Shown here piece after piece: positions 1 to 64,000 of a DNA stretch of 64,000 bases. Made by a program: the position numbers and the translations under genes. Every line of letters begins with the position of its first letter. Positions within the stretch are counted from its first letter, which is position 1. The stretch is from Halovivax cerinus (GTDB lineage: Archaea; Halobacteriota; Halobacteria; Halobacteriales; Natrialbaceae), in NCBI RefSeq assembly GCF_024498195.1, contig NZ_CP101824.1, positions 2,170,001 to 2,234,000 on the forward strand, read 5' to 3'. The notes beneath the pieces were generated by a model. That model was not told where the DNA came from. It made no database searches and was given only the letters and a program-made list of their open reading frames with translations.

Positions 1-1
1 G

Positions 2-454
2 CTGACCGACGCCTATCTCGATGCGTACGACCCGAGCGCGGTTCGCTTTCGCGACGGGGCCGCTCGAATACTCGACCGGGCGCGCGCCGCGACCGACGCT
101 GTGGGATTGATCACGAACGGCAGCCGACCGACGCAGGTTCCGAAACTCGAAACTCTCGGGATCGAGGACGCGTTCGACGTCTCCGTCTTCGTCGACCCTG
201 ACGACGGCGTCCCGCCGAAACCCGATCCCGTCCCGTTCGAGCGCGCGCTCACCTCGCTCGGCGCGACGCCGGAGCGCACGATCCACGTCGGCGACGCGCC
301 CTACGCGGACGTCGCCGGCGCGAACGCGGTCGGGATGGATTCGGCCTGGCTGGCCGCGGGCCACGACGTCGGTGCCGGTGATCCCACCGCTGATTCACAG
401 CACGAACCGACCTACGAACTCTCCTCGCTTTCTGCCCTCTCGGCGCTGCTCTGA
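2..454 (+). CDS. HAD-family hydrolase, 5' end outside window
   Basis: The frame is open from base 2 to the stop at 454, so the gene starts upstream of the window. The protein contains the HAD motifs II and III: an ITNG segment (codons near 108-119) for motif II, a lysine in the PPKPDP loop, and HVGDAPYADVAGA for motif IV. This matches small phosphatases of the 2-haloacid dehalogenase/phosphoglycolate phosphatase type. The N-terminal DxDxT nucleophile is missing because of the window edge. The last 43 bases overlap the convergent gene on the other strand. The substrate cannot be predicted. Confidence 0.85.
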   Translation: MTDAYLDAYDPSAVRFRDGAARILDRARAATDAVGLITNGSRPTQVPKLETLGIEDAFDVSVFVDPDDGVPPKPDPVPFERALTSLGATPERTIHVGDAPYADVAGANAVGMDSAWLAAGHDVGAGDPTADSQHEPTYELSSLSALSALL

Positions 455-1020
455 GACGGCTCGTCCACACCGGACCGCACCGTCGGTTCGACCGCGGGCA
501 CCCGATCGCGGTGGACGACGATTCGGTTGTCCGGTCGCTCCGTCGCCCCCTTGATCCGAACCACCAGTGACGCGACCCGCTCGAAGGTATCCGGGAGGGT
601 GAACGAATCGTCTGCGTTCGCGTCGCGTTCGCGACACGTGGCCACGAACGCAGCCAGTTCGCCCGCCATTCCGACCGGCAGGTAGACTACGTCCGGATCG
701 TCCGTCAGCAACTCCTCCCACGTCTCAGCGACGGCTGCGGCGACGCGGCGCGGTCGTCGGATCCGGTCGACGACGGCGTCGGGGTCGGCCACCTCGTCGT
801 CGAGGGCCGCCGAGACCGCCGTGGTTAGCGTCTCTTCGTGGCCTGTGGCCGTCTCGTCCGCGCGCACGAGGTCGGCCAGCGCGTCGCGCTCGGCGGCCGA
901 CACGGCGATCGCGAAGGCGATCGTGTGGCTCGCCGGCGAGACTGTGTAGGTGACGTCGGCCTCGACGTCGTCGAACCGCGCCGTGTTCCCCTCTCCGCGC
1001 AATCGCTCCAGCAGTCCCAT
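412..1020 (-). CDS. Unknown acidic protein, 202 aa
   Basis: The ATG start at 1020 opens a 202-residue frame with the acidic, Ala/Asp-rich composition of haloarchaeal proteins. No catalytic motif, signal peptide or membrane segment is visible. The first 150 residues look folded, with alternating hydrophobic and acidic segments. The last 30 residues (Ser/Glu-rich) look disordered. The 3' end overlaps the convergent HAD gene by 43 bases, which is unusual and leaves the exact C-terminus less certain. I do not recognise the family. Confidence 0.7.
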   Translation of the reverse strand: MGLLERLRGEGNTARFDDVEADVTYTVSPASHTIAFAIAVSAAERDALADLVRADETATGHEETLTTAVSAALDDEVADPDAVVDRIRRPRRVAAAVAETWEELLTDDPDVVYLPVGMAGELAAFVATCRERDANADDSFTLPDTFERVASLVVRIKGATERPDNRIVVHRDRVPAVEPTVRSGVDEPSQSSAERAESEESS

Positions 1021-1175
1021 ACACCTCGTTCTCCCGGCACCGAATAAAGTCCCCCGTCTCGACTCGACGCGCTCGGGTTCGTCGTGTGGTCACGCTCGCC
1101 CGTTCGCGTTCGAACGTGCCCGTCCGTCGCGATCGGTCGTGACGGCTCCGCCGTCCGATCGCGCTCGGACCGCGG

Positions 1176-1736
1176 CTACCAGTCGTCGCCCAGGGCCGCC
1201 CGCGCATCGTCGTACTCGTTCGTGGTCGTCCAGGTGCGGCCGCTCTCGACGTGTTCGACGACGAGCGAGCCCCCGCAGTCGCCGCAGTGGTAGCGATCCG
1301 GCGACGTGACTGGTTTCGACGCCCGATGCCGTCGCAGGGTCCAGTCACAGTCTGACTGCCGGCAACGGAGTCGATACCGCGGTTTCGTGAAGGATTCGCA
1401 GTGGACGGAGACGTCGAACTCGTCCGCGCGCTCGCGAAACCGCGGGCCGTGGTCCGACTCGCCGAAGCGCTGAAACTCCCAGGCGTGGATCAGTTCGTGG
1501 CGGACGACCGCCTCGAACGCGTCGCGCTCGAACGTCTCGTAGGCCCGCCGCGAGATGACGATCGTCGCCGTCTCCTCGTCTGCGTTCCACCGGCACGCGC
1601 CGGCGCGACGCTTGGCACGCGGCGAGACCGCCCAGTCGACCGCGTCTATGTCGACGCCGATCTCGTCGGCGACCGACCGGGCGTGGACGCGAGCGTGGGC
1701 GAGGATCTCCTCGTTCGTCGGGGCGATCCGCGACAC
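1176..1736 (-). CDS. SprT-like zinc metalloprotein
   Basis: A GTG start at 1736 gives 186 residues and removes a long non-conserved extension that would run under the divergent gene. The HELIHAWE motif (residues about 80-87) is the HExxH zinc site of SprT/Spartan-like proteins. It is followed by a C-terminal zinc ribbon with cysteine pairs near residues 125-130 and 151-154 (CGDC). Eukaryotic relatives degrade DNA-protein crosslinks, but the archaeal role is not established. The start lies about 135 bases from the divergent nucleoside permease gene. No ATG is available near the conserved region, so the start choice is moderately sure. Confidence 0.85.
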   Translation of the reverse strand: MSRIAPTNEEILAHARVHARSVADEIGVDIDAVDWAVSPRAKRRAGACRWNADEETATIVISRRAYETFERDAFEAVVRHELIHAWEFQRFGESDHGPRFRERADEFDVSVHCESFTKPRYRLRCRQSDCDWTLRRHRASKPVTSPDRYHCGDCGGSLVVEHVESGRTWTTTNEYDDARAALGDDW

Positions 1737-1872
1737 GTGTTTCGGTCCGAAGCGTCCGACCGTGATCGTTTCGATCTCGGGGCACGTTGTGTATCCTAGG
1801 TAACAAGACTGTCCGATGTCGTGCGCTCGACCGGCACTCTTTCGGGTATCGGTGGCATCGTCACGGGCACTG

Positions 1873-2883
1873 ATGACGCCCGATGGTCCGACGGTCGGCC
1901 GGTCGTCGCTCGATCTCCCGACGCCAGAACCGCTCGACCCGAACGCGTCGATCCGACCAGCGGTCGTCGTCCTCCCGGCTGTCGCGTTCGACCCGCCCTT
2001 CGACGAGCGAGCGCCGTGGTTGGAGCGCCTCTCGATCGAGGCGGCGTACGACATTCCCGGGACCGACGGCCCGCTGTACGTGACCAGTCCGGACGGCGGC
2101 GTCGCCGTGACGACGACCGGACTTGGAAAGGCCCCGGCAGCAACCACGGTCGCATCGCTCTGGGGGGCCGACGGGCTCGACGTCGCCGGCGCGCACTGGC
2201 TCTCCGCGGGTATCGCCGGCGCGCCGCCCGCCCGTGCGGTCCCGGGTTCCGTATTCCTCGCCGACGCGATCCTCGACTGGGACCGCAAGCACCGCTGGGA
2301 CCCCGCCGAAGTTGGCGATACAACCGCCGACCGCGACTCCGGACTGCACCCTCCCGATGCCGACTCGAACGACCACGCTCCGATCGCAATCGAGCAACTC
2401 TCCTACCTCCCCGAGGCGTCACTGATCGATCTCGATCCCGACCTGGTGTCGCTCGCGGCGGCCGCCGCCGAGAACGTCGACCTAGACGAGGACGACGCTG
2501 TTCGGTCGTACCAGGACCGCTACCCGCAATCGCCGGCTCACGGGCCGCGCGTCGGCGTCGGTTCGACGGTGACGAGCGACGAGTTCTGGCACGGCAGCGC
2601 CCTCGCTCGCGAGGTCGACTCGCTCTGTCGGTCCTACGACATCGAACCCTACGTCACGACCCAGATGGAAGACGCCGCGACGGCGACCGCGCTCGCTCGC
2701 TTCGACGCCGTCGACCGGTACCTGAGCCTGCGGGCGGTGGCGAACTACGACCGGCCCGCGCCGGGCGAGACCGTCCACGACAGCTTCGAGGGTATCGACG
2801 AGTCGGTGTCGCTGGCGACGGAAAACGTGGCCCGAGTCGGTGCGGCGATCGTCGAACGACTGCGTGACGACGGTCGAAACTGA
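1873..2883 (+). CDS. Purine nucleoside permease (NUP) family protein
   Basis: The 336-residue protein begins at ATG 1873, an internal start chosen over one 57 bases upstream because the conserved region begins only near residue 30 (RPAVVVLPAVAFDPPFDERAPW). Segments such as VTTTGLGKAPAATTVASL and HWLSAGIAGAPP are typical of the NUP family. Despite its name the family is related to nucleoside phosphorylases rather than to transporters, and no membrane segments are present here. An acidic insertion lies near residues 145-175. It probably acts on nucleosides, but the reaction is an inference. Confidence 0.8.
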   Translation: MTPDGPTVGRSSLDLPTPEPLDPNASIRPAVVVLPAVAFDPPFDERAPWLERLSIEAAYDIPGTDGPLYVTSPDGGVAVTTTGLGKAPAATTVASLWGADGLDVAGAHWLSAGIAGAPPARAVPGSVFLADAILDWDRKHRWDPAEVGDTTADRDSGLHPPDADSNDHAPIAIEQLSYLPEASLIDLDPDLVSLAAAAAENVDLDEDDAVRSYQDRYPQSPAHGPRVGVGSTVTSDEFWHGSALAREVDSLCRSYDIEPYVTTQMEDAATATALARFDAVDRYLSLRAVANYDRPAPGETVHDSFEGIDESVSLATENVARVGAAIVERLRDDGRN

Positions 2884-2912
2884 CAGACGCGGGAGGCACC
2901 GTCACCCACGTC

Positions 2913-3082
2913 GCACTCGACGGCGAGGCCTGCTTAGCACTCGTGGGCACGGCCTGCTTAGCACTCGTGGGCACGGCCTGCTTAGCACTCGTGGGCACGG
3001 CCTGCTTAGCACTCGTGGGCACGGCCTGCTTAGCACTCGTGGGCACGGCCTGCTTAGCACTCGTCGGAACGGCCTGCTTAGC
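2913..3082. repeat. 24-bp tandem repeat at the ADHS gene end
   Basis: Seven 24-bp units lie directly next to the 3' end of the ADHS gene and are copies of its last eight codons, stop included. On the minus strand each unit ends in a TAA at 24-base spacing (stop triplets at 2934, 2958, 2982, 3006, 3030, 3054 and 3078). Five central units are identical. The outermost unit keeps the exact 21-base sequence of the coding copy (2913-2933 equals 3081-3101). There are no spacers, so it is not a CRISPR array. Confidence 0.95.
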
Positions 3083-3872
3083 ACTCGACGGCGAGGCCTG
3101 CTTTCTCCAGCGCCGTCTCGACGCGCTGGTCGTCGTGTACGACTGCGGAGACCGCTCGCGTGATGGCTTCCGGATCCTCGTGCTGGAATATCGATCGGCC
3201 CATCGAGACGCCCGCCGCCCCGCCATCTACGGCCCCCCGGACCATCTCCAGGGTCTCGCGGTCCGAGCCGCGCGACCCGCCGGCGATGAGGACGGGCAGG
3301 CGCGTCGATTCGACGACGTGTTCGAAGCTGTCGGCGTCGCCGCTGTAGCCCGTCTTGACGAGGTCGGCGCCGACCTCCTCGGCGAGTCGAACGGCGTGGC
3401 CGAGGGCGTCGGGTTCGTCGCCGTCGAGGCCGGGCCCGCGGGCGTAGGCCATCGCGAGAACGGGGATGCCGAGGCGGTCCGCGTCGGCGGTGACCTCGGC
3501 GAGCTGGGCCAGCTGGTCGGGTTCGTGGTCCGAACCGACGTTGATGTGGAAGGAGACGGCGTCGGCGCCCGCGCGGACGGCTTCCGTGACCGTCCCGGTG
3601 AGGCGTTTGTCGTTCTCGTCGGGACCGATCGTCGTCGAGGCGTTCAGGTGAACGACGTATCCCGCGTCGTTCTTGGTGGGGTGGACGCGCGGGGCGATTC
3701 CCTTCTGCGTGAGGACGGCGTCGGCGCCCCCTCGCGTCACCGCGTCGATCGTCGATTCGATGTTTTTCAGTCCGCGAACGGCACCGAGCGTGATGCCGTG
3801 GTCCATCGGTACCATCAGGTACCGATCCCCTGTCCGTAGCCGGGCCAGCCGCGCGTCGCGTCCGACGGTCAT
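3078..3872 (-). CDS. 2-amino-3,7-dideoxy-D-threo-hept-6-ulosonate synthase (ADHS)
   Basis: This is a class I aldolase-fold enzyme of the archaeal route to 3-dehydroquinate, which replaces the first shikimate step found in bacteria. The MVPMDHGITLG start of the barrel, the Schiff-base lysine in DLVKTGYSG and the phosphate-binding IAGGSRGSDRE and GAAGVSMGRSIFQ segments are all present. The ATG at 3872 (264 residues) is preferred over one 18 bases upstream because homologous barrels start here. It lies 26 bases after trpA and is probably the fourth gene of the trpCBA operon, linking chorismate supply to tryptophan. Its stop codon is the first of seven tandem stops in a 24-bp repeat. Confidence 0.93.
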   Translation of the reverse strand: MTVGRDARLARLRTGDRYLMVPMDHGITLGAVRGLKNIESTIDAVTRGGADAVLTQKGIAPRVHPTKNDAGYVVHLNASTTIGPDENDKRLTGTVTEAVRAGADAVSFHINVGSDHEPDQLAQLAEVTADADRLGIPVLAMAYARGPGLDGDEPDALGHAVRLAEEVGADLVKTGYSGDADSFEHVVESTRLPVLIAGGSRGSDRETLEMVRGAVDGGAAGVSMGRSIFQHEDPEAITRAVSAVVHDDQRVETALEKAGLAVEC

Positions 3873-3898
3873 ATTGAGACTGTGTAGCAACCTCTCGA

Positions 3899-4759
3899 CT
3901 ATGATCGTTCTGGTTCCGGTATTGCGTTCGCGTCGGTCCCGGCTCGCGCACCACGCTTCAGTTCGCGCGCCGTCGCTTCGAGCGCCCGCTCGGGGTCGTC
4001 GCTCGTGGCGGCCAGTTCGACCAGCGCGCTGCCGACGACGACGCCGTCGGCCCCGGCGGCGACGATCTCGCGGGCGTGTTCGGGTTCACTCACGCCGAAC
4101 CCGACGGCGACCGGGACGTCCGCGCCGTCCAGTCGTTTCAGGCTCTCGTGGGTCGCCGTCGAGACGTCGGTCCGCGCGCCAGTCGTCCCCAGTCGCGCCT
4201 GAACGTACGCGAATCCGCTCGTCGTCGAGAGCAGCGTCTCCAGACGCTCGCCCTCGGTCGTCGGCGCGACGATCGCGATGAGGTCCAGTCCCGCGGCCTC
4301 GCAGGCCTCGCGTACGCCACCCGCTTCCGACGCGGGCAGGTCGGGGATGATGACGCCGTCGAGGCCGGCGTCGGCGGCCCGCTCGACGAAGGGCGCGACG
4401 TCGGTGCCCGACTCGGCCGGACCGTATTGCATCAGGAGGTTCGTGTAGGTCATCACGACCAGCGGTGCGTCCGTCTCGATGGATTCGACGAGGTCGAAGA
4501 ACGAGTCTGGTGTGGTCCCGGCCTCCAGGGCGCGGGAAATCGCCGACTGGATCGTCGGCCCCTCCGCGATGGGCTCCGAGAACGGTAGGCCGAGTTCGAT
4601 CACGTCCGCGCCGCCGCGGTCGAGCGCCTCCACGTAGCGCGTCGTCGAGGCGAGATCCGGATCGCCTGCGGTGAGATAGGTGATCAGCGCCGGGTGGTTC
4701 TCGCGGATCGCCGCCTCGATCGCCGAGTCGGTCTCGACGACTCGTCGGTCGTCACTCAT
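3899..4759 (-). CDS. trpA: Tryptophan synthase alpha chain
   Basis: The 286-residue protein cleaves indole-3-glycerol phosphate and channels indole to TrpB. Conserved parts include [10 protein letters not shown] near the N-terminus, [20 protein letters not shown] with the catalytic Glu of IELG, the IIPDLP loop and the [10 protein letters not shown] phosphate site. The second acid, Asp in the bacterial PLADG motif, is Glu here (IAEG). Its ATG overlaps the trpB stop by 4 bases (ATGA), which suggests translational coupling. Third gene of the trpC-trpB-trpA-ADHS operon. Confidence 0.97.
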
Positions 4760-6183
4760 CCGTCGAACACCTCCACGTCGGGCGCGGTCTCGATGTCGCG
4801 CCGGTCGGTTTCCTCCAGAACGGTCTCCAGATCCTTGTCGCCCCGTCCGGAGACGGTCACGACGACCAGGTCGCCGAGATCGGCGTCCCCCGTTTCGCCC
4901 GACGCGTCGCCGCCCCTGTCGGACACGTCGCCGCCTCTGCCTGACGCGTCGTCGTTCCTGTCGGACACGTCGCCGTCCTCGTCCGTCGCGTCGGCGTCCG
5001 GTCCACAGGTCTCCTCGAGGTAGGCGAGCGCGTGACTCGATTCCAGGGCGGGAATAATCCCTTCGAGCCGCGAGAGACGGTGAAACGCGGTGAGCGTCGC
5101 GTCGTCGTCGACCGTCGCGGGCGTCACCCGGTCCCGGTCGACCAGCTCGGCCAGCTCCGGCCCGACGCCGGCGTAGTCCAGGCCCGCGCTGATACTGTGT
5201 GATTCGACGACTTGCCCGTCCTCGGTCTGGAGGAGCTTGGTCAGCGCGCCGTGGAGGACGCCCTCGGTGCCGGTCGACAGCGACGCAGAGTTCGGCGCCA
5301 CGCCGGACTCCTCGTCGATACCGAGGTCGGAGCCGCCGGCTTCGACGGCGTGGAGGGCGACGTCAGCGGTGGCGTCGCCTTCGGAATCTGCGTCCGCAGG
5401 CCGCTCGTCTTCAACGAACGCGGCGAACGTGCCCATCGTGTTCGAGCCACCGCCGGCGCAGGCGACGACGTCGTCCGGGAGGCGCGCGGCCTCGTCGCGG
5501 ATCTGGGTGCGGATCTCCTCGCCGATGACGGCCTGGAAGTCCCGAACGAGTGCGGGGAATGGGTGCGGCCCGACGACCGATCCGACGGCGTAGTGGGTCG
5601 TCTCGACGCTGCCCGCCCAGTCACGCATCGTCTCGTTGATCGCTTCCTTCAGCGTCGCGCTGCCGGCATCGACCGGCGTCACCTCGGCGCCGCTCATCCG
5701 CATCCGGTAGACGTTGGGTCGCTGGCGGTTGACGTCGACCCGGCCCATGTAGATCTCGCAGGGCACGTCGAGGTGGGCGGCGGCCATCGCCGTCGCAGTG
5801 CCGTGCTGGCCGGCACCGGTCTCGGCGATGACGCGGTCTTTGCCCATGTACGTCGCGAGGAGGACCTGCCCGAGCGCGTTGTTAAGCTTGTGCGCACCGC
5901 CGTGGACGAGGTCTTCGCGCTTGAGATAGATATCGCGGCCGTAGCGCTCGCTCAGGGCGTCCGCGCGCTGAAGCGGTGTCGGCCGGCCGGCGAAGGTCCG
6001 CAGGTGCTCGCGCAGTTCGTCGCGAAAGCCGTCCTCGTTGTGCAGGACGTAGCGCTCGTGGGCGTCGACGAGTTCGGCCAGCGCGGGCACCAGCGCCTCG
6101 GGCACGTACTGGCCACCGTACGGTCCGAACCGGCCCGCTGTGTCGGCCATCGTCTCGCGTCCACCGATCGAGGAGTCACTCAC
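4756..6183 (-). CDS. trpB: Tryptophan synthase beta chain
   Basis: This is the PLP enzyme that joins indole and serine. The PLP lysine is in [13 protein letters not shown], and the phosphate loop [10 protein letters not shown] and the [10 protein letters not shown] segment are clear. A GTG start at 6183 overlaps the trpC stop by 4 bases. A second possible start is the ATG at 6150, just before [13 protein letters not shown]. At 475 residues it is longer than a typical TrpB (about 400), owing to an acidic insertion near residues 280-300 and a low-complexity Asp/Gly/Ser stretch (about residues 405-440) close to the C-terminus, encoded by imperfect DNA repeats. Confidence 0.96.
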
Positions 6184-7064
6184 GCGGCATCCACCCCCTG
6201 TTCGCTGGTCGAACGAGCCTTCGGGTCGGCGTCGGTCCGACCGTCTTCTGGCCGTCCGGCCTCGACCAGCCGTCGCGTGTTCGCCTCCACGTCGCCGTCC
6301 ATTATCGCGCTCCCAACGAGCAAGGCGTCTGCACCCGCCCCTCGCAGTCGGCGCACGTCGTCCGGCGTCGACACACCACTCTCGGCGACGAGCGTGACGT
6401 CCGCGAGTCGATCCGTGAGATTGTCGGCCGCGGCGAGCCCGTTCGCCGTCCCACCGTCCCCGGTCGACCCGACGACGTGCTCGAACGTCGAGAGGTCGAC
6501 CTCGAGGGCGGCCAGATCGCGATTGTTGATACCGACGAATCGCGCGCCGGCGTCGAGCGCCGCGCGTAGTTCCTCGCGGGTGTGTACTTCCACCAGCACC
6601 TGGAAGCCTCGATCCCGGGCGGCGGTGACCAGTCCGGGGAGGTCATCGACGAACCGAGCGATCACCAGGACGAGGTCGGCGGCGACGACGTCGAGATGCT
6701 CCTCGCGGAGAATGAAGTCCTTCCTGAGGACCGGGACGTCGACAGCCTGGCGGACGCGTTCGAGGGCCTCCGGCGACCCCCCGAAGTGATCCGGTTCCGT
6801 CAGTACCGAGAGCGCGGTTGCGCCGCCCGCTATCATCGCCCGGGCCAGCTCGACGGGATCGTCGGTTCGTCTCCCGTCGGTCGTCGGACTCGTCGGTTTG
6901 ATCTCGGCGACGATCGGGACCCGGCCGTCGGATTCGGCGTCCCGTATCGCCTGGGGGAGTGACCGCGGCGACACGGCGAGGGGTGTTCCATCCGGCTGCG
7001 ATCGGTCTCTCGCCGCCGTCAGGATCGACCGAACTGGCGCGGCGAGTTCGTTACAAGTCATCAT
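6180..7064 (-). CDS. trpC: Indole-3-glycerol phosphate synthase
   Basis: The 294-residue protein catalyses ring closure of the anthranilate derivative to indole-3-glycerol phosphate. It shows the [10 protein letters not shown] strand, VLRKDFI, GINNRDL, VAESGV and ALLVGSAIM segments in the expected order of the TIM barrel. Tandem ATGs at 7064 and 7061 follow a TATA-like box and a short inverted repeat, so this is the first gene of the operon. A longer frame upstream overlaps the divergent MGMT-like gene and is rejected. The stop overlaps trpB (GTGA). Confidence 0.96.
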
Positions 7065-7065
7065 C

Positions 7066-7093
7066 GTACACCAATGTACTGATTTATACATAA
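7066..7093 (-). promoter_or_regulatory. trpC promoter with 5-4-5 inverted repeat
   Basis: Read on the minus strand, a TATA-like stretch (TTATGTATAAAT, 7080-7091) is followed by the perfect inverted repeat GTACA-ttgg-TGTAC (7066-7079), which ends one base before the trpC start. This is where transcription would begin, so a bound repressor could block it. The half-site resembles the TGTACA TRP box bound by TrpY in Methanothermobacter, but no TrpY homologue is seen in this window, so an operator role is inference. Confidence 0.5.
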
Positions 7094-7220
7094 GGCTTGC
7101 GCGTCTCGCCGCGGTCCGGGGACCGACGACGAACTGGAGACCAGGCTGACCGACGATGAACTCGTGGCCGACGACCGACGGGACCGAATCTTCAAGGGGG
7201 TCGCTCACCTCCGACCCGAC

Positions 7221-7682
7221 ATGGAAGACGCTGGGATCTACGCGCGTGAGGTTCCCTTTCTCGACGGCTACGTGCAGGTCGGAATCGCGAGCGGTCGCGT
7301 GCTCTCCGTCTCGTTTCCGGCCCAGCCGGACGCGGATGCCACGTCGGACCATCCCGTTCTCGATCGGATCGTCGAGTACCTCGACGGCGTCTCGGACGTC
7401 TCGTTCGACGACGTCACCGTGGCGCTGACCGTGCCGACCGACCAGCGTTCCGTGCTCGAGCAGGTTCGGACGATCCCCTACGGCGAGAGCATCGACGTCG
7501 CCGGTCTCGCCGCGATGACGCCAGACGTCGACCCGGACGACGAGGACGATCTGATCCTCGTTCGAACGGCGCTCGAGGCGAATCCGGCGCCACTTCTCAT
7601 CCCCGACCACCGCGTCCGCGACGGACCGAGCGCTGCCCCGCCGTCCGTCGAGCAACGACTCAGGTCGCTCGAAGGTCTCTAG
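7221..7682 (+). CDS. MGMT-like protein lacking the catalytic cysteine
   Basis: The 153-residue protein has the C-terminal fold of O6-alkylguanine-DNA alkyltransferases: an IPYGESIDV segment followed by the helix [14 protein letters not shown] and the active loop. Where alkyltransferases have PCHRV this protein has PDHRV, so the alkyl-accepting Cys is Asp. It therefore cannot be a standard suicide repair enzyme and resembles alkyltransferase-like (ATL) proteins, which flag lesions for excision repair. The ATG at 7221 is chosen. A GTG at 7164 would add 19 residues of weak character. It is divergent from trpC. Confidence 0.85.
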
Positions 7683-7711
7683 TCGACGGGCGCACACCGC
7701 CACGCACCGCG

Positions 7712-7745
<34 letters not shown>

Positions 7746-7780
7746 ACGATCACGTCCACATCACGTGCCGGCCGCGTGTC

Positions 7781-8143
7781 CTAGCCGGCGATCCAGACGG
7801 CGTAGACGTACGCGAGGAGCCCACCGAAGACGAGCAGCGACGCCACCTGGCTCGCGACGGTGATCACGACCCCGGCCAGCAACCCGGCAACCCAGACGAG
7901 TTCCGCCAGTCCGCCGAGTGCGAGCCCAGCACCACCGATCAGCAGGATGGTCTCTCCCTCGCTGGCCTCGGTGATCACTACCACGCCGATTCCAGCGGCG
8001 ATGAACCCGAAGAGCGCCGCACTCGCCAGTCCGAGGAGCGACGATTCGAGGGCGATGGAGCCGATCCAGGTCGCGAAGTATGCGACGACACCGACGAGGA
8101 GCACTCGCTGCGTCCACGCGGGCGCGGTCCGAAGCTGATTCAT
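7781..8143 (-). CDS. Small integral membrane protein
   Basis: The 120-residue protein starts at ATG 8143 (a GTG six bases upstream is the alternative). It has about four hydrophobic segments covering most of its length after a polar start of about 10 residues. No catalytic motif is visible. It lies 85 bases downstream of the CPBP protease gene on the same strand and may be cotranscribed with lonB and that gene. Function unknown. Confidence 0.75.
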   Translation of the reverse strand: MNQLRTAPAWTQRVLLVGVVAYFATWIGSIALESSLLGLASAALFGFIAAGIGVVVITEASEGETILLIGGAGLALGGLAELVWVAGLLAGVVITVASQVASLLVFGGLLAYVYAVWIAG

Positions 8144-8227
8144 GGGCACACGTTCGCCCGCAGCGCATTAGTAGCGCCGATACTCGGGGGAGCCCGTCAC
8201 CACTCCGCGGACCGGCGCTCACTCCGG

Positions 8228-9295
8228 CTATCGATCGAGACCGAAGCCCTCGTGAACGGCGAACTCGAACGCGTTCAGCAGGTAGTGGGCGGTGACGACG
8301 GCCACCAGACTCTCCGAGAGGACGAACAGGCCCGCCAGCGCGAATCCGATCACGCCCGTGACGACGATCCCGGCCCTCCCCTGGATTCCGTGACCGATCG
8401 CGAACAGCACCGAGGAGCCGATCGCCAGGAGCCACGGTGAGATACCGAAGCCGGTCGCGAACGCTCCGATCAGGACGCCGCGGAAGAGCAGCTCCTCGAA
8501 GATCGCGATCACGGGTAACACGACGCCGAACAGGAGGAACCAGTCGCGACGGCGGGCCGGCGCGAGGCTCTCGCGGAGCCACTCGTCGTGGTCGACGCCG
8601 AGCCGTCGGATGAGGCGGCTCCCACCTTCGCTCGCAGCGTAGAGACCGAGACCGGCGCCGAGTCCGAGACCGAGGTCCGGTACGATCGCGTCGTGCGAGA
8701 GCGCAATTCCAAGCGCGTCTGCGGGTACGCCGGTCAGCACGATGGCGCCAGCCACGAGCGCCAGAAAGAGCCCCTGCGTGGCCAGCGCGTTCAGCAACAG
8801 TCCGCGACTCGTGATCGGAACGCCGCGGGCGCGAGCGACGATCCGGTCCGGCGACGACTGCGTCGCCGACGTCGCTCGATCGGTCCACTCCCCGGCTGAC
8901 GAACGCACTGTCGCGCCGGAGCGGACGCCGTCGCGCACCTCCGCGGCGGTCGTCTCGACTGCCGGGGAGTCGGCGCTCGACCCACCGTCGGTGTCGTGGT
9001 CGCCGGACCTGCCTCGTTCGCCGTCGCGATCTGCCGGCTCGATGTTCGCAGCCTGATCCACCCACGCCGCTCCGTCTTCGTGGTCGGACCGGTCGTCTCC
9101 ATCGTCGCGTCCCGTCCACGCTTCTCCGTCGTCGCGCCCCACCATCGCTCGTGAGTCGACCGCGGTCGATAGAGTCGTCTCGTCGGATCGAGTCGACTCG
9201 ATGGGCGTGATCGACCGCTGCGTCAGAAGGGAGAGCCAGACCATCACTGTGGTCAGCAGGGTGACGATCACCGCGAACGCCACCCACCGGACCAT
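8228..9295 (-). CDS. CPBP family intramembrane metalloprotease
   Basis: The 355-residue protein has one N-terminal membrane helix (about residues 5-25), a long acidic Ser/Asp-rich linker (about 30-140), then a multi-helix membrane domain. The EELLFRG motif near residue 267 and downstream His residues (GHGIQG, AHYLLNAFEF) are the glutamate and histidine signatures of CPBP/Rce1-type intramembrane proteases. The start codon lies 4 bases after the lonB stop, so the two are almost certainly cotranscribed. The long acidic linker is unusual. The substrate is unknown. Confidence 0.88.
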   Translation of the reverse strand: MVRWVAFAVIVTLLTTVMVWLSLLTQRSITPIESTRSDETTLSTAVDSRAMVGRDDGEAWTGRDDGDDRSDHEDGAAWVDQAANIEPADRDGERGRSGDHDTDGGSSADSPAVETTAAEVRDGVRSGATVRSSAGEWTDRATSATQSSPDRIVARARGVPITSRGLLLNALATQGLFLALVAGAIVLTGVPADALGIALSHDAIVPDLGLGLGAGLGLYAASEGGSRLIRRLGVDHDEWLRESLAPARRRDWFLLFGVVLPVIAIFEELLFRGVLIGAFATGFGISPWLLAIGSSVLFAIGHGIQGRAGIVVTGVIGFALAGLFVLSESLVAVVTAHYLLNAFEFAVHEGFGLDR

Positions 9296-9299
9296 CGCG

Positions 9300-11711
9300 T
9301 TACTGGGGGCTCGGGTTCGAGCTACCGGTTCCGCTCACCTGGCTGTCGAACGCCGTGTTGGTGATCGACTTCAGCCGGTCGAGTAGCGAATCCTTCTCGG
9401 GTTCGCCCATCAGTGCGACGTCTAGGACCTCGCTGATGTTCGAGACGGGGATGATGTCGACCATCTCCTCGTACTCGTCCTCGATCATGACGTCCTGCTC
9501 GTTGGCCTTCGGGATGATGACCGTCTTGATGCCGGACTTCGCGGCGGCCTCGATCTTGTGCGTCACGCCGCCGACGGGCAGTACGTCGCCCCGAACCGAC
9601 AGCGAACCGGTCATCGCGACCGACTGGTCGACCGGGACGTCCTCGAGCGCGGAGATGACGGCGGTCGCGACCGTGATCGAGGCCGAGTCGCCGTCGACAC
9701 CTTGCTGTCCGGCCTGGACGAACTGGATGTGGACGTCCGTGCCGGCCAACGAAGAGTCGGGATAGTCGCTCGCCCCGTAGCGATCTTCCTCCCAGCCGGG
9801 GACGCCCGTCGAGAGGTCCTCGTCGGAGAACTTCTTGATGATCGCGGAGACGTTCTGGACGGACTCCTGGGCCATCTCCTTCAGCTGGCCGGTCGCGATG
9901 ACCCGGCCGGGCCCCTGTGCGGGCGTCACTTCGGCCATGACGGGGAGCATGATGCCCGAGTCCTCGCCCATGACTGCGAGGCCGTTGACGCGGCCCTCGA
10001 CGCCGCCCTCGTTGACCTGCAGTTCGTAGTCCTTGCGCCGATCGATGTAGTCGTCGGCGAGTTGCTGTTCGATCGAGCGCGAGCGCTTCTTCGCCTGGAG
10101 GACGTCCTCGCGCGTCGTGTACTCGCGATCCTCCGCGCGGGCGATGTCGCCGGCGACGCGGACCAGTCCACCGAGGTTACGGAACAGCAGCGTGAGGTGA
10201 TCCTTGCGGCCAGCGCGACGGCGGGCCTCCAGCATGAGTTCCTCGACCGCCTCGCGGTCGAAGTGGGGCAGGCGCCCGTCGCGTTCGACTTCCTGGGCGA
10301 TGAAGCGGACGTACTTCCGGCGCATCTCGGGCGTGTCCTCGATGGTGTCGTCCATGTACACCTCGTAGCCGTAGCCCTTGATCCGCGAGCGCAGCGCGGG
10401 GTGCATGTTCTCCATCGCGTCCAGGTTCCCCGCCGCGATCATGATGAAGTCCGTCGGGACGGGCTCGGTCTGGACCATCGCGCCCGAGGAACGCTCGGAC
10501 TGGCCGGTGATCGAGAACTCACCCTCCTGGATGGCCGTCATCAGCTTCTGCTGGGTGCGGATATCGAGCGTGTTCATCTCGTCGACGAACAGCACGCCTT
10601 TGTTGGCCTTGTGGATGGACCCAGGTTCCACGCGGTCGTGACTCGGGGTCTCCATGCCGCCGGACTGGAACGGGTCGTGGCGGACGTCGCCCAGCAGCGC
10701 ACCGGCGTGGGCACCCGTCGCGTCCTCGAACGGCGCGACGCGCTGCTCGCCGTTGTTGACGATCATGTTGGGCACCATGGCGTCCATCCCGCGGGAGGTG
10801 TAGCGGAAGAACAGCCAGATGACCACCGCGGCGATGACGCCGAGGAGGAGGGGCCCGGTGATGAACGCGTACACCACCACGATGGCGATGATGACCCACA
10901 TCAGGATCGAACGCATCTGCTTTCGCTTGCGGGCTTCCTCCTTGTGGGCGTCGATGATCTGCTCGCCCTTGCCCGCCGGGACCGTCCGGACCTTCGGCTC
11001 GTTGCCGTCGTCCGGGTTGTGGTAGACCAGGATGTCCTGGAGGTCTTCCTGCGGGAGGAGCTGGCTCATCGCCTTCGCGAGCATCGACTTGCCGGTACCA
11101 GGCGAGCCGATCATCATCACGTGGCGGCGCTGCTTGGCCGCCTTGATGATGATGTCGCGCGCCTCGTCCTGGCCGATCACCTGATCGACCAGCCGGTCTG
11201 GAACCTCGATCTCGTCGGTCGAGTCGATCCGGAGGCCGCCGAGTAAGTTGTCCTCCTCGTCCTCGTCGATCTCGAGATCGGCGTCGACGGTGACCTCGCT
11301 TCCGAGATCGTCGATCGTCTCGACGGTCTCCGGTTCGTCGTCGTACTCGCCGTAGACGCCCTCGCCCGTCGCTGGGTCGTCGTCGGCGGTCCCGTCGCCC
11401 GGAGTAGGCTCGTCTTCGAGTTCGCGCCAGATGTCGTCCGGGACGTCGTCCGGATCGGGGTCGGTATCGCCGGACTCGTCCGTAGGCGCGTCCGAGTCGT
11501 CCGACGTCTCGTCGGTTTCGTCCGACGACGGCGTCGACTCCTCTGTCGCGTCGGCGTCCGCTTCGGCATCGGCCGACGCCGTCACCGGTACGTCGTCCGA
11601 CGGCGCGAGGACGTCGCGAGGTGGCTGCTCGTCGGCGGCCTCCTCTGTCTCCGTCTCGGACGCGTCGGTCCCCTCGTCCGGGGGATCGGTGTCGTTCGTG
11701 TCGTTACTCAT
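9300..11711 (-). CDS. lonB: Membrane-anchored ATP-dependent protease LonB
   Basis: The 803-residue protein begins at ATG 11711. Residues 1-170 are acidic and disordered. Walker A (GSPGTGKS) is near residue 200. Two transmembrane helices (about 265-303) interrupt the AAA+ module, as is characteristic of archaeal LonB. Walker B (GVLFVDEMN) follows. The C-terminal protease domain carries the Ser-Lys dyad: Ser in GDSASIT near residue 673 and Lys in THKIEAA near 716. LonB is the main membrane-associated energy-dependent protease of archaea, and in Haloferax volcanii it is essential and linked to carotenoid levels. A TATA-like box (minus strand AAGTATATC) lies about 40 bases upstream. Confidence 0.96.
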
Positions 11712-11876
11712 AAGGGGCTGGTTGCTACCTCTACCGAAGGGACTCGCACTGATATACTTTCTCCCTCTCCTTCTGCCGTATTCGGGCGTGTACAGGCCTG
11801 AAGGACGTGTTTGCGCACTTCCCGACTGGCGCCGCCTCTCGTCACCCTTAAGCGCCGGGCTCTCGACGCATGCGGT

Positions 11877-12398
11877 ATGACGCGGGGTATCTACATCGGG
11901 CGCTTCCAGCCGTTCCACGACGGCCACTACAGCGTCGTCGAACGGATCGCCGACGAGGTCGACGAACTCGTCCTCGGTATCGGGAGTGCCGACGCCTCGC
12001 ACTCGACGCGGAATCCGTTCACCGCGGGCGAGCGTATCATGATGATCACCAAGAGTCTCGCCGCACTGGATCTCGTCACCTACGCCGTTCCGATCGAGGA
12101 CCTGGATCGCAACGCCGTCTGGGTGAGCCACGTCGAGAGCATGAGCCCGCACTTCGACGTCGCCTACGCCAACAACCCGCTCGTCATCCAGCTCTTCCGC
12201 GAGGCCGGGGTCGAGGTTCGTCAGTCCCCGATGTACAATCGCCACGTCCTCGAGGGGAGCGAGGTGCGCGAGCGAATGATCGACGACGGCGACTGGGAGT
12301 CGCTCGTTCCCGGTGCCGTCGTCGAGGTCGTCGCTGAGATCGGCGGCATCGAGCGCCTCCAGATGGTCAGCGACACGGACGCGAACGGCGAGGCGTAG
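11877..12398 (+). CDS. Nicotinamide-nucleotide adenylyltransferase
   Basis: This 173-residue enzyme makes NAD from NMN and ATP. The N-terminal [10 protein letters not shown] contains the nucleotidyltransferase HxGH motif, and [10 protein letters not shown] near residue 130 corresponds to the second ATP-binding motif. The size fits archaeal NMNAT (about 170). The ATG at 11877 is chosen because the Rossmann strand begins immediately after. It is divergent from lonB, sharing a 165-base promoter region. Confidence 0.95.
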
Positions 12399-12433
12399 CC
12401 GCGTCTCGTCGCGTTCGCTTCGTGACGACGTTC

Positions 12434-12611
12434 GCAGTCGCGTTGCGACTGCTCACCGGCGGACCCAGACGGGACAGCGCCCTCAACAGCATTGATTCCT
12501 CTCCGACAGTGATCTGCTGTAGGAAATGTGCGTGGGTGCAGTCCCAAGGGACTCCACCTGCATCGACGCTCGACGGCTGTGCCGTCTCGCGTTTCGTCGC
12601 CTTCGGCGACG
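12434..12611. repeat. Cluster of short perfect hairpins
   Basis: Four perfect inverted repeats with tiny loops lie between nadM and tRNA-Leu: 12434-12452 (8-bp stem, loop GTT), 12540-12553 (6-bp stem, 2-base loop), 12572-12586 (6-bp stem, loop TGT) and 12595-12611 (7-bp stem, loop TTC). Stem sequences are unrelated to each other. Confidence 0.8.
12456..12487 (-). other. Partial duplicate of tRNA-Leu
   Basis: These 32 bases match 12639-12670 inside the intact tRNA-Leu gene at 30 of 32 positions. The copied part covers the anticodon loop, the 3' side of the anticodon stem and the variable arm. It lacks acceptor, D and T arms and cannot be a functional tRNA. It may be a remnant of a rearrangement or of an integration event. 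Confidence 0.85.
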
Positions 12612-12618
12612 CGTGCGA

Positions 12619-12703
<85 letters not shown>

Positions 12704-12742
12704 TCGCGTGCTGTTGCGGCGTTACTTCCTACCCGTGGGTCG

Positions 12743-12751
12743 ATATAAAAG
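12743..12751 (-). promoter_or_regulatory. TATA box, tRNA-Leu promoter
   Basis: The sequence ATATAAAAG (read on either strand as an AT-rich TATA element) lies about 40 bases upstream of the tRNA-Leu 5' end. It could also serve the divergent aMBF1 gene, which begins 72 bases on the other side. Confidence 0.45.
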
Positions 12752-12822
12752 CGTGTTCTTTTTCGCCCGCCGCAGGTGGACCGAGGCGGTCCATTGAAAT
12801 GCTGCTGGTGCGAAGCACTCCC

Positions 12823-13335
12823 ATGGCTAAGTACTCGACCGGCTCCTCGACGGCCGGAGGCGGGACGAACTGCGAGCTCTGTGGCGCCGAGAGCAACTCG
12901 CTGACGCGCCAGACAGTCGCGGGTGCGGAGCTGGAGGTCTGTTCGAACTGCGCCTCGCACGGCGACGAGTCGCGCTCGTCGACGTCGTCGAGCGGTGGCG
13001 GCGGTCGCGACCGGGACGAGACCAGCCGCAAGAAGAAAGCGGCCCAGAACGTCGCGAAGGCGAACCCCGTCTGGGATGGCGATTCGGAACACTGGGAGCG
13101 CGAGGGAACGAACTACGACGACGACCCGCTGCCCTACCTCGTTTCGGACTACGGTGACGTCCTCGAATCCGCCCGACAGGACGCCGGACAAACGCGCGAG
13201 GAACTCGCCGACGACCTCGGCGTTCCCGAGTCGGACCTGCTCGCGATCGAGCAGGGTCGAGCGACCCAGGCCGGTGTCGGCGGCGGCTTGATCGAAGCGC
13301 TCGAAGACCGGCTCGACGTCCAGCTCGCCGAGTGA
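12823..13335 (+). CDS. Multiprotein bridging factor aMBF1
   Basis: The 170-residue protein has an N-terminal zinc ribbon (CELCG near residue 17 and CSNC near 40), a flexible Ser/Gly/Lys segment, and a C-terminal Cro/C1-type helix-turn-helix (about residues 100-165: ARQDAGQTREELADDLGVPESDLLAIEQG). This is the arrangement of archaeal MBF1, which is related to the eukaryotic coactivator and associates with ribosomes. The ATG at 12823 is preferred over longer frames that run into the tRNA gene. Confidence 0.94.
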   Translation: MAKYSTGSSTAGGGTNCELCGAESNSLTRQTVAGAELEVCSNCASHGDESRSSTSSSGGGGRDRDETSRKKKAAQNVAKANPVWDGDSEHWEREGTNYDDDPLPYLVSDYGDVLESARQDAGQTREELADDLGVPESDLLAIEQGRATQAGVGGGLIEALEDRLDVQLAE

Positions 13336-13482
13336 GGTCGCCGGTCGGCGCGGGTGAACCCGCTCGTCGGTAGCATCACCGGGGTCGGAATTTTCGAGAC
13401 CGTAACTGTTGGGGCCGAACGGACCGGATTCGACGGGAATCGGCGAGCAGATTTTTAAGCGATCCGGACGGAGTGGTGTGCG

Positions 13483-14712
13483 ATGAGCGGGCAACGGGCA
13501 GCCGCCGAACCGTACGCGACGCGATTCGAGACCGAAGTGACGGCCGTCGACGGCCGTCGCGTCTGGCTCGACTCGACGCACTTCTTCGCCGAGAGCGGTG
13601 GCCAGCCTGCGGACCGTGGCACGATCGGCGACGTGTCGGTCGTCGACGTGCGGATCGAGGACGGCGAGCACGTCCACGTCCTGGAGGCGGAACCCCGATT
13701 TAGCGCCGGGAAACGGGTGCTGTGTTCGATCGACTGGGACGCGCGGATGTACTGCATGCGCGCGCACACGGCGGGCCACGTTCTCTTCGGAGCGGCTCGC
13801 CGCGTGTTCGACGACGTGACGTACGCCGGCCTCGAGATCGGGGACAGTCGCGTCCGGCTCGACGTCGACACCGACGACCGCGTCGACGACGACGCGCTGG
13901 TGGCGCTCGACGAACTCGTGAATCGAGCGGTCTGGGAGTCCCGGCCCGTCTCGTGGGATTCGATGCCCGTCGCCGACGCCCGAGAGACGGACGAGATCGT
14001 CCTGTCGTCGGACACCGAGGAGACGGCGTTCGAAAAGGGACGTGTCCGCGTCGTCACCATCGGCGACGCCGACGGCGGCGGAGCCAACACGATCAACGCC
14101 TCCCGCGACGTCTGGGACGTGGCCGCCTGCGGCGGGACGCACGTTCGAAACACGCGGGAGATCGGTCCCGTGACCGTCCTCGGAAAGGTGGTGCCGAAGC
14201 CCGGCCGGGTCGGCGTGGAACTCGCGGTCGGTCCGCGCGCGATCGAGCGCCGCGAGACCGAAAAGCGCGTCACGTTCGCAGCGAGCCGCCAGCTCGGCGT
14301 CCCGCTTGGCGAGGCGACGGGCGAACTGTCGCGACTCGAATCCGAGCGCGAGGAACTCGCCGACTCGGTCGGCACGCTCCAGCGTGAACTGGTCAAGACC
14401 CGGATCGAGAGCGCGGAACCGTTCCGCCGCAACGGCCGTACCTGGGTCGCGACGACGGCGGGCGTCGTGGACGCGGACGATGCGGGCGACGTCGCACACG
14501 AAGTCGCCGGCACGGTCGCGGACGTCGTGGTGATCGCCGGCGAGTCCGACTCGCCGTTCGCCGTCGTGGCCGCTGGCGACGACGCCGACGCCGAGGCGAT
14601 TCTCCGGGAGCTGACCGAGGAGTTCGGCGGCGGAGGCGGTGGCTCTGACGACCTCGCCTGGGGCGGCGACTTCGACGTCGATCCGGACGACGTCGTCACC
14701 GGACTGGAGTGA
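13483..14712 (+). CDS. Alanyl-tRNA editing protein AlaX, long form
   Basis: The protein hydrolyses Ser or Gly mischarged on tRNA-Ala. The zinc site is made of HTAGH (about residue 95) and CGGTH (about residue 216), and the N-terminal FFAESGGQPADRGTI beta-barrel motif of AlaRS editing domains is present. At 409 residues it is the long type, with a coiled-coil region and a C-terminal DHHA1-like domain ending in a Gly-rich stretch, resembling the C-terminal half of AlaRS. The ATG at 13483 follows an AT-rich TTTTTAAGC about 28 bases upstream. Confidence 0.93.
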   Translation: MSGQRAAAEPYATRFETEVTAVDGRRVWLDSTHFFAESGGQPADRGTIGDVSVVDVRIEDGEHVHVLEAEPRFSAGKRVLCSIDWDARMYCMRAHTAGHVLFGAARRVFDDVTYAGLEIGDSRVRLDVDTDDRVDDDALVALDELVNRAVWESRPVSWDSMPVADARETDEIVLSSDTEETAFEKGRVRVVTIGDADGGGANTINASRDVWDVAACGGTHVRNTREIGPVTVLGKVVPKPGRVGVELAVGPRAIERRETEKRVTFAASRQLGVPLGEATGELSRLESEREELADSVGTLQRELVKTRIESAEPFRRNGRTWVATTAGVVDADDAGDVAHEVAGTVADVVVIAGESDSPFAVVAAGDDADAEAILRELTEEFGGGGGGSDDLAWGGDFDVDPDDVVTGLE

Positions 14713-14938
14713 GTCGAAACACCGGACCGAGGCAGAGGGATCGAACTAGGTAGAACTGTAGTAGCCTATTTTAGAACAACCACGACTATATTTTTATACC
14801 TTGTTGGAAATCGTTTGTAAGATCCATGTCTATCGGTTTAATTCGTCGATGGAATTATATATGATATCAAAAACTCTATAATAATGTATGTAGGTTCTAC
14901 TTAGAAACATTTTTATAAGAAAATAGATTGTGTAAGGT
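14713..14938. promoter_or_regulatory. AT-rich intergenic island with promoter
   Basis: This stretch is much more AT-rich than the rest of the window. A TATA box (TTTTATAA, 14911-14918) sits about 25 bases before the ATG at 14939, predicting a leaderless mRNA. A second TATA-like sequence (TATATTTTTATACC) lies near 14788-14801. Confidence 0.65.
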
Positions 14939-16624
14939 ATGGGCCAACCTATTGGTTCAACACGAAGATCGATTCTGAAACTACTCGCCAGTGCCGGAGC
15001 TGGGGTGGGTGCACTAGAAGCGGCGAATTTACCGGTTATCGCCGGCGGTGAGCCGAATTATAGTACCTTCCAGGATGTTTGTGGTGACTCTCTCAGCTTT
15101 TATGAACCTGTGTGGGCGACGCGGAATTCGGAGCACTACGAATTTGAACGTGCCACAGGGAACAAGCGGTACAGTTCGTACCAGTACGTCGACTATCACG
15201 GGGCTGGCTGGAATGAGTTGGATGAGACGTGGGATCACTTCTTTACGTTCACAACCATTGCGTTGAGTTCAAAGCAGAATTTGGATGCACTCGCGCCAAT
15301 AACGGCAGACGAAACCACGAATAAGTCTGCGGACCTGGGGCTCACCGGGACGGAAGCAACTCCCGAAGTGCCTTCTTCAGGTGAAAGATTACAACCTACC
15401 GATCCGGTGAATGACTCCTGCACTCCGGTTCCGAGTGCAGATTTTAAGAATCACGATATATCGATCGAACTAGATACTCCAGATTTCGGTGAGATTGGGG
15501 TCACGTTTGGGGGGGACAATATCCTCTTTTTTGGATTCGAGCCATTCCTGGTTGATGACAATGAGGCTGACTGTAACCTTGACATGTACGAATATCCGGA
15601 ACTTTTCGAGGATATGTGGGCGGATGATTGGCGCTCACACTCCAGTTTCGACTCTCAATATGATCAACTGAGGGAAACTCTCTCACACACCGTTGACCAA
15701 GATACGGAGACAACGTTGATGGATGTTGGGATCGGTGGACTTTCGATTCTCCTTGGATCCATCACTCGTCTGGGGGCTGTGCAGGACACGATAAGTCTCG
15801 CCGAGCTTGTGAATGATTATGCTTCTACGAGATCACCTCCTGAACCGGACGAAGGGTTTCATTATAGCTATGATCCGGGATGGAACCCGATAACGGGGCA
15901 CCAATTTTCGTTCAAAGTCCGAACCGAACCCAGTGAATCATCTTTCGCTGCTTCGCTTGAGATCAAATCCGATTTCCTGAACGAACTAGATCCAGTGACC
16001 ACAACGGTGGATGTATGGACTGCACCAAATCCAAATACCGGATCACATGATCCCGAACCGGGCGACAACCTGAGTTATATTGTGCCTCTGGATCATCTCC
16101 GTAAGAGTCTGGCTGAACCCGTTGGAGTGGAGGATGTTTCTGTTCCCTTGAATTCGAATGGATTGTCTGCCGCTTTGGATGCCCCGCCGGAAGCTTCGGT
16201 AGACGAAGAATTTACCGTTTCTGCATCCATATCGACCAGCGGAAGGAGTGAAGTAGCATACGTTTCGTGGCTTCGTCATGGACCGCTTGCTGACAGTTCA
16301 GATGACGCGACGGGCGGTGATTGTTGGTTCGTTGCCGGAGAAAGTGATATCGGATCTGATGTTCTCACTCAGACGCTGTCGTATGACGAGGTCGGTACTG
16401 CAGTTGTCTATTTCGTCCTTGCCGACCAATCACATGTTCTCCTAGAGGAGGTCGAAATCGATATCGTCGAACCGAGTGGAGGCGGCGGTGGCGGCGGTGG
16501 CGGTGGTGGCGGCGGTGGCGGTGGTGGCGGTGGTGGCGGCGGTGGCGGAGGCGGCGGTGGCGGAGATGACGACGATGACGACGATGACGATCATTGTGGT
16601 GAGTGGGGGTGCATCTACCCGTAA
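14939..16624 (+). CDS. Tat-exported protein ending in poly-Gly and poly-Asp
   Basis: The 561-residue protein starts with a twin-arginine signal (TRRSILK at residues 8-14, then an Ala-rich hydrophobic core), so it is probably exported folded. The body has many aromatic and acidic residues and few Lys. Residues about 405-510 look like an Ig-type beta domain (PPEASVDEEFTVSASIST, then DEVGTAVVYFVL). Residues 514-542 are 29 consecutive Gly, 543-551 are 9 Asp, and a 10-residue tail contains two Cys. Codon use and base composition are more AT-rich than neighbouring genes, which suggests transfer. I do not recognise the family. Confidence 0.88.
   Translation: MGQPIGSTRRSILKLLASAGAGVGALEAANLPVIAGGEPNYSTFQDVCGDSLSFYEPVWATRNSEHYEFERATGNKRYSSYQYVDYHGAGWNELDETWDHFFTFTTIALSSKQNLDALAPITADETTNKSADLGLTGTEATPEVPSSGERLQPTDPVNDSCTPVPSADFKNHDISIELDTPDFGEIGVTFGGDNILFFGFEPFLVDDNEADCNLDMYEYPELFEDMWADDWRSHSSFDSQYDQLRETLSHTVDQDTETTLMDVGIGGLSILLGSITRLGAVQDTISLAELVNDYASTRSPPEPDEGFHYSYDPGWNPITGHQFSFKVRTEPSESSFAASLEIKSDFLNELDPVTTTVDVWTAPNPNTGSHDPEPGDNLSYIVPLDHLRKSLAEPVGVEDVSVPLNSNGLSAALDAPPEASVDEEFTVSASISTSGRSEVAYVSWLRHGPLADSSDDATGGDCWFVAGESDIGSDVLTQTLSYDEVGTAVVYFVLADQSHVLLEEVEIDIVEPSGGGGGGGGGGGGGGGGGGGGGGGGGGGGGDDDDDDDDDHCGEWGCIYP
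16478..16591 (+). repeat. GGN/GAY codon repeat
   Basis: Twenty-nine GGN codons (16478-16564) are followed by nine GAC/GAT codons (16565-16591). The third bases vary (mixture of C, T and A), so this is not a pure triplet microsatellite, although slippage probably contributed. Confidence 0.95.
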
Positions 16625-16764
16625 CCGGAGTCGATCGCTCCACCCACGGCCAGCCGGTATTTTGAATCGCAGACGCGATTATCTCGTACCGATCCACGAG
16701 TCTGTCGGCATGGATTGATCCAGACCACTGTGGCTATCGTGGCGTGGTCACTCTTCTCGTGCGG

Positions 16765-16920
16765 TTACGTGTCTCTCCGCAGTGCGCTCTGCCCACCGAG
16801 GGCGTCGTCCCCGTCGTTGACCTCGTCCGGGTCGCGATCGATCCGTTCGAGTTCGTCTTCGATCTCGGCGGTTCGTTCGGCCTCGAGTTCGTCCCGTCGA
16901 TCGGTGTCGTCTTCTGCCAT
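16765..16920 (-). CDS. Small acidic protein, 51 aa
   Basis: The frame from ATG 16920 encodes 51 residues with about 40 percent Asp+Glu and a predicted charged helix ([23 protein letters not shown]). It has no membrane segment or cysteine. Composition and the start position just before a divergent promoter support a real gene, but nothing identifies a function. Confidence 0.45.
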
Positions 16921-17082
16921 GGTCGGGCCTACACGGGTCGCGTCCTCGACGTGACGGCCGTCACCTGCAACTTCCGGCACCGGACGGGTCCGGTGAACGG
17001 CGGCTCACCTGTACCAGTTCACCCGCTCGTCGCCCGCCGACGGAAAGACAGATAAAAGGGCACGCGCGTTGTTTGGCCAGCC

Positions 17083-17256
17083 ATGAACGTTCCCTACGAT
17101 CTCACGTCGTACGTCCGCGTGCTGAAGATGGCGACGACGCCGACCCGAGAGGAGTTCTCCCAGGTGTCGAAGATCGCCGGTGCCGGCATCTTCCTCATCG
17201 GCCTTCTTGGGTTCATCATCGGCGTCACGATGGGTCTGCTGACCGGTGGCTTCTGA
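17083..17256 (+). CDS. secE: Preprotein translocase subunit SecE
   Basis: A 57-residue protein with an amphipathic N-terminus ([25 protein letters not shown]) and one C-terminal membrane helix ([18 protein letters not shown]). This is the standard SecE/Sss1 layout, the clamp subunit of the SecYEG channel. Its TGA overlaps the Spt5 start by one base (TGATG), and the secE-spt5 pair is the classic archaeal order. A TATA-like GATAAAAGG lies about 30 bases upstream. Confidence 0.93.
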
Positions 17257-17693
17257 TGGGGATCTTCGCCGTCAAGACGACCGCCAGTCAGGAACAGACC
17301 GTCGCGGACATGATCATCAACCGCGAAGAGCCCGAGGTCCACGCTGCGCTGGCCCCCGACTCGCTGACCTCGTACGTGATGGTCGAAGCCGATAATAACG
17401 CCGTCCTCGAACGCGTTCTCGAAGACATACCACACGCGCGAACGATCGTTCCCGGCGAGTCGGACATCTCCGAGGTCGAGCACTTTCTCTCGCCCAAACC
17501 GGACGTCGAGGGAATCGCCGAGGGCGACATCGTGGAACTCATCGCCGGCCCGTTCAAAGGCGAGAAGGCCCAGGTCCAGCGCATCGACGAGGGCAAGGAT
17601 CAGGTGACGGTCGAACTCTACGAGGCGACCGTTCCCATCCCCGTGACGGTGCGTGGAGATCAGATTCGCGTGCTCGATAGCGACGAACGATAG
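17256..17693 (+). CDS. spt5: Transcription elongation factor Spt5
   Basis: The 145-residue protein has an N-terminal NGN domain ([18 protein letters not shown] to about residue 80) and a KOW domain ([22 protein letters not shown], residues about 88-145). It binds the RNA polymerase clamp with Spt4 and promotes processivity. It is translationally coupled to secE. The stop at 17693 is followed by a cluster of hairpins. Confidence 0.96.
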
Positions 17694-17714
17694 TTCGTCG
17701 GACCATGCGAATAG

Positions 17715-17901
17715 TGCGAGGCGACGCCTCGCATACCATACGAACGGGCCACGCGGCACGAAGTGCCGCGAGTCCGTGAGTAGACGGCGCATTGCGCCGT
17801 GAGCAGACAGTGATGAGCGCTGACGCGCTCATCAGGCAGTCAGCGCGGCGCAGCCGCGCTGAATATAGCGACGAGCGGTGAGCGACGTGAGCGGCTCGTC
17901 G
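17715..17901. repeat. Array of six perfect short hairpins
   Basis: Six consecutive perfect inverted repeats fill the spt5 3' region: 17715-17733 (8-9 bp), 17752-17770 (8 bp, loop GAA), 17784-17800 (7 bp, loop ATT), 17811-17834 (10 bp, loop TGAC), 17841-17861 (9 bp, loop GCA) and 17869-17901 (8 bp, longer loop). The stems are different sequences. No coding frame explains the region. The rest of 17902-18021 shows nothing recognisable. Confidence 0.9.
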
Positions 17902-18021
17902 GGGACACCTCGTTGGTACCGATAGGACCTGTGTCCGGAGCGGCGTGACCGCCCACGACATCGATACCCCTCACAGCCGTCGCGACCGGCGTGCGTCCGT
18001 TTGCTCCGCTGAACCCGGTCG

Positions 18022-18312
18022 TCACGAAGACCCGAGCATCTCGGCGAGTACCTCCTGGTCGATAGCCGACGTCACGTCGTCGAGCAGCTTTTCGCGCGTG
18101 CGGATCGCGGCCGAGTCGGCGTCGTACGCGCGGACGTACTCGGCGCGGCTGTGGTTCGTGAAGGTGTGATAGATCGCCAGGAACCCGTCCGGGACGACGG
18201 TTCCGCAGATCTCGCACTCGCGTCGCTCGTGCGCGTCGGCCTGGTGGGCGATTGCCGATTCGACGTCTTCGAAGACGGAACCGCAGCCGTCGATGCCACA
18301 CTCCCAGGCCAT
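18022..18312 (-). CDS. Small zinc-finger protein
   Basis: The 96-residue protein has two Cys pairs with matching His residues: CGIDGC with HQADAH, then CEIC with HTFTNH, consistent with two C2H2-type zinc sites in its first 60 residues. The second half is a charged helix. Such small zinc-finger proteins are common in haloarchaea and mostly uncharacterised; a nucleic-acid or protein contact role is plausible but not shown. Confidence 0.8.
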   Translation of the reverse strand: MAWECGIDGCGSVFEDVESAIAHQADAHERRECEICGTVVPDGFLAIYHTFTNHSRAEYVRAYDADSAAIRTREKLLDDVTSAIDQEVLAEMLGSS

Positions 18313-18430
18313 TACGCCTTCGATTGACAGGCCTGCCTAATGGCCTTTTCGCCCATGGGGTTCGCCCCGGGGAACAACCCAGATTTCCGAACCTGGCACG
18401 GGGATGCACTCCGAAGCGGGTGCCGAATAA

Positions 18431-19228
18431 ATGGTAACACCTACTTTCTGTCGATCGGTATCGGCCGGTGTGCCCGCACAGTACTGCGCGGATCTCCACG
18501 TGAAGGTGTTGTCCGATCGCGTCGTCGCTCGGGCGAAACGCCTGGGGCTGGATGCGCTGGTGTACGCGCCACACTTCACGCCGTTGTCCGAGATCGAGGC
18601 GACTGCTGCGCGGTACGCGGACGACGAACTGGCGATCGTTCCCGCCAGAGAGATATTCACCGGCACCTGGCGCGACCGCAAGCACGTTCTGGCGCTCGGA
18701 CTGGAGGGGCCGATTCCGGATTTCATCACGCTGGAGGGAGCCATGGCGGAGTTCGACCGCCAGAACGCGGTCGTACTCGTTCCCCATCCGACGTTCGCGA
18801 CGGTCAGCCTCGGACCGGGCCAGATACGCCAGTATCGAGACAGCGTCGACGCCATAGAGGTGTTCAACCCGAAGCACCTCCCGATGCACAACCGTCGCGC
18901 AGCGACCATCGCTGCCGAACTCGACCTTCCCGTCTACACCTCGTCGTACGCCCACCTTACCCGGTCGATCGGTCTCGCTCGTACCGTGTTTCCGACGGAG
19001 ATCGACGCCGAATCGGGGTTGCTCGACGCACTCGAAGACGGCGCGGATCGGCGGATCGACCACGCCGATGGCGTTCGTCGCTGGCTCGGGACCGGAAGCG
19101 AACTCGCTCACCTCGTCTGGGAGAACACCTGGGAGAAGGCGCGGCGTATTCCCGGCCCCGAAATCGAGCCGACCCATCCGGACGATCCCAGGTACGAGGG
19201 ACGATTCGACGACGTCAGCGTCTACTGA
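18431..19228 (+). CDS. PHP domain protein
   Basis: The ADLHVKVLSD segment, the APHFT, VPAREIFTG and VPHPTF segments and the later NPKH and SSYAH motifs give the His/Asp/Glu metal ligands of the PHP phosphoesterase barrel. It is a stand-alone PHP protein of about 260 residues, distinct from the PHP domain of PolX 1.3 kb away. The ATG at 18431 lies right on a TATA-like AATAAAT, so a GTG at 18470, 13 codons later, may be the true start. The substrate is unknown. Confidence 0.85.
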   Translation: MVTPTFCRSVSAGVPAQYCADLHVKVLSDRVVARAKRLGLDALVYAPHFTPLSEIEATAARYADDELAIVPAREIFTGTWRDRKHVLALGLEGPIPDFITLEGAMAEFDRQNAVVLVPHPTFATVSLGPGQIRQYRDSVDAIEVFNPKHLPMHNRRAATIAAELDLPVYTSSYAHLTRSIGLARTVFPTEIDAESGLLDALEDGADRRIDHADGVRRWLGTGSELAHLVWENTWEKARRIPGPEIEPTHPDDPRYEGRFDDVSVY

Positions 19229-19443
19229 GGTCGAGACGGGTAGAATTGGACGTGTCTCGCACTCTGCCGTGGGTGACTCGGTGGCGAGTATCCGATCCGA
19301 CCGCGGTTACGGACGGCTACCGTCGTGTAGTCGGGAACTTCTCGTCGTATTCCGCTCCTGCCTCGGTGTAAGGGTCGATGATCCTCGTGGTCGGTGTCGG
19401 CAGGGACTCATTAGTAAACAGTCGTGATGGTCAGGCCTCGGGT

Positions 19444-19938
19444 ATGGATCGACGCTCGGTCCTGGTTGGAAGTGGTACCGCATTCACGCTCGCCCTCGCC
19501 GGCTGTATGGGAGGCGACGGGACGGACGAAGACGAGCCCCAAAACGACGTCCAGACAGGTGGTGAGACGAACGAGGACGACGAGACCACCGACGGAGACG
19601 ACCTGCCCGGTATCGACGCCGACGACCTCGATCGACTCACCGAGTACGTCTCCGTTCGAGAGGTCTCGATCGAAGACCGGACGCTCACGATCGTCGCCGA
19701 TCTCACGGTCGACTCCAAGAAGAAGGGGATGACCGATCTCGGTGACGGACTGAAGAAGGGCCTCTCGGACGTCCACGAGCTGAAGAAGAAGATCGACTGG
19801 GTGAAGATCGTCCTCTACGACACCGGCGAGACGGTCTTTACTACGAAAGTCAACGTGGACTGGCTCGTCAAACTGGTCGACGAGGAGATAGACATGGAGG
19901 AATTCAGGTCCTACCTCGAGGACGACGGAGACGACTGA
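19444..19938 (+). CDS. Tat-type lipoprotein
   Basis: The 164-residue protein has a twin-arginine start (MDRRSVLVGSG), a hydrophobic core and a lipobox (LAGC, cysteine at residue 20), so it is probably lipid-anchored outside the membrane. An acidic linker (about residues 25-60) follows. The C-terminal domain has alternating strands and Lys-rich helix segments (DSKKKGMTDLGDGLKKGL), which is unusually basic for this organism. Function unknown. Confidence 0.8.
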   Translation: MDRRSVLVGSGTAFTLALAGCMGGDGTDEDEPQNDVQTGGETNEDDETTDGDDLPGIDADDLDRLTEYVSVREVSIEDRTLTIVADLTVDSKKKGMTDLGDGLKKGLSDVHELKKKIDWVKIVLYDTGETVFTTKVNVDWLVKLVDEEIDMEEFRSYLEDDGDD

Positions 19939-19999
19939 GTACGCAGCGGATCGGCCGACTGGTGGGGTCGAGGCGTCGCGGCGTCCCGCCACAGAACCG

Positions 20000-20455
20000 T
20001 CACGTATCCGGTACGATCGACGCCAGCGTCTCGCGGACGCGATCCCAGTGACTGCCGCGCCAGAAGTACTGCCCGCAGTCGCGACACTGCCAGCAGCGCT
20101 CGTCGGCGGGATCGGGCGCGTACGCCGGCGTCACGCCGCCCGGTTCGACCGGCCCGAGCCGACCGTTGCAGCGCCCGCACCGAGTCGGCACGTCGGGGAG
20201 CGTCAGGTCGATCCCTGCAGCCAGGACGTCCGCGAGCTGTCCGTTCACGTCCCGCGATTCGAGGAGAACCGATGCTGCCGCTCTATCTGCGAGCGCCACA
20301 TCCCGTGTGAGTATCGTCCGATCCGCAGCGGCGGCGACCGAGAGGACGTCGTCGTCCGCTTCGAGCCCCCGATCGCCGGCGTATATCGTGTCGTGGCCGC
20401 ACATCCGCAGATAGGAGACGAGTCGGCCACACATCACGTCGACGAGCAGGCGCAC
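20000..20455 (-). CDS. Mut7-C RNase domain protein
   Basis: The 151-residue protein starts at GTG 20455 (LLVDVMCGRLVSYLRMCGHDT), giving the PIN-like fold with an N-terminal Asp, the GLEADDD loop and TRD near residue 50. A zinc ribbon follows: CGRC near residue 93, then CWQC and a further Cys near 121-127. This is the Mut7-C family, named for the C-terminal domain of MUT-7 exonucleases and proposed to act on RNA. It is downstream of polX, separated by a (TC)n tract. Confidence 0.88.
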   Translation of the reverse strand: MRLLVDVMCGRLVSYLRMCGHDTIYAGDRGLEADDDVLSVAAAADRTILTRDVALADRAAASVLLESRDVNGQLADVLAAGIDLTLPDVPTRCGRCNGRLGPVEPGGVTPAYAPDPADERCWQCRDCGQYFWRGSHWDRVRETLASIVPDT

Positions 20456-20492
20456 AGGAGGTGTTCGCGTTCGAGTGACAAAACGTCGTCCC

Positions 20493-20524
<32 letters not shown>

Positions 20525-20547
20525 GTCGGAGCCCCGACCCGCTGCGT

Positions 20548-22323
20548 TCAGTGGAGGAACGATTCGAGGTCGGGCAACTCCCACGTGTTGACGACGTCGT
20601 TCGGTTCCGCCCAGCCGCGGCGGGCGGTGTGGACGCCCCAGCGAACGAACTCGAGCGTCGCGGGTCGGTGCGCGTCGGTGTCGATGGCGATCTTCGCCTC
20701 TTCGTCGATGGCGGCCTGGACGGCGCTCCCCCAGAGGTCGAGCCGGCGGGGATTCGCGTTCACTTCGAGCGCGGTGTCGTTCGCCGCGGCGGCCTCGCCG
20801 AGTGCGCCCGCGTCGATAGCGAGCCCCTCGCGCTCGTTGAGCAGGCGTCCGCTGGGGTGGCCCAGCACGTCGATGGCGGGGTTCTCGATCGCGCGGATCA
20901 GCCGTTCGCCGGCCGTCTCGGCGTCTTGATCGAGTGCGCTGTGGGGCGAGGCGACGATCAGGTCGAGGGCGTCGACCACCTCGTCCGAGAGGCCGATCGC
21001 TCCCTCGGCGTCGACGTTCGCCTCGATGCCGGCGAACACGTGGACGTCGTACTCGTCGTCGATGGCCCGGATCTCGTCGACCTGGTCCAGTATCTCGGCC
21101 TCCGAGAGCCCCATGCCGCCGACGACGCCCGGGCCCTGGGCGTGATCGGCGACGCCGTAATACTCGTAGCCGCGATTCTCGGCGGCGGCCACCATCTCCT
21201 CGATGGAGTTGTTCCCGTCCGACCACTCGGTGTGCGTGTGCAGATCTCCGCGAACGTCGGCTTCGGTGACGAGGTCGGGCAACGCACCGGCTTCGGCGGC
21301 GTCGATCTCGCCGCGATCCTCGCGAATCTCCGGCGGGATCCACGGGAGGCCGAGCGCGTCGTACATGCTCTCTTCCGTTTCGCCGGCGACGCGCTCGCCG
21401 ACGCGCTGACCGCCGCCGACGTGCTGGGGGTCCGCGTCGGGGTCGGCCTCGAGTTCGGAGACGTCGAACGCGCCGTACTCGTTCAGCTTCATCCCGCGGT
21501 CGATCGCGTAGTTGCGCAATCGGACGTTGTGGCCCTTGCTCCCGGTGAAGTACTGCAGCGCCGAGCCGAACTCCCCGGGGACGACGAGCCGGAGGTCGAC
21601 GCGCATCTCGCCGACGCGGACACTCGCCTTCGCCGGCCCGGACTCGATCTCGTCGTCGATCGAGTCCCAGGCGAGGAAGTCGTCCACGACGGCGTCCGGC
21701 TCGTCCGTCGCGGCCAGCACGTCGACGTCGCCGATCGTCTCGCGCCAGCGCCGGATCGAGCCGGCCACCTCGCAACGCTCCACGCCCGCGATCCCCTCCA
21801 GGTACGCGAGGACGTCGTCCGCGAGCGGTCGGGCCTCGCCGACGAGGTGGCGCTGACCGACGGTGCGCGCGAAGTCGATGTTCTCCAGAATGTTCTGCTC
21901 CGTCTTCGCGCCGAACCCTTTCACTTCCTGAATCTCGCCGGCCTCAGCGGCCGCCTCCAGATCATCGAGTGTCTCGATTCCGAGTTCCCGATAGAGCACC
22001 CCGACCGTCTTCGGACCGACGCCCTCGACGCGGGTGAGGTCGGCGATGTCGACCGGAAGCTCCGCGCGCAACTCCTCGAGCTCCTCGATCTTGCCCGTCT
22101 CGACGTACTCGACGATCTTCGACGAGATGGCGTCGCCGACGCCCTCGATGTCGTCGATCGCGTCCTCGTCGCCCGACTCGACCGCCTCGGCGATGGGGAC
22201 GGGGTGTGCGAGGATGTTCTCCGCGGCGCGCCGGTACGCCCGCGGCTTGTACTCGACGTCGTCGGCCTCGAGCAGGTCGGCGAACTCCTCGAAGCGCGCG
22301 GCGAGTTCCGCGTTCGTCGTCAT
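20548..22323 (-). CDS. polX: Family X DNA polymerase with PHP domain (PolX)
   Basis: The 591-residue protein begins at ATG 22323. Residues 1-150 hold helix-hairpin-helix DNA-binding units (DIEGVGDAISSKIVEY, RVEGVGPKTVGVLYREL, VKGFGAKTEQNILENI). The nucleotidyltransferase palm has the GSIRRWRETIGDVDVLAA motif with its catalytic Asp pair. The C-terminal third is a PHP domain (DLHTHTEWSDGNNS, ADHAQG, ASPHSA, DTDAHRP), which in bacterial PolX provides 3'-5' exonuclease and AP endonuclease activity. It acts in base-excision or gap repair. A long opposite-strand frame here is a shadow. Confidence 0.95.
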   Translation of the reverse strand: MTTNAELAARFEEFADLLEADDVEYKPRAYRRAAENILAHPVPIAEAVESGDEDAIDDIEGVGDAISSKIVEYVETGKIEELEELRAELPVDIADLTRVEGVGPKTVGVLYRELGIETLDDLEAAAEAGEIQEVKGFGAKTEQNILENIDFARTVGQRHLVGEARPLADDVLAYLEGIAGVERCEVAGSIRRWRETIGDVDVLAATDEPDAVVDDFLAWDSIDDEIESGPAKASVRVGEMRVDLRLVVPGEFGSALQYFTGSKGHNVRLRNYAIDRGMKLNEYGAFDVSELEADPDADPQHVGGGQRVGERVAGETEESMYDALGLPWIPPEIREDRGEIDAAEAGALPDLVTEADVRGDLHTHTEWSDGNNSIEEMVAAAENRGYEYYGVADHAQGPGVVGGMGLSEAEILDQVDEIRAIDDEYDVHVFAGIEANVDAEGAIGLSDEVVDALDLIVASPHSALDQDAETAGERLIRAIENPAIDVLGHPSGRLLNEREGLAIDAGALGEAAAANDTALEVNANPRRLDLWGSAVQAAIDEEAKIAIDTDAHRPATLEFVRWGVHTARRGWAEPNDVVNTWELPDLESFLH

Positions 22324-22429
22324 ACCGGGTCGTTGCACTCCGGGTGCCTTAGTGTCTGGTACCCGCGGGCCGGTTCGCAGCGCTGCGGGTCGAGTCCGGC
22401 TCACTCTCGTCGGTGCGGATCAGTGAGTT

Positions 22430-22870
22430 CTAACGCCCGCGACGGCTCGCCGCGTCGTCCTCGTCTCCGAGCGCCTTCTTCAGGAAAGATAGCCAGCGCT
22501 TGCGGTCGGCGATCTCCTGCGTTTGCTGTTCGCGCTCGAGGTTCGTCGGGCCCAGATTCTCGAGGGCGTTCAACGCACGATCGATGCCGATGATCGCACG
22601 TGCCAGTTCTTCGCCCTCCTCGAACGTGATGTCTCCCGCTTCGATCTGCTCGACGCGTTCGACGCGCTCCCGGCGCAGATTCCGCTTGGCCTGGTCGACG
22701 CGCTCGCGTTCGCCAGCTGGGATCGTCTCGCGGCGCTTGATCTCGAAGACGAACGACTGCAAGTCGAGCTCCTCGCCCTGCACGTCGATCCGGTTGGGGA
22801 TGTCGACGCCGACCGTGGCCCCGTCGCGCTCGACCCGTTCGAGTAACTGAGAGCGCTCGTAGGGTTGCAC
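22430..22870 (-). CDS. DUF5788 family protein
   Basis: The 146-residue protein starts at GTG 22870 (QPYERSQLLERVERDGATVGV). It has a short beta region (residues 20-45), then mostly charged helices (ERERVDQAKRNLRRERVERVEQI, ARAIIGIDRALNALENL). It matches my recollection of the haloarchaeal DUF5788 family. No activity is known. It is divergent from the rhomboid gene and 107 bases upstream of polX on the same strand. Confidence 0.75.
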   Translation of the reverse strand: MQPYERSQLLERVERDGATVGVDIPNRIDVQGEELDLQSFVFEIKRRETIPAGERERVDQAKRNLRRERVERVEQIEAGDITFEEGEELARAIIGIDRALNALENLGPTNLEREQQTQEIADRKRWLSFLKKALGDEDDAASRRGR

Positions 22871-22995
22871 ACCCGACCATCGGGCATCCGGAGCCAAAAG
22901 TCCCACGTCCGGCGACGGGGCACGCAGTCGTCGCTGTGCCTGCTCTCCGTCGAAAACCCCAAACCCCATAGCCATCCGTCTCTTAGCCCAGCGCA

Positions 22996-23919
22996 ATGGC
23001 GACGTGTGACGTGTGTGGGGCCTCGGTCAGTATGCCCTACAACTGCCGACACTGCGGCGGCACCCACTGCTCGGAGCACCGGCTGCCGGAGAACCACGAC
23101 TGCTCCGGCCTCCACGGCTGGAACGACCCGAGCGGCGTCTTCGATAGCGGGTTCGACGAAACGGTGAACGGCGAGAACGCCTCGACGACCGATCGGATCC
23201 TGGCGAAACTGCCGATCGACACGGGCCCGGGCGGCCCGCTCGCGTACTTCCGCGGGAACGTGACCTACACGATATTGCTGTTCATGTGGGTGACGTTTCT
23301 GGCACAACTCGTCGTTGAATTCATCTATCCGCAATATTACCTTCGTATCTTCACGCTCACGACCGCTCATCCCGAATACGTCTGGACGTGGGTCACGTCG
23401 ATATTCTCCCATGCTGGTCTCACCCACATCGCGTTCAACAGCATCGCGATCTTCTTCTTTGGCCCGTTGCTGGCTCGATACCTATCGGATAGACAGTACT
23501 GGGCACTCTTCCTCGGTTCCGGGGTGCTCGCTGGCCTCTCCCAGCTTCTGTTCAGCTTTGTTACCAGCCAGCCGGCCATTATCCTCGGCGCCTCCGGCGG
23601 TGCGATGGCCATCCTCGGCGTCATCACCATCTTGCACCCGAACCTCAAGGTCTACTTCATGTTCTTCATCCCGATGCCGCTGTGGGTGCTGACGCTCGGG
23701 TTCGCCGCCATCAGCCTCCTGTTCATGGGTGGTGCAGGTGGCGGACTGGGTGGAGGTGTCGCCCACGCCGCCCACCTCGTCGGTCTCCTCGTCGGTCTCG
23801 CCGTCGGCGAGTACGTCAAACGCACGCAGACGGTCCGCGGACCGAAGCAGTTCCAGCTGGGACCGGGCGGCCCCGGTGGGCCGGGGGGCCCCGGCGGACC
23901 CGGGCGCGGTCGTTTCTGA
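22996..23919 (+). CDS. Rhomboid intramembrane protease with zinc finger
   Basis: The 307-residue protein has an N-terminal AN1-type zinc finger (CDVCG, CRHCGG, HCSEHRLPENHDC, residues 4-37) and a six-helix rhomboid domain. The catalytic Ser is in GASGG (near residue 200) and the catalytic His in HAAH (near 256). HAGLTHIAFN marks the second helix region. The C-terminus is a Gly/Pro run (GPGGPGGPGG). Rhomboids cut transmembrane substrates. An AN1 finger fused to rhomboid is a known archaeal layout. Confidence 0.93.
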   Translation: MATCDVCGASVSMPYNCRHCGGTHCSEHRLPENHDCSGLHGWNDPSGVFDSGFDETVNGENASTTDRILAKLPIDTGPGGPLAYFRGNVTYTILLFMWVTFLAQLVVEFIYPQYYLRIFTLTTAHPEYVWTWVTSIFSHAGLTHIAFNSIAIFFFGPLLARYLSDRQYWALFLGSGVLAGLSQLLFSFVTSQPAIILGASGGAMAILGVITILHPNLKVYFMFFIPMPLWVLTLGFAAISLLFMGGAGGGLGGGVAHAAHLVGLLVGLAVGEYVKRTQTVRGPKQFQLGPGGPGGPGGPGGPGRGRF

Positions 23920-23953
23920 TCGCACTCCTCGATGCGGCTCAGATCTGCTCTCC

Positions 23954-24838
23954 ATGCCCGTCCATCATCCCGACTTCGTACCCGATCCCTCGCTCTCGCG
24001 CGACGAGATGGAATCACAACAGCGTGCGATCGCCCGGCACGCCGTCTTCACCGACGACCTCTGGTTCGATCCGGCGCTGCTCGGCGATCCGATCGCACGG
24101 GCGACGGCCGACGCGTCATCCGGTCCCGACAAGGATGCAGATAGTGCGAATCGAGACGATGGGACCGCCCCGCTCGTGGCCGGCGTCGATCAGTCGTTCC
24201 TCCTCGACCAGGACCGCGCGCTCTCGGCGATCGTCGTCCTTCGGTCCGCTGGCACGGGGTGGGACGTCGTCGAGCAGGTCCACGCGGTGACGCCGCTCGA
24301 AATCCCGTACATCCCCGGGCTACTCTCCTTCCGTGAAGGAGGGGCGATCCTGGCGGCGGTCGAGGAATTGTCCGTCGAACCCGATCTGTACCTCTTCGAC
24401 GGCAGCGGTCGCATTCACTTCCGGCAGGCGGGTATCGCGACCCACATCGGAGTTACGCTCGACGCGCCGAGTATCGGCGTCGCGAAGAACCTCCTCTGTG
24501 GCGACCCCGTCGATTCCACGGAGGGGCTCGCGGCCGGCGAGCGAGTGGCCATCGGGGCGAACGCGGACGTCGAGGGGCCGGCCAAGTTGGGCACCGACGA
24601 AGGCGACGCCGGATCCGCCGGTGATCCGGACTGGCCCACGATCGGCTACGCCGTCCAGTCGAAGCAGTACGACTCGCCGAATCGCCACGTCAACCCGCTT
24701 CTCGTGAGTCCGGGCCACCGTGTCTCCGCGGCCACGGCGGCGGACATCGTCCTCGCGTTTGCGGCGGGGTACAAGCTGCCCGAACCGACGCGGCTCGCCG
24801 ATGCGTACGCGGACGAAGTGAAGGCGGAGTACCGATAG
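23954..24838 (+). CDS. nfi: Endonuclease V
   Basis: The 294-residue protein repairs deaminated bases (inosine) in DNA or RNA. Conserved segments are VAGVDQSF (first catalytic Asp), EIPYIPGLLSFREG, PDLYLFDGSGRIHFRQAGIATHIG, SIGVAKNLL and VNPLLVSPGHRVS, covering the RNase H-like fold and its metal ligands. Compared with bacterial Nfi (about 225), it has acidic insertions near residues 55-75 and 215-235. ATG 23954 starts 35 bases after the rhomboid stop. Confidence 0.93.
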   Translation: MPVHHPDFVPDPSLSRDEMESQQRAIARHAVFTDDLWFDPALLGDPIARATADASSGPDKDADSANRDDGTAPLVAGVDQSFLLDQDRALSAIVVLRSAGTGWDVVEQVHAVTPLEIPYIPGLLSFREGGAILAAVEELSVEPDLYLFDGSGRIHFRQAGIATHIGVTLDAPSIGVAKNLLCGDPVDSTEGLAAGERVAIGANADVEGPAKLGTDEGDAGSAGDPDWPTIGYAVQSKQYDSPNRHVNPLLVSPGHRVSAATAADIVLAFAAGYKLPEPTRLADAYADEVKAEYR

Positions 24839-24929
24839 AGGGTGCACTGTCGTGCGGCAACCATAACTGGTGGCCCAATAATATGGGGATAGTCCGAATG
24901 TATATGGGTGCTGACGACGAACGACCAGT

Positions 24930-25448
24930 ATGGAAACGTGGAGTGACTCGACTACGGCCCGGGAACGCGTCGAGACGATCGCGACGACGCTCTCACGGCC
25001 GCGGACGGCCAACTGGGTCGCAGACCAGGCGGACGTGAAGTGGGATACGGCCAAGAAATATCTGGACGAACTGGTCGAGTCGGGCGAACTACTCGTCACC
25101 GACTCGGGCGAGTACGTTCCGGACCCCACGCGGGCGTACTTCGACCGGTTACGAGAACTCATTCTGACGAACGACCGGGAGTCGCTGCGCGGCGAACTCG
25201 CGGCGATCGCCGACCGCATCGATTCGTGGAAACGTGAGTACGACGTCGACTCCCGCGACGAACTCGAGCAATCGCTCGCCAGCGATCTCGGCCCCGATGC
25301 GGTTCGCGACCGCCGACGAGCGATCCGTCGCTGGGAGACCAGCGAGCGAACGCGAGAGACGATCGCCGCGGCACTCGCGATCTACGACGACGTGACGACG
25401 CTGACCGACGAGATACCGGAGTCGGCGACGCTCGAAACGGCCGGGTGA
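24930..25448 (+). CDS. Winged-helix DNA-binding protein
   Basis: The 172-residue protein begins with a winged-helix domain (residues about 8-65: RERVETIATTLSRPRTANWVADQADVKWDTAKKYLDEL), typical of ArsR/MarR-like haloarchaeal regulators, followed by charged helices likely to mediate dimerisation. Its stop overlaps the next gene's GTG by 4 bases. AT-rich AATAATATGG lies about 55 bases upstream as a possible TATA element. Family unnamed here; the function is probably regulation of its own two-gene unit. Confidence 0.8.
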   Translation: METWSDSTTARERVETIATTLSRPRTANWVADQADVKWDTAKKYLDELVESGELLVTDSGEYVPDPTRAYFDRLRELILTNDRESLRGELAAIADRIDSWKREYDVDSRDELEQSLASDLGPDAVRDRRRAIRRWETSERTRETIAAALAIYDDVTTLTDEIPESATLETAG

Positions 25449-25900
25449 GTTCGATGGGACCGATACTCGGGGTCTGGAGTCCCTCGGAACGCAACCTGCT
25501 AGAGCGAGTTCATGATCGACTGGTCCGGACGGCCGGGTGCGAGCGCGTTCGGTACGTCCCGTCCAGAATCGACGCGAACGAGGTCGTCTGTGCCGTCGAT
25601 CCGACCGTCTTCCTCGGTCGGTCGTCCGACGGATCGGCGAGGCTTCGCGTCGAGTTCGACCTCACCGGTGACCGCCCGCACTACTGGATTCAGTGGTGGG
25701 AACCGGAGCTGGAACACGGATTCGGGTGGCACTGCGACGAGACGGAACCCGAGTACGGACCGGTTCATTTTCAGGTCGAGTATCCCGACGGTTCGACCGA
25801 GCGCGAGTCTGCACCCACCGTCGAGGACGAACAGCCGTACCGGACGTTCGAACGTCGATTCGGGGCGATCGAGTCGCGACTCGACGACCTGGACTGGTAA
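25445..25900 (+). CDS. Unknown protein paired with winged-helix gene
   Basis: The 151-residue protein starts at GTG 25445, overlapping the previous stop (GTGA), or at ATG 25454. It is rich in Trp and His in one stretch (PHYWIQWWEPELEHGFGWHCDE, split here only for reference) and looks like an alpha-beta domain of about 130 residues. No known catalytic motif is recognised. The tight coupling with a DNA-binding partner is a layout seen in toxin-antitoxin and regulator-effector pairs, but that is only a hypothesis. Confidence 0.75.
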   Translation: MSSMGPILGVWSPSERNLLERVHDRLVRTAGCERVRYVPSRIDANEVVCAVDPTVFLGRSSDGSARLRVEFDLTGDRPHYWIQWWEPELEHGFGWHCDETEPEYGPVHFQVEYPDGSTERESAPTVEDEQPYRTFERRFGAIESRLDDLDW

Positions 25901-25964
25901 TCGGATCACCAGTGCGGCGAGAAAATCGGCGGGACTTACGTATCCGGACGTGAACGGGTCTCGT

Positions 25965-26903
25965 ATGACCAGTGCGACGGCGGCCGACGCGGGCGAGTCG
26001 GCGGACGCCACGCGAGCGGACCGAACGGAGCGATCGGACGAGCGCGACGGGACGGCCGATGTCCTCGACGAGGATCGGTACACGCGAAAGCAGAGCGTGC
26101 TGATCACCGGGTGTTCGTCCGGGATCGGGCGGGCGACGGCGCTGGCCTTCCTCGACGAGGGGTGGACCGTCGTCGCGTCGGCGCGCGATCCGACCGACAT
26201 CACCGACCTCGCCGAGGCTGGCTGTGAGACCATCACGCTCGACGTGACCGATCCGGACCAGGTGGCGACCGTCGTCGAGCGCACGGTCGCGGAGACCGGC
26301 GCGATCGACTGCCTGGTGAACAACGCGGGCTACGCCCAGATGGGTCCGCTGGAGGACGTTTCGCCCGAGGATCTTCACCGGCAGTTCGACGTCAACGTCT
26401 TCGGTCCGCACCGACTCACGCGCGCCGCCCTGTCGCACATGCGCGCGCAGGGCGACGGCCGGATCGTCAATGTCTCCAGCATCAACGGTCGGGTCTCCGT
26501 CGCCGGGTCTGGCGCGTACGCCGGCTCGAAGCACGCGATGGAGGCGATGAGCGACGCCCTCCGCGTCGAGGTCGACCCGTTCGACGTCGACGTCGTCCTG
26601 ATCGAACCGGGGCCGGTCGAGACGGCGTTCGCCGAGCGCGTCGATGACGAACTCCCGGACTCCCGGACGCCCGACTACGACGATATCTACGAGATCTTCG
26701 AGGACACGCAACTGATCGGCGGCAGCGGGCCGCTGGCGAGTCCGCCGAAGGACGTCGCCGACGCCATCGTCCACGCCGCGACCTGCTCCGAGCCGCCGGC
26801 GCGCTACCCGGTCGGTCCCGTCGCTCACTACGGCTCGTACGCGCGATTCCTCCCGGACCGGATCCGCGACGGACTCTACGGCCTCGTCCGGAAGCTCGTC
26901 TGA
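25965..26903 (+). CDS. Short-chain dehydrogenase/reductase
   Basis: The 312-residue protein has an acidic leader of about 40 residues, then the Rossmann motif TGCSSGIGRA, NNAG, the catalytic Ser in VNVSSINGR and YAGSK (Tyr-x-x-x-Lys). The arrangement LVNNAGYAQMGPLEDV and LIEPGPVET is typical of classical SDRs of the retinol dehydrogenase-like type. The substrate is unknown. It stands 14 bases before the glycerate kinase gene, so the two may be cotranscribed. Confidence 0.93.
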   Translation: MTSATAADAGESADATRADRTERSDERDGTADVLDEDRYTRKQSVLITGCSSGIGRATALAFLDEGWTVVASARDPTDITDLAEAGCETITLDVTDPDQVATVVERTVAETGAIDCLVNNAGYAQMGPLEDVSPEDLHRQFDVNVFGPHRLTRAALSHMRAQGDGRIVNVSSINGRVSVAGSGAYAGSKHAMEAMSDALRVEVDPFDVDVVLIEPGPVETAFAERVDDELPDSRTPDYDDIYEIFEDTQLIGGSGPLASPPKDVADAIVHAATCSEPPARYPVGPVAHYGSYARFLPDRIRDGLYGLVRKLV

Positions 26904-26917
26904 GGGGTTCGATCCCC

Positions 26918-28357
26918 ATGTTCGACCGTCGCGACAGACACGCACGGACGCCCGCTCGCGAGGTCGCCCTGTCCTGCCTCGAAGCCGGGATCGACGCCGC
27001 GACGCTGTCCCGACTCGTCGACGAGGCGGTCGAGTTCGACGACGACACCCTTCGAGTCGTCGACGAGACCTACGATCTCTCGACGTTCGACAGCCTCCTC
27101 GTCCTCGGCGGTGGGAAGGCAGCCGACGGGCTCGCCATCGCGCTCGACGCCGTTCTCGGCGATCGGATCGACGACGGAGTCGTCGTGACGTCCGCAGGGC
27201 GCCGGACCCCGTCAGCGTGTGCGGCCACTGGAGCCGAGACCGATCCCGTGAGCGCGGCCACGGGCCGCGAGACCGAATCCGCGCGCGCCGGCCGCATCGA
27301 ACTCGTCTCCGGAACCCATCCGATGCCGACCGAGCCGAACGTCGACGCCACGACCGACCTCCTGGAGCGGGCCCGCGGTGCGGACGCCCGGACACTCGTG
27401 CTCGCGCTCGTCACCGGCGGCGCCAGCGCGCTCCTCTCGGTGCCCGCCCCCGGGATCGTCGTCTCGAACCTCGCGGCGACCACCGACGCACTCGTCGAGA
27501 GCGGCGCGTCGATCGACGAGATAAACGCGGTCCGGAAACACTGCTCGTCGATAAAAGGCGGGCGACTCGCCCGGGCCGCCGCGCCGGCGACGGTGGTCAC
27601 GCTCGCCATGAGCGACGTGATCGGTGACGATCCGGCCGTGATCGCAAGCGGACCGACCGTTCCCGATCCGAGCACGTTCGACGACGCGCGAGCGGTCCTG
27701 GATCGATACGGGCTCGTCGACCGGGTGCCCGACGCGGTCGTGGCACACCTCGACGCGGGCGTGGCGGGCGAGGTGGCAGAGACGCCGACGGCCGACGATC
27801 CGTCGTTCGAACCTGGGCACTGGCACCTGCTCGGAAACGGTCGCACGGCCATCAGCGCCGCAACAGACGCAGCCGAGGCGGCCGGCTTCTCATCCGTCGT
27901 ACTCTCCGGTCGGATTGCGGGCGAGGCCGCCGACGCGGGTCGGTTCCACGCCGCCGTCGCGGCCGAGATACGGGCCTACGGCGACCCGGTCGAACCGCCG
28001 GTCGTTCTGGTCTCCGGCGGCGAGGCGACGGTGTCCGTGACGGGTGGCGGCACCGGCGGGCCGAACCTGGAACTGGCGCTGGCTGGCGCACTGGAGCTGG
28101 CGTCGAGCGACACGGACGCGGTGCTCGCGAGCGTGGACACGGACTGAATAGACGGCGCCTCGGACGCGGCGGGGGCGATCGTCGACCCGCATACCGTCTC
28201 GGGCCGTCGTCCGGCCGCACGCGACGCGCTCGCTGCGAACGACGCGGAGAGGGTCCTCGACGAGGCGGATGCACTGCTTCGAACGGGACCGACGGGGACG
28301 AACGTGAACGATCTGCGCGTCCTCGTGCTCTCAGCGGGACCCCATCCCGACCCGTGA
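26918..28357 (+). pseudogene. Glycerate 2-kinase, MOFRL type, interrupted by TGA
   Basis: The first 409 codons encode a DUF4147/MOFRL glycerate kinase (VLGGGKAADGLA, SGTHPMPTEPN, LVTGGASALLSVPAPG, MSDVIGDDPAVIASGPTVPD, VSGGEATVSVTGGGTGGPNLELAL). A TGA at 28145-28147 stops the frame right after LASVDTD. The same frame then continues for 69 sense codons with clear MOFRL-domain sequence (IDGASDAAGAIVD, LLRTGPTGTNVNDL) to a second TGA at 28355. The lost codon is one where relatives have Gly, so a GGA-to-TGA change explains it. Either this is a recent nonsense mutation or a sequence error. Haloarchaea have no selenocysteine machinery known to me. Confidence 0.85.
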
Positions 28358-28415
28358 TCGCGCTCCGTCGTCAGAACGGCTGTATCGTGTCTCTCGTCGA
28401 CTGTCGGCTGTGTGG

Positions 28416-29111
28416 TTACGCGCCTGCCCAGTCGTCTCCCGAGTCAGCGACGTTCGAGCCTGGCTCCCGGTTCTCCACGTAAATGCGCGCGTACGCCATC
28501 TGGACGACTGGCTGGGCGAACGCAGAGATGAGAACGACGATTGCGACCAGGCCGACGACCATCCCGGTTTCGGACCCGGCGGCGAAGAACACCACCGGCG
28601 TCGTGACGAGCATCGCGGCGAAGACCAGTCCGAACACGATGAGGCCCAGTCCGAAGATCTTCAGCAGGTTCCCCTCCGCGACCTCCCAGCTCGTCGAGAG
28701 GCTATCGAACGCGTTCTCACCGTCGATCACGCAGGCCGCTGGCGCCAGCGAGAGCCGGAGTGCGAGGTAGATCCCGGGAATGATGAGGAACAGGAACCCC
28801 ACACCGATCAGCACCGAACTGATGAGCCAGATGCCGACGAGCGATAGCAAGCGACCGAGCACTTCTCCGGCCGCCCCTCTGATGTCTGGCGTCTCCCCGA
28901 CGAGTTCGTCTCTGGCGACCAGCTGGGCGATGCCGTTGATGTACAGTGCCAGGATCCCGAAAAGGGCTCCGAGGAACGGAATCAGAGAACCGAATCCCAC
29001 GATCACGGTCCCGACGAGGAAGACGAGGATGAGGGCCGGATTCTCGCGCAACCAGCCCATCGATTCACTGAACGTTCCCACTGCACCTTTCCGATTAACA
29101 TTCGAAACCAT
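28416..29111 (-). CDS. DUF4013-like membrane protein
   Basis: The 231-residue protein starts at ATG 29111 and has about six hydrophobic segments (for example ALILVFLVGTVIVGFGSLI, LVGIWLISSVLIGVGFLFLI). It has an AGSETG loop and an acidic tail. The N-terminal RENPALIL and the central PGIYLALRLSLAP segments fit the DUF4013 family of archaeal membrane proteins. No function is known. A TATA-like TTTTAAA lies about 25 bases upstream on the minus strand. Confidence 0.8.
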   Translation of the reverse strand: MVSNVNRKGAVGTFSESMGWLRENPALILVFLVGTVIVGFGSLIPFLGALFGILALYINGIAQLVARDELVGETPDIRGAAGEVLGRLLSLVGIWLISSVLIGVGFLFLIIPGIYLALRLSLAPAACVIDGENAFDSLSTSWEVAEGNLLKIFGLGLIVFGLVFAAMLVTTPVVFFAAGSETGMVVGLVAIVVLISAFAQPVVQMAYARIYVENREPGSNVADSGDDWAGA

Positions 29112-29225
29112 ATGTGATGGTTCCTTCAATTGTTTAAAATAGTATCGGTTTGGAATACTACTCGGATTGTCGAAATAGATCGTGTCGGTCGGGCCTGCGG
29201 GGGTACGTACTGGGTGGTTCAGCCG

Positions 29226-30506
29226 TCACCGCCGCAGACACGCCGCCACGACGGCGAGCATCTCCTCGCCGCGAACCTCGTCGGCGAACAGCGGGACGCG
29301 CCGGACGTCGGTACCGCGAAAGAGGTCCTGCGCGGCGGTCAGCGCGTCCTGCTGGACGTCCCATCGCCGCTGGCAGAACGCACAGTCGTCGAGGTTCGGA
29401 CTCAAAAACTCGCCGTCGACCGCGTCAGTCACGTCGGTGAGTGGCTCCATGACGCGGTTGACGACTACGGTGCCGACGGGAATGCCGACGTCATCGAGTT
29501 GCTCACGCAGCCGTGTCGACTCCCGGACGCTCATCTCTTCGGGGACCAGGACGATCCGGAAATCTGTCCGATCGGGGTCTCGAAGCACCCCTCGGAGGCG
29601 CTCGATCCGATCGCTCAGTTCCTCCAGGTCCGAGACGTCGAACTCCCCGTTCGAGTCTCCCTCACCGCCGCCGAACAGCCCTGTGATCCCATCGATCATG
29701 CTCCCGATACGCTGGCGGAACGTGAGGACTTTCCCGACCATCGAGTCGAGCAGTTCGGGAAGTTCGAGCAGCCTGAGGGTGTGGCCAGTCGGCGCCGTGT
29801 CGACGACCACGCGGTCGAACCGGTCGTCGTCCAGGTACTCGAGGAGCAACTGGACGGCCGCGGCCTCGTCGGCGCCCGGCATCGTCCCGCCGAGGAGTCC
29901 CTCCATCGGGTTCTCGCCTCCCATCGCGCCGGCGAGGCCGCCGAACGGACCGGCCGCGTCACCGTCGAACGGTCCGGCCCCGCCGGGTGGATCCGATTCC
30001 GCGTCGCCGAACGGATTCGAATCGGCGCCCTCGAACGGGTCGGCGGCGGACCCGTCATCGGTTGCGGACTCGGCCGTCCCCCCGAAGGGCCCGCCCGGCC
30101 CGCCGAAGGCCGTTTCGCCCGATTCCATCGCAGCTTCGGGATCGATCTCGACGCCCCAGAGCGGGACGTCGTCGGACAATCGCGCCGGTTCGCTCGGGAC
30201 GTCGGTGTCCAGCGCGTCGGACAGCGAGTGGGCCGGATCCGTCGAGATCACGAGCGTTCGCGCGCCGCTTCGGGCACTATCGAGCGCAGTCGCCGCGGCC
30301 ATGGTCGTCTTCCCGACGCCGCCCTTTCCGCCGTAGAGGACGTACGACGGGCCGTCGAGTGGCTCGTCTGATCCGTCGTCGACATCCACGTCGATTCGCT
30401 TTGTACTCCGCGCCTCGACGTCGTCTTCGGTGATCGAGTCGGTCGGCGTCACCTCGATCTCGTTGTCCTCACCGTTCTCGACCGGTTCGACGTCGAGTCC
30501 GCTCAT
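29226..30506 (-). CDS. ArsA/Get3-family ATPase
   Basis: The 426-residue protein has a deviant Walker A (GGKGGVGKTT near residue 65), a DTAPTGHTLRLL switch segment, and a CAFC zinc pair (near residue 392) as in Get3 dimers. These ATPases insert tail-anchored proteins or drive arsenite export. A long Gly/Pro/Phe-rich insertion (about residues 120-210, with repeated GPF/NPF/DPF motifs and Met near its end) sits where Get3 has its client-binding insert. No arsenic genes are nearby, so a Get3-like role is more likely. An acidic N-terminal leader of about 55 residues precedes the P-loop. Confidence 0.9.
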   Translation of the reverse strand: MSGLDVEPVENGEDNEIEVTPTDSITEDDVEARSTKRIDVDVDDGSDEPLDGPSYVLYGGKGGVGKTTMAAATALDSARSGARTLVISTDPAHSLSDALDTDVPSEPARLSDDVPLWGVEIDPEAAMESGETAFGGPGGPFGGTAESATDDGSAADPFEGADSNPFGDAESDPPGGAGPFDGDAAGPFGGLAGAMGGENPMEGLLGGTMPGADEAAAVQLLLEYLDDDRFDRVVVDTAPTGHTLRLLELPELLDSMVGKVLTFRQRIGSMIDGITGLFGGGEGDSNGEFDVSDLEELSDRIERLRGVLRDPDRTDFRIVLVPEEMSVRESTRLREQLDDVGIPVGTVVVNRVMEPLTDVTDAVDGEFLSPNLDDCAFCQRRWDVQQDALTAAQDLFRGTDVRRVPLFADEVRGEEMLAVVAACLRR

Positions 30507-30648
30507 GGAGTCGAGTAGCCAGTCCGCGCACGAGTATTCGTCGGTCTCGAACCGTGAGGATCCTTCTGGCTCGGTATCGCATGAGACCGGCGTCGAAATC
30601 GAAAGGATATCGTCGGCTTCGGGACCGCTGGGCGACCGCTGTCTCCGC

Positions 30649-31749
30649 TCAGGTAAAGTACTCGGCGAGCCGGTCGGCGGCTTCCTCGACCCGGGGCGTG
30701 ACGAGCGCGAAGCGCAGCCACGGCTCGCAGCTCTCCCCGAAGGCACTGCCGGGCATCCCAGCTACGCCGGCTTCGTCGATCAGCCGCTCGACGTTCGAGA
30801 GCGTCCCCGGGTAGTCGTCGAAGCGCGCGAGGACGTAGAACGCGCCGTCCGGGCGGACGTAGTCCGCACCAGCCCCGTCGAGTGCGTCGGTGAACAGATC
30901 GACGCGCTCGCGGAGGAGTTCGCGGTTCGCCTCGTGATAGGCCGGGTCCGTCTCCTGCAGTGCCCGGAGGACGGCGTACTGTGCGGGTCTGCTGCCGGCG
31001 ACGTTGACGAGCATGTGGCGGCTCTTGGCGTCCTCGACGAGGTGGGACGGGAAGATCGCGTACCCGACCCGGAAGCCCGTGATCGCGAGCGTCTTCGAGA
31101 ACGCGTTGGTGACGATCCGGTGGTCGGAGTCGACCGAGAGCGCGCTCGTGAAGGTGCCCGAGAGGTCGTAGTGGTCGTATACCTCGTCGGAGACCAGGAT
31201 CGCGTCGTTCGCTTCGGCGACCTCGACCAGCTCGCTGACCGTCTCCTCGGGATACACCGCGCCCGTCGGGTTGTTGGGCGTGTTCACGACGATGGCGGCG
31301 GTGTCATCGCTCGTCGCGGCGCGCACGACGCTTGGATCGAGATGCCCGTCGGCGCCGGCGGAGACGTAGTGGGCGGTCCCGCCGAGCATCGTCGTCTTGC
31401 CTGGGTAATACGAGTAGACCGGATCGGTGAGGACGATCTCGGACCCCGCGCCGCGTTCCAGCGCGCGGGCCATCGCGAGGTAGTTTGCCTCACCGGCGCC
31501 GTTCGTGATCACGACCTGTGAGGCGTCGACGCCTCGACGCTCGGCGATCTCCTCGCGAAGCGGTCGAATCCCCTCGCTCGGCGGGTACTGGAATCGGTCC
31601 GCGTCGAAGTCGGCGTACTCCCGCAGGCCGTCACGGAGCGCCTCAGGCGGCTCCCAGTCTGGGTTTCCGCTCACCATGTCGACGACGTCGTGGTCGGCCT
31701 CGGCCGCGTACGCCATCACGTGGAAGAACAGCGGCGTCTCGTACTCCAT
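30649..31749 (-). CDS. PLP-dependent aminotransferase, class I/II
   Basis: The 366-residue protein has the fold type I landmarks: SGNPDWEPP near the start, NGAGEANYLAMA, VVNTPNNPTGAVY, VSDEVYDHY and the PLP lysine in SKTLAITGFRVGYA. The C-terminal Arg is in LRFALVTP. It is most like aspartate/aromatic or alanine-type aminotransferases of archaea; the substrate cannot be assigned. It is upstream of the ArsA gene by 142 bases. Confidence 0.93.
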   Translation of the reverse strand: MEYETPLFFHVMAYAAEADHDVVDMVSGNPDWEPPEALRDGLREYADFDADRFQYPPSEGIRPLREEIAERRGVDASQVVITNGAGEANYLAMARALERGAGSEIVLTDPVYSYYPGKTTMLGGTAHYVSAGADGHLDPSVVRAATSDDTAAIVVNTPNNPTGAVYPEETVSELVEVAEANDAILVSDEVYDHYDLSGTFTSALSVDSDHRIVTNAFSKTLAITGFRVGYAIFPSHLVEDAKSRHMLVNVAGSRPAQYAVLRALQETDPAYHEANRELLRERVDLFTDALDGAGADYVRPDGAFYVLARFDDYPGTLSNVERLIDEAGVAGMPGSAFGESCEPWLRFALVTPRVEEAADRLAEYFT

Positions 31750-31827
31750 ACGCGTGGAAGGGACGGTGGGGTCGTGGTTCTTTCGTCCCGAGGTACGCTG
31801 AAGGTGCTCGGTCGTGTCGGGTGAGAT

Positions 31828-32232
31828 ATGACCGACCCGACAGTCACGGTAGATCGAGTTGTGCCCGACGGCGGAGAACGCGTCGAACCCCGAAAGACGC
31901 TCCGTCGGTACTACGACCGCGTCGACGCGAACGACGTCGACGGACTCCTGTCACTGTTCGCGGCCGACATCCGGTACGAGCGCCCTGGCCAGGGCGTCAT
32001 CGAGGGGAGAGACGAACTGCGAACGTTCTACGAACGGGACCGGCCGCTCGAAGATGGGTCTCACGAGATCTACGAAATCCTCGTCGATGGGTCCTCGGCA
32101 TCCGTACGCGGAACGTTCTCGGGACGACTGGACGGTGATCCCGTCTCGTTCGGGTTCGCGGATCACCACAGGTTCGACGCCGACGGGTTGATCACAGCCC
32201 GATACACGTTTACGGACCGGGACTCGGTGTAA
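31828..32232 (+). CDS. SnoaL/NTF2-like protein
   Basis: The 134-residue protein has the cone-shaped alpha+beta fold pattern of the SnoaL-like family (LRRYYDRVDANDVDGLLSLFAADIRYERPG, GRDELRTFYERDRP, FADHHRFDADGLITARYTF). Such proteins bind small molecules or act as isomerases or hydratases. No residue set identifies a reaction. Confidence 0.85.
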   Translation: MTDPTVTVDRVVPDGGERVEPRKTLRRYYDRVDANDVDGLLSLFAADIRYERPGQGVIEGRDELRTFYERDRPLEDGSHEIYEILVDGSSASVRGTFSGRLDGDPVSFGFADHHRFDADGLITARYTFTDRDSV

Positions 32233-32250
32233 TCTCCGGGTAGATCGTCT

Positions 32251-32470
32251 CACGTGGCCGACTGGCCTGTACGCAACCGCGTCCGACCAGCTGGTCATCC
32301 ATCGAGCCCGGCCGTCTGGCCACCCGCCGAACCCGGCCATCTGGTCCTCCACCGAGCCCGGCCGTCTGGCCACCCGCCGAACCCGGCCATCTGGTCCTCC
32401 ACCGAGCCCGGCCGTCTGGTCCTCCACCGCGTCCGTCCAGGTGATCCTCCACCGCGTCCGACCGGCGGTT
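32251..32470. repeat. 25-bp minisatellite
   Basis: A 25-bp period runs from about 32251 to 32465 with roughly eight copies. From 32301 the copies alternate between two versions, giving a near-perfect 50-bp repeat (32301-32350 and 32351-32400 differ by one base). The array ends 30 bases before the pncC start and has no spacers. Confidence 0.92.
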
Positions 32471-32499
32471 TGACGACGGGGCGGCCCGTTCACACGCCC

Positions 32500-33018
32500 A
32501 TGTTCGACGACATCGATCGCGACCTGCCGATGCGAGTCGCCGACGAACTCCGCGAGGCGGAGGAGACCCTCGCCGTCGCCGAGTCGTGCACCGGCGGGCT
32601 CGTGGGCGCGACGCTGACGGCGATTCCCGGCGCGAGCGACTTCTTCGAGGTCGGACTGACGACGTACGCCTACGGCGCGAAGCGCCAGCACCTGGGGGTC
32701 ACCCGCGAGGCGCTGGACGAACACGGGGCGGTCTCCGAACCGGTCGCCAGGGAGATGGCGAGCGGCGTGCGAGACGTCTGCGACGTAACGTGGGGCCTCT
32801 CGATCACCGGCGTCGCGGGTCCAACCGGCGGAACCGAGGACGCACCCGTCGGAACGGTGTTCGTCGGCGTCGCCTACGCCGGCCCGTGGGGAACCGAGAC
32901 GTCGTTCGTCGAGGTCGAACGCGAGCGGTTCGACGGCGACCGTGCCGCGGTCCGGGCGGCGACCGTCGATCGTGCGCTCGAATTGCTCGTCGAGACGAGT
33001 GATCGGGTCGATCGCTAA
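32500..33018 (+). CDS. PncC/CinA C-terminal family nicotinamide-nucleotide amidase
   Basis: The 172-residue protein is the stand-alone CinA C-terminal domain. It shows AESCTGGLVGATLTAIPGASDFFEVGLTTYAYGAK and the GVAGPTGGTEDAPVGTVFVG loop, both typical of NMN deamidases. The enzyme converts NMN to nicotinate mononucleotide in NAD recycling. Start ATG 32500 follows the 25-bp minisatellite, which lies where a promoter would be expected. Confidence 0.92.
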   Translation: MFDDIDRDLPMRVADELREAEETLAVAESCTGGLVGATLTAIPGASDFFEVGLTTYAYGAKRQHLGVTREALDEHGAVSEPVAREMASGVRDVCDVTWGLSITGVAGPTGGTEDAPVGTVFVGVAYAGPWGTETSFVEVERERFDGDRAAVRAATVDRALELLVETSDRVDR

Positions 33019-33217
33019 TCGGAAACCGACCCGGAAATCCAGGTGTCCGGTACGGACGGGGCACACACTTTCGAAACTGTCGCTACGAGGTACCGTCCCG
33101 TTCGATCGACCCGCGCCGGACGCGTTCAATCACGATCTCTGAAAAAAGCGGCCTATCGGTTTCCGAAAAAAGCCGGACGGAAAGGTATTCACCCGTCGCG
33201 GTGATTCCTCCTGATGC

Positions 33218-33724
33218 ATGAACAAACGGGATCACGTCATGAACGCGATCCTCGTCGGGATCGGACTCGGTGCGCTGGTGGACCCGAGCGGTGGCGAGTC
33301 GACCGCACAGGCGATGCTCATGATCGGCGTCCCGGTCCTCCTCGGCGCACTCGTCCCCGACATCGACACCGTGATGGGTGATCACCGAAAGACCTTCCAC
33401 AACTTGCCGGTGCTCGTCGGCTTCGTCGCCTTCCCGCACGCGTTCGGCAACCTCCAGTACGTCTGGATCGGGATCGTCACCCACTACGTGCTGGATGTCG
33501 CCGGGAACACCCGGGGCATCGCTGTCTTCTATCCCCTGCTGAACCGGGAGTACGGCCTCCCGATCGGCGTCCCGGCGAACAGCCACGCCGCAGACGTCGT
33601 GACGCTACTGATAACCGGAGCAGAGCTCGCACTGGCGATGGCGATTCTCTACGGCCTCGAGAACGGCTGGTTTCAGACGATTCCGACGGCGATCGACGCG
33701 GTTCGACCGGTCCTCGGGCTGTGA
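33218..33724 (+). CDS. Membrane-bound metal-dependent hydrolase, YdjM-like
   Basis: The 168-residue protein has four hydrophobic helices with conserved polar positions: N-terminal DHVMNA, GALVPDIDTVMGDHRKTFHN, THYVLD and NSHAADV. These His/Asp residues are the YdjM/DUF457 pattern of predicted membrane-bound metal-dependent hydrolases. Its cellular role is unknown. ATG 33218 is preceded by AT-rich sequence containing two GAAAAAAGC copies (33141-33175). Confidence 0.85.
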   Translation: MNKRDHVMNAILVGIGLGALVDPSGGESTAQAMLMIGVPVLLGALVPDIDTVMGDHRKTFHNLPVLVGFVAFPHAFGNLQYVWIGIVTHYVLDVAGNTRGIAVFYPLLNREYGLPIGVPANSHAADVVTLLITGAELALAMAILYGLENGWFQTIPTAIDAVRPVLGL

Positions 33725-33748
33725 CCTGCTTTCGGACGAAGCGACCTC

Positions 33749-34696
33749 TCACCGGTTGGCCGTCCACTGCTCGCAGGGGTCCATGTCGTCCATCCGCTCG
33801 CCGTGGTGGGTGCAGTACGGTACCATTCCACTCGACCCGCGACGGTATTCGAAGTGCCGACAGTTACCACAGTAGTGGTCGGCCGGTTCGGCGGGGGTCG
33901 TTCGATCGACGCGGCCGGTGTCGTCGAGCGGTGACGTGATGTCCGTGCTCTCGACACCGCCGTCGCTGGTCGGCGTTGGCCGGCCGGTCGCCGAACCGCT
34001 TGCACGGCCGCTCGCAGAGCGGGTGGCCGTCGAGGCGACGGACGACGCGGCGTCCGAGACGGCCGACGAGATCCGATCGGTTCCGTTTCGGGACCCGTCC
34101 GACTGTGCGTTCGTCTGGGTTTCGACGTCCCCGTCCGGTGTCGCGCCGAGGAACCCGACACCGCTCACCCCGCCGGTGTCCCGTTCGACCTCGACGACTT
34201 TCGTCCGACCCTGACGGGTGACGTTCATCTCGAGGGCGCCACCCGGGTCGTTTCGCATCTTGAAGTTCACCACGACGACGAAGAGACACAGGATAGCGCT
34301 GAAGAGGCCGACGAGGTAGACGAGGGAGACGAAGAACGTGAGATCCTGGCCGTGTCCGGCCCAGTGCTTCGGGTAGGCGTGGCGAAAGAGCACGACGCCG
34401 ACCAGACAGATGGTCGCGCTGATCGCGGCGGCCACCTGCGCGAGCAGGCTCGCGGGGAGGACGGTGAAGACGCCGACGAGGACGACGGGGACGGCGAGCC
34501 CGCCGAGCGTCCCGGCGACTTCCCGAGAGGGGAGCGTCCCGCTCGCGACGAACGAGAGGTGGTCGGTGGTGGCGACGAGGATGGCCAGGACGGCCAGGAC
34601 CCCGCCCGCGAGAACGAGTCCCGTTCCGGTGTAGAGCCGTCGCGTGCTCGTCACCTCCCGTTTGTTTCCGTTGTACGCCTCCGTGAGACTAGTCAT
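33749..34696 (-). CDS. Four-helix membrane protein with C-terminal zinc motif
   Basis: The 315-residue protein has four membrane helices (residues about 20-140), a cytosolic Ser/Thr/Asp-rich linker (about 160-265), and a C-terminal Cys/His cluster (CGNCRHFEY, PYCTHHGERMDDMDPCEQW) that should bind zinc. The layout is common in haloarchaea. No function is established. It is convergent with the YdjM-like gene. Confidence 0.8.
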   Translation of the reverse strand: MTSLTEAYNGNKREVTSTRRLYTGTGLVLAGGVLAVLAILVATTDHLSFVASGTLPSREVAGTLGGLAVPVVLVGVFTVLPASLLAQVAAAISATICLVGVVLFRHAYPKHWAGHGQDLTFFVSLVYLVGLFSAILCLFVVVVNFKMRNDPGGALEMNVTRQGRTKVVEVERDTGGVSGVGFLGATPDGDVETQTNAQSDGSRNGTDRISSAVSDAASSVASTATRSASGRASGSATGRPTPTSDGGVESTDITSPLDDTGRVDRTTPAEPADHYCGNCRHFEYRRGSSGMVPYCTHHGERMDDMDPCEQWTANR

Positions 34697-34950
34697 GTCC
34701 GGGCAAAGGGCAGCGAGACCCAAAACAGTACGTCAGACGCCCGTCGGACGCCGCCATCGCCGATCTCTCGACGCCGGTCTGGTCTGATCTGAGTGAGACG
34801 ACCGGATCCGGTCACCGGCACAGTTCCGACTTCGTCTCCGGTGCGTGGGTTATCGCGGCGTCACACGGATCGCGCGAACCGCTCGTCCACAGCCAGGGCG
34901 GATACCGTCAGAAGCGAAACCTTGAATCGATCGCTGTGAGAAGTGTGCGT

Positions 34951-35229
34951 ATGGGCGACGACGAGGACGACAATCCGATCGAACTCGGCGAGCACACACC
35001 GGTCGACGGCGCGCCACTAGCGCGCGTGAGTTCACGGTTGCACTGGCCGATCGAGGCGAGCGAGATCGACCGCCGAGAAGGCGAAACCGTCGTCAGGACA
35101 CCCGACGGACCCGTCAAACTGGAGGATCTGCTCTCGACGATCGACGTCACGTACTTCGACTCTCGCCAGACGTTCGAACGCCACGTCCGGGACGCGATGG
35201 GTGGCGGGCCCGTTCGGACGGCCGAGTAA
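34951..35229 (+). CDS. DUF5789 family protein
   Basis: The 92-residue acidic protein carries VDGAPLARVSSRLHWPIEASEI, VVRTPDGPVKLEDLL and DVTYFDSRQTFERHVRDAM, which I recognise as the haloarchaeal DUF5789 pattern. No enzymatic residues are evident. It is followed after 6 bases by a membrane protein gene, so the two may form an operon. Confidence 0.8.
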   Translation: MGDDEDDNPIELGEHTPVDGAPLARVSSRLHWPIEASEIDRREGETVVRTPDGPVKLEDLLSTIDVTYFDSRQTFERHVRDAMGGGPVRTAE

Positions 35230-35235
35230 TCCACC

Positions 35236-35934
35236 GTGGCCACCGACGAACAGGGCGATCCGATTCGATCGGCCGTCGAACGGCTCTCGCCGTTTACCTG
35301 GGTCCAGACCTCCATATTCGCCGGCGCCGTGTTCACTCTCTGCTGGATGGTGTTCGTTCCGGCCGAGATAGACGGTCGCGTCGTCGTCGACGGGACGTTC
35401 CTCCTCGGCGGTCCGCTCGCGCTCGGTCTCGCCCACGGCGAGCGAATCGGCTGGCGCGTCAACCGCCCCGCCCTCCGGAACACCGTCTTGCTCGCGCTGT
35501 TCGTCCTGCCGTTTTACCTCGTCGGATCCACGTTCCCGACCATCAGGGACTTTTACCCGCTGTGGGAGACGTCGGCCGATCCGGCTGCGTTCGTCCCTCA
35601 CGCGTTCAAACTCTTCTTCCTCGCACTGGCGGCGGAGACGTACTACCGCGGACTGCTCTGCGTGGGCGTTCGCTCCATCGGTATGAAGGCCGTTCTCATC
35701 AGTCCGGTCGTCTACATGTTTCACCACGCAGGGAAACCGCCGATCGAGTTCCTCCTCTCCGGTCCGACCGACGTTCTCTTCGGCACGGTCGACTACACGT
35801 CGAACTCGATTCTCCCATCGGTCGTCGCTCACGGGGCCGGGCTCGTCCTCCTCGACTGGCTCGTCCTCCACGATCCACTCTTCGACCCGGGGCCGCTGCT
35901 CTCGGTGCTGGAGGTCGTACCGATTCCGCTCTGA
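35236..35934 (+). CDS. CPBP-like membrane protein
   Basis: The 232-residue protein begins at GTG 35236 and has about six hydrophobic segments. AAETYYRGLL (near residue 132) aligns with the EExxxRG signature of CPBP proteases but has Ala for the first Glu. Later His residues (MFHHAGKPP, VVAHGAGLVLLDW) match the expected positions. It may be a diverged or inactive CPBP protein. It probably shares a transcript with the DUF5789 gene. Confidence 0.75.
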   Translation: MATDEQGDPIRSAVERLSPFTWVQTSIFAGAVFTLCWMVFVPAEIDGRVVVDGTFLLGGPLALGLAHGERIGWRVNRPALRNTVLLALFVLPFYLVGSTFPTIRDFYPLWETSADPAAFVPHAFKLFFLALAAETYYRGLLCVGVRSIGMKAVLISPVVYMFHHAGKPPIEFLLSGPTDVLFGTVDYTSNSILPSVVAHGAGLVLLDWLVLHDPLFDPGPLLSVLEVVPIPL

Positions 35935-36110
35935 CCTGTCCGTACCGACGCCGCTCGCGACACTCCGTCGGTCGTGATACCCGAATGCAGTCGGACGACG
36001 GGGTGTGGCGCGACAGAATAGTAACCGATCCAACTAAATACTGGTTGTTCCAAGTCTCGTGTATCGAAAATAGACCGCCAGTTCCCCGAGTCGGGGGTCT
36101 GTAGACGGTA

Positions 36111-36189
36111 CGGTGTACCGCGGGCCCGGTAGACACGCGGTGTAATGCGGGCCCGCGAGAACGGCGGCGTGAAGGTGAAGCCTTATATG
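36111..36189 (+). promoter_or_regulatory. Direct repeat and TATA box before AI-2E gene
   Basis: An 18-base sequence (CGGTGTANNGCGGGCCCG) occurs at 36111-36128 and 36138-36155 with two mismatches, 27 bases apart. A TATA box (TTATATGA, 36183-36190) follows and sits about 25 bases before the ATG at 36211, so transcription is probably leaderless. The repeats may be a binding site. The rest of 35935-36110 shows only one small hairpin near 36084-36096. Confidence 0.5.
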
Positions 36190-36210
36190 AATTTGCCGAC
36201 AGTGCGACCT

Positions 36211-37278
36211 ATGGACGTTCGGACCGGTTTCTTTGCCCTCCTGATTCTCGGGCTCGGCGTCGTCGGATACCTCCTCGTCGAGCCGTTCCTCCAGTACGTA
36301 CTCGGCGCCGGGTTGCTCGCGTTCATGCTGCGCCCGGTCCACCTGCGACTCGCAGCCAGCGTCGGCCCGCGAATTTCGGCGGCTCTGTTGACCCTGCTCG
36401 TGTTACTCGTGGCGATCGTCCCGCTCATCGTCCTCTCGGTTATCGTCCTGGCGACGGCCGCGGAGTTCGTCGATCAACTCGAACGGGGTGACGTCGAGAC
36501 GGTCCAGGAGTCCCTCCGATCCCTCTTCGTCGACCGGTTCGGGGTGTCCACCGAACGGATGGAACAGGTCGAAGGGGCACTCGAGAGCGGGATCGAAGAC
36601 GCCGCGTACACGGCCTCCGAGACCGTCCTCTCCGAGTTCGTCTCGATCATCAACACCACCATCCACACCAGTTTCGGGTTCATGACGCTTCTGTTCTTGC
36701 TGTACTACTTCCTGCTCGACGGCGAGCGCTTTCTCGACTGGGTACGCCACGTCGCGCCACTGCACGACGCCGTCCAGGACGAACTGCTCTCCGAGATCGC
36801 GTCCGTCACGTGGGCGGTCATCTTCAGCCACCTGCTGGTGGCGATCGTCGTCGGCGTCCTCGGCGGTGTCGGCTTCGCCGTCGCCGGCCTCCCGAACGTG
36901 GCCTTCTGGACCGTCGTGATGATCGTCGTCACGATCCTGCCGGTCATCGGCGTCTGGCTCGTGTGGGGACCGGCCGTCGTCTACCTGCTTTCGGTCGGTG
37001 CGGTCGTCCCAGCGCTCGTCTTGCTGGTGTACGGTCTCGCGATCCTCTCGCTCATCGACAACTATCTCCGGGCCATCTTCGTCGATCAGGGATCCGGGTT
37101 GCACCCGGCGGTCGTCCTCGTCGGCGTCCTCGGCGGCATCTACCTGCTCGGCATCCTGGGGCTCTTCCTCGGGCCCGTCCTGCTCGCGGTGTTCAAGGTG
37201 AGCCTCGCCGTCTTCAGCGAAAACTGGCACCAACTCGGACCCGAGGAGCCACAGGCGACGCCACAGCGTGCGGAGTGA
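36211..37278 (+). CDS. AI-2E family transporter
   Basis: The 355-residue protein has the eight-helix pattern of the AI-2E/PerM family: two helices at the N-terminus (FFALLILGLGVVGYLLVEPF), a soluble segment (about residues 90-150), and a C-terminal group of helices with LPVIGVWLVWGPA and IDNYLRAIFV near the end. The family includes Na+/H+ antiporter-like members in halophiles and AI-2 exporters in bacteria. The ATG at 36211 is chosen over upstream starts because of the TATA position. Confidence 0.9.
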   Translation: MDVRTGFFALLILGLGVVGYLLVEPFLQYVLGAGLLAFMLRPVHLRLAASVGPRISAALLTLLVLLVAIVPLIVLSVIVLATAAEFVDQLERGDVETVQESLRSLFVDRFGVSTERMEQVEGALESGIEDAAYTASETVLSEFVSIINTTIHTSFGFMTLLFLLYYFLLDGERFLDWVRHVAPLHDAVQDELLSEIASVTWAVIFSHLLVAIVVGVLGGVGFAVAGLPNVAFWTVVMIVVTILPVIGVWLVWGPAVVYLLSVGAVVPALVLLVYGLAILSLIDNYLRAIFVDQGSGLHPAVVLVGVLGGIYLLGILGLFLGPVLLAVFKVSLAVFSENWHQLGPEEPQATPQRAE

Positions 37279-37312
37279 CCACGGCCTCAGAGTGCGGTTC
37301 CCCGATCGGTCG

Positions 37313-37528
37313 CTACGCGTCGTCAGAACCGTCGTCGTCACGTTCGTCGGCTCTGGCCGCCTGCCTCTCGCCGGTTGCGGGACGGTCGGGCTCGGAACCG
37401 TCTGCGGCCAATCGTTCGAGTTCTCGTTCGGCGCCGTCACGAACGTACGCGGCGCTCCCCGTCACGACGGCGACGACGAGGACCGGGACGCCGACCAGGA
37501 GCGCGAGGAGCAAGACGAGTTCGAGCAC
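37313..37528 (-). CDS. Small single-span membrane protein
   Basis: A GTG start at 37528 gives 71 residues: a hydrophobic N-terminal helix (LVLLLALLVGVPVLVVAVVTG) and a charged tail. It is convergent with the AI-2E gene and close to the nreA region. Composition supports coding, but no family is recognised. Confidence 0.55.
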   Translation of the reverse strand: MLELVLLLALLVGVPVLVVAVVTGSAAYVRDGAERELERLAADGSEPDRPATGERQAARADERDDDGSDDA

Positions 37529-37606
37529 GATCGCTCGAACGCAGGCGGTCCGTAAAGTCCGTTCGCCTCCACGGCAGTCGCGATGAACGACGGTTCCCGG
37601 CGCCGA

Positions 37607-38953
37607 TCACCGCCGGTTCGCGAACGCGGCGAGGTTCGACTGGAGGCCGGCGGCGAGTTCGGACTTCCGCCGGAGTCGCTCGAGCGAGACGGGGAGTTGC
37701 TCTGCGACGGTCGCGACAGCGTCGTGGAACGTCTCGGCGGTCCCGTACTCACCGGCGAGCGAGTCGCGCTCGCGATCGCGTGCGCCCCCGGGAACCCCCT
37801 CGAAGGCGTTGCGAACACTCTCTCTGACCTGCCAGACGCCGACCGGCGCCCAGTACTCGTCGGAGACCTCGCGGAGGACGAGACACTTCGCCTGCCGACC
37901 GATCGACTCCAGGTGTTCGAGTACACCGAGTCGGGAAGCGTAGTAGGCACCCGCGGTCTCCTCGACGTAGCTCGATCGGCCCTCGTAGCCCTCACTCGCG
38001 CTGCCCATCCAGATGTTCCCCGACGGTGCAGGGTTCCAGACGCTGCCGGGGGCTTTCATCTCGACGAGTTCGAACTCCCAGGTGCCTGGTGCCAGGATCA
38101 CCCAGTAGCGGTTGCCGACGTACTCGTTCATCCAGACCTGGACCTCATCGATGCTCGGCCGGTTACGGATGCGCCCCCGAAGGTACTCGCCGACGGCGTC
38201 GTCGACGGCCGTGATCGACCAGCGAGTGGGAACGAGCCGGCGATTCTCGGCCTCGCCGAGGGCACCGGCCGAGAGGATCGAGTTGATCTCGTAGACGTCG
38301 AACCCGCGGCGGTAGAGGTAATTCATCGCGCCCTGTGCCTGCCAGTCGTCGTCCTCCAGGGTCTTCTCGACCTGCTTCGGCACGTGTGGGTTCTCGCGGA
38401 GTTCGGCGTCGCGCGCGGTCGCCCGCGGTCCCCTGGGTGTGGCGACGTCCGTCCCCACGTCGAGGTTCAGATCGGGTTTGCCGTCCAGGCCGATCTCCAG
38501 ATCGACCGGACGGTCCGCGATGGCGACCTCGCGCTGGACGCCGACGAAGCCGTCCCAGACGTCGTGGACCGACGGGGCGAGCCGCGAGGCGATGCTTGGG
38601 GCGTCGACGTTGGCCCGCTTGCTCGAGTTCAACAGACCGGTGCGCCGCTGGAGGACGTCGTCGATGCCGTACCCCTGCTGGTACCACTGCCCGTCGGTGA
38701 CGTACTCTTCGGCGTGATCTTCGTCGCCTACGGGCGAGAGCAGCCCCACCGGGATGTCGGGGTAGTTCGATCGCCCGACGAAGATGGAGGGCGCGCTCGA
38801 TCCGACGAGGGAGTCACCGCTGATGACGTCGTCGAAGCGGCGCTCGACGTCCGAGAGGTGGTCCGTGATCGCGTAGGACTTCTCTTTCGCGAGGCGCCGA
38901 CGCTCGGCCTCCTCGTCGGGTTCCAGGTCCTCGATATACTCGTCGAGGCGCAT
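37607..38953 (-). CDS. nreA: DNA repair protein NreA
   Basis: The 448-residue protein starts MRLDEYIEDLEPDEEAERRR and contains SLVGSSAPSIFVGRSNYPDIPVGLLSP and SKRANVDAPSI, which match the archaeal Nre family. In Haloferax volcanii NreA acts in repair of DNA damage together with PCNA. The C-terminal QSNLAAFA fits a PCNA-interacting (PIP) motif. ATG 38953 is chosen because the upstream 32 codons are not conserved in character. The nearby gene on the same strand is tfb. Confidence 0.88.
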   Translation of the reverse strand: MRLDEYIEDLEPDEEAERRRLAKEKSYAITDHLSDVERRFDDVISGDSLVGSSAPSIFVGRSNYPDIPVGLLSPVGDEDHAEEYVTDGQWYQQGYGIDDVLQRRTGLLNSSKRANVDAPSIASRLAPSVHDVWDGFVGVQREVAIADRPVDLEIGLDGKPDLNLDVGTDVATPRGPRATARDAELRENPHVPKQVEKTLEDDDWQAQGAMNYLYRRGFDVYEINSILSAGALGEAENRRLVPTRWSITAVDDAVGEYLRGRIRNRPSIDEVQVWMNEYVGNRYWVILAPGTWEFELVEMKAPGSVWNPAPSGNIWMGSASEGYEGRSSYVEETAGAYYASRLGVLEHLESIGRQAKCLVLREVSDEYWAPVGVWQVRESVRNAFEGVPGGARDRERDSLAGEYGTAETFHDAVATVAEQLPVSLERLRRKSELAAGLQSNLAAFANRR

Positions 38954-39093
38954 TCGATATCGGCTACGCGCCGGGTGGTGTTGAATGTTGAGTCCGCCCG
39001 CCGGGGTATCGGCGGCGCTGGGTCGATACGACGGAATCGAACAGTCCATCCGGTGGACGGTACCGTGAGAAGAAGCGCAAGACGCGTCGGGAT

Positions 39094-40056
39094 CTAGCCG
39101 TGGATGCCCATCGCTTCGATCTGTTCCTGGTAGCGGTTCCGAATCGTCACTTCGGTCACCTGCGCGACGTCGGCGACCTCGCGCTGGGTCTTCTTCTCGT
39201 TACAGAGCAGCGAGGCGGCGTAGATGGCCGCGGCGGCGTAGCCGGTTGGCGACTTGCCCGAGAGGAGTCCCTCCTCGGCGGTCTTCTCGATGATCTCGTT
39301 GGCCTTGGTCTGGACCTCTTCGGAGAGTTCGAGTTCGGAGCAAAAGCGGGGAACGTACTTCTTGGGGTCGACGGGTCGCATCTCGAGGCCGAGTTCCTGG
39401 GAGATGTAGCGATAGGTTCGCCCGATCTCCTTGCGTTCGACCCGGGATACTTCAGAAATCTCCTCGAGACTACGCGGAATGCCTTCCTTCCGGCAGGCCG
39501 CGTAGAGTGCCGACGTCGCGACGCCCTCGATGGACCGCCCGCGGATGAGGTCTTCTTTCAGTGCGCGTCGATAGATGACCGACGCGACCTCCCGGACCGA
39601 TCGCGGGACGCCGAGCGCGGAGGCCATCCGGTCGATCTCGGAGAGGGCGAACTGCAGGTTGCGTTCGCCGGCGTCTTTCGTCCGGATGCGCTCTTGCCAC
39701 TTTCGCAGCCGATGCATCTGACTGCGCTTCTTCGAGGAGATCGAGCGCCCGTAGGCGTCCTTGTCCTTCCAGTCGATGGTCGTCGTCAGCCCCTTGTCGT
39801 GCATCGTCTGGGTCGTCGGCGCGCCGACGCGGGACTTCTCCTGGCGTTCCTGGTGGTTGAACGCGCGCCACTCCGGGCCCGGGTCGATCTTCTCCTCCTC
39901 GACGACGAGCCCACAATCTTCACAGATGAGCTCCCCCCGATCAGAATCTTTCACGAGATTGTCGGACTCACACTCCGGGCAGGTCCGAATCCCCTCTTGT
40001 TCGTCGTCCTCGACCGTCTCACGCGTGCGCTCCCGCTGGCGGGTGGACCGTGTCAT
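39094..40056 (-). CDS. tfb: Transcription initiation factor IIB (TFB)
   Basis: The 320-residue protein has an N-terminal zinc ribbon (CPEC...CEDCG, residues 25-50), a B-finger/linker ([27 protein letters not shown]) and two cyclin-fold repeats (about residues 125-215 and 220-310). The second ends in a helix-turn-helix ([20 protein letters not shown]) that reads the BRE. Haloarchaea carry several TFBs. This copy has a TATA box at 40084-40090, 28 to 34 bases upstream. Confidence 0.97.
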
Positions 40057-40083
40057 CGCACTTTTATAGTAGCATCTTCCAGG

Positions 40084-40090
40084 TATATAA
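40084..40090 (-). promoter_or_regulatory. TATA box of tfb
   Basis: TTATATA on the minus strand lies about 28 bases before the tfb ATG, fitting a near-leaderless transcript. Confidence 0.6.
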
Positions 40091-40216
40091 GACTTTGGCG
40101 GGTGCGAGTACCTGATCGGCTCCTCCCCCAGGAATCGGCAGGGAGAGCGGTGGTTTGAGTAGATTTTTCGGACGAAACCAGAAAAGTTTTACCGTGAATA
40201 CCGTTCCCTCCGACAG

Positions 40217-40810
40217 ATGCCGACCATCGAATGCGACGTCGACGGTGCGCGCGAGCGACTCGAATCCGCGGGCGTGTCGATCGAGGCGGGCAACACCGAT
40301 CACGAACGCTGGCGGGCGAGTCGCGGCGAGGCGACGGCCGTCGCCTACGACGGCAAGGTCGTGATTCAGGGAGCGAACCCGCGCGACATCGAGGCGATCC
40401 TCCGCGAGTCCGGCGGTCGGGTCCACCTCTACTGGGACGGCGGGTCACGCGGCAACCCCGGACCGGCGGGGATCGGTTGGGTTCTCGTCACCGGCGACGG
40501 GATCGTCGCGGAGGGGAGCGACACCATCGGCGAGGCGACCAACAACCAGGCCGAGTACGAGGCCCTGATCGCGGCCCTCGAGGCCGCCCGCGAGTACGGT
40601 TTCGACGAGGTCCACTGCCGCGGCGACTCCGAACTGATCGTCAAACAGGTCACCGGCGCGTACGATACGAACGATCCGGTACTCAGAGAGAAACGCGTGA
40701 CGGTCGTCGAGCACCTCTCGTCGTTCGACGAGTGGACCATCGAGCACGTTCCGCGCGAGGCCAACGAGCACGCGGACGACCTCGCGAACGAGGCTCTCGA
40801 TCGCGCCTGA
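40217..40810 (+). CDS. rnhA: Ribonuclease HI
   Basis: The 197-residue protein has an N-terminal small domain (residues 1-65) and an RNase H fold with catalytic DGGSRGNPG (first Asp), NNQAEYEALIAAL (Glu), CRGDSELI (Asp) and HADDLANEAL (last Asp). It removes RNA from RNA-DNA hybrids. The haloarchaeal type 1 enzyme with an extra N-terminal domain is known from Halobacterium. A TTTTACC box at 40188-40194 precedes the ATG by about 25 bases. Confidence 0.95.
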   Translation: MPTIECDVDGARERLESAGVSIEAGNTDHERWRASRGEATAVAYDGKVVIQGANPRDIEAILRESGGRVHLYWDGGSRGNPGPAGIGWVLVTGDGIVAEGSDTIGEATNNQAEYEALIAALEAAREYGFDEVHCRGDSELIVKQVTGAYDTNDPVLREKRVTVVEHLSSFDEWTIEHVPREANEHADDLANEALDRA

Positions 40811-40966
40811 CGCGCCGTCGCCCGTGGACTCCAGCAGGGCCACTGTCAGCACCCGTGTCGATCGACGGTCGTAGTTGCTCACCGGACTCGATCGAGCGCT
40901 CGTTCCGACTACCCCCTCGGCCGGCGCGACCGACAGGCCAAAAACGCCCTCGGGACTAGCCGTGGT

Positions 40967-41671
40967 ATGGACGACTCCCCCGCGGACGATTCCGGCTCTG
41001 GCGGCGCTCCCGACGACGGCGAACGGTCGCGTGGCGGTGACCGCTCACCCCGGGACGCCGCCGACGCGCCCCTTCCTGACGACGTCGTCGCGGAAGCCGA
41101 ACGACTCACTCGCCTGGCCCGGAACGCGACGGACCCGGACGAGCGTGCGGCCTACATCCAGCGGCGCGACGAGATCGTCGCCGAGTACGACTACGCCGCG
41201 CGTGTGAGAGAGGCGGACGACACGCTGGTCTGTCACCCCGAACACTGGCTGGAGGACGGCGTCGTCCGCACGGAGCGCATCGACGACCTCTCGACGGCCG
41301 TCGAACGGTCGCTCTCTGGGCCCGGGGACCCCGACGACTGGGCGGCCCTCGACGCGGACAACCGCGACCTGGTCGAGCGCGTGCGCTCCGAAGCCGGAGA
41401 CGTCCACGCGGCGAACGCGTCGGCGTTCGCGGATTTCATGGGCAACCACTGCGCCAAACCGATGACGGCGGCGACGGCGGACGAGATCGAACAGTTCCTC
41501 GGCGAGTACTACGTCCGCAACGCCTGGCCGGACCCCGACGCCAGAGCTGTCGTCGTCGACTCGATCGAGATCACATTCGCGGTTGCCGGCGTCGAACCGC
41601 CGGCGTTCACACCACCCGACATGGACGACTCGCCGGGTCGGAGCGCCGGCAGGTCCGAACGAGGCACGTGA
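40967..41671 (+). CDS. rnhA-linked conserved protein
   Basis: The 234-residue protein has an acidic disordered N-terminus (about 35 residues), a helical core (VAEAERLTRLARNATDPDERAAYIQRRDEIVAEYDYAARVRE, given in parts), an LVCHPEHWLEDG segment and a C-terminal AVVVDSIEITFAVA strand. It matches the protein usually found next to rnhA in haloarchaeal genomes ('rnhA operon protein'). Its function is unknown. A gap of 156 bases separates it from rnhA. Confidence 0.8.
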   Translation: MDDSPADDSGSGGAPDDGERSRGGDRSPRDAADAPLPDDVVAEAERLTRLARNATDPDERAAYIQRRDEIVAEYDYAARVREADDTLVCHPEHWLEDGVVRTERIDDLSTAVERSLSGPGDPDDWAALDADNRDLVERVRSEAGDVHAANASAFADFMGNHCAKPMTAATADEIEQFLGEYYVRNAWPDPDARAVVVDSIEITFAVAGVEPPAFTPPDMDDSPGRSAGRSERGT

Positions 41672-41825
41672 TCCAGGGGAGACGGGAGTACCTCGCCTAC
41701 ACGCACCGGCGAATCGTAGTCCGTGCGCAGAGTCCGCGCGCGGAACGGAACCCGTACGCGGCGGCGGTATCGAGTCGCCGTTGCTCGGCGGTGACGGCGG
41801 AAAAACCGGTAGTGGTCGGTTTTCG

Positions 41826-42185
41826 TCAGTAGCTGCCGTCGACGATCGATTCGATCTCGCTCGCGCGCTCGTCGTTCGTTACGACCTTCGAGAGCGTCCA
41901 CTCGAGCTGGTCGATGACGGCGTCGTAGCCCTCGTCGGTGAGTTCGTACTGGTTCGTTCGCTTGTCCAGTTCGCTCTTCTCGATCAGGTCCAGGTCGACG
42001 AGCTCGTCGAGGTTGGGGTAGAGTCGTCCGTGATTGACCTCGGTGCCGTAGTAGTCTTCCAGCTCCCGCTTGATCGCCAGCCCGTACATGGGCTCGGTCG
42101 ACAGGATCGTCAGGATGTTGTTCTGGAAGGCGGTCAGGTCGCGTGCTTTGCGTGTGTCGTCGGTAACTGATTGTGCCTCTGACAT
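41826..42185 (-). CDS. PadR-family transcriptional regulator
   Basis: The 119-residue protein has the PadR winged helix: FQNNILTILSTEPMYGLAIKREL, the NHGRLYPNLDELVDLDLIEKSE recognition part and an ELTDEGYDAV wing, with a C-terminal dimerisation helix. PadR proteins repress promoters in response to ligands. Its own promoter carries an inverted repeat around the TATA region, so it may repress itself. No obvious target gene is next to it. Confidence 0.92.
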   Translation of the reverse strand: MSEAQSVTDDTRKARDLTAFQNNILTILSTEPMYGLAIKRELEDYYGTEVNHGRLYPNLDELVDLDLIEKSELDKRTNQYELTDEGYDAVIDQLEWTLSKVVTNDERASEIESIVDGSY

Positions 42186-42205
42186 AGGTGGTGTAATGTC
42201 ACCGA

Positions 42206-42236
42206 TCTATTTAACACTTGCTTACCGTTGAGTGTT
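42206..42236 (-). promoter_or_regulatory. padR promoter with inverted repeat
   Basis: AACACT and AGTGTT (42213-42218 and 42231-42236) form a perfect 6-base inverted repeat with a 12-base spacer. On the minus strand it overlaps and lies just upstream of the TATA-like GTTAAATAG (42206-42214). The geometry fits an autoregulatory operator. Confidence 0.45.
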
Positions 42237-42366
42237 TGAACCGGCGACGGTGTGGCAACCGTGCGAGTCACCTCCGCCGTGTCGGCGCTCGTCGACGGCC
42301 ACCGTCTCTGTCCACTGGGGCGCGATTACGAAAGTACTTTTTGATCCACACGAGACCTCCCCATGT

Positions 42367-42900
42367 ATGCCTAATCTCTGGGAAGAGCTAGAGACCGGAC
42401 CGAACCCGCCAGAAACCATCTACGCCGTCGTCGAGTGCCTCAAAGGCGAGCGTAACAAGTACGAGTACGACAAGGACGTCCCCGGCGTCGTCCTGGACCG
42501 CGTGCTCCACTCGAACGTTCACTACCCCTCGGATTACGGCTTCATCCCGCAGAGCTACTACGACGACGAGGATCCGTTCGACGTCCTCGTCCTCGTCGAG
42601 GACGCGACCTTCCCCGGCTGCGTCATCGAGGCGCGTCCGGTCGCGCTGATGAAGATGGACGACGATGGCGAGCAGGACGACAAGGTGATCGCCGTCCCCA
42701 CCGAGGATCCTCGATTCGACCACATCGAGGATCTCGACGACATCCCGACGCAGCGCCGCGACGAGATCGACGAGTTCTTCTCGACGTACAAGAACTTAGA
42801 GGAAGGAAAGGAAGTCGAGACGCTCGGCTGGGAGGACCGACAGGCCGCCTACGACGCCATCGAACACGCCCAGGACCTCTACGACGAACACTTCGGCTGA
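42367..42900 (+). CDS. ppa: Inorganic pyrophosphatase
   Basis: The 177-residue class I enzyme hydrolyses pyrophosphate. YEYDKDVPG, HYPSDYGFIP and the DEDPFDVLVL metal-binding segment are all conserved, and EARPVALMKMDDDGEQDDKVIAV follows as expected. The ATG at 42367 begins the conserved MPNLWEELETGPNPPE. An AT-rich ACTTTTTG box lies about 32 bases upstream. Confidence 0.96.
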   Translation: MPNLWEELETGPNPPETIYAVVECLKGERNKYEYDKDVPGVVLDRVLHSNVHYPSDYGFIPQSYYDDEDPFDVLVLVEDATFPGCVIEARPVALMKMDDDGEQDDKVIAVPTEDPRFDHIEDLDDIPTQRRDEIDEFFSTYKNLEEGKEVETLGWEDRQAAYDAIEHAQDLYDEHFG

Positions 42901-43093
42901 TCGCTGTCGTCTCTCGAACTCGCGCTTTCGTCCGCGTTCCTCCGCTGTCGTCGAGTGCGACGATACGGACGATCGGCGGTCGCAACCGCCGTCACCTCGC
43001 CTTCGATAGGTGTGCCGATCGCCGACCATCGTCGCCTCGCCAGGGCTCTCCAGCGATCCGGATCCATGCGCACTCTGGACTCTCCCGCACTCT

Positions 43094-43141
<48 letters not shown>

Positions 43142-43174
43142 CGCTCTGGTATCCGATCACGCGACGGTCCGCGA

Positions 43175-45985
43175 TCACCGATCCGTCTCCGGGACCTCCG
43201 GTCGCGCGTCGTTCGCGTCGGTCCGTGGCAGACGAAGTTCGACGATCGTCCCGCGTGGATCGTTCTCTTCGAACCGGAGTTCGCCGCCCGACTGTGTTAC
43301 TACCCAGTCGACGAGCCAGAGGCCGAGCCCGCTCGCGTGACGCAGTTGCGTAATCTCGCGTTCTTCTTCCAGTAACTGCCGCTCTTCGTCGGGGATTCCC
43401 GGCCCGTCGTCAGCGATGGCGATCGAGAGCGTCTCGGGATCGTCCGCGACGGGCCGCATCGTGACGCCGATCGTCGGCTCGTCTCGATCTGTGTGCTGGA
43501 CGGCGTTCTCTAAGACGTTGTAGACTGCGTCGACGAGAAGATCGTCCGCTCGAACGGGTGCGGCTTCCGGAAGCGACCGCTCCACGGTCACGGGTGAGTG
43601 GTGCTGGGTGAGACGGGCGATCGCGCGTTCGACGGCGTTCGCAGCGTCGATCGGCCCCGTTGCGACGGTGTCTCGGTCGAGGGTTCGCTCGACCGCTCGC
43701 GTCTTCTCCGCGAGGCCGATGAGTTCGTCCGTCCGTTCGCGGATGGCCCGTGCGTAGCGCTCGGCGTCGTCCCCGGTCGCCTTCGTCGCGAGTCGCTCGG
43801 CGCTCCCCTCGATGATGTTCATCCCGTTGCGGAGGTCGTGTCTGAGGACGCGATTGAGCACTTCGACGCGTTTCTGTCGCTGCTTTTGGTCGGTTACGTC
43901 CGTGTAGAGACCGAACGCGTACTCTCCGTCGCCGTCGACCTCGTACGGGACGACTCTGAGCATGAAGTCTCTGAGTCCGTCCGTCGTCTGGCGTTTCACC
44001 TCTGTCTCTACCACTTCGCCGGCTTCGCTCCGACTGTTGATCTCTCTGGCCCGTTCGCGCCGGTCCGGCGACGCGATGTACGCGTCGATTGGGTCGCCTT
44101 CGAGAGTCGCCACGTCGTACCCGAAGGTCTCCTCGAACGCAGTGTTCGCCTCCTCGACGATGAACTCTCCGTCGACGTGCCGTCCGGTCACGACGGCGTC
44201 CGGGACGTTCTCGAAGAGGACGGCGAAGCGGTCCCGCTCGGCCACGAGTTGTTCTTCGTACGCGAGTCGATCCAGCGCGTCGACCGCGTGGCTTATGAGT
44301 AACTCCGCGAGCTCTTCGTCGCGCTCGTCGAACGCGGCCGTATCGGTCGAGATGGCCTGGAAGACGCCGTATTCGCCTACAGGGACACTCAGCCCCGACC
44401 GGTAGGCGTCGTCCTGCGGATTCGCCTCCGGCGCGGTCGAGACGTCGTCGACCCGATAGGTCTCGCCGTTTCGGTACGCGCGACCACCGAGTCCGGTGTC
44501 CATGGATCGACGCATCTGTAGCTGTGACGTATCGACGCCCTCCGAGAGGACGCGAATCTCCAGGTGGTCGCCGACGGCCTCGCTCACCACGCAGACATCG
44601 AACTGGAGGACGCCCTCGGCCGCGTCGACCGTCTCTTCGAAGATCGCCGTCTTCGTCTCGCAGGCCTCCAGGCGACCGACGACCTCGTGTAAGGTCGTCA
44701 CCTTCCGCTGGTGGTCTAAGAGTTCGCGCTTCATCGCCGTTCGATCGCTGACGTCGTGGACGATCCCGACCGCTCCGATGGCCTGGTCGACGCGTTCGAG
44801 TGTCGTCGACGTCACCTCGCACGGGACCTCGTTACCGCCTGCCGTTCGAAGCGCTCGTTCGGCCGTTCGAACAGTCTCCGCCGACCGGACGCACTCACGT
44901 GAGCCATCCGTTCGGCGGTCGTCGACTGGCGCGGGTCCCGCTCCGGCTTCGTTCGTACCCAATCTCCCGTCCGTCGTGGCGTCGGGGAACAACGTCGAGA
45001 CGTGTGAACCGAGGAGTGTCTCGCGGTCGTAGCCGCACATCGCTTCGAGTCGGTCGTTTACCGTGTTGAATCGGCCGTCCGCGTCGAGTGCGTAGACGCC
45101 GTCGCCGACCGTTTCGACGATCGTTTTCGCCCGGAGGCGCGCTCGGTCGTGCTCGACGCGCTCGATCGCGACCGACGCCGTCGCGCCGAGAACGTCGACC
45201 AGGTGGTACTCCGCTTCACCCAGGCGCGCCTCCTCGCGCGAGGCGACCGTCAACAGGCCGTCGTCGGCGATCGGTCTGACGATCACGTCGCGAATCTCGA
45301 CTCCCAGGTCGTACGGGACGATGTCTCGTCCGACGTCGGAGAGGTGGCGCGCCTCGCCTCGCTCGAACGCCTCCCAGAGGACGCCGTCGTCCGTACCGAG
45401 ACGCGTTCCCTCGATGGTCGATTCGATCGGCTCGGTCGCGGCTTCGAGAACGAGTTCGTTCGCGTCCGCGTCCAGGTAGCGAAATCCGGCGCGGGCGTCG
45501 TCGATCACGGCCGTCACGGACTCGATCGCGATGGAGGCGATCTCCGCCTTCGAGGTGGCGCGCATCAACCGATGCGTCGTCGTCTGGAGGACGTCGAGTG
45601 CGTCCGAACGCGTACCCTCGTGACGGTTCTCACGTTCGACCAGATCCAGCAGGCGTGCTTCGAGCGTTTCCGTCCCGTCCGACGCGGGGACGTAGCCGTC
45701 GGCGCCCGCGGCGACGACGTCGCCAGCCAGTTGCTCGCTTCCCGACTCCGCGTAGACGAGAACGGGGAGCGTCGGTGCACGCCCTGCGAGCAGACGACAG
45801 GTCGACACGAGGGTCTCGGACTCGAACCCGGGACCGACGACGACGCAGTCGGCACTCGCGCAGTGACCTCGTCGTGTCGGCGGGTTCGTCACGCGTTCGA
45901 CAGTCAGCCCCTCGTCCCCCTCGTCGAACCGGAGCGAAGATTCCGCCGCCGGTGCCGCGTGGATGACGGATATATCCCCTGTCAT
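43175..45985 (-). CDS. PAS/GAF sensor histidine kinase with pseudo-receiver
   Basis: The 936-residue protein begins at ATG 45985. Domains in order: a receiver-like domain (about 1-130) in which the phospho-acceptor Asp position reads VVVGPG, a GAF domain (about 150-290), a PAS domain (about 295-440), a second GAF (about 455-600), a second PAS (about 610-700), then the histidine kinase core with H-box LRHDLRNGMN (near 715), N-box NVLENAVQH (near 825), DDGPGIP and GLGLWLVDW. No membrane segment is present, so it is a cytosolic sensor. No partner response regulator is adjacent. The signal is unknown. Confidence 0.92.
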   Translation of the reverse strand: MTGDISVIHAAPAAESSLRFDEGDEGLTVERVTNPPTRRGHCASADCVVVGPGFESETLVSTCRLLAGRAPTLPVLVYAESGSEQLAGDVVAAGADGYVPASDGTETLEARLLDLVERENRHEGTRSDALDVLQTTTHRLMRATSKAEIASIAIESVTAVIDDARAGFRYLDADANELVLEAATEPIESTIEGTRLGTDDGVLWEAFERGEARHLSDVGRDIVPYDLGVEIRDVIVRPIADDGLLTVASREEARLGEAEYHLVDVLGATASVAIERVEHDRARLRAKTIVETVGDGVYALDADGRFNTVNDRLEAMCGYDRETLLGSHVSTLFPDATTDGRLGTNEAGAGPAPVDDRRTDGSRECVRSAETVRTAERALRTAGGNEVPCEVTSTTLERVDQAIGAVGIVHDVSDRTAMKRELLDHQRKVTTLHEVVGRLEACETKTAIFEETVDAAEGVLQFDVCVVSEAVGDHLEIRVLSEGVDTSQLQMRRSMDTGLGGRAYRNGETYRVDDVSTAPEANPQDDAYRSGLSVPVGEYGVFQAISTDTAAFDERDEELAELLISHAVDALDRLAYEEQLVAERDRFAVLFENVPDAVVTGRHVDGEFIVEEANTAFEETFGYDVATLEGDPIDAYIASPDRRERAREINSRSEAGEVVETEVKRQTTDGLRDFMLRVVPYEVDGDGEYAFGLYTDVTDQKQRQKRVEVLNRVLRHDLRNGMNIIEGSAERLATKATGDDAERYARAIRERTDELIGLAEKTRAVERTLDRDTVATGPIDAANAVERAIARLTQHHSPVTVERSLPEAAPVRADDLLVDAVYNVLENAVQHTDRDEPTIGVTMRPVADDPETLSIAIADDGPGIPDEERQLLEEEREITQLRHASGLGLWLVDWVVTQSGGELRFEENDPRGTIVELRLPRTDANDARPEVPETDR

Positions 45986-46093
45986 TCGAGTCCCCGTCCT
46001 GTCGCTCCCTCTGTGGCATCGTCGTGGTCCATCATTAATGTTGTAGTAGAATCGACGGTGAACCGCCACGTCGGGTCCGTCGACGGTCGTCGC

Positions 46094-46768
46094 TCACTCG
46101 AAGCCGTGTAAGACGCCTCGTCCGTCGGTCGACCCGGTATACGGCAGGGTCGCCCGTTCGGGGTGGGGCATCATCACGGCGACCGTGTCGCGGTCGCCGA
46201 GGACGCCTGCGACGTTGTGTCGCGACCCGTTCGGGTTCCCCGCCGCTGTCACCTCGCCGTCGGCCGTACAGTACCGAAAGAGGACGCGGTCGTCGTCCTC
46301 TAAGTCTGCCAGTCGCTCGTCGTCGATCTCGTAGCGTCCCTCGCCGTGCGCGATGGGAAGTTCGATCACGTCACCCTCGTCGTAGGCGGCCGTCCAGGGC
46401 GTGTCAGCGCGTTCGACGCGAAGGTGGACGTGTTCACACTGGAAGCGCGCACTCTCGTTCGTGGTGAACGCGCCGTCGGTCAACCCCGATTCACAGCCGA
46501 TTTGCGCGCCGTTGCAGATGCCGAGTACTGGCACACCGTCGGCCGCCAGTCGCTCGACCTCGTCCACGATCGGTGACTGGGCTGCCATCGCACCGGCCCG
46601 GAGGTAATCACCGTAGGAGAACCCGCCCGGCAGGACGATCCCGGTCGTCTCAGTCGGGAGCCCGTCCTCGTGCCAGACGATCTCGGCGTCGATGCCGAGG
46701 TGGGAGAGGGCACGTTCGGCATCACGATCGCAGTTCGACCCGCCGAAGCGAACGATCGAGACCGTCAT
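46094..46768 (-). CDS. purQ: FGAM synthase subunit PurQ
   Basis: The 224-residue glutaminase subunit of phosphoribosylformylglycinamidine synthase supplies ammonia for purine ring synthesis. The Cys nucleophile is in LGICNGAQIG, the oxyanion loop is LPGGFSYGDYLRAGA, and the His-Glu pair is in MPHPERA near the C-terminus. Its ATG overlaps the purS stop by 4 bases. Confidence 0.97.
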   Translation of the reverse strand: MTVSIVRFGGSNCDRDAERALSHLGIDAEIVWHEDGLPTETTGIVLPGGFSYGDYLRAGAMAAQSPIVDEVERLAADGVPVLGICNGAQIGCESGLTDGAFTTNESARFQCEHVHLRVERADTPWTAAYDEGDVIELPIAHGEGRYEIDDERLADLEDDDRVLFRYCTADGEVTAAGNPNGSRHNVAGVLGDRDTVAVMMPHPERATLPYTGSTDGRGVLHGFE

Positions 46769-47016
46769 CGGTGTGCGACGTCGACCTCGTAGTCGTGGAT
46801 GGTCGGGTTCGCGAGGAGGCGCTCGGCCATCTCGCCCGCCCGGTCGGCCGCGGCGTCTGCGTCGACCGCGTCGAGGTCGATTTCGAACTGGTCAGCCGAC
46901 CGGAGATCCTCGAGGTCGAACTCGAGACGCTCCAGGGCCCGCTGTGTGGTCTCGGCCTCGGGATCGAGCACGCCGTGTTTGAGTCGCACGGTCACCGTCG
47001 CGGTGTAAGCTGTCAT
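46765..47016 (-). CDS. purS: FGAM synthase subunit PurS
   Basis: The 83-residue protein (VTVRLKHGVLDPEAETTQRALERL) is the small subunit that bridges PurL and PurQ. Size and sequence fit the family. It forms an operon with purQ through an ATGA overlap; purL is not in the window. The promoter region is bounded by the 84/85-bp tandem repeat starting at 47061. Confidence 0.96.
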   Translation of the reverse strand: MTAYTATVTVRLKHGVLDPEAETTQRALERLEFDLEDLRSADQFEIDLDAVDADAAADRAGEMAERLLANPTIHDYEVDVAHR

Positions 47017-47060
47017 TGTCTAAACGCGCGCGAGCGGGGTCAAAAACGCTTTCGTTAGCG

Positions 47061-47430
47061 CGGTTCGGAGGCCGAAGGCCGAGAACCGCGAAACAGCGAG
47101 CGGTGAACGGAGTGAACCGCGAGGAGCGCGGATCGGAGGGCGCATGGTTCGGAGGCCGAAGGCCGAGAACCGCGAAACAGCGAGCGGTGAACAGAGTTGA
47201 ACCGCGAGCAGCGCGGATCGGAGGGCGCATGGTTCGGAGGCCGAAGGCCGAGAACCGCGAAACAGCGAGCGGTGAACAGAGTTGAACCGCGAGCAGCGCG
47301 GATCGGAGGGCGCGCGGTTCGGAGGCCGAAGGCCGAGAACCGCGAAACAGCGAGCGGTGAACGGAGTGAACCGCGAGGAGCGCGGATCGGAGGGCGCATG
47401 GTTCGGAGGCCGAAGGCCGAGAACCGCGGA
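47061..47430. repeat. 84/85-bp tandem repeat with nested hairpins
   Basis: Four full units and one partial unit begin at 47062, 47146, 47231, 47316 and 47400. Each contains a nested hairpin (GGTTC...GGCC-GAA-GGCC...GAACC), a GCGGT...ACCGC inverted repeat and CCGCG-N5-CGCGG. Units differ by a few point changes and a one-base indel. The array lies between divergent purS and purU. The sequence from 47431 to 47691 shows no gene or structure I can support, apart from an AT-rich GTTTTTATCC near 47620. Confidence 0.95.
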
Positions 47431-47691
47431 CTAGGGAGGCCGAGCGTGTGCGAGGCTTCGAACGTGTGAACGGGGAGTGTACCGACCTGTGAAGGAGTGG
47501 CGTGACCGACGGGAACCGCGTAGTGGTGAACTGATCGATTTCCTGTCGCTGACCCGGGAGACGGTTGCATCGAACCGGGTGCGTGTGTCCGTTCGATGGG
47601 AGGCTTGCGTCGAACTGAACGTTTTTATCCGCCGGTTGGCTGGGAGGCTGGTAGCGATGGTCACCACATCTCGTGACGACGGGTGGTGTCG

Positions 47692-48648
47692 ATGACGGGT
47701 ACACTCACGGAGATCACGGTTATCGGAGAGGACGACACGGGACTGGTCGCGCGGGTGACGAGCCTGCTCTTCGAGCGCGGGATCAACATCGAGGACGTCG
47801 ACCAGGCGGTTCGTGACGGGGTCTTCCGGATGTACCTCGCGGTGGATACTGGCGGGATGGAGGGGGCGCCCAGGGAGTTGCGGACGGCGCTACACGCCCT
47901 CGGCGACGAACTCGGTCTCGACGTTCAGGTCCGCTTCCCCGCCGATCGCGACACGCAACGGATCGCGGTGCTCGGGACACGGGAGAGCCACTGCCTCGAG
48001 GCGCTGTTCGAGGCGTGGACGAACGACGACCTCGACGCGGATATCGGTGTCGTGATCGGGAACCACGACGAGCTGGAGCCGCTGGCGTCGCACTACGGCG
48101 TTCCGTTCCACGACGTCGGCGGACCGTCCGGCGAGGTCGACGAGGACGCGCTCCTCGGCCTCCTCGCCGAGTACGACGCGGACCTCATCGTGCTCGCGCG
48201 GTTCATGCGGATCCTGAGTCCGAACGTCGTCTTCCGATACGAGGATCGCATCATCAACGTCCACCCCTCGTTACTGCCGGCGTTTCCGGGCGCCGAGGCG
48301 TACCGTCAGGCTGTCGAGGCGGGCGTTCGCGTGGCCGGGGTGACCGCTCACTACGTCACCACGGATCTCGATCAGGGCCCGATCATCACCCAGCGCGCGT
48401 TCGACGTGCCGGACGACGTGGACCTGGCCGAGATGCGAAGACGTGGCCAGCCGCTCGCGGCCGACGCGCTCCTCGAAGCGGTTCGGTTACATTTGAACGG
48501 TGACGTCTCCGTCCACCGTGGCCGGACGACGGTCCGCGACGGCGCGGGCGGGTACCAGCTCGGACTTCCCGGGGAGGCGACGGCCGCGAACCCGGACCGG
48601 CCGGTAGACGGTCTCGCCGACTCGATCGCGACCGAATCATCGAACTGA
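47692..48648 (+). CDS. purU: Formyltetrahydrofolate deformylase
   Basis: The 318-residue protein has an N-terminal ACT domain (ITVIGEDDTGLVARVTSLLFERGINIEDV) and a formyltransferase-type hydrolase domain with the catalytic segment NVHPSLLPAFPG and VTTDLDQGPIITQ. It releases formate from 10-formyl-THF. The ATG at 47692 is preferred over GTG 47683. The protein continues about 35 residues past the usual C-terminus with an acidic tail. Location next to purS/purQ ties it to one-carbon supply for purine synthesis. Confidence 0.93.
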   Translation: MTGTLTEITVIGEDDTGLVARVTSLLFERGINIEDVDQAVRDGVFRMYLAVDTGGMEGAPRELRTALHALGDELGLDVQVRFPADRDTQRIAVLGTRESHCLEALFEAWTNDDLDADIGVVIGNHDELEPLASHYGVPFHDVGGPSGEVDEDALLGLLAEYDADLIVLARFMRILSPNVVFRYEDRIINVHPSLLPAFPGAEAYRQAVEAGVRVAGVTAHYVTTDLDQGPIITQRAFDVPDDVDLAEMRRRGQPLAADALLEAVRLHLNGDVSVHRGRTTVRDGAGGYQLGLPGEATAANPDRPVDGLADSIATESSN

Positions 48649-48725
48649 TCGAGTCGTCCGTCTCCGAGCCGTCGGCTGCGGATCGAGTCGTCCGATACTG
48701 AGGGGGTTGGGGGCGGATCGATCGG

Positions 48726-49745
48726 TCAGAGCCGGCTCACGGCACCGATCGCCGTCGAGAGTGCGGGCGCCTCGAAGTGGGCGGTTCCGGTGTAGGCGTT
48801 CGTTCCGGCGCAGTACATGTCACGCGCCGTCTGGAGCACGTCGGGATCGAGCGGCTCCGGAGCGTGCTCACAGAGGCTCTTCCAGTCTGCGCGGTCTTCC
48901 TGTTTGGCTCGATCCTTCGCCGCGTCGACGGCGTCGACCCACTCCGGCTGGGTGCGCTTGTGGTGCTGGCGAAGGACTTCTTTCGAGAGCTGGGTCCCCT
49001 CGTACCCGAAGCGATTCTCGTCGAAGGTGCCGACGACGTCGGCGACGCGAATCTCTCCCTGATAGTACAGACACTCGATCTTGCCGTCCTGGTGGTCGAG
49101 CCCGGCGGACGACGCCTGCTTCGTGACGATCCGGTTGACCTCCCGCGCGACGGCTTCGAGGTCCTCGATCTCGGCCGCTCCGGCGATCTCGGCCGCCTCC
49201 GGGCGATCGAGGTATCGGTCCGACTCTTCGTACTTCGTGGAGAATTCGACGATCGGCGACTCGAGGTCGACCGCCTCGTCGGGCCACGTATCGAAATCGA
49301 GACCGTGGTCGGCCGGGTCGGTCCGTCGACGAAGGCTTGACCCGATCGGGACGTGGTTTCGGAAGACGATCTCGAGCGGGATCAGATAGTTCTCCGTCGC
49401 CTCGGCGTGGTAGGCGTCGTAGTCGTAGTCGCGACCTTCGTGGGGCAGGTCGGGGACCTGTGTGAGGTCGATGGCCATCTCTCTGGGCGGTGCCGTCACG
49501 TCGGTGAGCGGGACGGTCCGACCGTCCTCGACCACACCCCGGTAGTGGGTCGGGATGCCCGCGGCCTCCAGCCGTTCGAAGTTGTACGCGCCCATCGTAC
49601 AGAGACTCTCACCTTTCTGCGGTATCTCGTCGGGCATCTTCCCCCAGTCGAACACGGAGTAGTCGTCCGTGAAGACGAACGCCCCGCGGCCGAGGTCGGT
49701 CTCGGTCGCCGATTCGTCTATCCGGAATTCCTTGACGCTCGTCAT
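48726..49745 (-). CDS. purC: SAICAR synthetase (PurC)
   Basis: The 339-residue enzyme adds aspartate to CAIR in purine synthesis. The GAFVFTDDYSVFDWGKMPD start, PLEIVFRNHVPIGSSLRRR, SPIVEFSTKYEESDRYL and HQDGKIECLYY segments follow the SAICAR synthetase order. It is longer than the bacterial enzyme (about 240). ATG 49745 is chosen; upstream codons are low complexity. It is divergent from cofH. Confidence 0.93.
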   Translation of the reverse strand: MTSVKEFRIDESATETDLGRGAFVFTDDYSVFDWGKMPDEIPQKGESLCTMGAYNFERLEAAGIPTHYRGVVEDGRTVPLTDVTAPPREMAIDLTQVPDLPHEGRDYDYDAYHAEATENYLIPLEIVFRNHVPIGSSLRRRTDPADHGLDFDTWPDEAVDLESPIVEFSTKYEESDRYLDRPEAAEIAGAAEIEDLEAVAREVNRIVTKQASSAGLDHQDGKIECLYYQGEIRVADVVGTFDENRFGYEGTQLSKEVLRQHHKRTQPEWVDAVDAAKDRAKQEDRADWKSLCEHAPEPLDPDVLQTARDMYCAGTNAYTGTAHFEAPALSTAIGAVSRL

Positions 49746-49998
49746 GCGACCACCGCACCCACGACGCGGTCGTACGCCGCGACGTTCGATCGGCCGCCGG
49801 CCGGTCCGGTTCGCCCCGCAGCACTCCGCACACCGGGTTCCATATCGAAGCAACTGGGGCCCGCCCCCATCAAAGTTTCAGTGTGGCTCGCGGGTGATTG
49901 CTCTCTTCCTGGCACACAGCAGGGGCTTCTGTCCGTACTCCTGCAACGTACGTGGGGGATCACCACGTTTTTGCGTTCACGACGGTTTCACTTCCGTG

Positions 49999-51429
49999 AT
50001 GGACGGAGCTACGGGCGCCGGTGACGTGCCCGGTGCGGAGGCGGACGACCGACTGACGGGCGAAGAGGACCTGGACGTCTCGTTCGACGTCGTTCCCGAG
50101 ACCGACCAGTCGTTCGAGAACGCCCTCGCGAAGGCGCGGGACGGAACCCGATTGACGGTCGACGACGCCGTTGCACTGCTCACCACCGGTACGGACGTGG
50201 CGGGGATCGACCGGCGACGAAAGGAACGGGTTCTCGAGGCGGCCGACCGCCGCCGCGAAGCGGTCGTGGGGGACGAAGTTACCTTCGTCGCGAACCTCAA
50301 CAACAACGTCACGACCGCGTGTAACGTCGGTTGCCTGTTCTGTAACTTCAAGGACGCTGCCCACACGTTCGAGTCCGACTTCGACGCGCCGGCGGGCGTC
50401 GAGGTGCCGGGATTCACCAAGACGCCCGCGGAGAGCCGCGAGATCGTCGCCGACGCCGTCGACCGGGGTATCTACGAGGTCACCTCCGTCTCCGGGCTCC
50501 ATCCCGCGTTCGCCCTCGACGACGAACACCGCGAGATCCTCGAAGGCTACGTCGACGAACACGGCCCCGAGGCGGCTTACCGCGACCTGAACTACAAGTC
50601 GCCGGAGACATACGCGACCGACCCCGGTACCTACGTCGATCAGATTCGAGCGATGAGCGTCGACGGCGTCCACGTCCACTCGATGACGCCCGAGGAGGCC
50701 GCCCACGCCCGTCGCGGTACCGACTGGTCCTACGAGGAGATCTACCGTCGACTCCACGAGGCGGGTCTCGATACGGTCCCCGGAACGGCCGCCGAGATCC
50801 TCGTCGACGAGGTCAGGGACGTCATCTGCCCGGGCAAGATAGATACGCAGGGCTGGCTCGACGCGATGGAGGCCGCCGCCTCCGTGGGGATGGGCCTCAC
50901 CGCGACGATCATGTACGGTCACGTGGACAACGCCGCACACCGCGCGCTGCACCTGAAGCGGGTTCGAGACCTCCAGGATCGCGTCGACGGCGCGATTACG
51001 GAGTTCGTCCCCCTCTCCTTTATCCACCAGAACACGCCACTGTACGAGCACGGCGTCGTCTCCGGCGGTGCTTCCCGGGACGAAGACGAACTCCTCATCG
51101 CCGTCTCTCGACTCTTCCTCGACAACGTCGATCACGTCCAGTCGTCGTGGGTGAAGTACGGCGACGAGGGCGGATTGAAGATGCTGTCGTGCGGTGCGGA
51201 CGACTTCATGGGGACCATCCTCTCTGAGGAGATCACCAAACGTGCGGGCGGTGAGTACGGCGAATTCCGATCGGTTGCGGACTACGTCGAACTGATCACG
51301 TCGATCGGTCGGACCCCCGTCGAGCGCTCGACCGACTACGAGCAACGCCGCGTGATCGATCCCGACGAACGTCCGCTCGGTCCCCGACTCGGGCCGAACG
51401 CGGACGGGACACCGCTCGTTCGCGAGTGA
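49999..51429 (+). CDS. cofH: FO synthase subunit CofH
   Basis: This radical SAM enzyme joins a tyrosine-derived group to 5-amino-6-ribitylaminouracil, a step in making the deazaflavin FO of coenzyme F420. The [4Fe-4S] motif is CNVGCLFC (C-x3-C-x2-C) near residue 112. The barrel continues with TSVSGLHPAF and TIMYGHVDN. At 476 residues it is slightly long because of an acidic N-terminal leader of about 35 residues. The partner cofG is not in the window. ribK and ribB lie 1.1 kb downstream, on the pathway that supplies or competes for its substrate. Confidence 0.95.
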   Translation: MDGATGAGDVPGAEADDRLTGEEDLDVSFDVVPETDQSFENALAKARDGTRLTVDDAVALLTTGTDVAGIDRRRKERVLEAADRRREAVVGDEVTFVANLNNNVTTACNVGCLFCNFKDAAHTFESDFDAPAGVEVPGFTKTPAESREIVADAVDRGIYEVTSVSGLHPAFALDDEHREILEGYVDEHGPEAAYRDLNYKSPETYATDPGTYVDQIRAMSVDGVHVHSMTPEEAAHARRGTDWSYEEIYRRLHEAGLDTVPGTAAEILVDEVRDVICPGKIDTQGWLDAMEAAASVGMGLTATIMYGHVDNAAHRALHLKRVRDLQDRVDGAITEFVPLSFIHQNTPLYEHGVVSGGASRDEDELLIAVSRLFLDNVDHVQSSWVKYGDEGGLKMLSCGADDFMGTILSEEITKRAGGEYGEFRSVADYVELITSIGRTPVERSTDYEQRRVIDPDERPLGPRLGPNADGTPLVRE

Positions 51430-51541
51430 CCGCCGAAGCCGTCCTTCGGTTGCGACGATCCGACCAGCTCCGACGATACCCGGGTTCGAGCGGGTTTCGA
51501 CGGCCGAAACGATTAGGGCGTTCCCGGCCGGCGGCGATACC

Positions 51542-52303
51542 GTGACGCTCCGTTCGTTCGTGCGGGAGACGGGGCCGCCGACGTACAGTCTGGCGGTCGT
51601 GTCTCCGGAGACCGACCCGCTCCAGGCTATGCTCACGGACGCGTTCGAAGCGCAACCGATCGACGTCGAGAACCGGCCAGACCTGGACCTCGAAGCGGAT
51701 ACGCTCGTCGCGCTCGATGGTGATTCGATCGTCGCGACGTCACCGATGACCGACGTCTACGCGGATCTCCTCGCGGTCAACTCCGATCTCTACGTGACCG
51801 GAACGCGCGGACTCGGCGACGTCTCGCTACCGGACGCCCTCGCTGCGCTTAGTGACGCGACGTTCGAGCTTCGTGGCTATCCACTCGCTCACAAAGAGAA
51901 GTTCCTCCTGATCACGATCTCTCGGTGTATCGAGCAACTGGCGTGGAAACAGGGATCGGGGACACTCAGAACGGCGTTTCAGGACCTCTCCCGAATCGAG
52001 GACGAACTCGGCACCCGCGACGTCTACACCGAACTCGCCTCGACGGCGGTCGACGTACACTGCTACGGACTGACGGGGACGGAACCGGCTGCATCGTTTC
52101 CCGACGTCCAGGTGCACACCGGGACGTCCGCACCGTACCGAAACGGCTGGTTCGTGGTCTATCGGCCGACAGCGCCGACGCCGACCGCCGACGCGGCGGC
52201 GCTGGTCGCAGTGGAGACGGAGCCGCGGATCTGGGAGGGATTCTGGACGTACTCTCGTGACCGGGTGGTGAGAATCGACGAGTACATTGCCGAAGAACTC
52301 TGA
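51542..52303 (+). CDS. DICT sensory domain protein
   Basis: The 253-residue protein (GTG start at 51542) carries the DICT-type sensory domain (LRSFVRETGPPTYSLAVVSPE at the start, then FELRGYPLAHKEKFLLITISRCIEQLA). DICT domains often accompany two-component and light-sensing proteins. No DNA-binding or kinase domain is fused here. It has no membrane segment. Function unknown. Confidence 0.8.
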   Translation: MTLRSFVRETGPPTYSLAVVSPETDPLQAMLTDAFEAQPIDVENRPDLDLEADTLVALDGDSIVATSPMTDVYADLLAVNSDLYVTGTRGLGDVSLPDALAALSDATFELRGYPLAHKEKFLLITISRCIEQLAWKQGSGTLRTAFQDLSRIEDELGTRDVYTELASTAVDVHCYGLTGTEPAASFPDVQVHTGTSAPYRNGWFVVYRPTAPTPTADAAALVAVETEPRIWEGFWTYSRDRVVRIDEYIAEEL

Positions 52304-52324
52304 CATCATGTCCGCGTCGCTCGT

Positions 52325-52445
52325 GCCCGTTGGTCACCGCGTCGTCCCCGCTGGTCACCAGGCCACTCACCTACCTGTCCCCCGGGCGCGCTCACGTAGT
52401 CCCTGCGGGCACTCTCACGTGGCGGGCGCGCTCACGTGGTCTCCG
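52325..52445. repeat. Degenerate GC-rich repeats
   Basis: Short imperfect repeats (GGTCACC three times near 52335-52372, and GGGCGCGCTCACGT-like units near 52386-52440) fill the space between the DICT and ribK genes. No ORF or tRNA is seen. Confidence 0.6.
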
Positions 52446-52524
52446 ACCGCACCCAGGCCGTATCATTTCTGGAACGCGTGACACATCCGGTACGCTTTTA
52501 CCGTGAGAGCGGGAAGGAACGAGC

Positions 52525-53229
52525 ATGTCACTGACAGCGACGTCGGCCGTGGGCCACGACGAGCGGGCCACGCTGAAGCTCCTCGCGCTCTCCGGCGGGC
52601 TCGAGGGCGACGTCAAGATCTCCTGTGCTGATCTCGCCGACCAGCTCGGGGCGTCGAACCAGACCGCCTCGAGGCGCCTCCAGCGACTCGAGAGCGCCGG
52701 CCTGATCGAGCGCGACACGGTCAGCGACGGGCAGTGGGTCGTCGTCACGGACGAGGGCGAACACGAACTCCGGACCGCGTACGAAGAGTACCGTCGAATC
52801 TTCGAGTCGGCCCCGCAGGTGGATCTCGAGGGAAGTGTCACCAGCGGGATGGGCGAGGGCCGACACTACATTTCGCTGCCGGGCTATCAACGCCAGTTCG
52901 AAGATCGGCTCGGATACGACCCCTTCCCCGGGACGCTCAACGTCGAACTTCGCGGTGAGAGCGTTCGCCGCCGCCGCGCGATGGACGCAGTCGAACCGGT
53001 CCCGATCGACGGCTGGGAGGACGACGAGCGCACCTACGGCCCCGCGGTCTGTCACCCGGCTACCGTCGAGACGACCGACGGCGAAACCTACACCGAGACC
53101 CACACGATAGCGCCGGAGCGAACGCATCACGACGAGGATCAACTCGAGCTCATCGCTCCCGAGAAGCTGCGCGACGTCCTCGACCTGACCGATGGAGACC
53201 AGGTGATCGTCCATGTCGGAGACGACTGA
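52525..53229 (+). CDS. ribK: CTP-dependent riboflavin kinase with HTH domain
   Basis: The 234-residue protein has an N-terminal winged helix (residues about 10-85: [30 protein letters not shown]) and a C-terminal archaeal riboflavin kinase (DUF120) domain with [36 protein letters not shown]. The kinase makes FMN using CTP. The fused HTH suggests it also regulates flavin genes, as described for the related RbkR. Its stop lies 17 bases inside the ribB frame if the first ribB ATG is used. Confidence 0.95.
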
Positions 53230-53896
53230 GATGTCCGGCGGCCAGACCGGCGCCACCGACCTAGAGCGCGCCATCGACGCGTTCGCCCGTGGCGACCCCG
53301 TCTGTGTCCACGACGCCGCCGACCGCGAGGGCGAGACCGACCTGATCTATCCGGCCGAGGCCGTCACCCCGTCGGCCGTCTCCCACCTGCGGAACGACGC
53401 GGGCGGGCTCGTCTGCGTCGCCGTGCCAGACACCGTCGCGGAGGCGTTCGACCTTCCCTTCTACGCCGAGGCCGTCTCCCACCCCGCCACCGACGATCAC
53501 GACCTGGGCTACGACGACCGCTCGTCGTTCTCGCTCACGGTCAACCACCGCGAGACCTACACCGGCATCACCGACGACGACCGCTCGCTGACCATCCGCG
53601 AACTCGCCGACGCCGCCGCCACACCGACTGCGACCGACTTCGCCGATCACTTCCGCGTTCCCGGCCACGTCCACCTGCTCAGGGGCGCCCCCGAGGGACT
53701 CGCCCAGCGCGAGGGCCACACCGAACTCGGCCTCGCGCTCGCCGACGCCGCCGAGACCGACCCCGCCGTCGTCGTCTGCGAGATGCTCGACGACGAAACG
53801 GGGGCTGCGACGACCCCACAGGACGCCCGCGCGTACGCCGCTCGACACGACCTCGTCTACCTCGAGGGTCGAGATATCGTCGAGGGATTGTGCTAA
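53213..53896 (+). CDS. ribB: 3,4-dihydroxy-2-butanone 4-phosphate synthase
   Basis: The 227-residue enzyme makes the four-carbon precursor of riboflavin. [19 protein letters not shown] holds the metal-binding Glu residues, and [20 protein letters not shown] includes the GHTE motif. The ATG at 53213 overlaps ribK by 17 bases; ATG 53231, two bases after the ribK stop, is an equally good start. It forms an operon with ribK. Confidence 0.95.
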
Positions 53897-54025
53897 CCGC
53901 GGGCCCGAACGGGCGATTCGACCGACCCAGCCGGTCCCGCTCTCACCGTCCCATCGTCCGGACCGAGTCGGGGTCGTCGCTCGCGAACACGAACACTTAG
54001 TACGCACCTCACCTACCCCGTAGAC

Positions 54026-54955
54026 ATGGGATTCGACGAGATGGACGTCGACACGATCTGGATGGACGGGGACTTCGTAGACTGGGAGGACGCGAAGGTA
54101 CACGTCCTCACACACGGCCTGCACTACGGCAGCGGCATCTTCGAGGGCGCTCGCTGTTACGAGACCGAAGACGGCCCGGCGATCTTCCGCTGGCCCGAGC
54201 ACCTCGATCGGTTTTACGACTCGGCGAAACCGTACGAGATGGAGATCGACCACACGCGCGAGGAACTCACCGAGGCCACCTGCGAACTCATCCGCCGGCA
54301 GGATCTCTCGTCGTGTTACATCCGCCCGCTCGCGTTCTACGGCTACGAGTCCCTCGGTGTCAGTCCCGGCGACTGTCCGACTCGAACCGCCATCGCCGTC
54401 TGGCCCTGGGGCACCTACCTCGGCCAGGACGCTCTCGAAAACGGCATCGACGTGATGGTCTCCTCCTGGCGCAAACACGCCTCCAGCCAGGTTCCGACCA
54501 ACGCCAAGACCACCGGCCTCTACGTCAACAGCATGCTCGCCGGCGAGGAGGCCCGCCGCAACGGCTACGCCGAGGCTATCGTCCTCAACAAGGAAGGCAA
54601 CGTCGCCGAAGGCCCCGGCGAGAACATCTTCCTCGTGCGCGACGGTGACCTCTACACGCCCGGCCTCGCCGAATCCATCCTCGACGGCATCACCCGTGAG
54701 ACCGTCATCACACTCGCACGCGAACTCGGCTATACCGTCCACGACGGCGCCACCATCTCTCGCGGCGAACTCAACACCGCCGACGAACTCTTCTTCACCG
54801 GCTCCGCCGCCGAGGTCACCCCGATCAAGCGCGTCGACAACGTCGAGATCGGCGACGGCTCGCGCGGCCCCGTTACCGAAGCGATCCAGACCCGCTTCTT
54901 CGACGTCGTCGAACGCCGCACCGACGACCACGAGGAGTGGTTCACGTACCCCTAG
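54026..54955 (+). CDS. ilvE: Branched-chain amino acid aminotransferase
   Basis: The 309-residue fold type IV PLP enzyme has the PLP lysine in NAKTTGLYVNS, with HGLHYGSGIFEGAR and NVAEGPGENIFLV as further landmarks and GSAAEVTPI near the C-terminus. It interconverts branched-chain amino acids and their 2-oxo acids. It is followed immediately by a hairpin array. Confidence 0.96.
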   Translation: MGFDEMDVDTIWMDGDFVDWEDAKVHVLTHGLHYGSGIFEGARCYETEDGPAIFRWPEHLDRFYDSAKPYEMEIDHTREELTEATCELIRRQDLSSCYIRPLAFYGYESLGVSPGDCPTRTAIAVWPWGTYLGQDALENGIDVMVSSWRKHASSQVPTNAKTTGLYVNSMLAGEEARRNGYAEAIVLNKEGNVAEGPGENIFLVRDGDLYTPGLAESILDGITRETVITLARELGYTVHDGATISRGELNTADELFFTGSAAEVTPIKRVDNVEIGDGSRGPVTEAIQTRFFDVVERRTDDHEEWFTYP

Positions 54956-54981
54956 GACCAACGAACTTTTGCGCTGTCGTT

Positions 54982-55584
54982 CGAGAGAGCGAAGCTCTCT
55001 CGTGATGACGAAAGGCGCGAAGCGCCTTTCGAACCACGGGCCGACTGCGTCGGCCCTCGGCAAAATCTTCAAAAGAGCGCGAAGCGCTCTTTTGGACAGG
55101 GCGATTCCAAAGGAATCGCTTGCAGTCGGCGCGGAGCGCCGACGACCTCGCGGGAGCTTCGCTCCCGCTTAGCTTCGATGAAACGCACGGCGTCACCCCC
55201 TCAGCCACGACGGCGTCGTGGCTTCGAGGGTTCCTTGGCCCGCTCGCTCGTCCGCGCTGCGGACTCGCTCACGGTTCGAGTGCTGAATTCCCGCCAGCCT
55301 TTCCCCGGGTCGTGACATCGGCACGACGCGCCGAGTCACTCCCGGCCACCAGAATTGGTTCTTCGAAGACAGGATCCAGATCCCTGGCCGTGAGTTCGTT
55401 CGCCGTCTTTGCGAACGGACGAACCGGGGGAAGAGTGAGGTTGTCTATCGTATTGTACCGCGAGCGAGACCGTCGGCCGAGCGAGCGGGCCGACGACTGA
55501 CCCAAAGTGAGCGTAGCGAACGGCGGGGAGGAGGAGTGCTTTTGATCGACGTTTTGCCGAGTGCGGTCGCGTTAACGACCGCAC
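54982..55584. repeat. Array of ten perfect hairpins, mostly triloops
   Basis: Between ilvE and the DUF502 gene lie 54982-55002 (9 bp, loop GAA), 55009-55031 (10 bp, GAA), 55038-55056 (8 bp, TGC), 55071-55093 (10 bp, GAA), 55101-55119 (8 bp, AAA), 55125-55143 (8 bp, GGA), 55150-55168 (8 bp, TTC), 55205-55221 (7 bp, GGC), 55250-55264 (6 bp, GCT) and 55561-55584 (9 bp, 6-base loop). All stems are perfect and all differ in sequence. No gene is supported in 54956-55603; open frames here are driven by the repeats. Confidence 0.95.
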
Positions 55585-55603
55585 GCAGCGCAAAAGGTCG
55601 GTG

Positions 55604-56260
55604 TTAGTCGTCGTCGGTGCTGGCTTCGTCGACGACGTCGATGGGGATCCCGCCGCCCATGGGGCCGCCCCTGTCGGTGTCGCCGAAGCCGGCGCTCAGG
55701 ACCCGGGTGAGGGCCTCTTCGACGTTCTCGTCGATCTCTTCGATGTCGTCCGATTCCACCTCGACGACGTAGCCGCTGGTGATGTTCGGGGAGGTGGGGA
55801 TGAAGAGGATCTCTCGGCCGTCGTCGGCCACCTTTCCCGTACGAAAGCCGGTCATGCGGAGGCCGTCCCAGACCTCGAGTTTGACGGGTTCCTGGAGGGC
55901 TTCCTGTTCGCCGACGGCGGTCTGGGCGGCCATCTTGGAGGCGTTGTAGACGACGCGGAGGCCCGGGAGGCGATTGGCCACGTTGTCGACGACACGTTCG
56001 AAGAGGCCACCGATCGTCGTCCGCATCAGGTAGCCGATGGCGAAGATGAGGATGATCAGGACGGAGAGGGTGATCACGACACGAATGAGGCCGACGAGTT
56101 GCTGTGCCGCCTGGCCGTCCCCGAACATGGTGTCTTCGAGGATGAATCCTGGCGTCACGGCTGCGACGTACCCGTAGAGCCAGTAGAGGACGAAGAGGGT
56201 GACGAGGATGGGCCCGAGGACGACCAGGCCGCTCGCGAAGTCCCGTTTCCAGGAGGTCAT
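55604..56260 (-). CDS. DUF502 family membrane protein
   Basis: The 218-residue protein has two membrane helices (GLVVLGPILVTLFVLYWLYGY; LIRVVITLSVLIILIFAIGYL) and a C-terminal domain (VYNASKMAAQTAV, ILFIPTSPNITSGYVVEV). This is the DUF502 layout found in bacteria and archaea. It ends in an acidic tail. Plant homologues (COV/LCV) affect vascular patterning, but the prokaryotic role is unknown. Confidence 0.9.
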   Translation of the reverse strand: MTSWKRDFASGLVVLGPILVTLFVLYWLYGYVAAVTPGFILEDTMFGDGQAAQQLVGLIRVVITLSVLIILIFAIGYLMRTTIGGLFERVVDNVANRLPGLRVVYNASKMAAQTAVGEQEALQEPVKLEVWDGLRMTGFRTGKVADDGREILFIPTSPNITSGYVVEVESDDIEEIDENVEEALTRVLSAGFGDTDRGGPMGGGIPIDVVDEASTDDD

Positions 56261-56391
56261 GGTCGATTCGACTCACCCGTCCCCTATGAGCGTGTTCATT
56301 TGTTCCGGACGAGACGTGTACTGAACGGATGCTGGCTCGCTCGCTGCCGTCGCCACCGGGGTGAGGGCGGCTGGCGGACGTGGCCGATAGG

Positions 56392-57231
56392 TCACCGACC
56401 GACGACGGCTCGGAGGGCGAAGAGGAGGTTCTCCTTGCGCTCGCGGACACGCCGCCAGAAGTACGAGAGCCACTTGCCGCCGTAGGGGGCGTACTGCCAG
56501 ACCTCGTAGCCGTCGGCGGCGAGTTCGAACTGGGCCGCTTCGCGGACGCCCATGAGCATCTGAATCTCGAAGTCGGTGCCGTGTTCGTCGTGGAGGCGCT
56601 TCGCGAGGTCGATCATCTCGGGATCGTGGCTTCCGACGGCGATGCCGCCGTCGAAGTGCTCGAACGCGTACTCGAGGAGGTCGCGGTAGGCCTCGTCGAC
56701 GCGCGCTTTGTCTGTGTAGGCGACCGCGGCCGGTTCGTCGTAGGCGCCCTTGACGAAGCGGATCTTCCCCGGGACGTCCGCGAGTCGCTCGACGTCGTCG
56801 CGCGTCCGCTTCAGATTCGCCTGCACGCAGAGGCCGACGCCGCCGTCGTGTGTTCGGGCCAGTTCTTCGTAGATGTCGAGGGTGACGTCGGTCGTCGTGT
56901 GGTCTTCCATGTCGATCCAGACGAAGACGCCGCGGTCCGCGGCGTGGTCGACGAGGTCGGTGAGCAGCTCCCGGAAGGTGTCGGCGCCCATGTCGAGCCC
57001 GAGCTGGGACGGTTTGATCGAGATGCACGCGTCGACGTCCGTGTTCGCTATCTCTTCGATCAGGTCGCGATACGCCGCGGCGTCGTCCTCGGCGGGGCCG
57101 CGCTCGTCGTAGTGTTCGCCGAGTCGATTCAGTATCACGGAGACGTCCCGCTCGTCGAGCGCACGAGCGTGATCGAGCGCCGCGGCGGGCGATTCGCCGG
57201 CGACGAAGCGACTCGCGATCGGGGGAAGCAT
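56392..57231 (-). CDS. Proline dehydrogenase
   Basis: The 279-residue FAD enzyme oxidises proline to pyrroline-5-carboxylate. The TIM-barrel strands carry ISIKPSQLG, VFVWIDMEDHTTTD, GLCVQANLKRT, RFVKGAYDEP and IQMLMGVR, in PRODH order, ending with YFWRRVRERKENL, whose Arg residues bind proline. ATG 57231 follows an ACATATATC TATA box by about 28 bases. No P5C dehydrogenase gene is nearby. Confidence 0.93.
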   Translation of the reverse strand: MLPPIASRFVAGESPAAALDHARALDERDVSVILNRLGEHYDERGPAEDDAAAYRDLIEEIANTDVDACISIKPSQLGLDMGADTFRELLTDLVDHAADRGVFVWIDMEDHTTTDVTLDIYEELARTHDGGVGLCVQANLKRTRDDVERLADVPGKIRFVKGAYDEPAAVAYTDKARVDEAYRDLLEYAFEHFDGGIAVGSHDPEMIDLAKRLHDEHGTDFEIQMLMGVREAAQFELAADGYEVWQYAPYGGKWLSYFWRRVRERKENLLFALRAVVGR

Positions 57232-57357
57232 ACGTGTCCCTTTCGTCGCCCGATATATGTGCGTTGATGATTCAGGCCGGTCATGCAGCGGCCTGGCCGG
57301 CCTCACGGACGGAAGTGAGTGCGGTTAAGAGGGGCGAGTTCGTTCGACCGACCGAGA

Positions 57358-57903
57358 ATGGGAGTGCTCTCGACGATCGCGGTCGCGTTCTGGCTCATGT
57401 TGCCCGCGTACGTACCGAACAACGCTGCGGTGCTGGCCGGCGGCGGGCGGCCGATCGACGGCGGACGGACCCTGGGCGGATCGCGACTGCTCGGCGACGG
57501 CAAGACCTGGCGCGGGACGGCCGTCGGGACGGCTGCGGGCGCGGTGCTGGCGCTGGCTTTGAACGCCGTCGCCGGCGACGTCGGTTCGGCAGTGGGAATC
57601 GATTTGCCGACGTTCCCGTTCGCGGTCGTCGTCGCACTCCCGCTCGGGGCGATGTGCGGCGACATCGCGGCCTCGTTCCTCAAACGGCGGACCGGCCGTC
57701 GCCGCGGCGCCCCGTTCCCGGTCGTCGACCAGCTCGACTTCGTCGTCCTGGCGCTCGCGTTCGCGGTGGTGGTCGCGCCGGGCTGGTTCCGCGAGGCGTT
57801 CACGCTCCCCGTGCTGGCGGTCGTTCTTCTGTTGACCCCGGTTCTACACGTGGGAACGAACGTGCTGGCCTACTGGTTCGGATTCAAGGACGAGCCGTGG
57901 TGA
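57358..57903 (+). CDS. carS: CDP-archaeol synthase
   Basis: The 181-residue membrane protein transfers CMP to the archaeol precursor in archaeal lipid synthesis. It has about five hydrophobic segments, with [38 protein letters not shown] and the [15 protein letters not shown] segment of the CarS/DUF46 family. The ATG at 57358 begins the first membrane helix. Confidence 0.94.
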
Positions 57904-57946
57904 GTCACGCGCAGTAACGGCGGCGACCGAACCGTCTGGGGACGAG

Positions 57947-58768
57947 TTACTCCGGCTCCGGTCCGCTCTCTCCGGTGCTGTCGGCGGCGTTCGGTCCGAG
58001 TTCGGTGACGAACGATACGGTCTGATCGAGCGTTCGCTCGAACCAGGGCGATTCCTGAAAGAAGAAATGGTCTCCGGGCGGTGTTCGGAGTTCGACGTCG
58101 ACGCCGGCCAGTCGAAGGGTGTCGCGATAGGCCCGCGTCTCGCGCAACGTGAGCCACTGGTCTTCGGTACCGTGGTACAGGCGAGCCGGCGGGTGAGCCT
58201 GCGTCACGCGCTCACGCGGTGACGCGTTTCGGTACTGTTCTGGGATGGCCGACGGTGGGCCGCCCATGAACGCCGCCGTTTCGCCGTCTTGACGCGCGCC
58301 CAGTAGATCGTACGGGCCTGCGAACCCGATGAGGCCGTCGACTGCGCTACTCGTCTCACCGAACCCGTCGTCAGGGACAGGGGTATCCGTGGGTGCGGCG
58401 GCGGTCAGTGCTGCGAGATGTGCGCCGGCGGAGTGGCCACAGAGGACGAGCGTGTTCGGATATCGATTTGCGGGCGGGTCCGACTTGAGCCACCGAACGG
58501 CACTTTTGACGTCTTTCAGTGCGGCGGGATAGGTCGCCTCGCCGGAGAGCCGGTAGTCGACCGTCACCGCCTGCATTCCCCGCTCGGCCAGCGCACGACC
58601 GCGCTCGTCGAAGAACGTCCGTTCGCCGCGATTCCAGACCCCGCCGTGGAGCAGCACGATCGTCGTTTCGATCCGGTCGCCGTCAGGTGGCAGGTAGGCG
58701 GTGGCGAACAGGTCTCGTTGCGGCGTTCGTTTGAAACGAATTTCTCGCTCGTCGATGGCGGGACTCAC
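57947..58768 (-). CDS. Alpha/beta hydrolase (esterase-like)
   Basis: The 273-residue protein starts at GTG 58768, about 25 bases after an AT-rich ACTATCTATTG box, which fits a leaderless transcript. It has an HGGVW oxyanion segment, the nucleophile elbow GHSAGAH, and the acid/base pair in GTEDQW and GDHFFF. The HSL-like HGGxW arrangement resembles esterases and kynurenine formamidases. The substrate is unknown. Confidence 0.9.
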   Translation of the reverse strand: MSPAIDEREIRFKRTPQRDLFATAYLPPDGDRIETTIVLLHGGVWNRGERTFFDERGRALAERGMQAVTVDYRLSGEATYPAALKDVKSAVRWLKSDPPANRYPNTLVLCGHSAGAHLAALTAAAPTDTPVPDDGFGETSSAVDGLIGFAGPYDLLGARQDGETAAFMGGPPSAIPEQYRNASPRERVTQAHPPARLYHGTEDQWLTLRETRAYRDTLRLAGVDVELRTPPGDHFFFQESPWFERTLDQTVSFVTELGPNAADSTGESGPEPE

Positions 58769-58897
58769 GTTCCGATTCCAGTCAATAGATAGTAATGTGT
58801 GTTTCGACGACCGCGGCCGCTGATCGACTCGGTGGCAGTCTGCCGCCGTTCGGTGCGTTCCACACCGCTTATCTCGGTTGCCTCGCACACTTCGCGT

Positions 58898-59431
58898 ATG
58901 ACCACTCAGGACCTCATCGACGCGCTCCGAGCCGCGGACGCGGTCAAATTCGGAGAGTTCGAACTCGCCCACGGCGGAACGAGCGAGTACTACGTCGACA
59001 AGTACCTCTTCGAGACGGATCCAGCGTGTCTGTCTGCCATCGCGGATGCCTTCGCGGATCGACTCGACACGGGTGACAAACTCGGCGGCGTTGCGCTGGG
59101 CGGCGTGCCGTTGGCGGCCGCGACGAGCGTCGCGGCGGGCGTCCCGTACGTCATCGCACGCAAGCAGCGCAAGGACTACGGGACGGCGAACCTCGTCGAG
59201 GGTCGGCTGGATAGAGGCGAGTCGGTCGTCGTGGTCGAGGACATCGTCACGACGGGGACCAGCCTGGTCGAAGCCGTCGAGGCGCTCCGGGACGCGGGTG
59301 CGACGGTCGAGCGTGCGCTCGTCGTCGTGGACCGCGAGGAGGGCGGGCGCGCGACCGTCGAGGACGCGGGCGTCGAGATGGAGGCGCTGGTGACCGCGAG
59401 CGAGTTGCTGGCCGACGGCGACCGGAACTGA
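58898..59431 (+). CDS. pyrE: Orotate phosphoribosyltransferase
   Basis: The 177-residue enzyme makes OMP in pyrimidine synthesis. The PRPP-binding motif [14 protein letters not shown], the [23 protein letters not shown] start and [15 protein letters not shown] are conserved. ATG 58898 begins the family's first helix. No TATA box is evident nearer than about 25 bases. Confidence 0.96.
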
Positions 59432-59552
59432 CCTGGGTGGGCGACCGCCCATTCGGACTGAGACGGGTTTCGGGCTGCCGCCGGTCGAGACGGTCGCTCG
59501 ATCGACCCGGCACCTGCCGGTTCTCGTCGGTGCGGACGGGGTCGACCATCAA

Positions 59553-59565
59553 AACGTTTTTATCC
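59553..59565 (+). promoter_or_regulatory. TATA box of the thrS transcript
   Basis: AACGTTTTTATCC is a good TATA element. Initiation about 25 to 30 bases later falls at the ATG of the upstream ORF (59590), which leaves a leader of about 145 bases before thrS. Confidence 0.55.
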
Positions 59566-59589
59566 TGGTCGGGGTTACGCGTAGTCACG

Positions 59590-59631
59590 ATGGTAGGTGT
59601 CCGCTTTACAGGGCGTTTCGCCCGCTTCTAA
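59590..59631 (+). CDS. Upstream ORF in thrS leader, 13 aa
   Basis: ATG to TAA encodes MVGVRFTGRFARF. It starts where the transcript is predicted to begin, so it would be translated as a leaderless ORF. It spans the 5' arm and loop of a larger stem-loop. Translation of this ORF could control folding of the leader. No comparative data are available here, so it may be incidental. Confidence 0.45.
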   Translation: MVGVRFTGRFARF

Positions 59632-59643
59632 CCCACACCTACC
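59592..59643 (+). promoter_or_regulatory. Structured thrS leader RNA
   Basis: GGTAGGTGT (59592-59600) pairs perfectly with ACACCTACC (59635-59643), giving a 9-bp stem that encloses a second perfect hairpin GGGCG-TTT-CGCCC (59611-59623). The structure lies about 90 bases before the thrS start. It could be an attenuator or an autoregulatory operator for threonyl-tRNA synthetase, as is known in principle for E. coli thrS, but this is inference. The rest of 59644-59733 has no clear structure. Confidence 0.5.
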
Positions 59644-59733
59644 GTTCGCTGCGTCTCCACCGACCGACCAGCGGACGGTGTCTGCGGACGCCGAGTTGGG
59701 CGTCTCCCAGCAGTGCCAGGCGGGAACTCAGTC

Positions 59734-61680
59734 ATGTCAGAATCAGATTCACAGCACGGAATAGCGGTTGTATTGCCGGACGGGTCCGAACTCGACGTCG
59801 ACGCGGGTGCGACTGTCGAGGAGTGCGCCTACGAGATCGGCCCCGGTCTCGGGAGTGACACGGTCGCCGGGAAACTCGACGGTGATCTCGTCTCGAAGGA
59901 AGAACCCGTCTACGACGGAGCGAACCTGGAGATCGTGACGGATCAGTCGGACGAGTACGTCGAGGTGATGCGCCACTCTGCGGCGCACGCGCTCGCACAG
60001 GCCGTCGAACGACGCTTCGGTGAGGACGTCAAGCTCGCGATCGGTCCGCCGACCGACGACGGCTTTTACTACGACTTCGACGACCTCGACGTCGACGAGG
60101 ACGATCTCCCCGGACTCGAGGCCGAGATCGAGGAGATCGTCGACGCCGACTACGAGATCGAACGCGAGGAGGTCTCGATCGCGGAGGCCGAAGACCGCCT
60201 GGCTGACGAACCCTACAAGCTCGAACTCCTCGAGGAGCTCGACGCCGAGGACGAGACGGTCACCTTCTATCGCCAGGGCGAGTGGGAGGACCTCTGTGCC
60301 GGCCCGCACGTCGACTCGACGGGCGAGATCGGCGCCGTCACACTACTCGAGATCGCCGGCGCCTACTGGCGCGGCGACGAGGAGAACCCGATGCAGACTC
60401 GCATCTACGGCACCGCCTTCGAGAGCGAGAGCGACCTCGAGGCGTACCTCGAGCGCCGCGAGGAGGCCGAAGAGCGCGACCACCGCAAGATCGGCCGCGA
60501 GATGGACCTCTTCTCGATTCAGGAGGTCACGGGCCCCGGCCTGCCGCTGTATCACCCGCCGGGCAAGCGCATCCTGCGCGAACTCTCCGGCTTCGTCGAG
60601 GAACTCAACGAGGACGCGGGCTACGAGTACGTCGAGACGCCCCACCTCTTCAAGACCGATCTCTGGAAGCAGTCGGGTCACTACGACAACTACCGAGACG
60701 ACATGTTCGTCTTCGAACTCGGTGACGACGAGTTCGGCTTGAAGCCGATGAACTGCCCCGGCCACGCCTCGATCTTCGAGGACCACTCCTGGAGTTACCG
60801 TGATCTGCCCGTCCGGTACGCCGAGAACGGCAAGGTCTATCGCAAGGAACAGCGCGGCGAACTCTCCGGGCTCTCGCGCGTCTGGGCGTTCACGATCGAC
60901 GACGGACACCTCTTCGTCCGCCCCGACCAGATCGAAACCGAGGTCGAGGGGATCATGGACGCCATCGACGAGGTGCTCTCGACGTTCGATCTCGAGTACG
61001 AGGTCGCGCTGGCTACCCGCCCGGAGACGTCCGTCGGCAGCGACGAGATCTGGGAGCGCGCCGAGTCCCAGCTCGAGGCTGTCCTCGAAAAGCGCGCGAT
61101 GGACTACGACCTGGAGGCCGGCGACGGGGCCTTCTACGGCCCGAAGATCGACTTCGCCTTCGAGGACGCGATCGGGCGCAGCTGGGACGGCCCGACCGTC
61201 CAGCTCGACTTCAACATGCCCGAACGCTTCGACCTCTCCTACGTCGGCGAGGACAACGAGGAACACCGCCCCGTCATGATCCACCGCGCGCTCTACGGCA
61301 GCTACGAGCGCTTCTTCATGATGCTCATCGAGCACTACGAGGGCAACTTCCCGCTCTGGCTCGCCCCCGAGCAGGTCCGCGTCCTCCCAATCTCGGACGA
61401 CAACCTGGGCTACGCCCACCGTGTCGCGAACGAGTTCGAGGACTTCCGCGTCGAGGTCGATCACTCGGACGCCACCCTCGGCCGGAAGATCCGCGCTGCC
61501 CACGACGACCGCGTCCCCTACCAGCTCATCGTGGGCGACGACGAAGAGGCCGACGGCACCGTCTCGGTCCGCGACCGATTCGAGGAGCAGGAAGAAGACG
61601 TCGAAATCGAGGACTTCCGCGAACACCTGGTAGCCGAACGCGCTGAGAAGCGAACGGAACCCGACTTCCTGCAGTCCTAG
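59734..61680 (+). CDS. thrS: Threonine--tRNA ligase
   Basis: The 648-residue protein has a TGS domain (about 1-70), the SAD editing domain ([11 protein letters not shown] near 80 and CAGPHVDST near 190), the class II catalytic core ([10 protein letters not shown] with a zinc Cys, [36 protein letters not shown]) and an anticodon-binding domain. This layout is the bacterial-type ThrRS rather than the archaeal type with a D-Tyr deacylase-like editing domain. ATG 59734 is preceded by a structured leader with an upstream ORF. Confidence 0.97.
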
Positions 61681-61683
61681 GCG

Positions 61684-61866
61684 GCCGTCGACCACCATCG
61701 CGACCACCATCGCGACCACCGCCGACCATCACCGCCGACCATCACCGTCGACCGCCACCGACCACAACCGCCGACCACCACCGTCGACCACAACCGCCGA
61801 CCACCACCGTCGACCGCCACCGACCACCATCGCGACCACCATCGCGACCACCGCCGTCGACCGCTG
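61684..61866. repeat. Degenerate 12/15-bp repeats after thrS
   Basis: Imperfect units of the type CGACCACCATCG and CGACCACCACCGT repeat across about 180 bases between thrS and the next gene. The array has no spacers and no supported ORF. Confidence 0.9.
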
Positions 61867-61944
61867 TCGGCGTTCGGTCGGTCCCGCCGGCACTGAACTC
61901 GATTTCAGGAAACGTTGATGGTCGGACGGGTTCGCCCCACCTGT

Positions 61945-62394
61945 ATGGACGTCGTCGAAAACACGCTTCCGACGGACCTCGAAACGGTACTCGAACGGCC
62001 GCTGTTTTGTTTTCTGGGGACGGCCTCCCCGGAGGGCTCCCCCAGGGTTTCGCCGCTTTGGTATCTCTGGGAGGACGAGTGCATCTGGATCATCGCCGAC
62101 ACCGTCGAGAAATCGTACACGACGCGCGTCGCCCGCCACCCGGAGACTGCCGTCGCCGTCGTCGACTTCGATCCGGGATCGGGGCGCGTCCACCACGTCG
62201 GGATGCGAGGCACCGCGACGATCGAACCGCTGGACGATGTGCGCGCCGAGCGATTGCTTCGTCGATATCTCGGCCCCGATCGATCCGAGTGGGACGACCG
62301 GTTCGCGTCGCTCGACTCCGACAGGTGGGGGTTGCTCCGTTTCGAACCGGCGACCGTCGTCGCGCGAGACCAGTCGTTCTCGCCGTCGTTGTGA
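61945..62394 (+). CDS. Pyridoxamine 5'-phosphate oxidase-related protein
   Basis: The 149-residue protein has the split-barrel flavin-binding fold: FLGTASPEGSPRVSPLWYLWEDECIWIIAD followed by KSYTTRVARHPETAVAVVDFD and VGMRGTATIEP. Such proteins bind FMN or F420. The ATG at 61945 starts about 28 residues before the first strand. The substrate is unknown. Confidence 0.88.
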   Translation: MDVVENTLPTDLETVLERPLFCFLGTASPEGSPRVSPLWYLWEDECIWIIADTVEKSYTTRVARHPETAVAVVDFDPGSGRVHHVGMRGTATIEPLDDVRAERLLRRYLGPDRSEWDDRFASLDSDRWGLLRFEPATVVARDQSFSPSL

Positions 62395-62422
62395 GCGAGA
62401 GTGTGGCTGATGCGTCTACAGG

Positions 62423-62857
62423 TCACCGAACGATCGTCACGGGGACCGGCGAGCGCCGGGTGATCGTCTCGGCGACGCTCCCCAGCAGGATGCGACGGGC
62501 GCCGGTCCGACCGTGGCTGCCGATGACGACGTGATCGATGTCGTTGTCCTCGACGTACTCCAGTATCGACCGCGAGACGCTGCCGACGACGTGGTCGGTG
62601 TCGATCTCGCGACCGCTCTCGGCGGCTGCCTCTCGCGCCTCGGCGAGGAGGTTCTCGGCGCGTTCGTTCTGGTGTTCCATGATGGCGTCGTAGTTGGCCA
62701 TCGCGCCGCCTTCCATCCCGGTCGCGGCGTAGAAGTCGCTCGGATCGATCACGTGGACGACGGTGATCGCTGCGTCAGGGTGTTCGTCGAGGGCGAACGC
62801 CAACGCGTCGGTCGATCGTTCCGAATCGTCGTACGGGACGAGGACGTGTTCCGTCAT
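62423..62857 (-). CDS. Universal stress protein (UspA family)
   Basis: The 144-residue protein has the Usp fold with an N-terminal VLVPYDDSERS strand and the ATP-binding motif GSHGRTGARRILLGSVAETI near the C-terminus. Haloarchaea carry many Usp copies. The target process cannot be inferred from the surroundings. Confidence 0.94.
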   Translation of the reverse strand: MTEHVLVPYDDSERSTDALAFALDEHPDAAITVVHVIDPSDFYAATGMEGGAMANYDAIMEHQNERAENLLAEAREAAAESGREIDTDHVVGSVSRSILEYVEDNDIDHVVIGSHGRTGARRILLGSVAETITRRSPVPVTIVR

Positions 62858-62899
62858 GTGCGTACACTCTCTCGCACGCGAGATAAAGACACGGGACGA

Positions 62900-63568
62900 T
62901 TACTGGTCGGTGGGGCCGTTCACACCCTCGACCAGGCGTTCGAGCTGGGCGGGCGGGACCGCACCGCGGGCCGCGTGCTCCCCGGAGACGAACGTCGGCA
63001 CGCCGGTGACGCCGCCCCGCTGGGCCGCCGTGAACAGGTCGGTGATCCGATCGCGACGATCTGCATCTGTCGCGACGTCCCGGATCTCGTCTCCGTGCAG
63101 GGTCTCCGTTCCGTCGAGTTCGACCGCCTCGGCCACGTCGGCCAGAACGTCCGGGTCACCGATGTCGCGACCGTCGATCCAGAGCGCCTCGAGGACGGCG
63201 TCGTCGAAGGTGCGCCAGGCGTCGGGGTACGTCTCGTCGACGTAGTGAGAGGCGATCTGCGCAGGGAGCGAGTCGGTGTCCGGCACGTCGTCCAGATTCA
63301 GCATGTCCTCGACGCCGTACTCCTCCTGGAGGCGTTCGACGTTCTGTCGCGCCTGCTCGTAGTAGGCCTCGTCCTTGCCGTCGTCGACGGTGTGATCGAT
63401 CTCGCCGTCGGGACCGCGCTTCCCGCTGCGCAGATCGAACGGGTGCCACTCGACGTCGAGCGGGTCGTCGCGGGTCCCTTCGTACGTTTCGAGCGATCGC
63501 CGTCCGAGGTAGCAAAACGGACAGACGTGATCGGAGTAGACGGTAAGCTGGTCGGCGTCGTCGGTCAT
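62900..63568 (-). CDS. DsbA-family oxidoreductase, FrnE type
   Basis: The 222-residue protein has the thioredoxin-fold active site CPFC (near residue 16), the helical insert typical of DsbA/FrnE proteins, and the cis-Pro segment GVTGVPTFV near residue 188. No signal peptide is present, so it is cytosolic. FrnE proteins act as disulfide isomerases or in polyketide-type chemistry; the partner here is unknown. Confidence 0.92.
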   Translation of the reverse strand: MTDDADQLTVYSDHVCPFCYLGRRSLETYEGTRDDPLDVEWHPFDLRSGKRGPDGEIDHTVDDGKDEAYYEQARQNVERLQEEYGVEDMLNLDDVPDTDSLPAQIASHYVDETYPDAWRTFDDAVLEALWIDGRDIGDPDVLADVAEAVELDGTETLHGDEIRDVATDADRRDRITDLFTAAQRGGVTGVPTFVSGEHAARGAVPPAQLERLVEGVNGPTDQ

Positions 63569-63683
63569 GGATGGATGTGGACCGTCGAGCAGAAAAGGCG
63601 TGGGATCGCGGCAGTTCGGACGGGTCAACCGAATCGGCTGTCGGCCGGGTCCGTTCGGGAGGTGCCCGTTTCAGTCCGGGGAG

Positions 63684-64000
63684 TCAGTCGTCGTCCGCGG
63701 CGATCGGGTCGGCACGATTCTGTGTGTCGTCCGCCGCGCTCGGCTCCGCCTGCGTGCGTGGGAAGTTGCCGATCGTGGCGTCCTCGAAGGCCTCGACGTC
63801 GAATTCGTACTCACCGTCTAAGAATTCGAGGGCCTGCTGGGTGTCGCGTCGGGCGTTCTTCAGGCAGGTCGAGGCGCCCGGTGAGGGGGTGACGTTGAAG
63901 ATGATGTCGTCGCCGGTGATCGTCGCCTCGCCCATGTCGAGGGACTTCGTGCGCGTGTCGACGATTTGCGGTCGGACGCCGCCGTAGCCCTTCGCGCGCT
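63684..64000 (-). CDS. Malate:quinone oxidoreductase-like FAD protein, C-terminal part
   Basis: The frame is open to the window edge, so only the last 105 residues are seen. GGVRPQIVDT, MGEATI and IFNVTPSPGASTCLKNARRD match the C-terminal region of malate:quinone oxidoreductase and related FAD-dependent dehydrogenases. An acidic tail follows. The N-terminal FAD-binding motif lies outside the window, so the family call is moderately sure. An internal ATG at 63935 is not the real start, because conserved sequence continues upstream of it. Confidence 0.8.
   Translation of the reverse strand, partial: RAKGYGGVRPQIVDTRTKSLDMGEATITGDDIIFNVTPSPGASTCLKNARRDTQQALEFLDGEYEFDVEAFEDATIGNFPRTQAEPSAADDTQNRADPIAADDD

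Follow-up and report, generated by a model that had tools for sequence, protein, structure and literature searches.

Why does one intergenic space in a haloarchaeal genome hold a dense cluster of hairpins in which loop length is fixed while the stems differ? The cluster lies in a 64,000-nucleotide stretch of the Halovivax cerinus genome (the whole analysed stretch is called the window here; the source genome is one contig of 3.90 Mb), in a 648-bp space between two convergent genes. We take the first to be an ilvE-type branched-chain aminotransferase gene, and the second presumably encodes a DUF502-type membrane protein; orthologues of ilvE are found in 124 of 125 Natrialbaceae genomes.

Two repeated elements in one intergenic space

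A sequence-only reading had reported ten hairpins here, nine of them with three-base loops and seven packed within 187 bases. We located all of them: nine have a loop of 3, and the tenth (55561-55584) has a 9-bp stem and a loop of 6. Seven perfect loop-3 stems, at 54982-55002 (9 bp, loop GAA), 55009-55031 (10 bp, GAA), 55038-55056 (8 bp, TGC), 55070-55094 (11 bp, GAA), 55101-55119 (8 bp, AAA), 55125-55143 (8 bp, GGA) and 55150-55168 (8 bp, TTC), occupy the 187 bp from 54982 to 55168, and further loop-3 stems follow at 55203-55223 (9 bp, GGC) and 55250-55264 (6 bp, GCT). The longest stem is therefore 11 bp, and the range of 6-10 bp given by that reading needs correction. The intergenic space contains two copies of an element of about 220-390 bp, each beginning 3-6 nt behind the stop codon of its gene. 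We call this gene-3'-end element P1 and its first hairpin P2; six of the seven clustered stems belong to inserted hairpin-pair modules A, B and C, and the seventh is P2. The features are as follows.

54026..54955, forward strand: presumed ilvE-type branched-chain aminotransferase gene, open reading frame, stop TAG at 54953-54955
54962..55347, forward strand: P1 element copy 1, aligned to simple copies, 6 nt behind the ilvE stop, enlarged by modules
54962..54972, forward strand: 5' strand of the P1 outer stem, CGAACTTTTGC, whose partners GCAAAA (55060-55065) and CTTCG (55173-55177) are split by module B
54977..55036, forward strand: 60-bp module A, built as TCGTTCGA-hairpin-CGTGATGACG-hairpin-TCGAACCA, insertion site GCGCTG|CGGG
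54982..55002, forward strand: module A hairpin 1, CGAGAGAGC GAA GCTCTCTCG
55009..55031, forward strand: module A hairpin 2, CGAAAGGCGC GAA GCGCCTTTCG
55038..55056, forward strand: P2 hairpin of copy 1, GGGCCGAC TGC GTCGGCCC
55066..55172, forward strand: module B, which encloses module C, with hairpins at 55070-55094 and 55150-55168, ending in TTAG, between GGCAAAA and CTTCGATG
55095..55143, forward strand: module C, in the linker of module B, hairpins 55101-55119 and 55125-55143
55177..55347, forward strand: conserved tail of copy 1, with GATGAAACGCAC, hairpin 55203-55223, GGCCCGCTCGCTC, hairpin 55250-55264, then CCCCGGGTCGTGAC...CTCCCGGCC
55386..55600, reverse strand: P1 element copy 2, 3 nt behind the DUF502-type stop, simple form without module A
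55561..55584, reverse strand: 9-bp P2 stem-loop of copy 2 (loop 6), lying between CGACCTTTTGC (55600-55590) and GCAAAACGTCG (55557-55547)
55604..56260, reverse strand: presumed DUF502-type membrane protein gene, open reading frame, convergent with ilvE

The hairpin cluster is thus a composite of two repeated haloarchaeal elements, the gene-3'-end unit and the hairpin-pair modules. The idea of hairpins unrelated to each other is wrong, as other loci repeat the same units with their linkers, feet and order. What survives of the earlier description is a conserved architecture with freely varying stem sequences; what does not is the picture of independent hairpins arising without duplication, for these are recurring modules with conserved linkers in a dispersed gene-3'-end element. 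Copying of modules together with divergence that preserves the pairing of arms explains the pattern.

When copies are read side by side, the simple form of P1 runs from the stop codon through CGAnnTTTTnC, the P2 hairpin, GnAAAAnnTCG, ATSAAAAGCACTCCTCC and more hairpins to a tail ending in CTCCCGGCC. The cluster region matches about 20 places in the host genome, as well as plasmids of several Natrialbaceae. A search with the right-hand arm was positive in 112 of 125 Natrialbaceae genomes, a 20-base core pattern occurs in at least 120 contig stretches, and most genomes of Halovivax and the Natrinema group have about 5-25 copies each of a strict 17-base pattern. Behind the ilvE stop, the element is present in 7 of 30 family members (six found by script, plus the enlarged host copy by eye), indicating that it has been gained and lost at one site. 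Seven viral contigs (L166-L172) also carry the P1 core motif, perhaps as proviruses or through capture of 3' ends.

P1 begins no more than 15 nt downstream of a stop codon in 83 of 113 copies, compared to 5% of random positions, which is the gene-3'-end location expected of an archaeal intrinsic terminator. Since TTTT stands beside a strong hairpin on both strands, the element would terminate transcription in both directions or protect 3' ends, and on these sequence features we regard it as probably a terminator; the shortness of a run of four T speaks against this role. Mapping of 3' ends in Haloferax volcanii found T-stretches, and hairpins at a subset of sites, near transcript 3' ends (PMC7237163), and the same combination is seen in P1. 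Unlike the mapped H. volcanii terminators, the putative terminator P1 is a conserved repeat with a TTTT-bearing outer stem that starts at the stop. The conserved CTCCTCC of the P1 tail, for example at 55547-55530 on the reverse strand, resembles the 16S rRNA 3' end (anti-Shine-Dalgarno).

Hairpin-pair modules and their insertion site

Module A has a constant layout of 54-66 bp, consisting of a GTCG-foot, a hairpin, a GTGATGAC linker, a second hairpin and a GTGG-foot. This pattern is found in 89 of 125 Natrialbaceae genomes and in 226 of 391 Halobacteria genomes, covering 72 of 86 genera, while a reversed-pattern control had zero matches in the 391 Halobacteria genomes. Two pattern hits in gut bacteria (L067, L070) are probably due to chance. 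By the strict pattern, copy number is 0-19 per genome. Among 96 copies, the left foot is GTCG in 91 and the right foot GTGG in 94, 177 of the 192 loops are 3 nt long, and the stems comprise 1784 Watson-Crick pairs (98.8% of pairs). A fixed sequence repeat is ruled out by the 44 different stems that these 96 copies contain. Triloops of the GNA type form very stable DNA mini-hairpins, and the preference for them noted from the window extends to the family: 125 of 177 module A triloops (71%) are GNA or its complement (TNC). The two stems of a copy are never identical (0 of 96 copies, compared to 9.2 expected by permutation), which fits the expectation that identical stems would mispair or be deleted.

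The other modules follow the same principle. Module B has 28 related copies, a count that leaves out one further pattern match judged spurious, with a GACCTC or GACATC linker and 0 homodimers. It occurs in two contexts, one of which is the linker of module A, where TCA flanks it on both sides. The module C arrangement recurs at L045 and L048 with different but still paired stems.

Module A copies sit at a preferred site, [GT]CGNNG|C. The full motif is present in 57 of 96 copies, compared to 0.7 expected, although for most copies the search pattern itself required the right-hand C; position -1 is G in 93 of 96. The flanks rejoin without target duplication, as in TTTTGCGCTG|CGGG and GCGGGAGCGAAG|CTCCCGC. 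With a triloop hairpin tip as their target (CGNNG|C), modules can enter one another and other palindromes and so build arrays, and nested modules are seen at L048 and L332. Complementarity of at least 6 bp across the insertion is found in a 0.18 fraction of copies, compared to 0.065 in permuted data; given this modest excess, the CGNNG|C motif is a more fitting description of the target than a long palindrome. Eleven of the 96 copies lie in a hairpin cctcgggg|cttgaccccgagg (noted at L299 and possibly at L317, L326, L214, L226 and L228). At L299 it is 28 nt behind a TnpB-like reading frame, and the guide-RNA end of TnpB elements may thus be a place of entry for modules.

The closest likeness is to bacterial REP sequences, described as repetitive extragenic palindromes with a GTAG or GT[AG]G foot that form head-to-head dimers (PMC3733652, PMC3116915, PMC6006769). 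Both REP/REPIN and module A are short intergenic stem-loops with stems of 6-11 bp and very short loops, the extragenic position of module A copies being judged from context. In both, tetranucleotide feet point outward, each dimer joins two different stems head to head, stem bases occur in alternative complementary versions, and copies form clusters. The 96 copies are head-to-head dimers, as the search defines them, and none is homodimeric; the right foot GTGG (94/96) fits GT[AG]G, whereas the left foot GTCG (91/96) does not. Module A further differs from REP/REPIN in being archaeal, in its far greater stem variety and its CGNNG|C site, in copy number (0-19 strict copies per genome, usual REP numbers being above 100), and in having no RAYT (Y1) gene, a hallmark of bacterial REPs, regularly associated with it, as 14 genomes with module A show no PF01797 match. 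No archaeal REP case was found in the REP literature checked or in open-access searches, and no description of the present elements in the open-access literature, where they may bear other names. Thus, module A is REPIN-like in its working and not a member of the REP/REPIN family.

Spread, turnover and maintenance of the hairpins

The reading that we favour, and think probably correct, is that the cluster is a composite of a P1 3'-end element and REPIN-like modules acting as DNA hairpins, with arms perfected by template switching. Module hairpins would work as hairpins of single-stranded DNA, and their copies would spread by a single-strand process resembling that of bacterial REPINs. In the window they have been inserted into the putative terminator element P1. 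Template switching would copy one arm onto the other, yielding perfect stems, inverted loops and stem sequences that drift.

What moves the modules could in principle be a known type of enzyme. It is possible, though we lean against it, that they are non-autonomous IS200/IS605-type elements mobilised by a Y1 (HUH) transposase, either in trans or formerly. As in IS200/IS605, module A has subterminal hairpins, a short one-sided target, a fixed orientation and no target duplication, the latter seen in the CGNNG|C flanks and at the L095/L159 pair described below. Moreover, Y1 genes (PF01797) occur in 93 of 125 Natrialbaceae genomes, tnpB or tnpA sequence lies near 3 of the 96 copies, and the host's single IS605-type element has two hairpins with 3-nt loops behind tnpB. 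However, no Y1 transposase (PF01797 match) was detected in 14 Natrialbaceae genomes carrying module A, and tnpA or tnpB does not regularly adjoin the copies, leaving a Y1 transposase unsupported as the current driver; a search through Y1 genes and copy neighbourhoods found no mobilising enzyme for module A. Module A also departs from IS200/IS605 in being geneless and only 54-66 bp long, in having two head-to-head hairpins, and in entering triloop tips. Unlike a MITE of a DDE transposon, it combines inverted ends (TSGTTCGA) with the lack of a target-site duplication. The element mentioned above is the host's only Y1 element (G000:C1:2486126-2487400, L258); both of its hairpins have GAA triloops and lie just behind tnpB, and they may be part of the guide RNA or of the right end.

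Alternatively, the modules may not be mobile at all, but be ancient palindromes shuffled among loci by homologous recombination and gene conversion, their hairpins made and corrected in situ by template switching. We consider this unlikely, yet observations at related loci speak for it. Behind orthologous stop codons, the element is swapped as a unit: coding sequences are up to 97% identical, whereas P2 and the two P1 strands are changed together. Mean identity of orthologous pairs is 86% for coding sequence, 88% for P1 with its linker and 58% for P2. Given such whole-element swaps, modules could spread by gene conversion from copy to copy, with no need for transposition. In H. ruber, the inner segment between inverted element copies (about 400 bp) is flipped relative to H. 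asiaticus and the window (L007, L008), aligning to H. asiaticus at 80.5% when inverted (401 nt) and at 72% when direct, which fits recombination between inverted copies. Against this, module A occurs in many unrelated contexts with one short target and identical end points, a pattern that is not predicted by conversion guided by flank homology. Clean presence and absence is also seen: L095 and L159 share 60 identical upstream bases, a flank of at least 60 bp, and one has modules A and B where the other has neither, P2 differing as well. The orthologous elements of H. asiaticus and H. ruber likewise lack module A, representing the empty site.

The swaps also bear on whether structure is maintained in RNA, namely whether compensatory selection, serving to protect or regulate the transcript, preserves the stems of what would be a 3'-UTR or small RNA. 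We regard this as improbable, although it has its attractions. The array is located directly behind stop codons, its RNA fold is stable (z=-7.2), and pairs 4 and 10 of the P1 outer stem covary, being Watson-Crick in 97% of cases compared to 49-55% after shuffling. Selection on RNA structure, first suggested by this covariation, is weakened because the covariation partly reflects swapping of whole copies, as the unit-wise replacement at orthologous stops indicates. Moreover, selection on RNA should tolerate G-U more readily than A-C on the transcribed strand, but mismatches number 9 G-T and 8 A-C in module A, and 9 G-T and 14 A-C in P2 read in gene direction. As G-T is no commoner than A-C, compensatory selection at the RNA level is disfavoured, and with it the sequence-only suggestion that RNA structure is selected. 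In addition, the DNA fold is as extreme as the RNA fold (z=-7.4), loops invert freely and belong to the DNA-stable GNA types rather than to RNA tetraloops, and an Rfam search of the region at gathering and relaxed thresholds returned only chance-level matches and no family.

Our preferred reading instead places structure at the DNA level. Published work reports that template switching makes arms perfect and inverts loops (PMC8794818, PMC8604942), and perfect arms, multi-base compensatory change and loop inversion are common to that process, as these two sources describe it, and the modules. The signatures of templated fold-back synthesis proposed from the window (perfect arms, loop inversion and no G-T excess) are present. 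Counts of loop triplets correlate with those of their reverse complements (r=0.88) and not with those of their reverses (-0.01) or complements (-0.08), and when loops on identical stems are compared, 242 pairs are reverse complements and 12 are complement-only. One orthologous loop inversion was observed (L315/L319). Loop changes other than clean inversions are commoner in orthologous module A pairs, and a preference for DNA stability on either strand is another possible source of the loop symmetry. In contrast to rRNA template switching, where loop inversions are reported to be very rare, the process here apparently acts on a dispersed family and inversion signatures are far commoner.

Finally, the fixed loop length was compared with control sequence. 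In a 0.86-Mb sample of the host genome, 29 loop-3 stems of at least 8 bp lie in intergenic DNA, compared to 6.0 expected under an order-3 Markov model, and 37 in coding DNA, compared to 36.2 expected; other loop lengths are much closer to expectation. The intergenic enrichment that the earlier reading had named as a check is thus borne out, with coding and intergenic DNA separated by heuristic gene calls. The sample comprises 40 stretches and is biased, as several were picked for known copies: 19 of the 29 intergenic stems lie outside the unselected stretches, some in copy-selected stretches and others in the window itself. The 34 unselected stretches have 10 intergenic loop-3 stems, compared to about 4.7 by our own estimate from expectation scaled by length. 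The loop-3 enrichment is intergenic and comes mostly from the hairpin element family. Chance or a base-composition artefact of a GC-rich genome, which may suffice for some single 6-bp stems among the ten that are at chance level, is effectively ruled out as an explanation of the cluster by this enrichment, by the packing of seven stems in 187 bp and by the absence of any control match to the module A search across 391 genomes.

Implications for haloarchaeal genomes

A bolder version of our reading, which we hold only tentatively and think more doubtful than sound, is that these are class-wide geneless mini-elements that enter triloop tips (CGNNG|C), each forming a new target for the next. Only their shape, feet and linkers would be conserved, stems being rewritten by template switching, and their single-strand movement would be independent of known Y1 or RAYT enzymes.

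For the biology of the group, a Halobacteria-wide counterpart of REP/REPIN would provide a natural test of whether template switching or selection keeps hairpin arms perfect, and carriers of module A without Y1 would allow a test of what moves geneless hairpin DNA. P1 is a recurrent haloarchaeal 3'-end element whose effect on termination is directly measurable. More generally, these elements carry the warning that covariation in such repeats need not mean selection on RNA.
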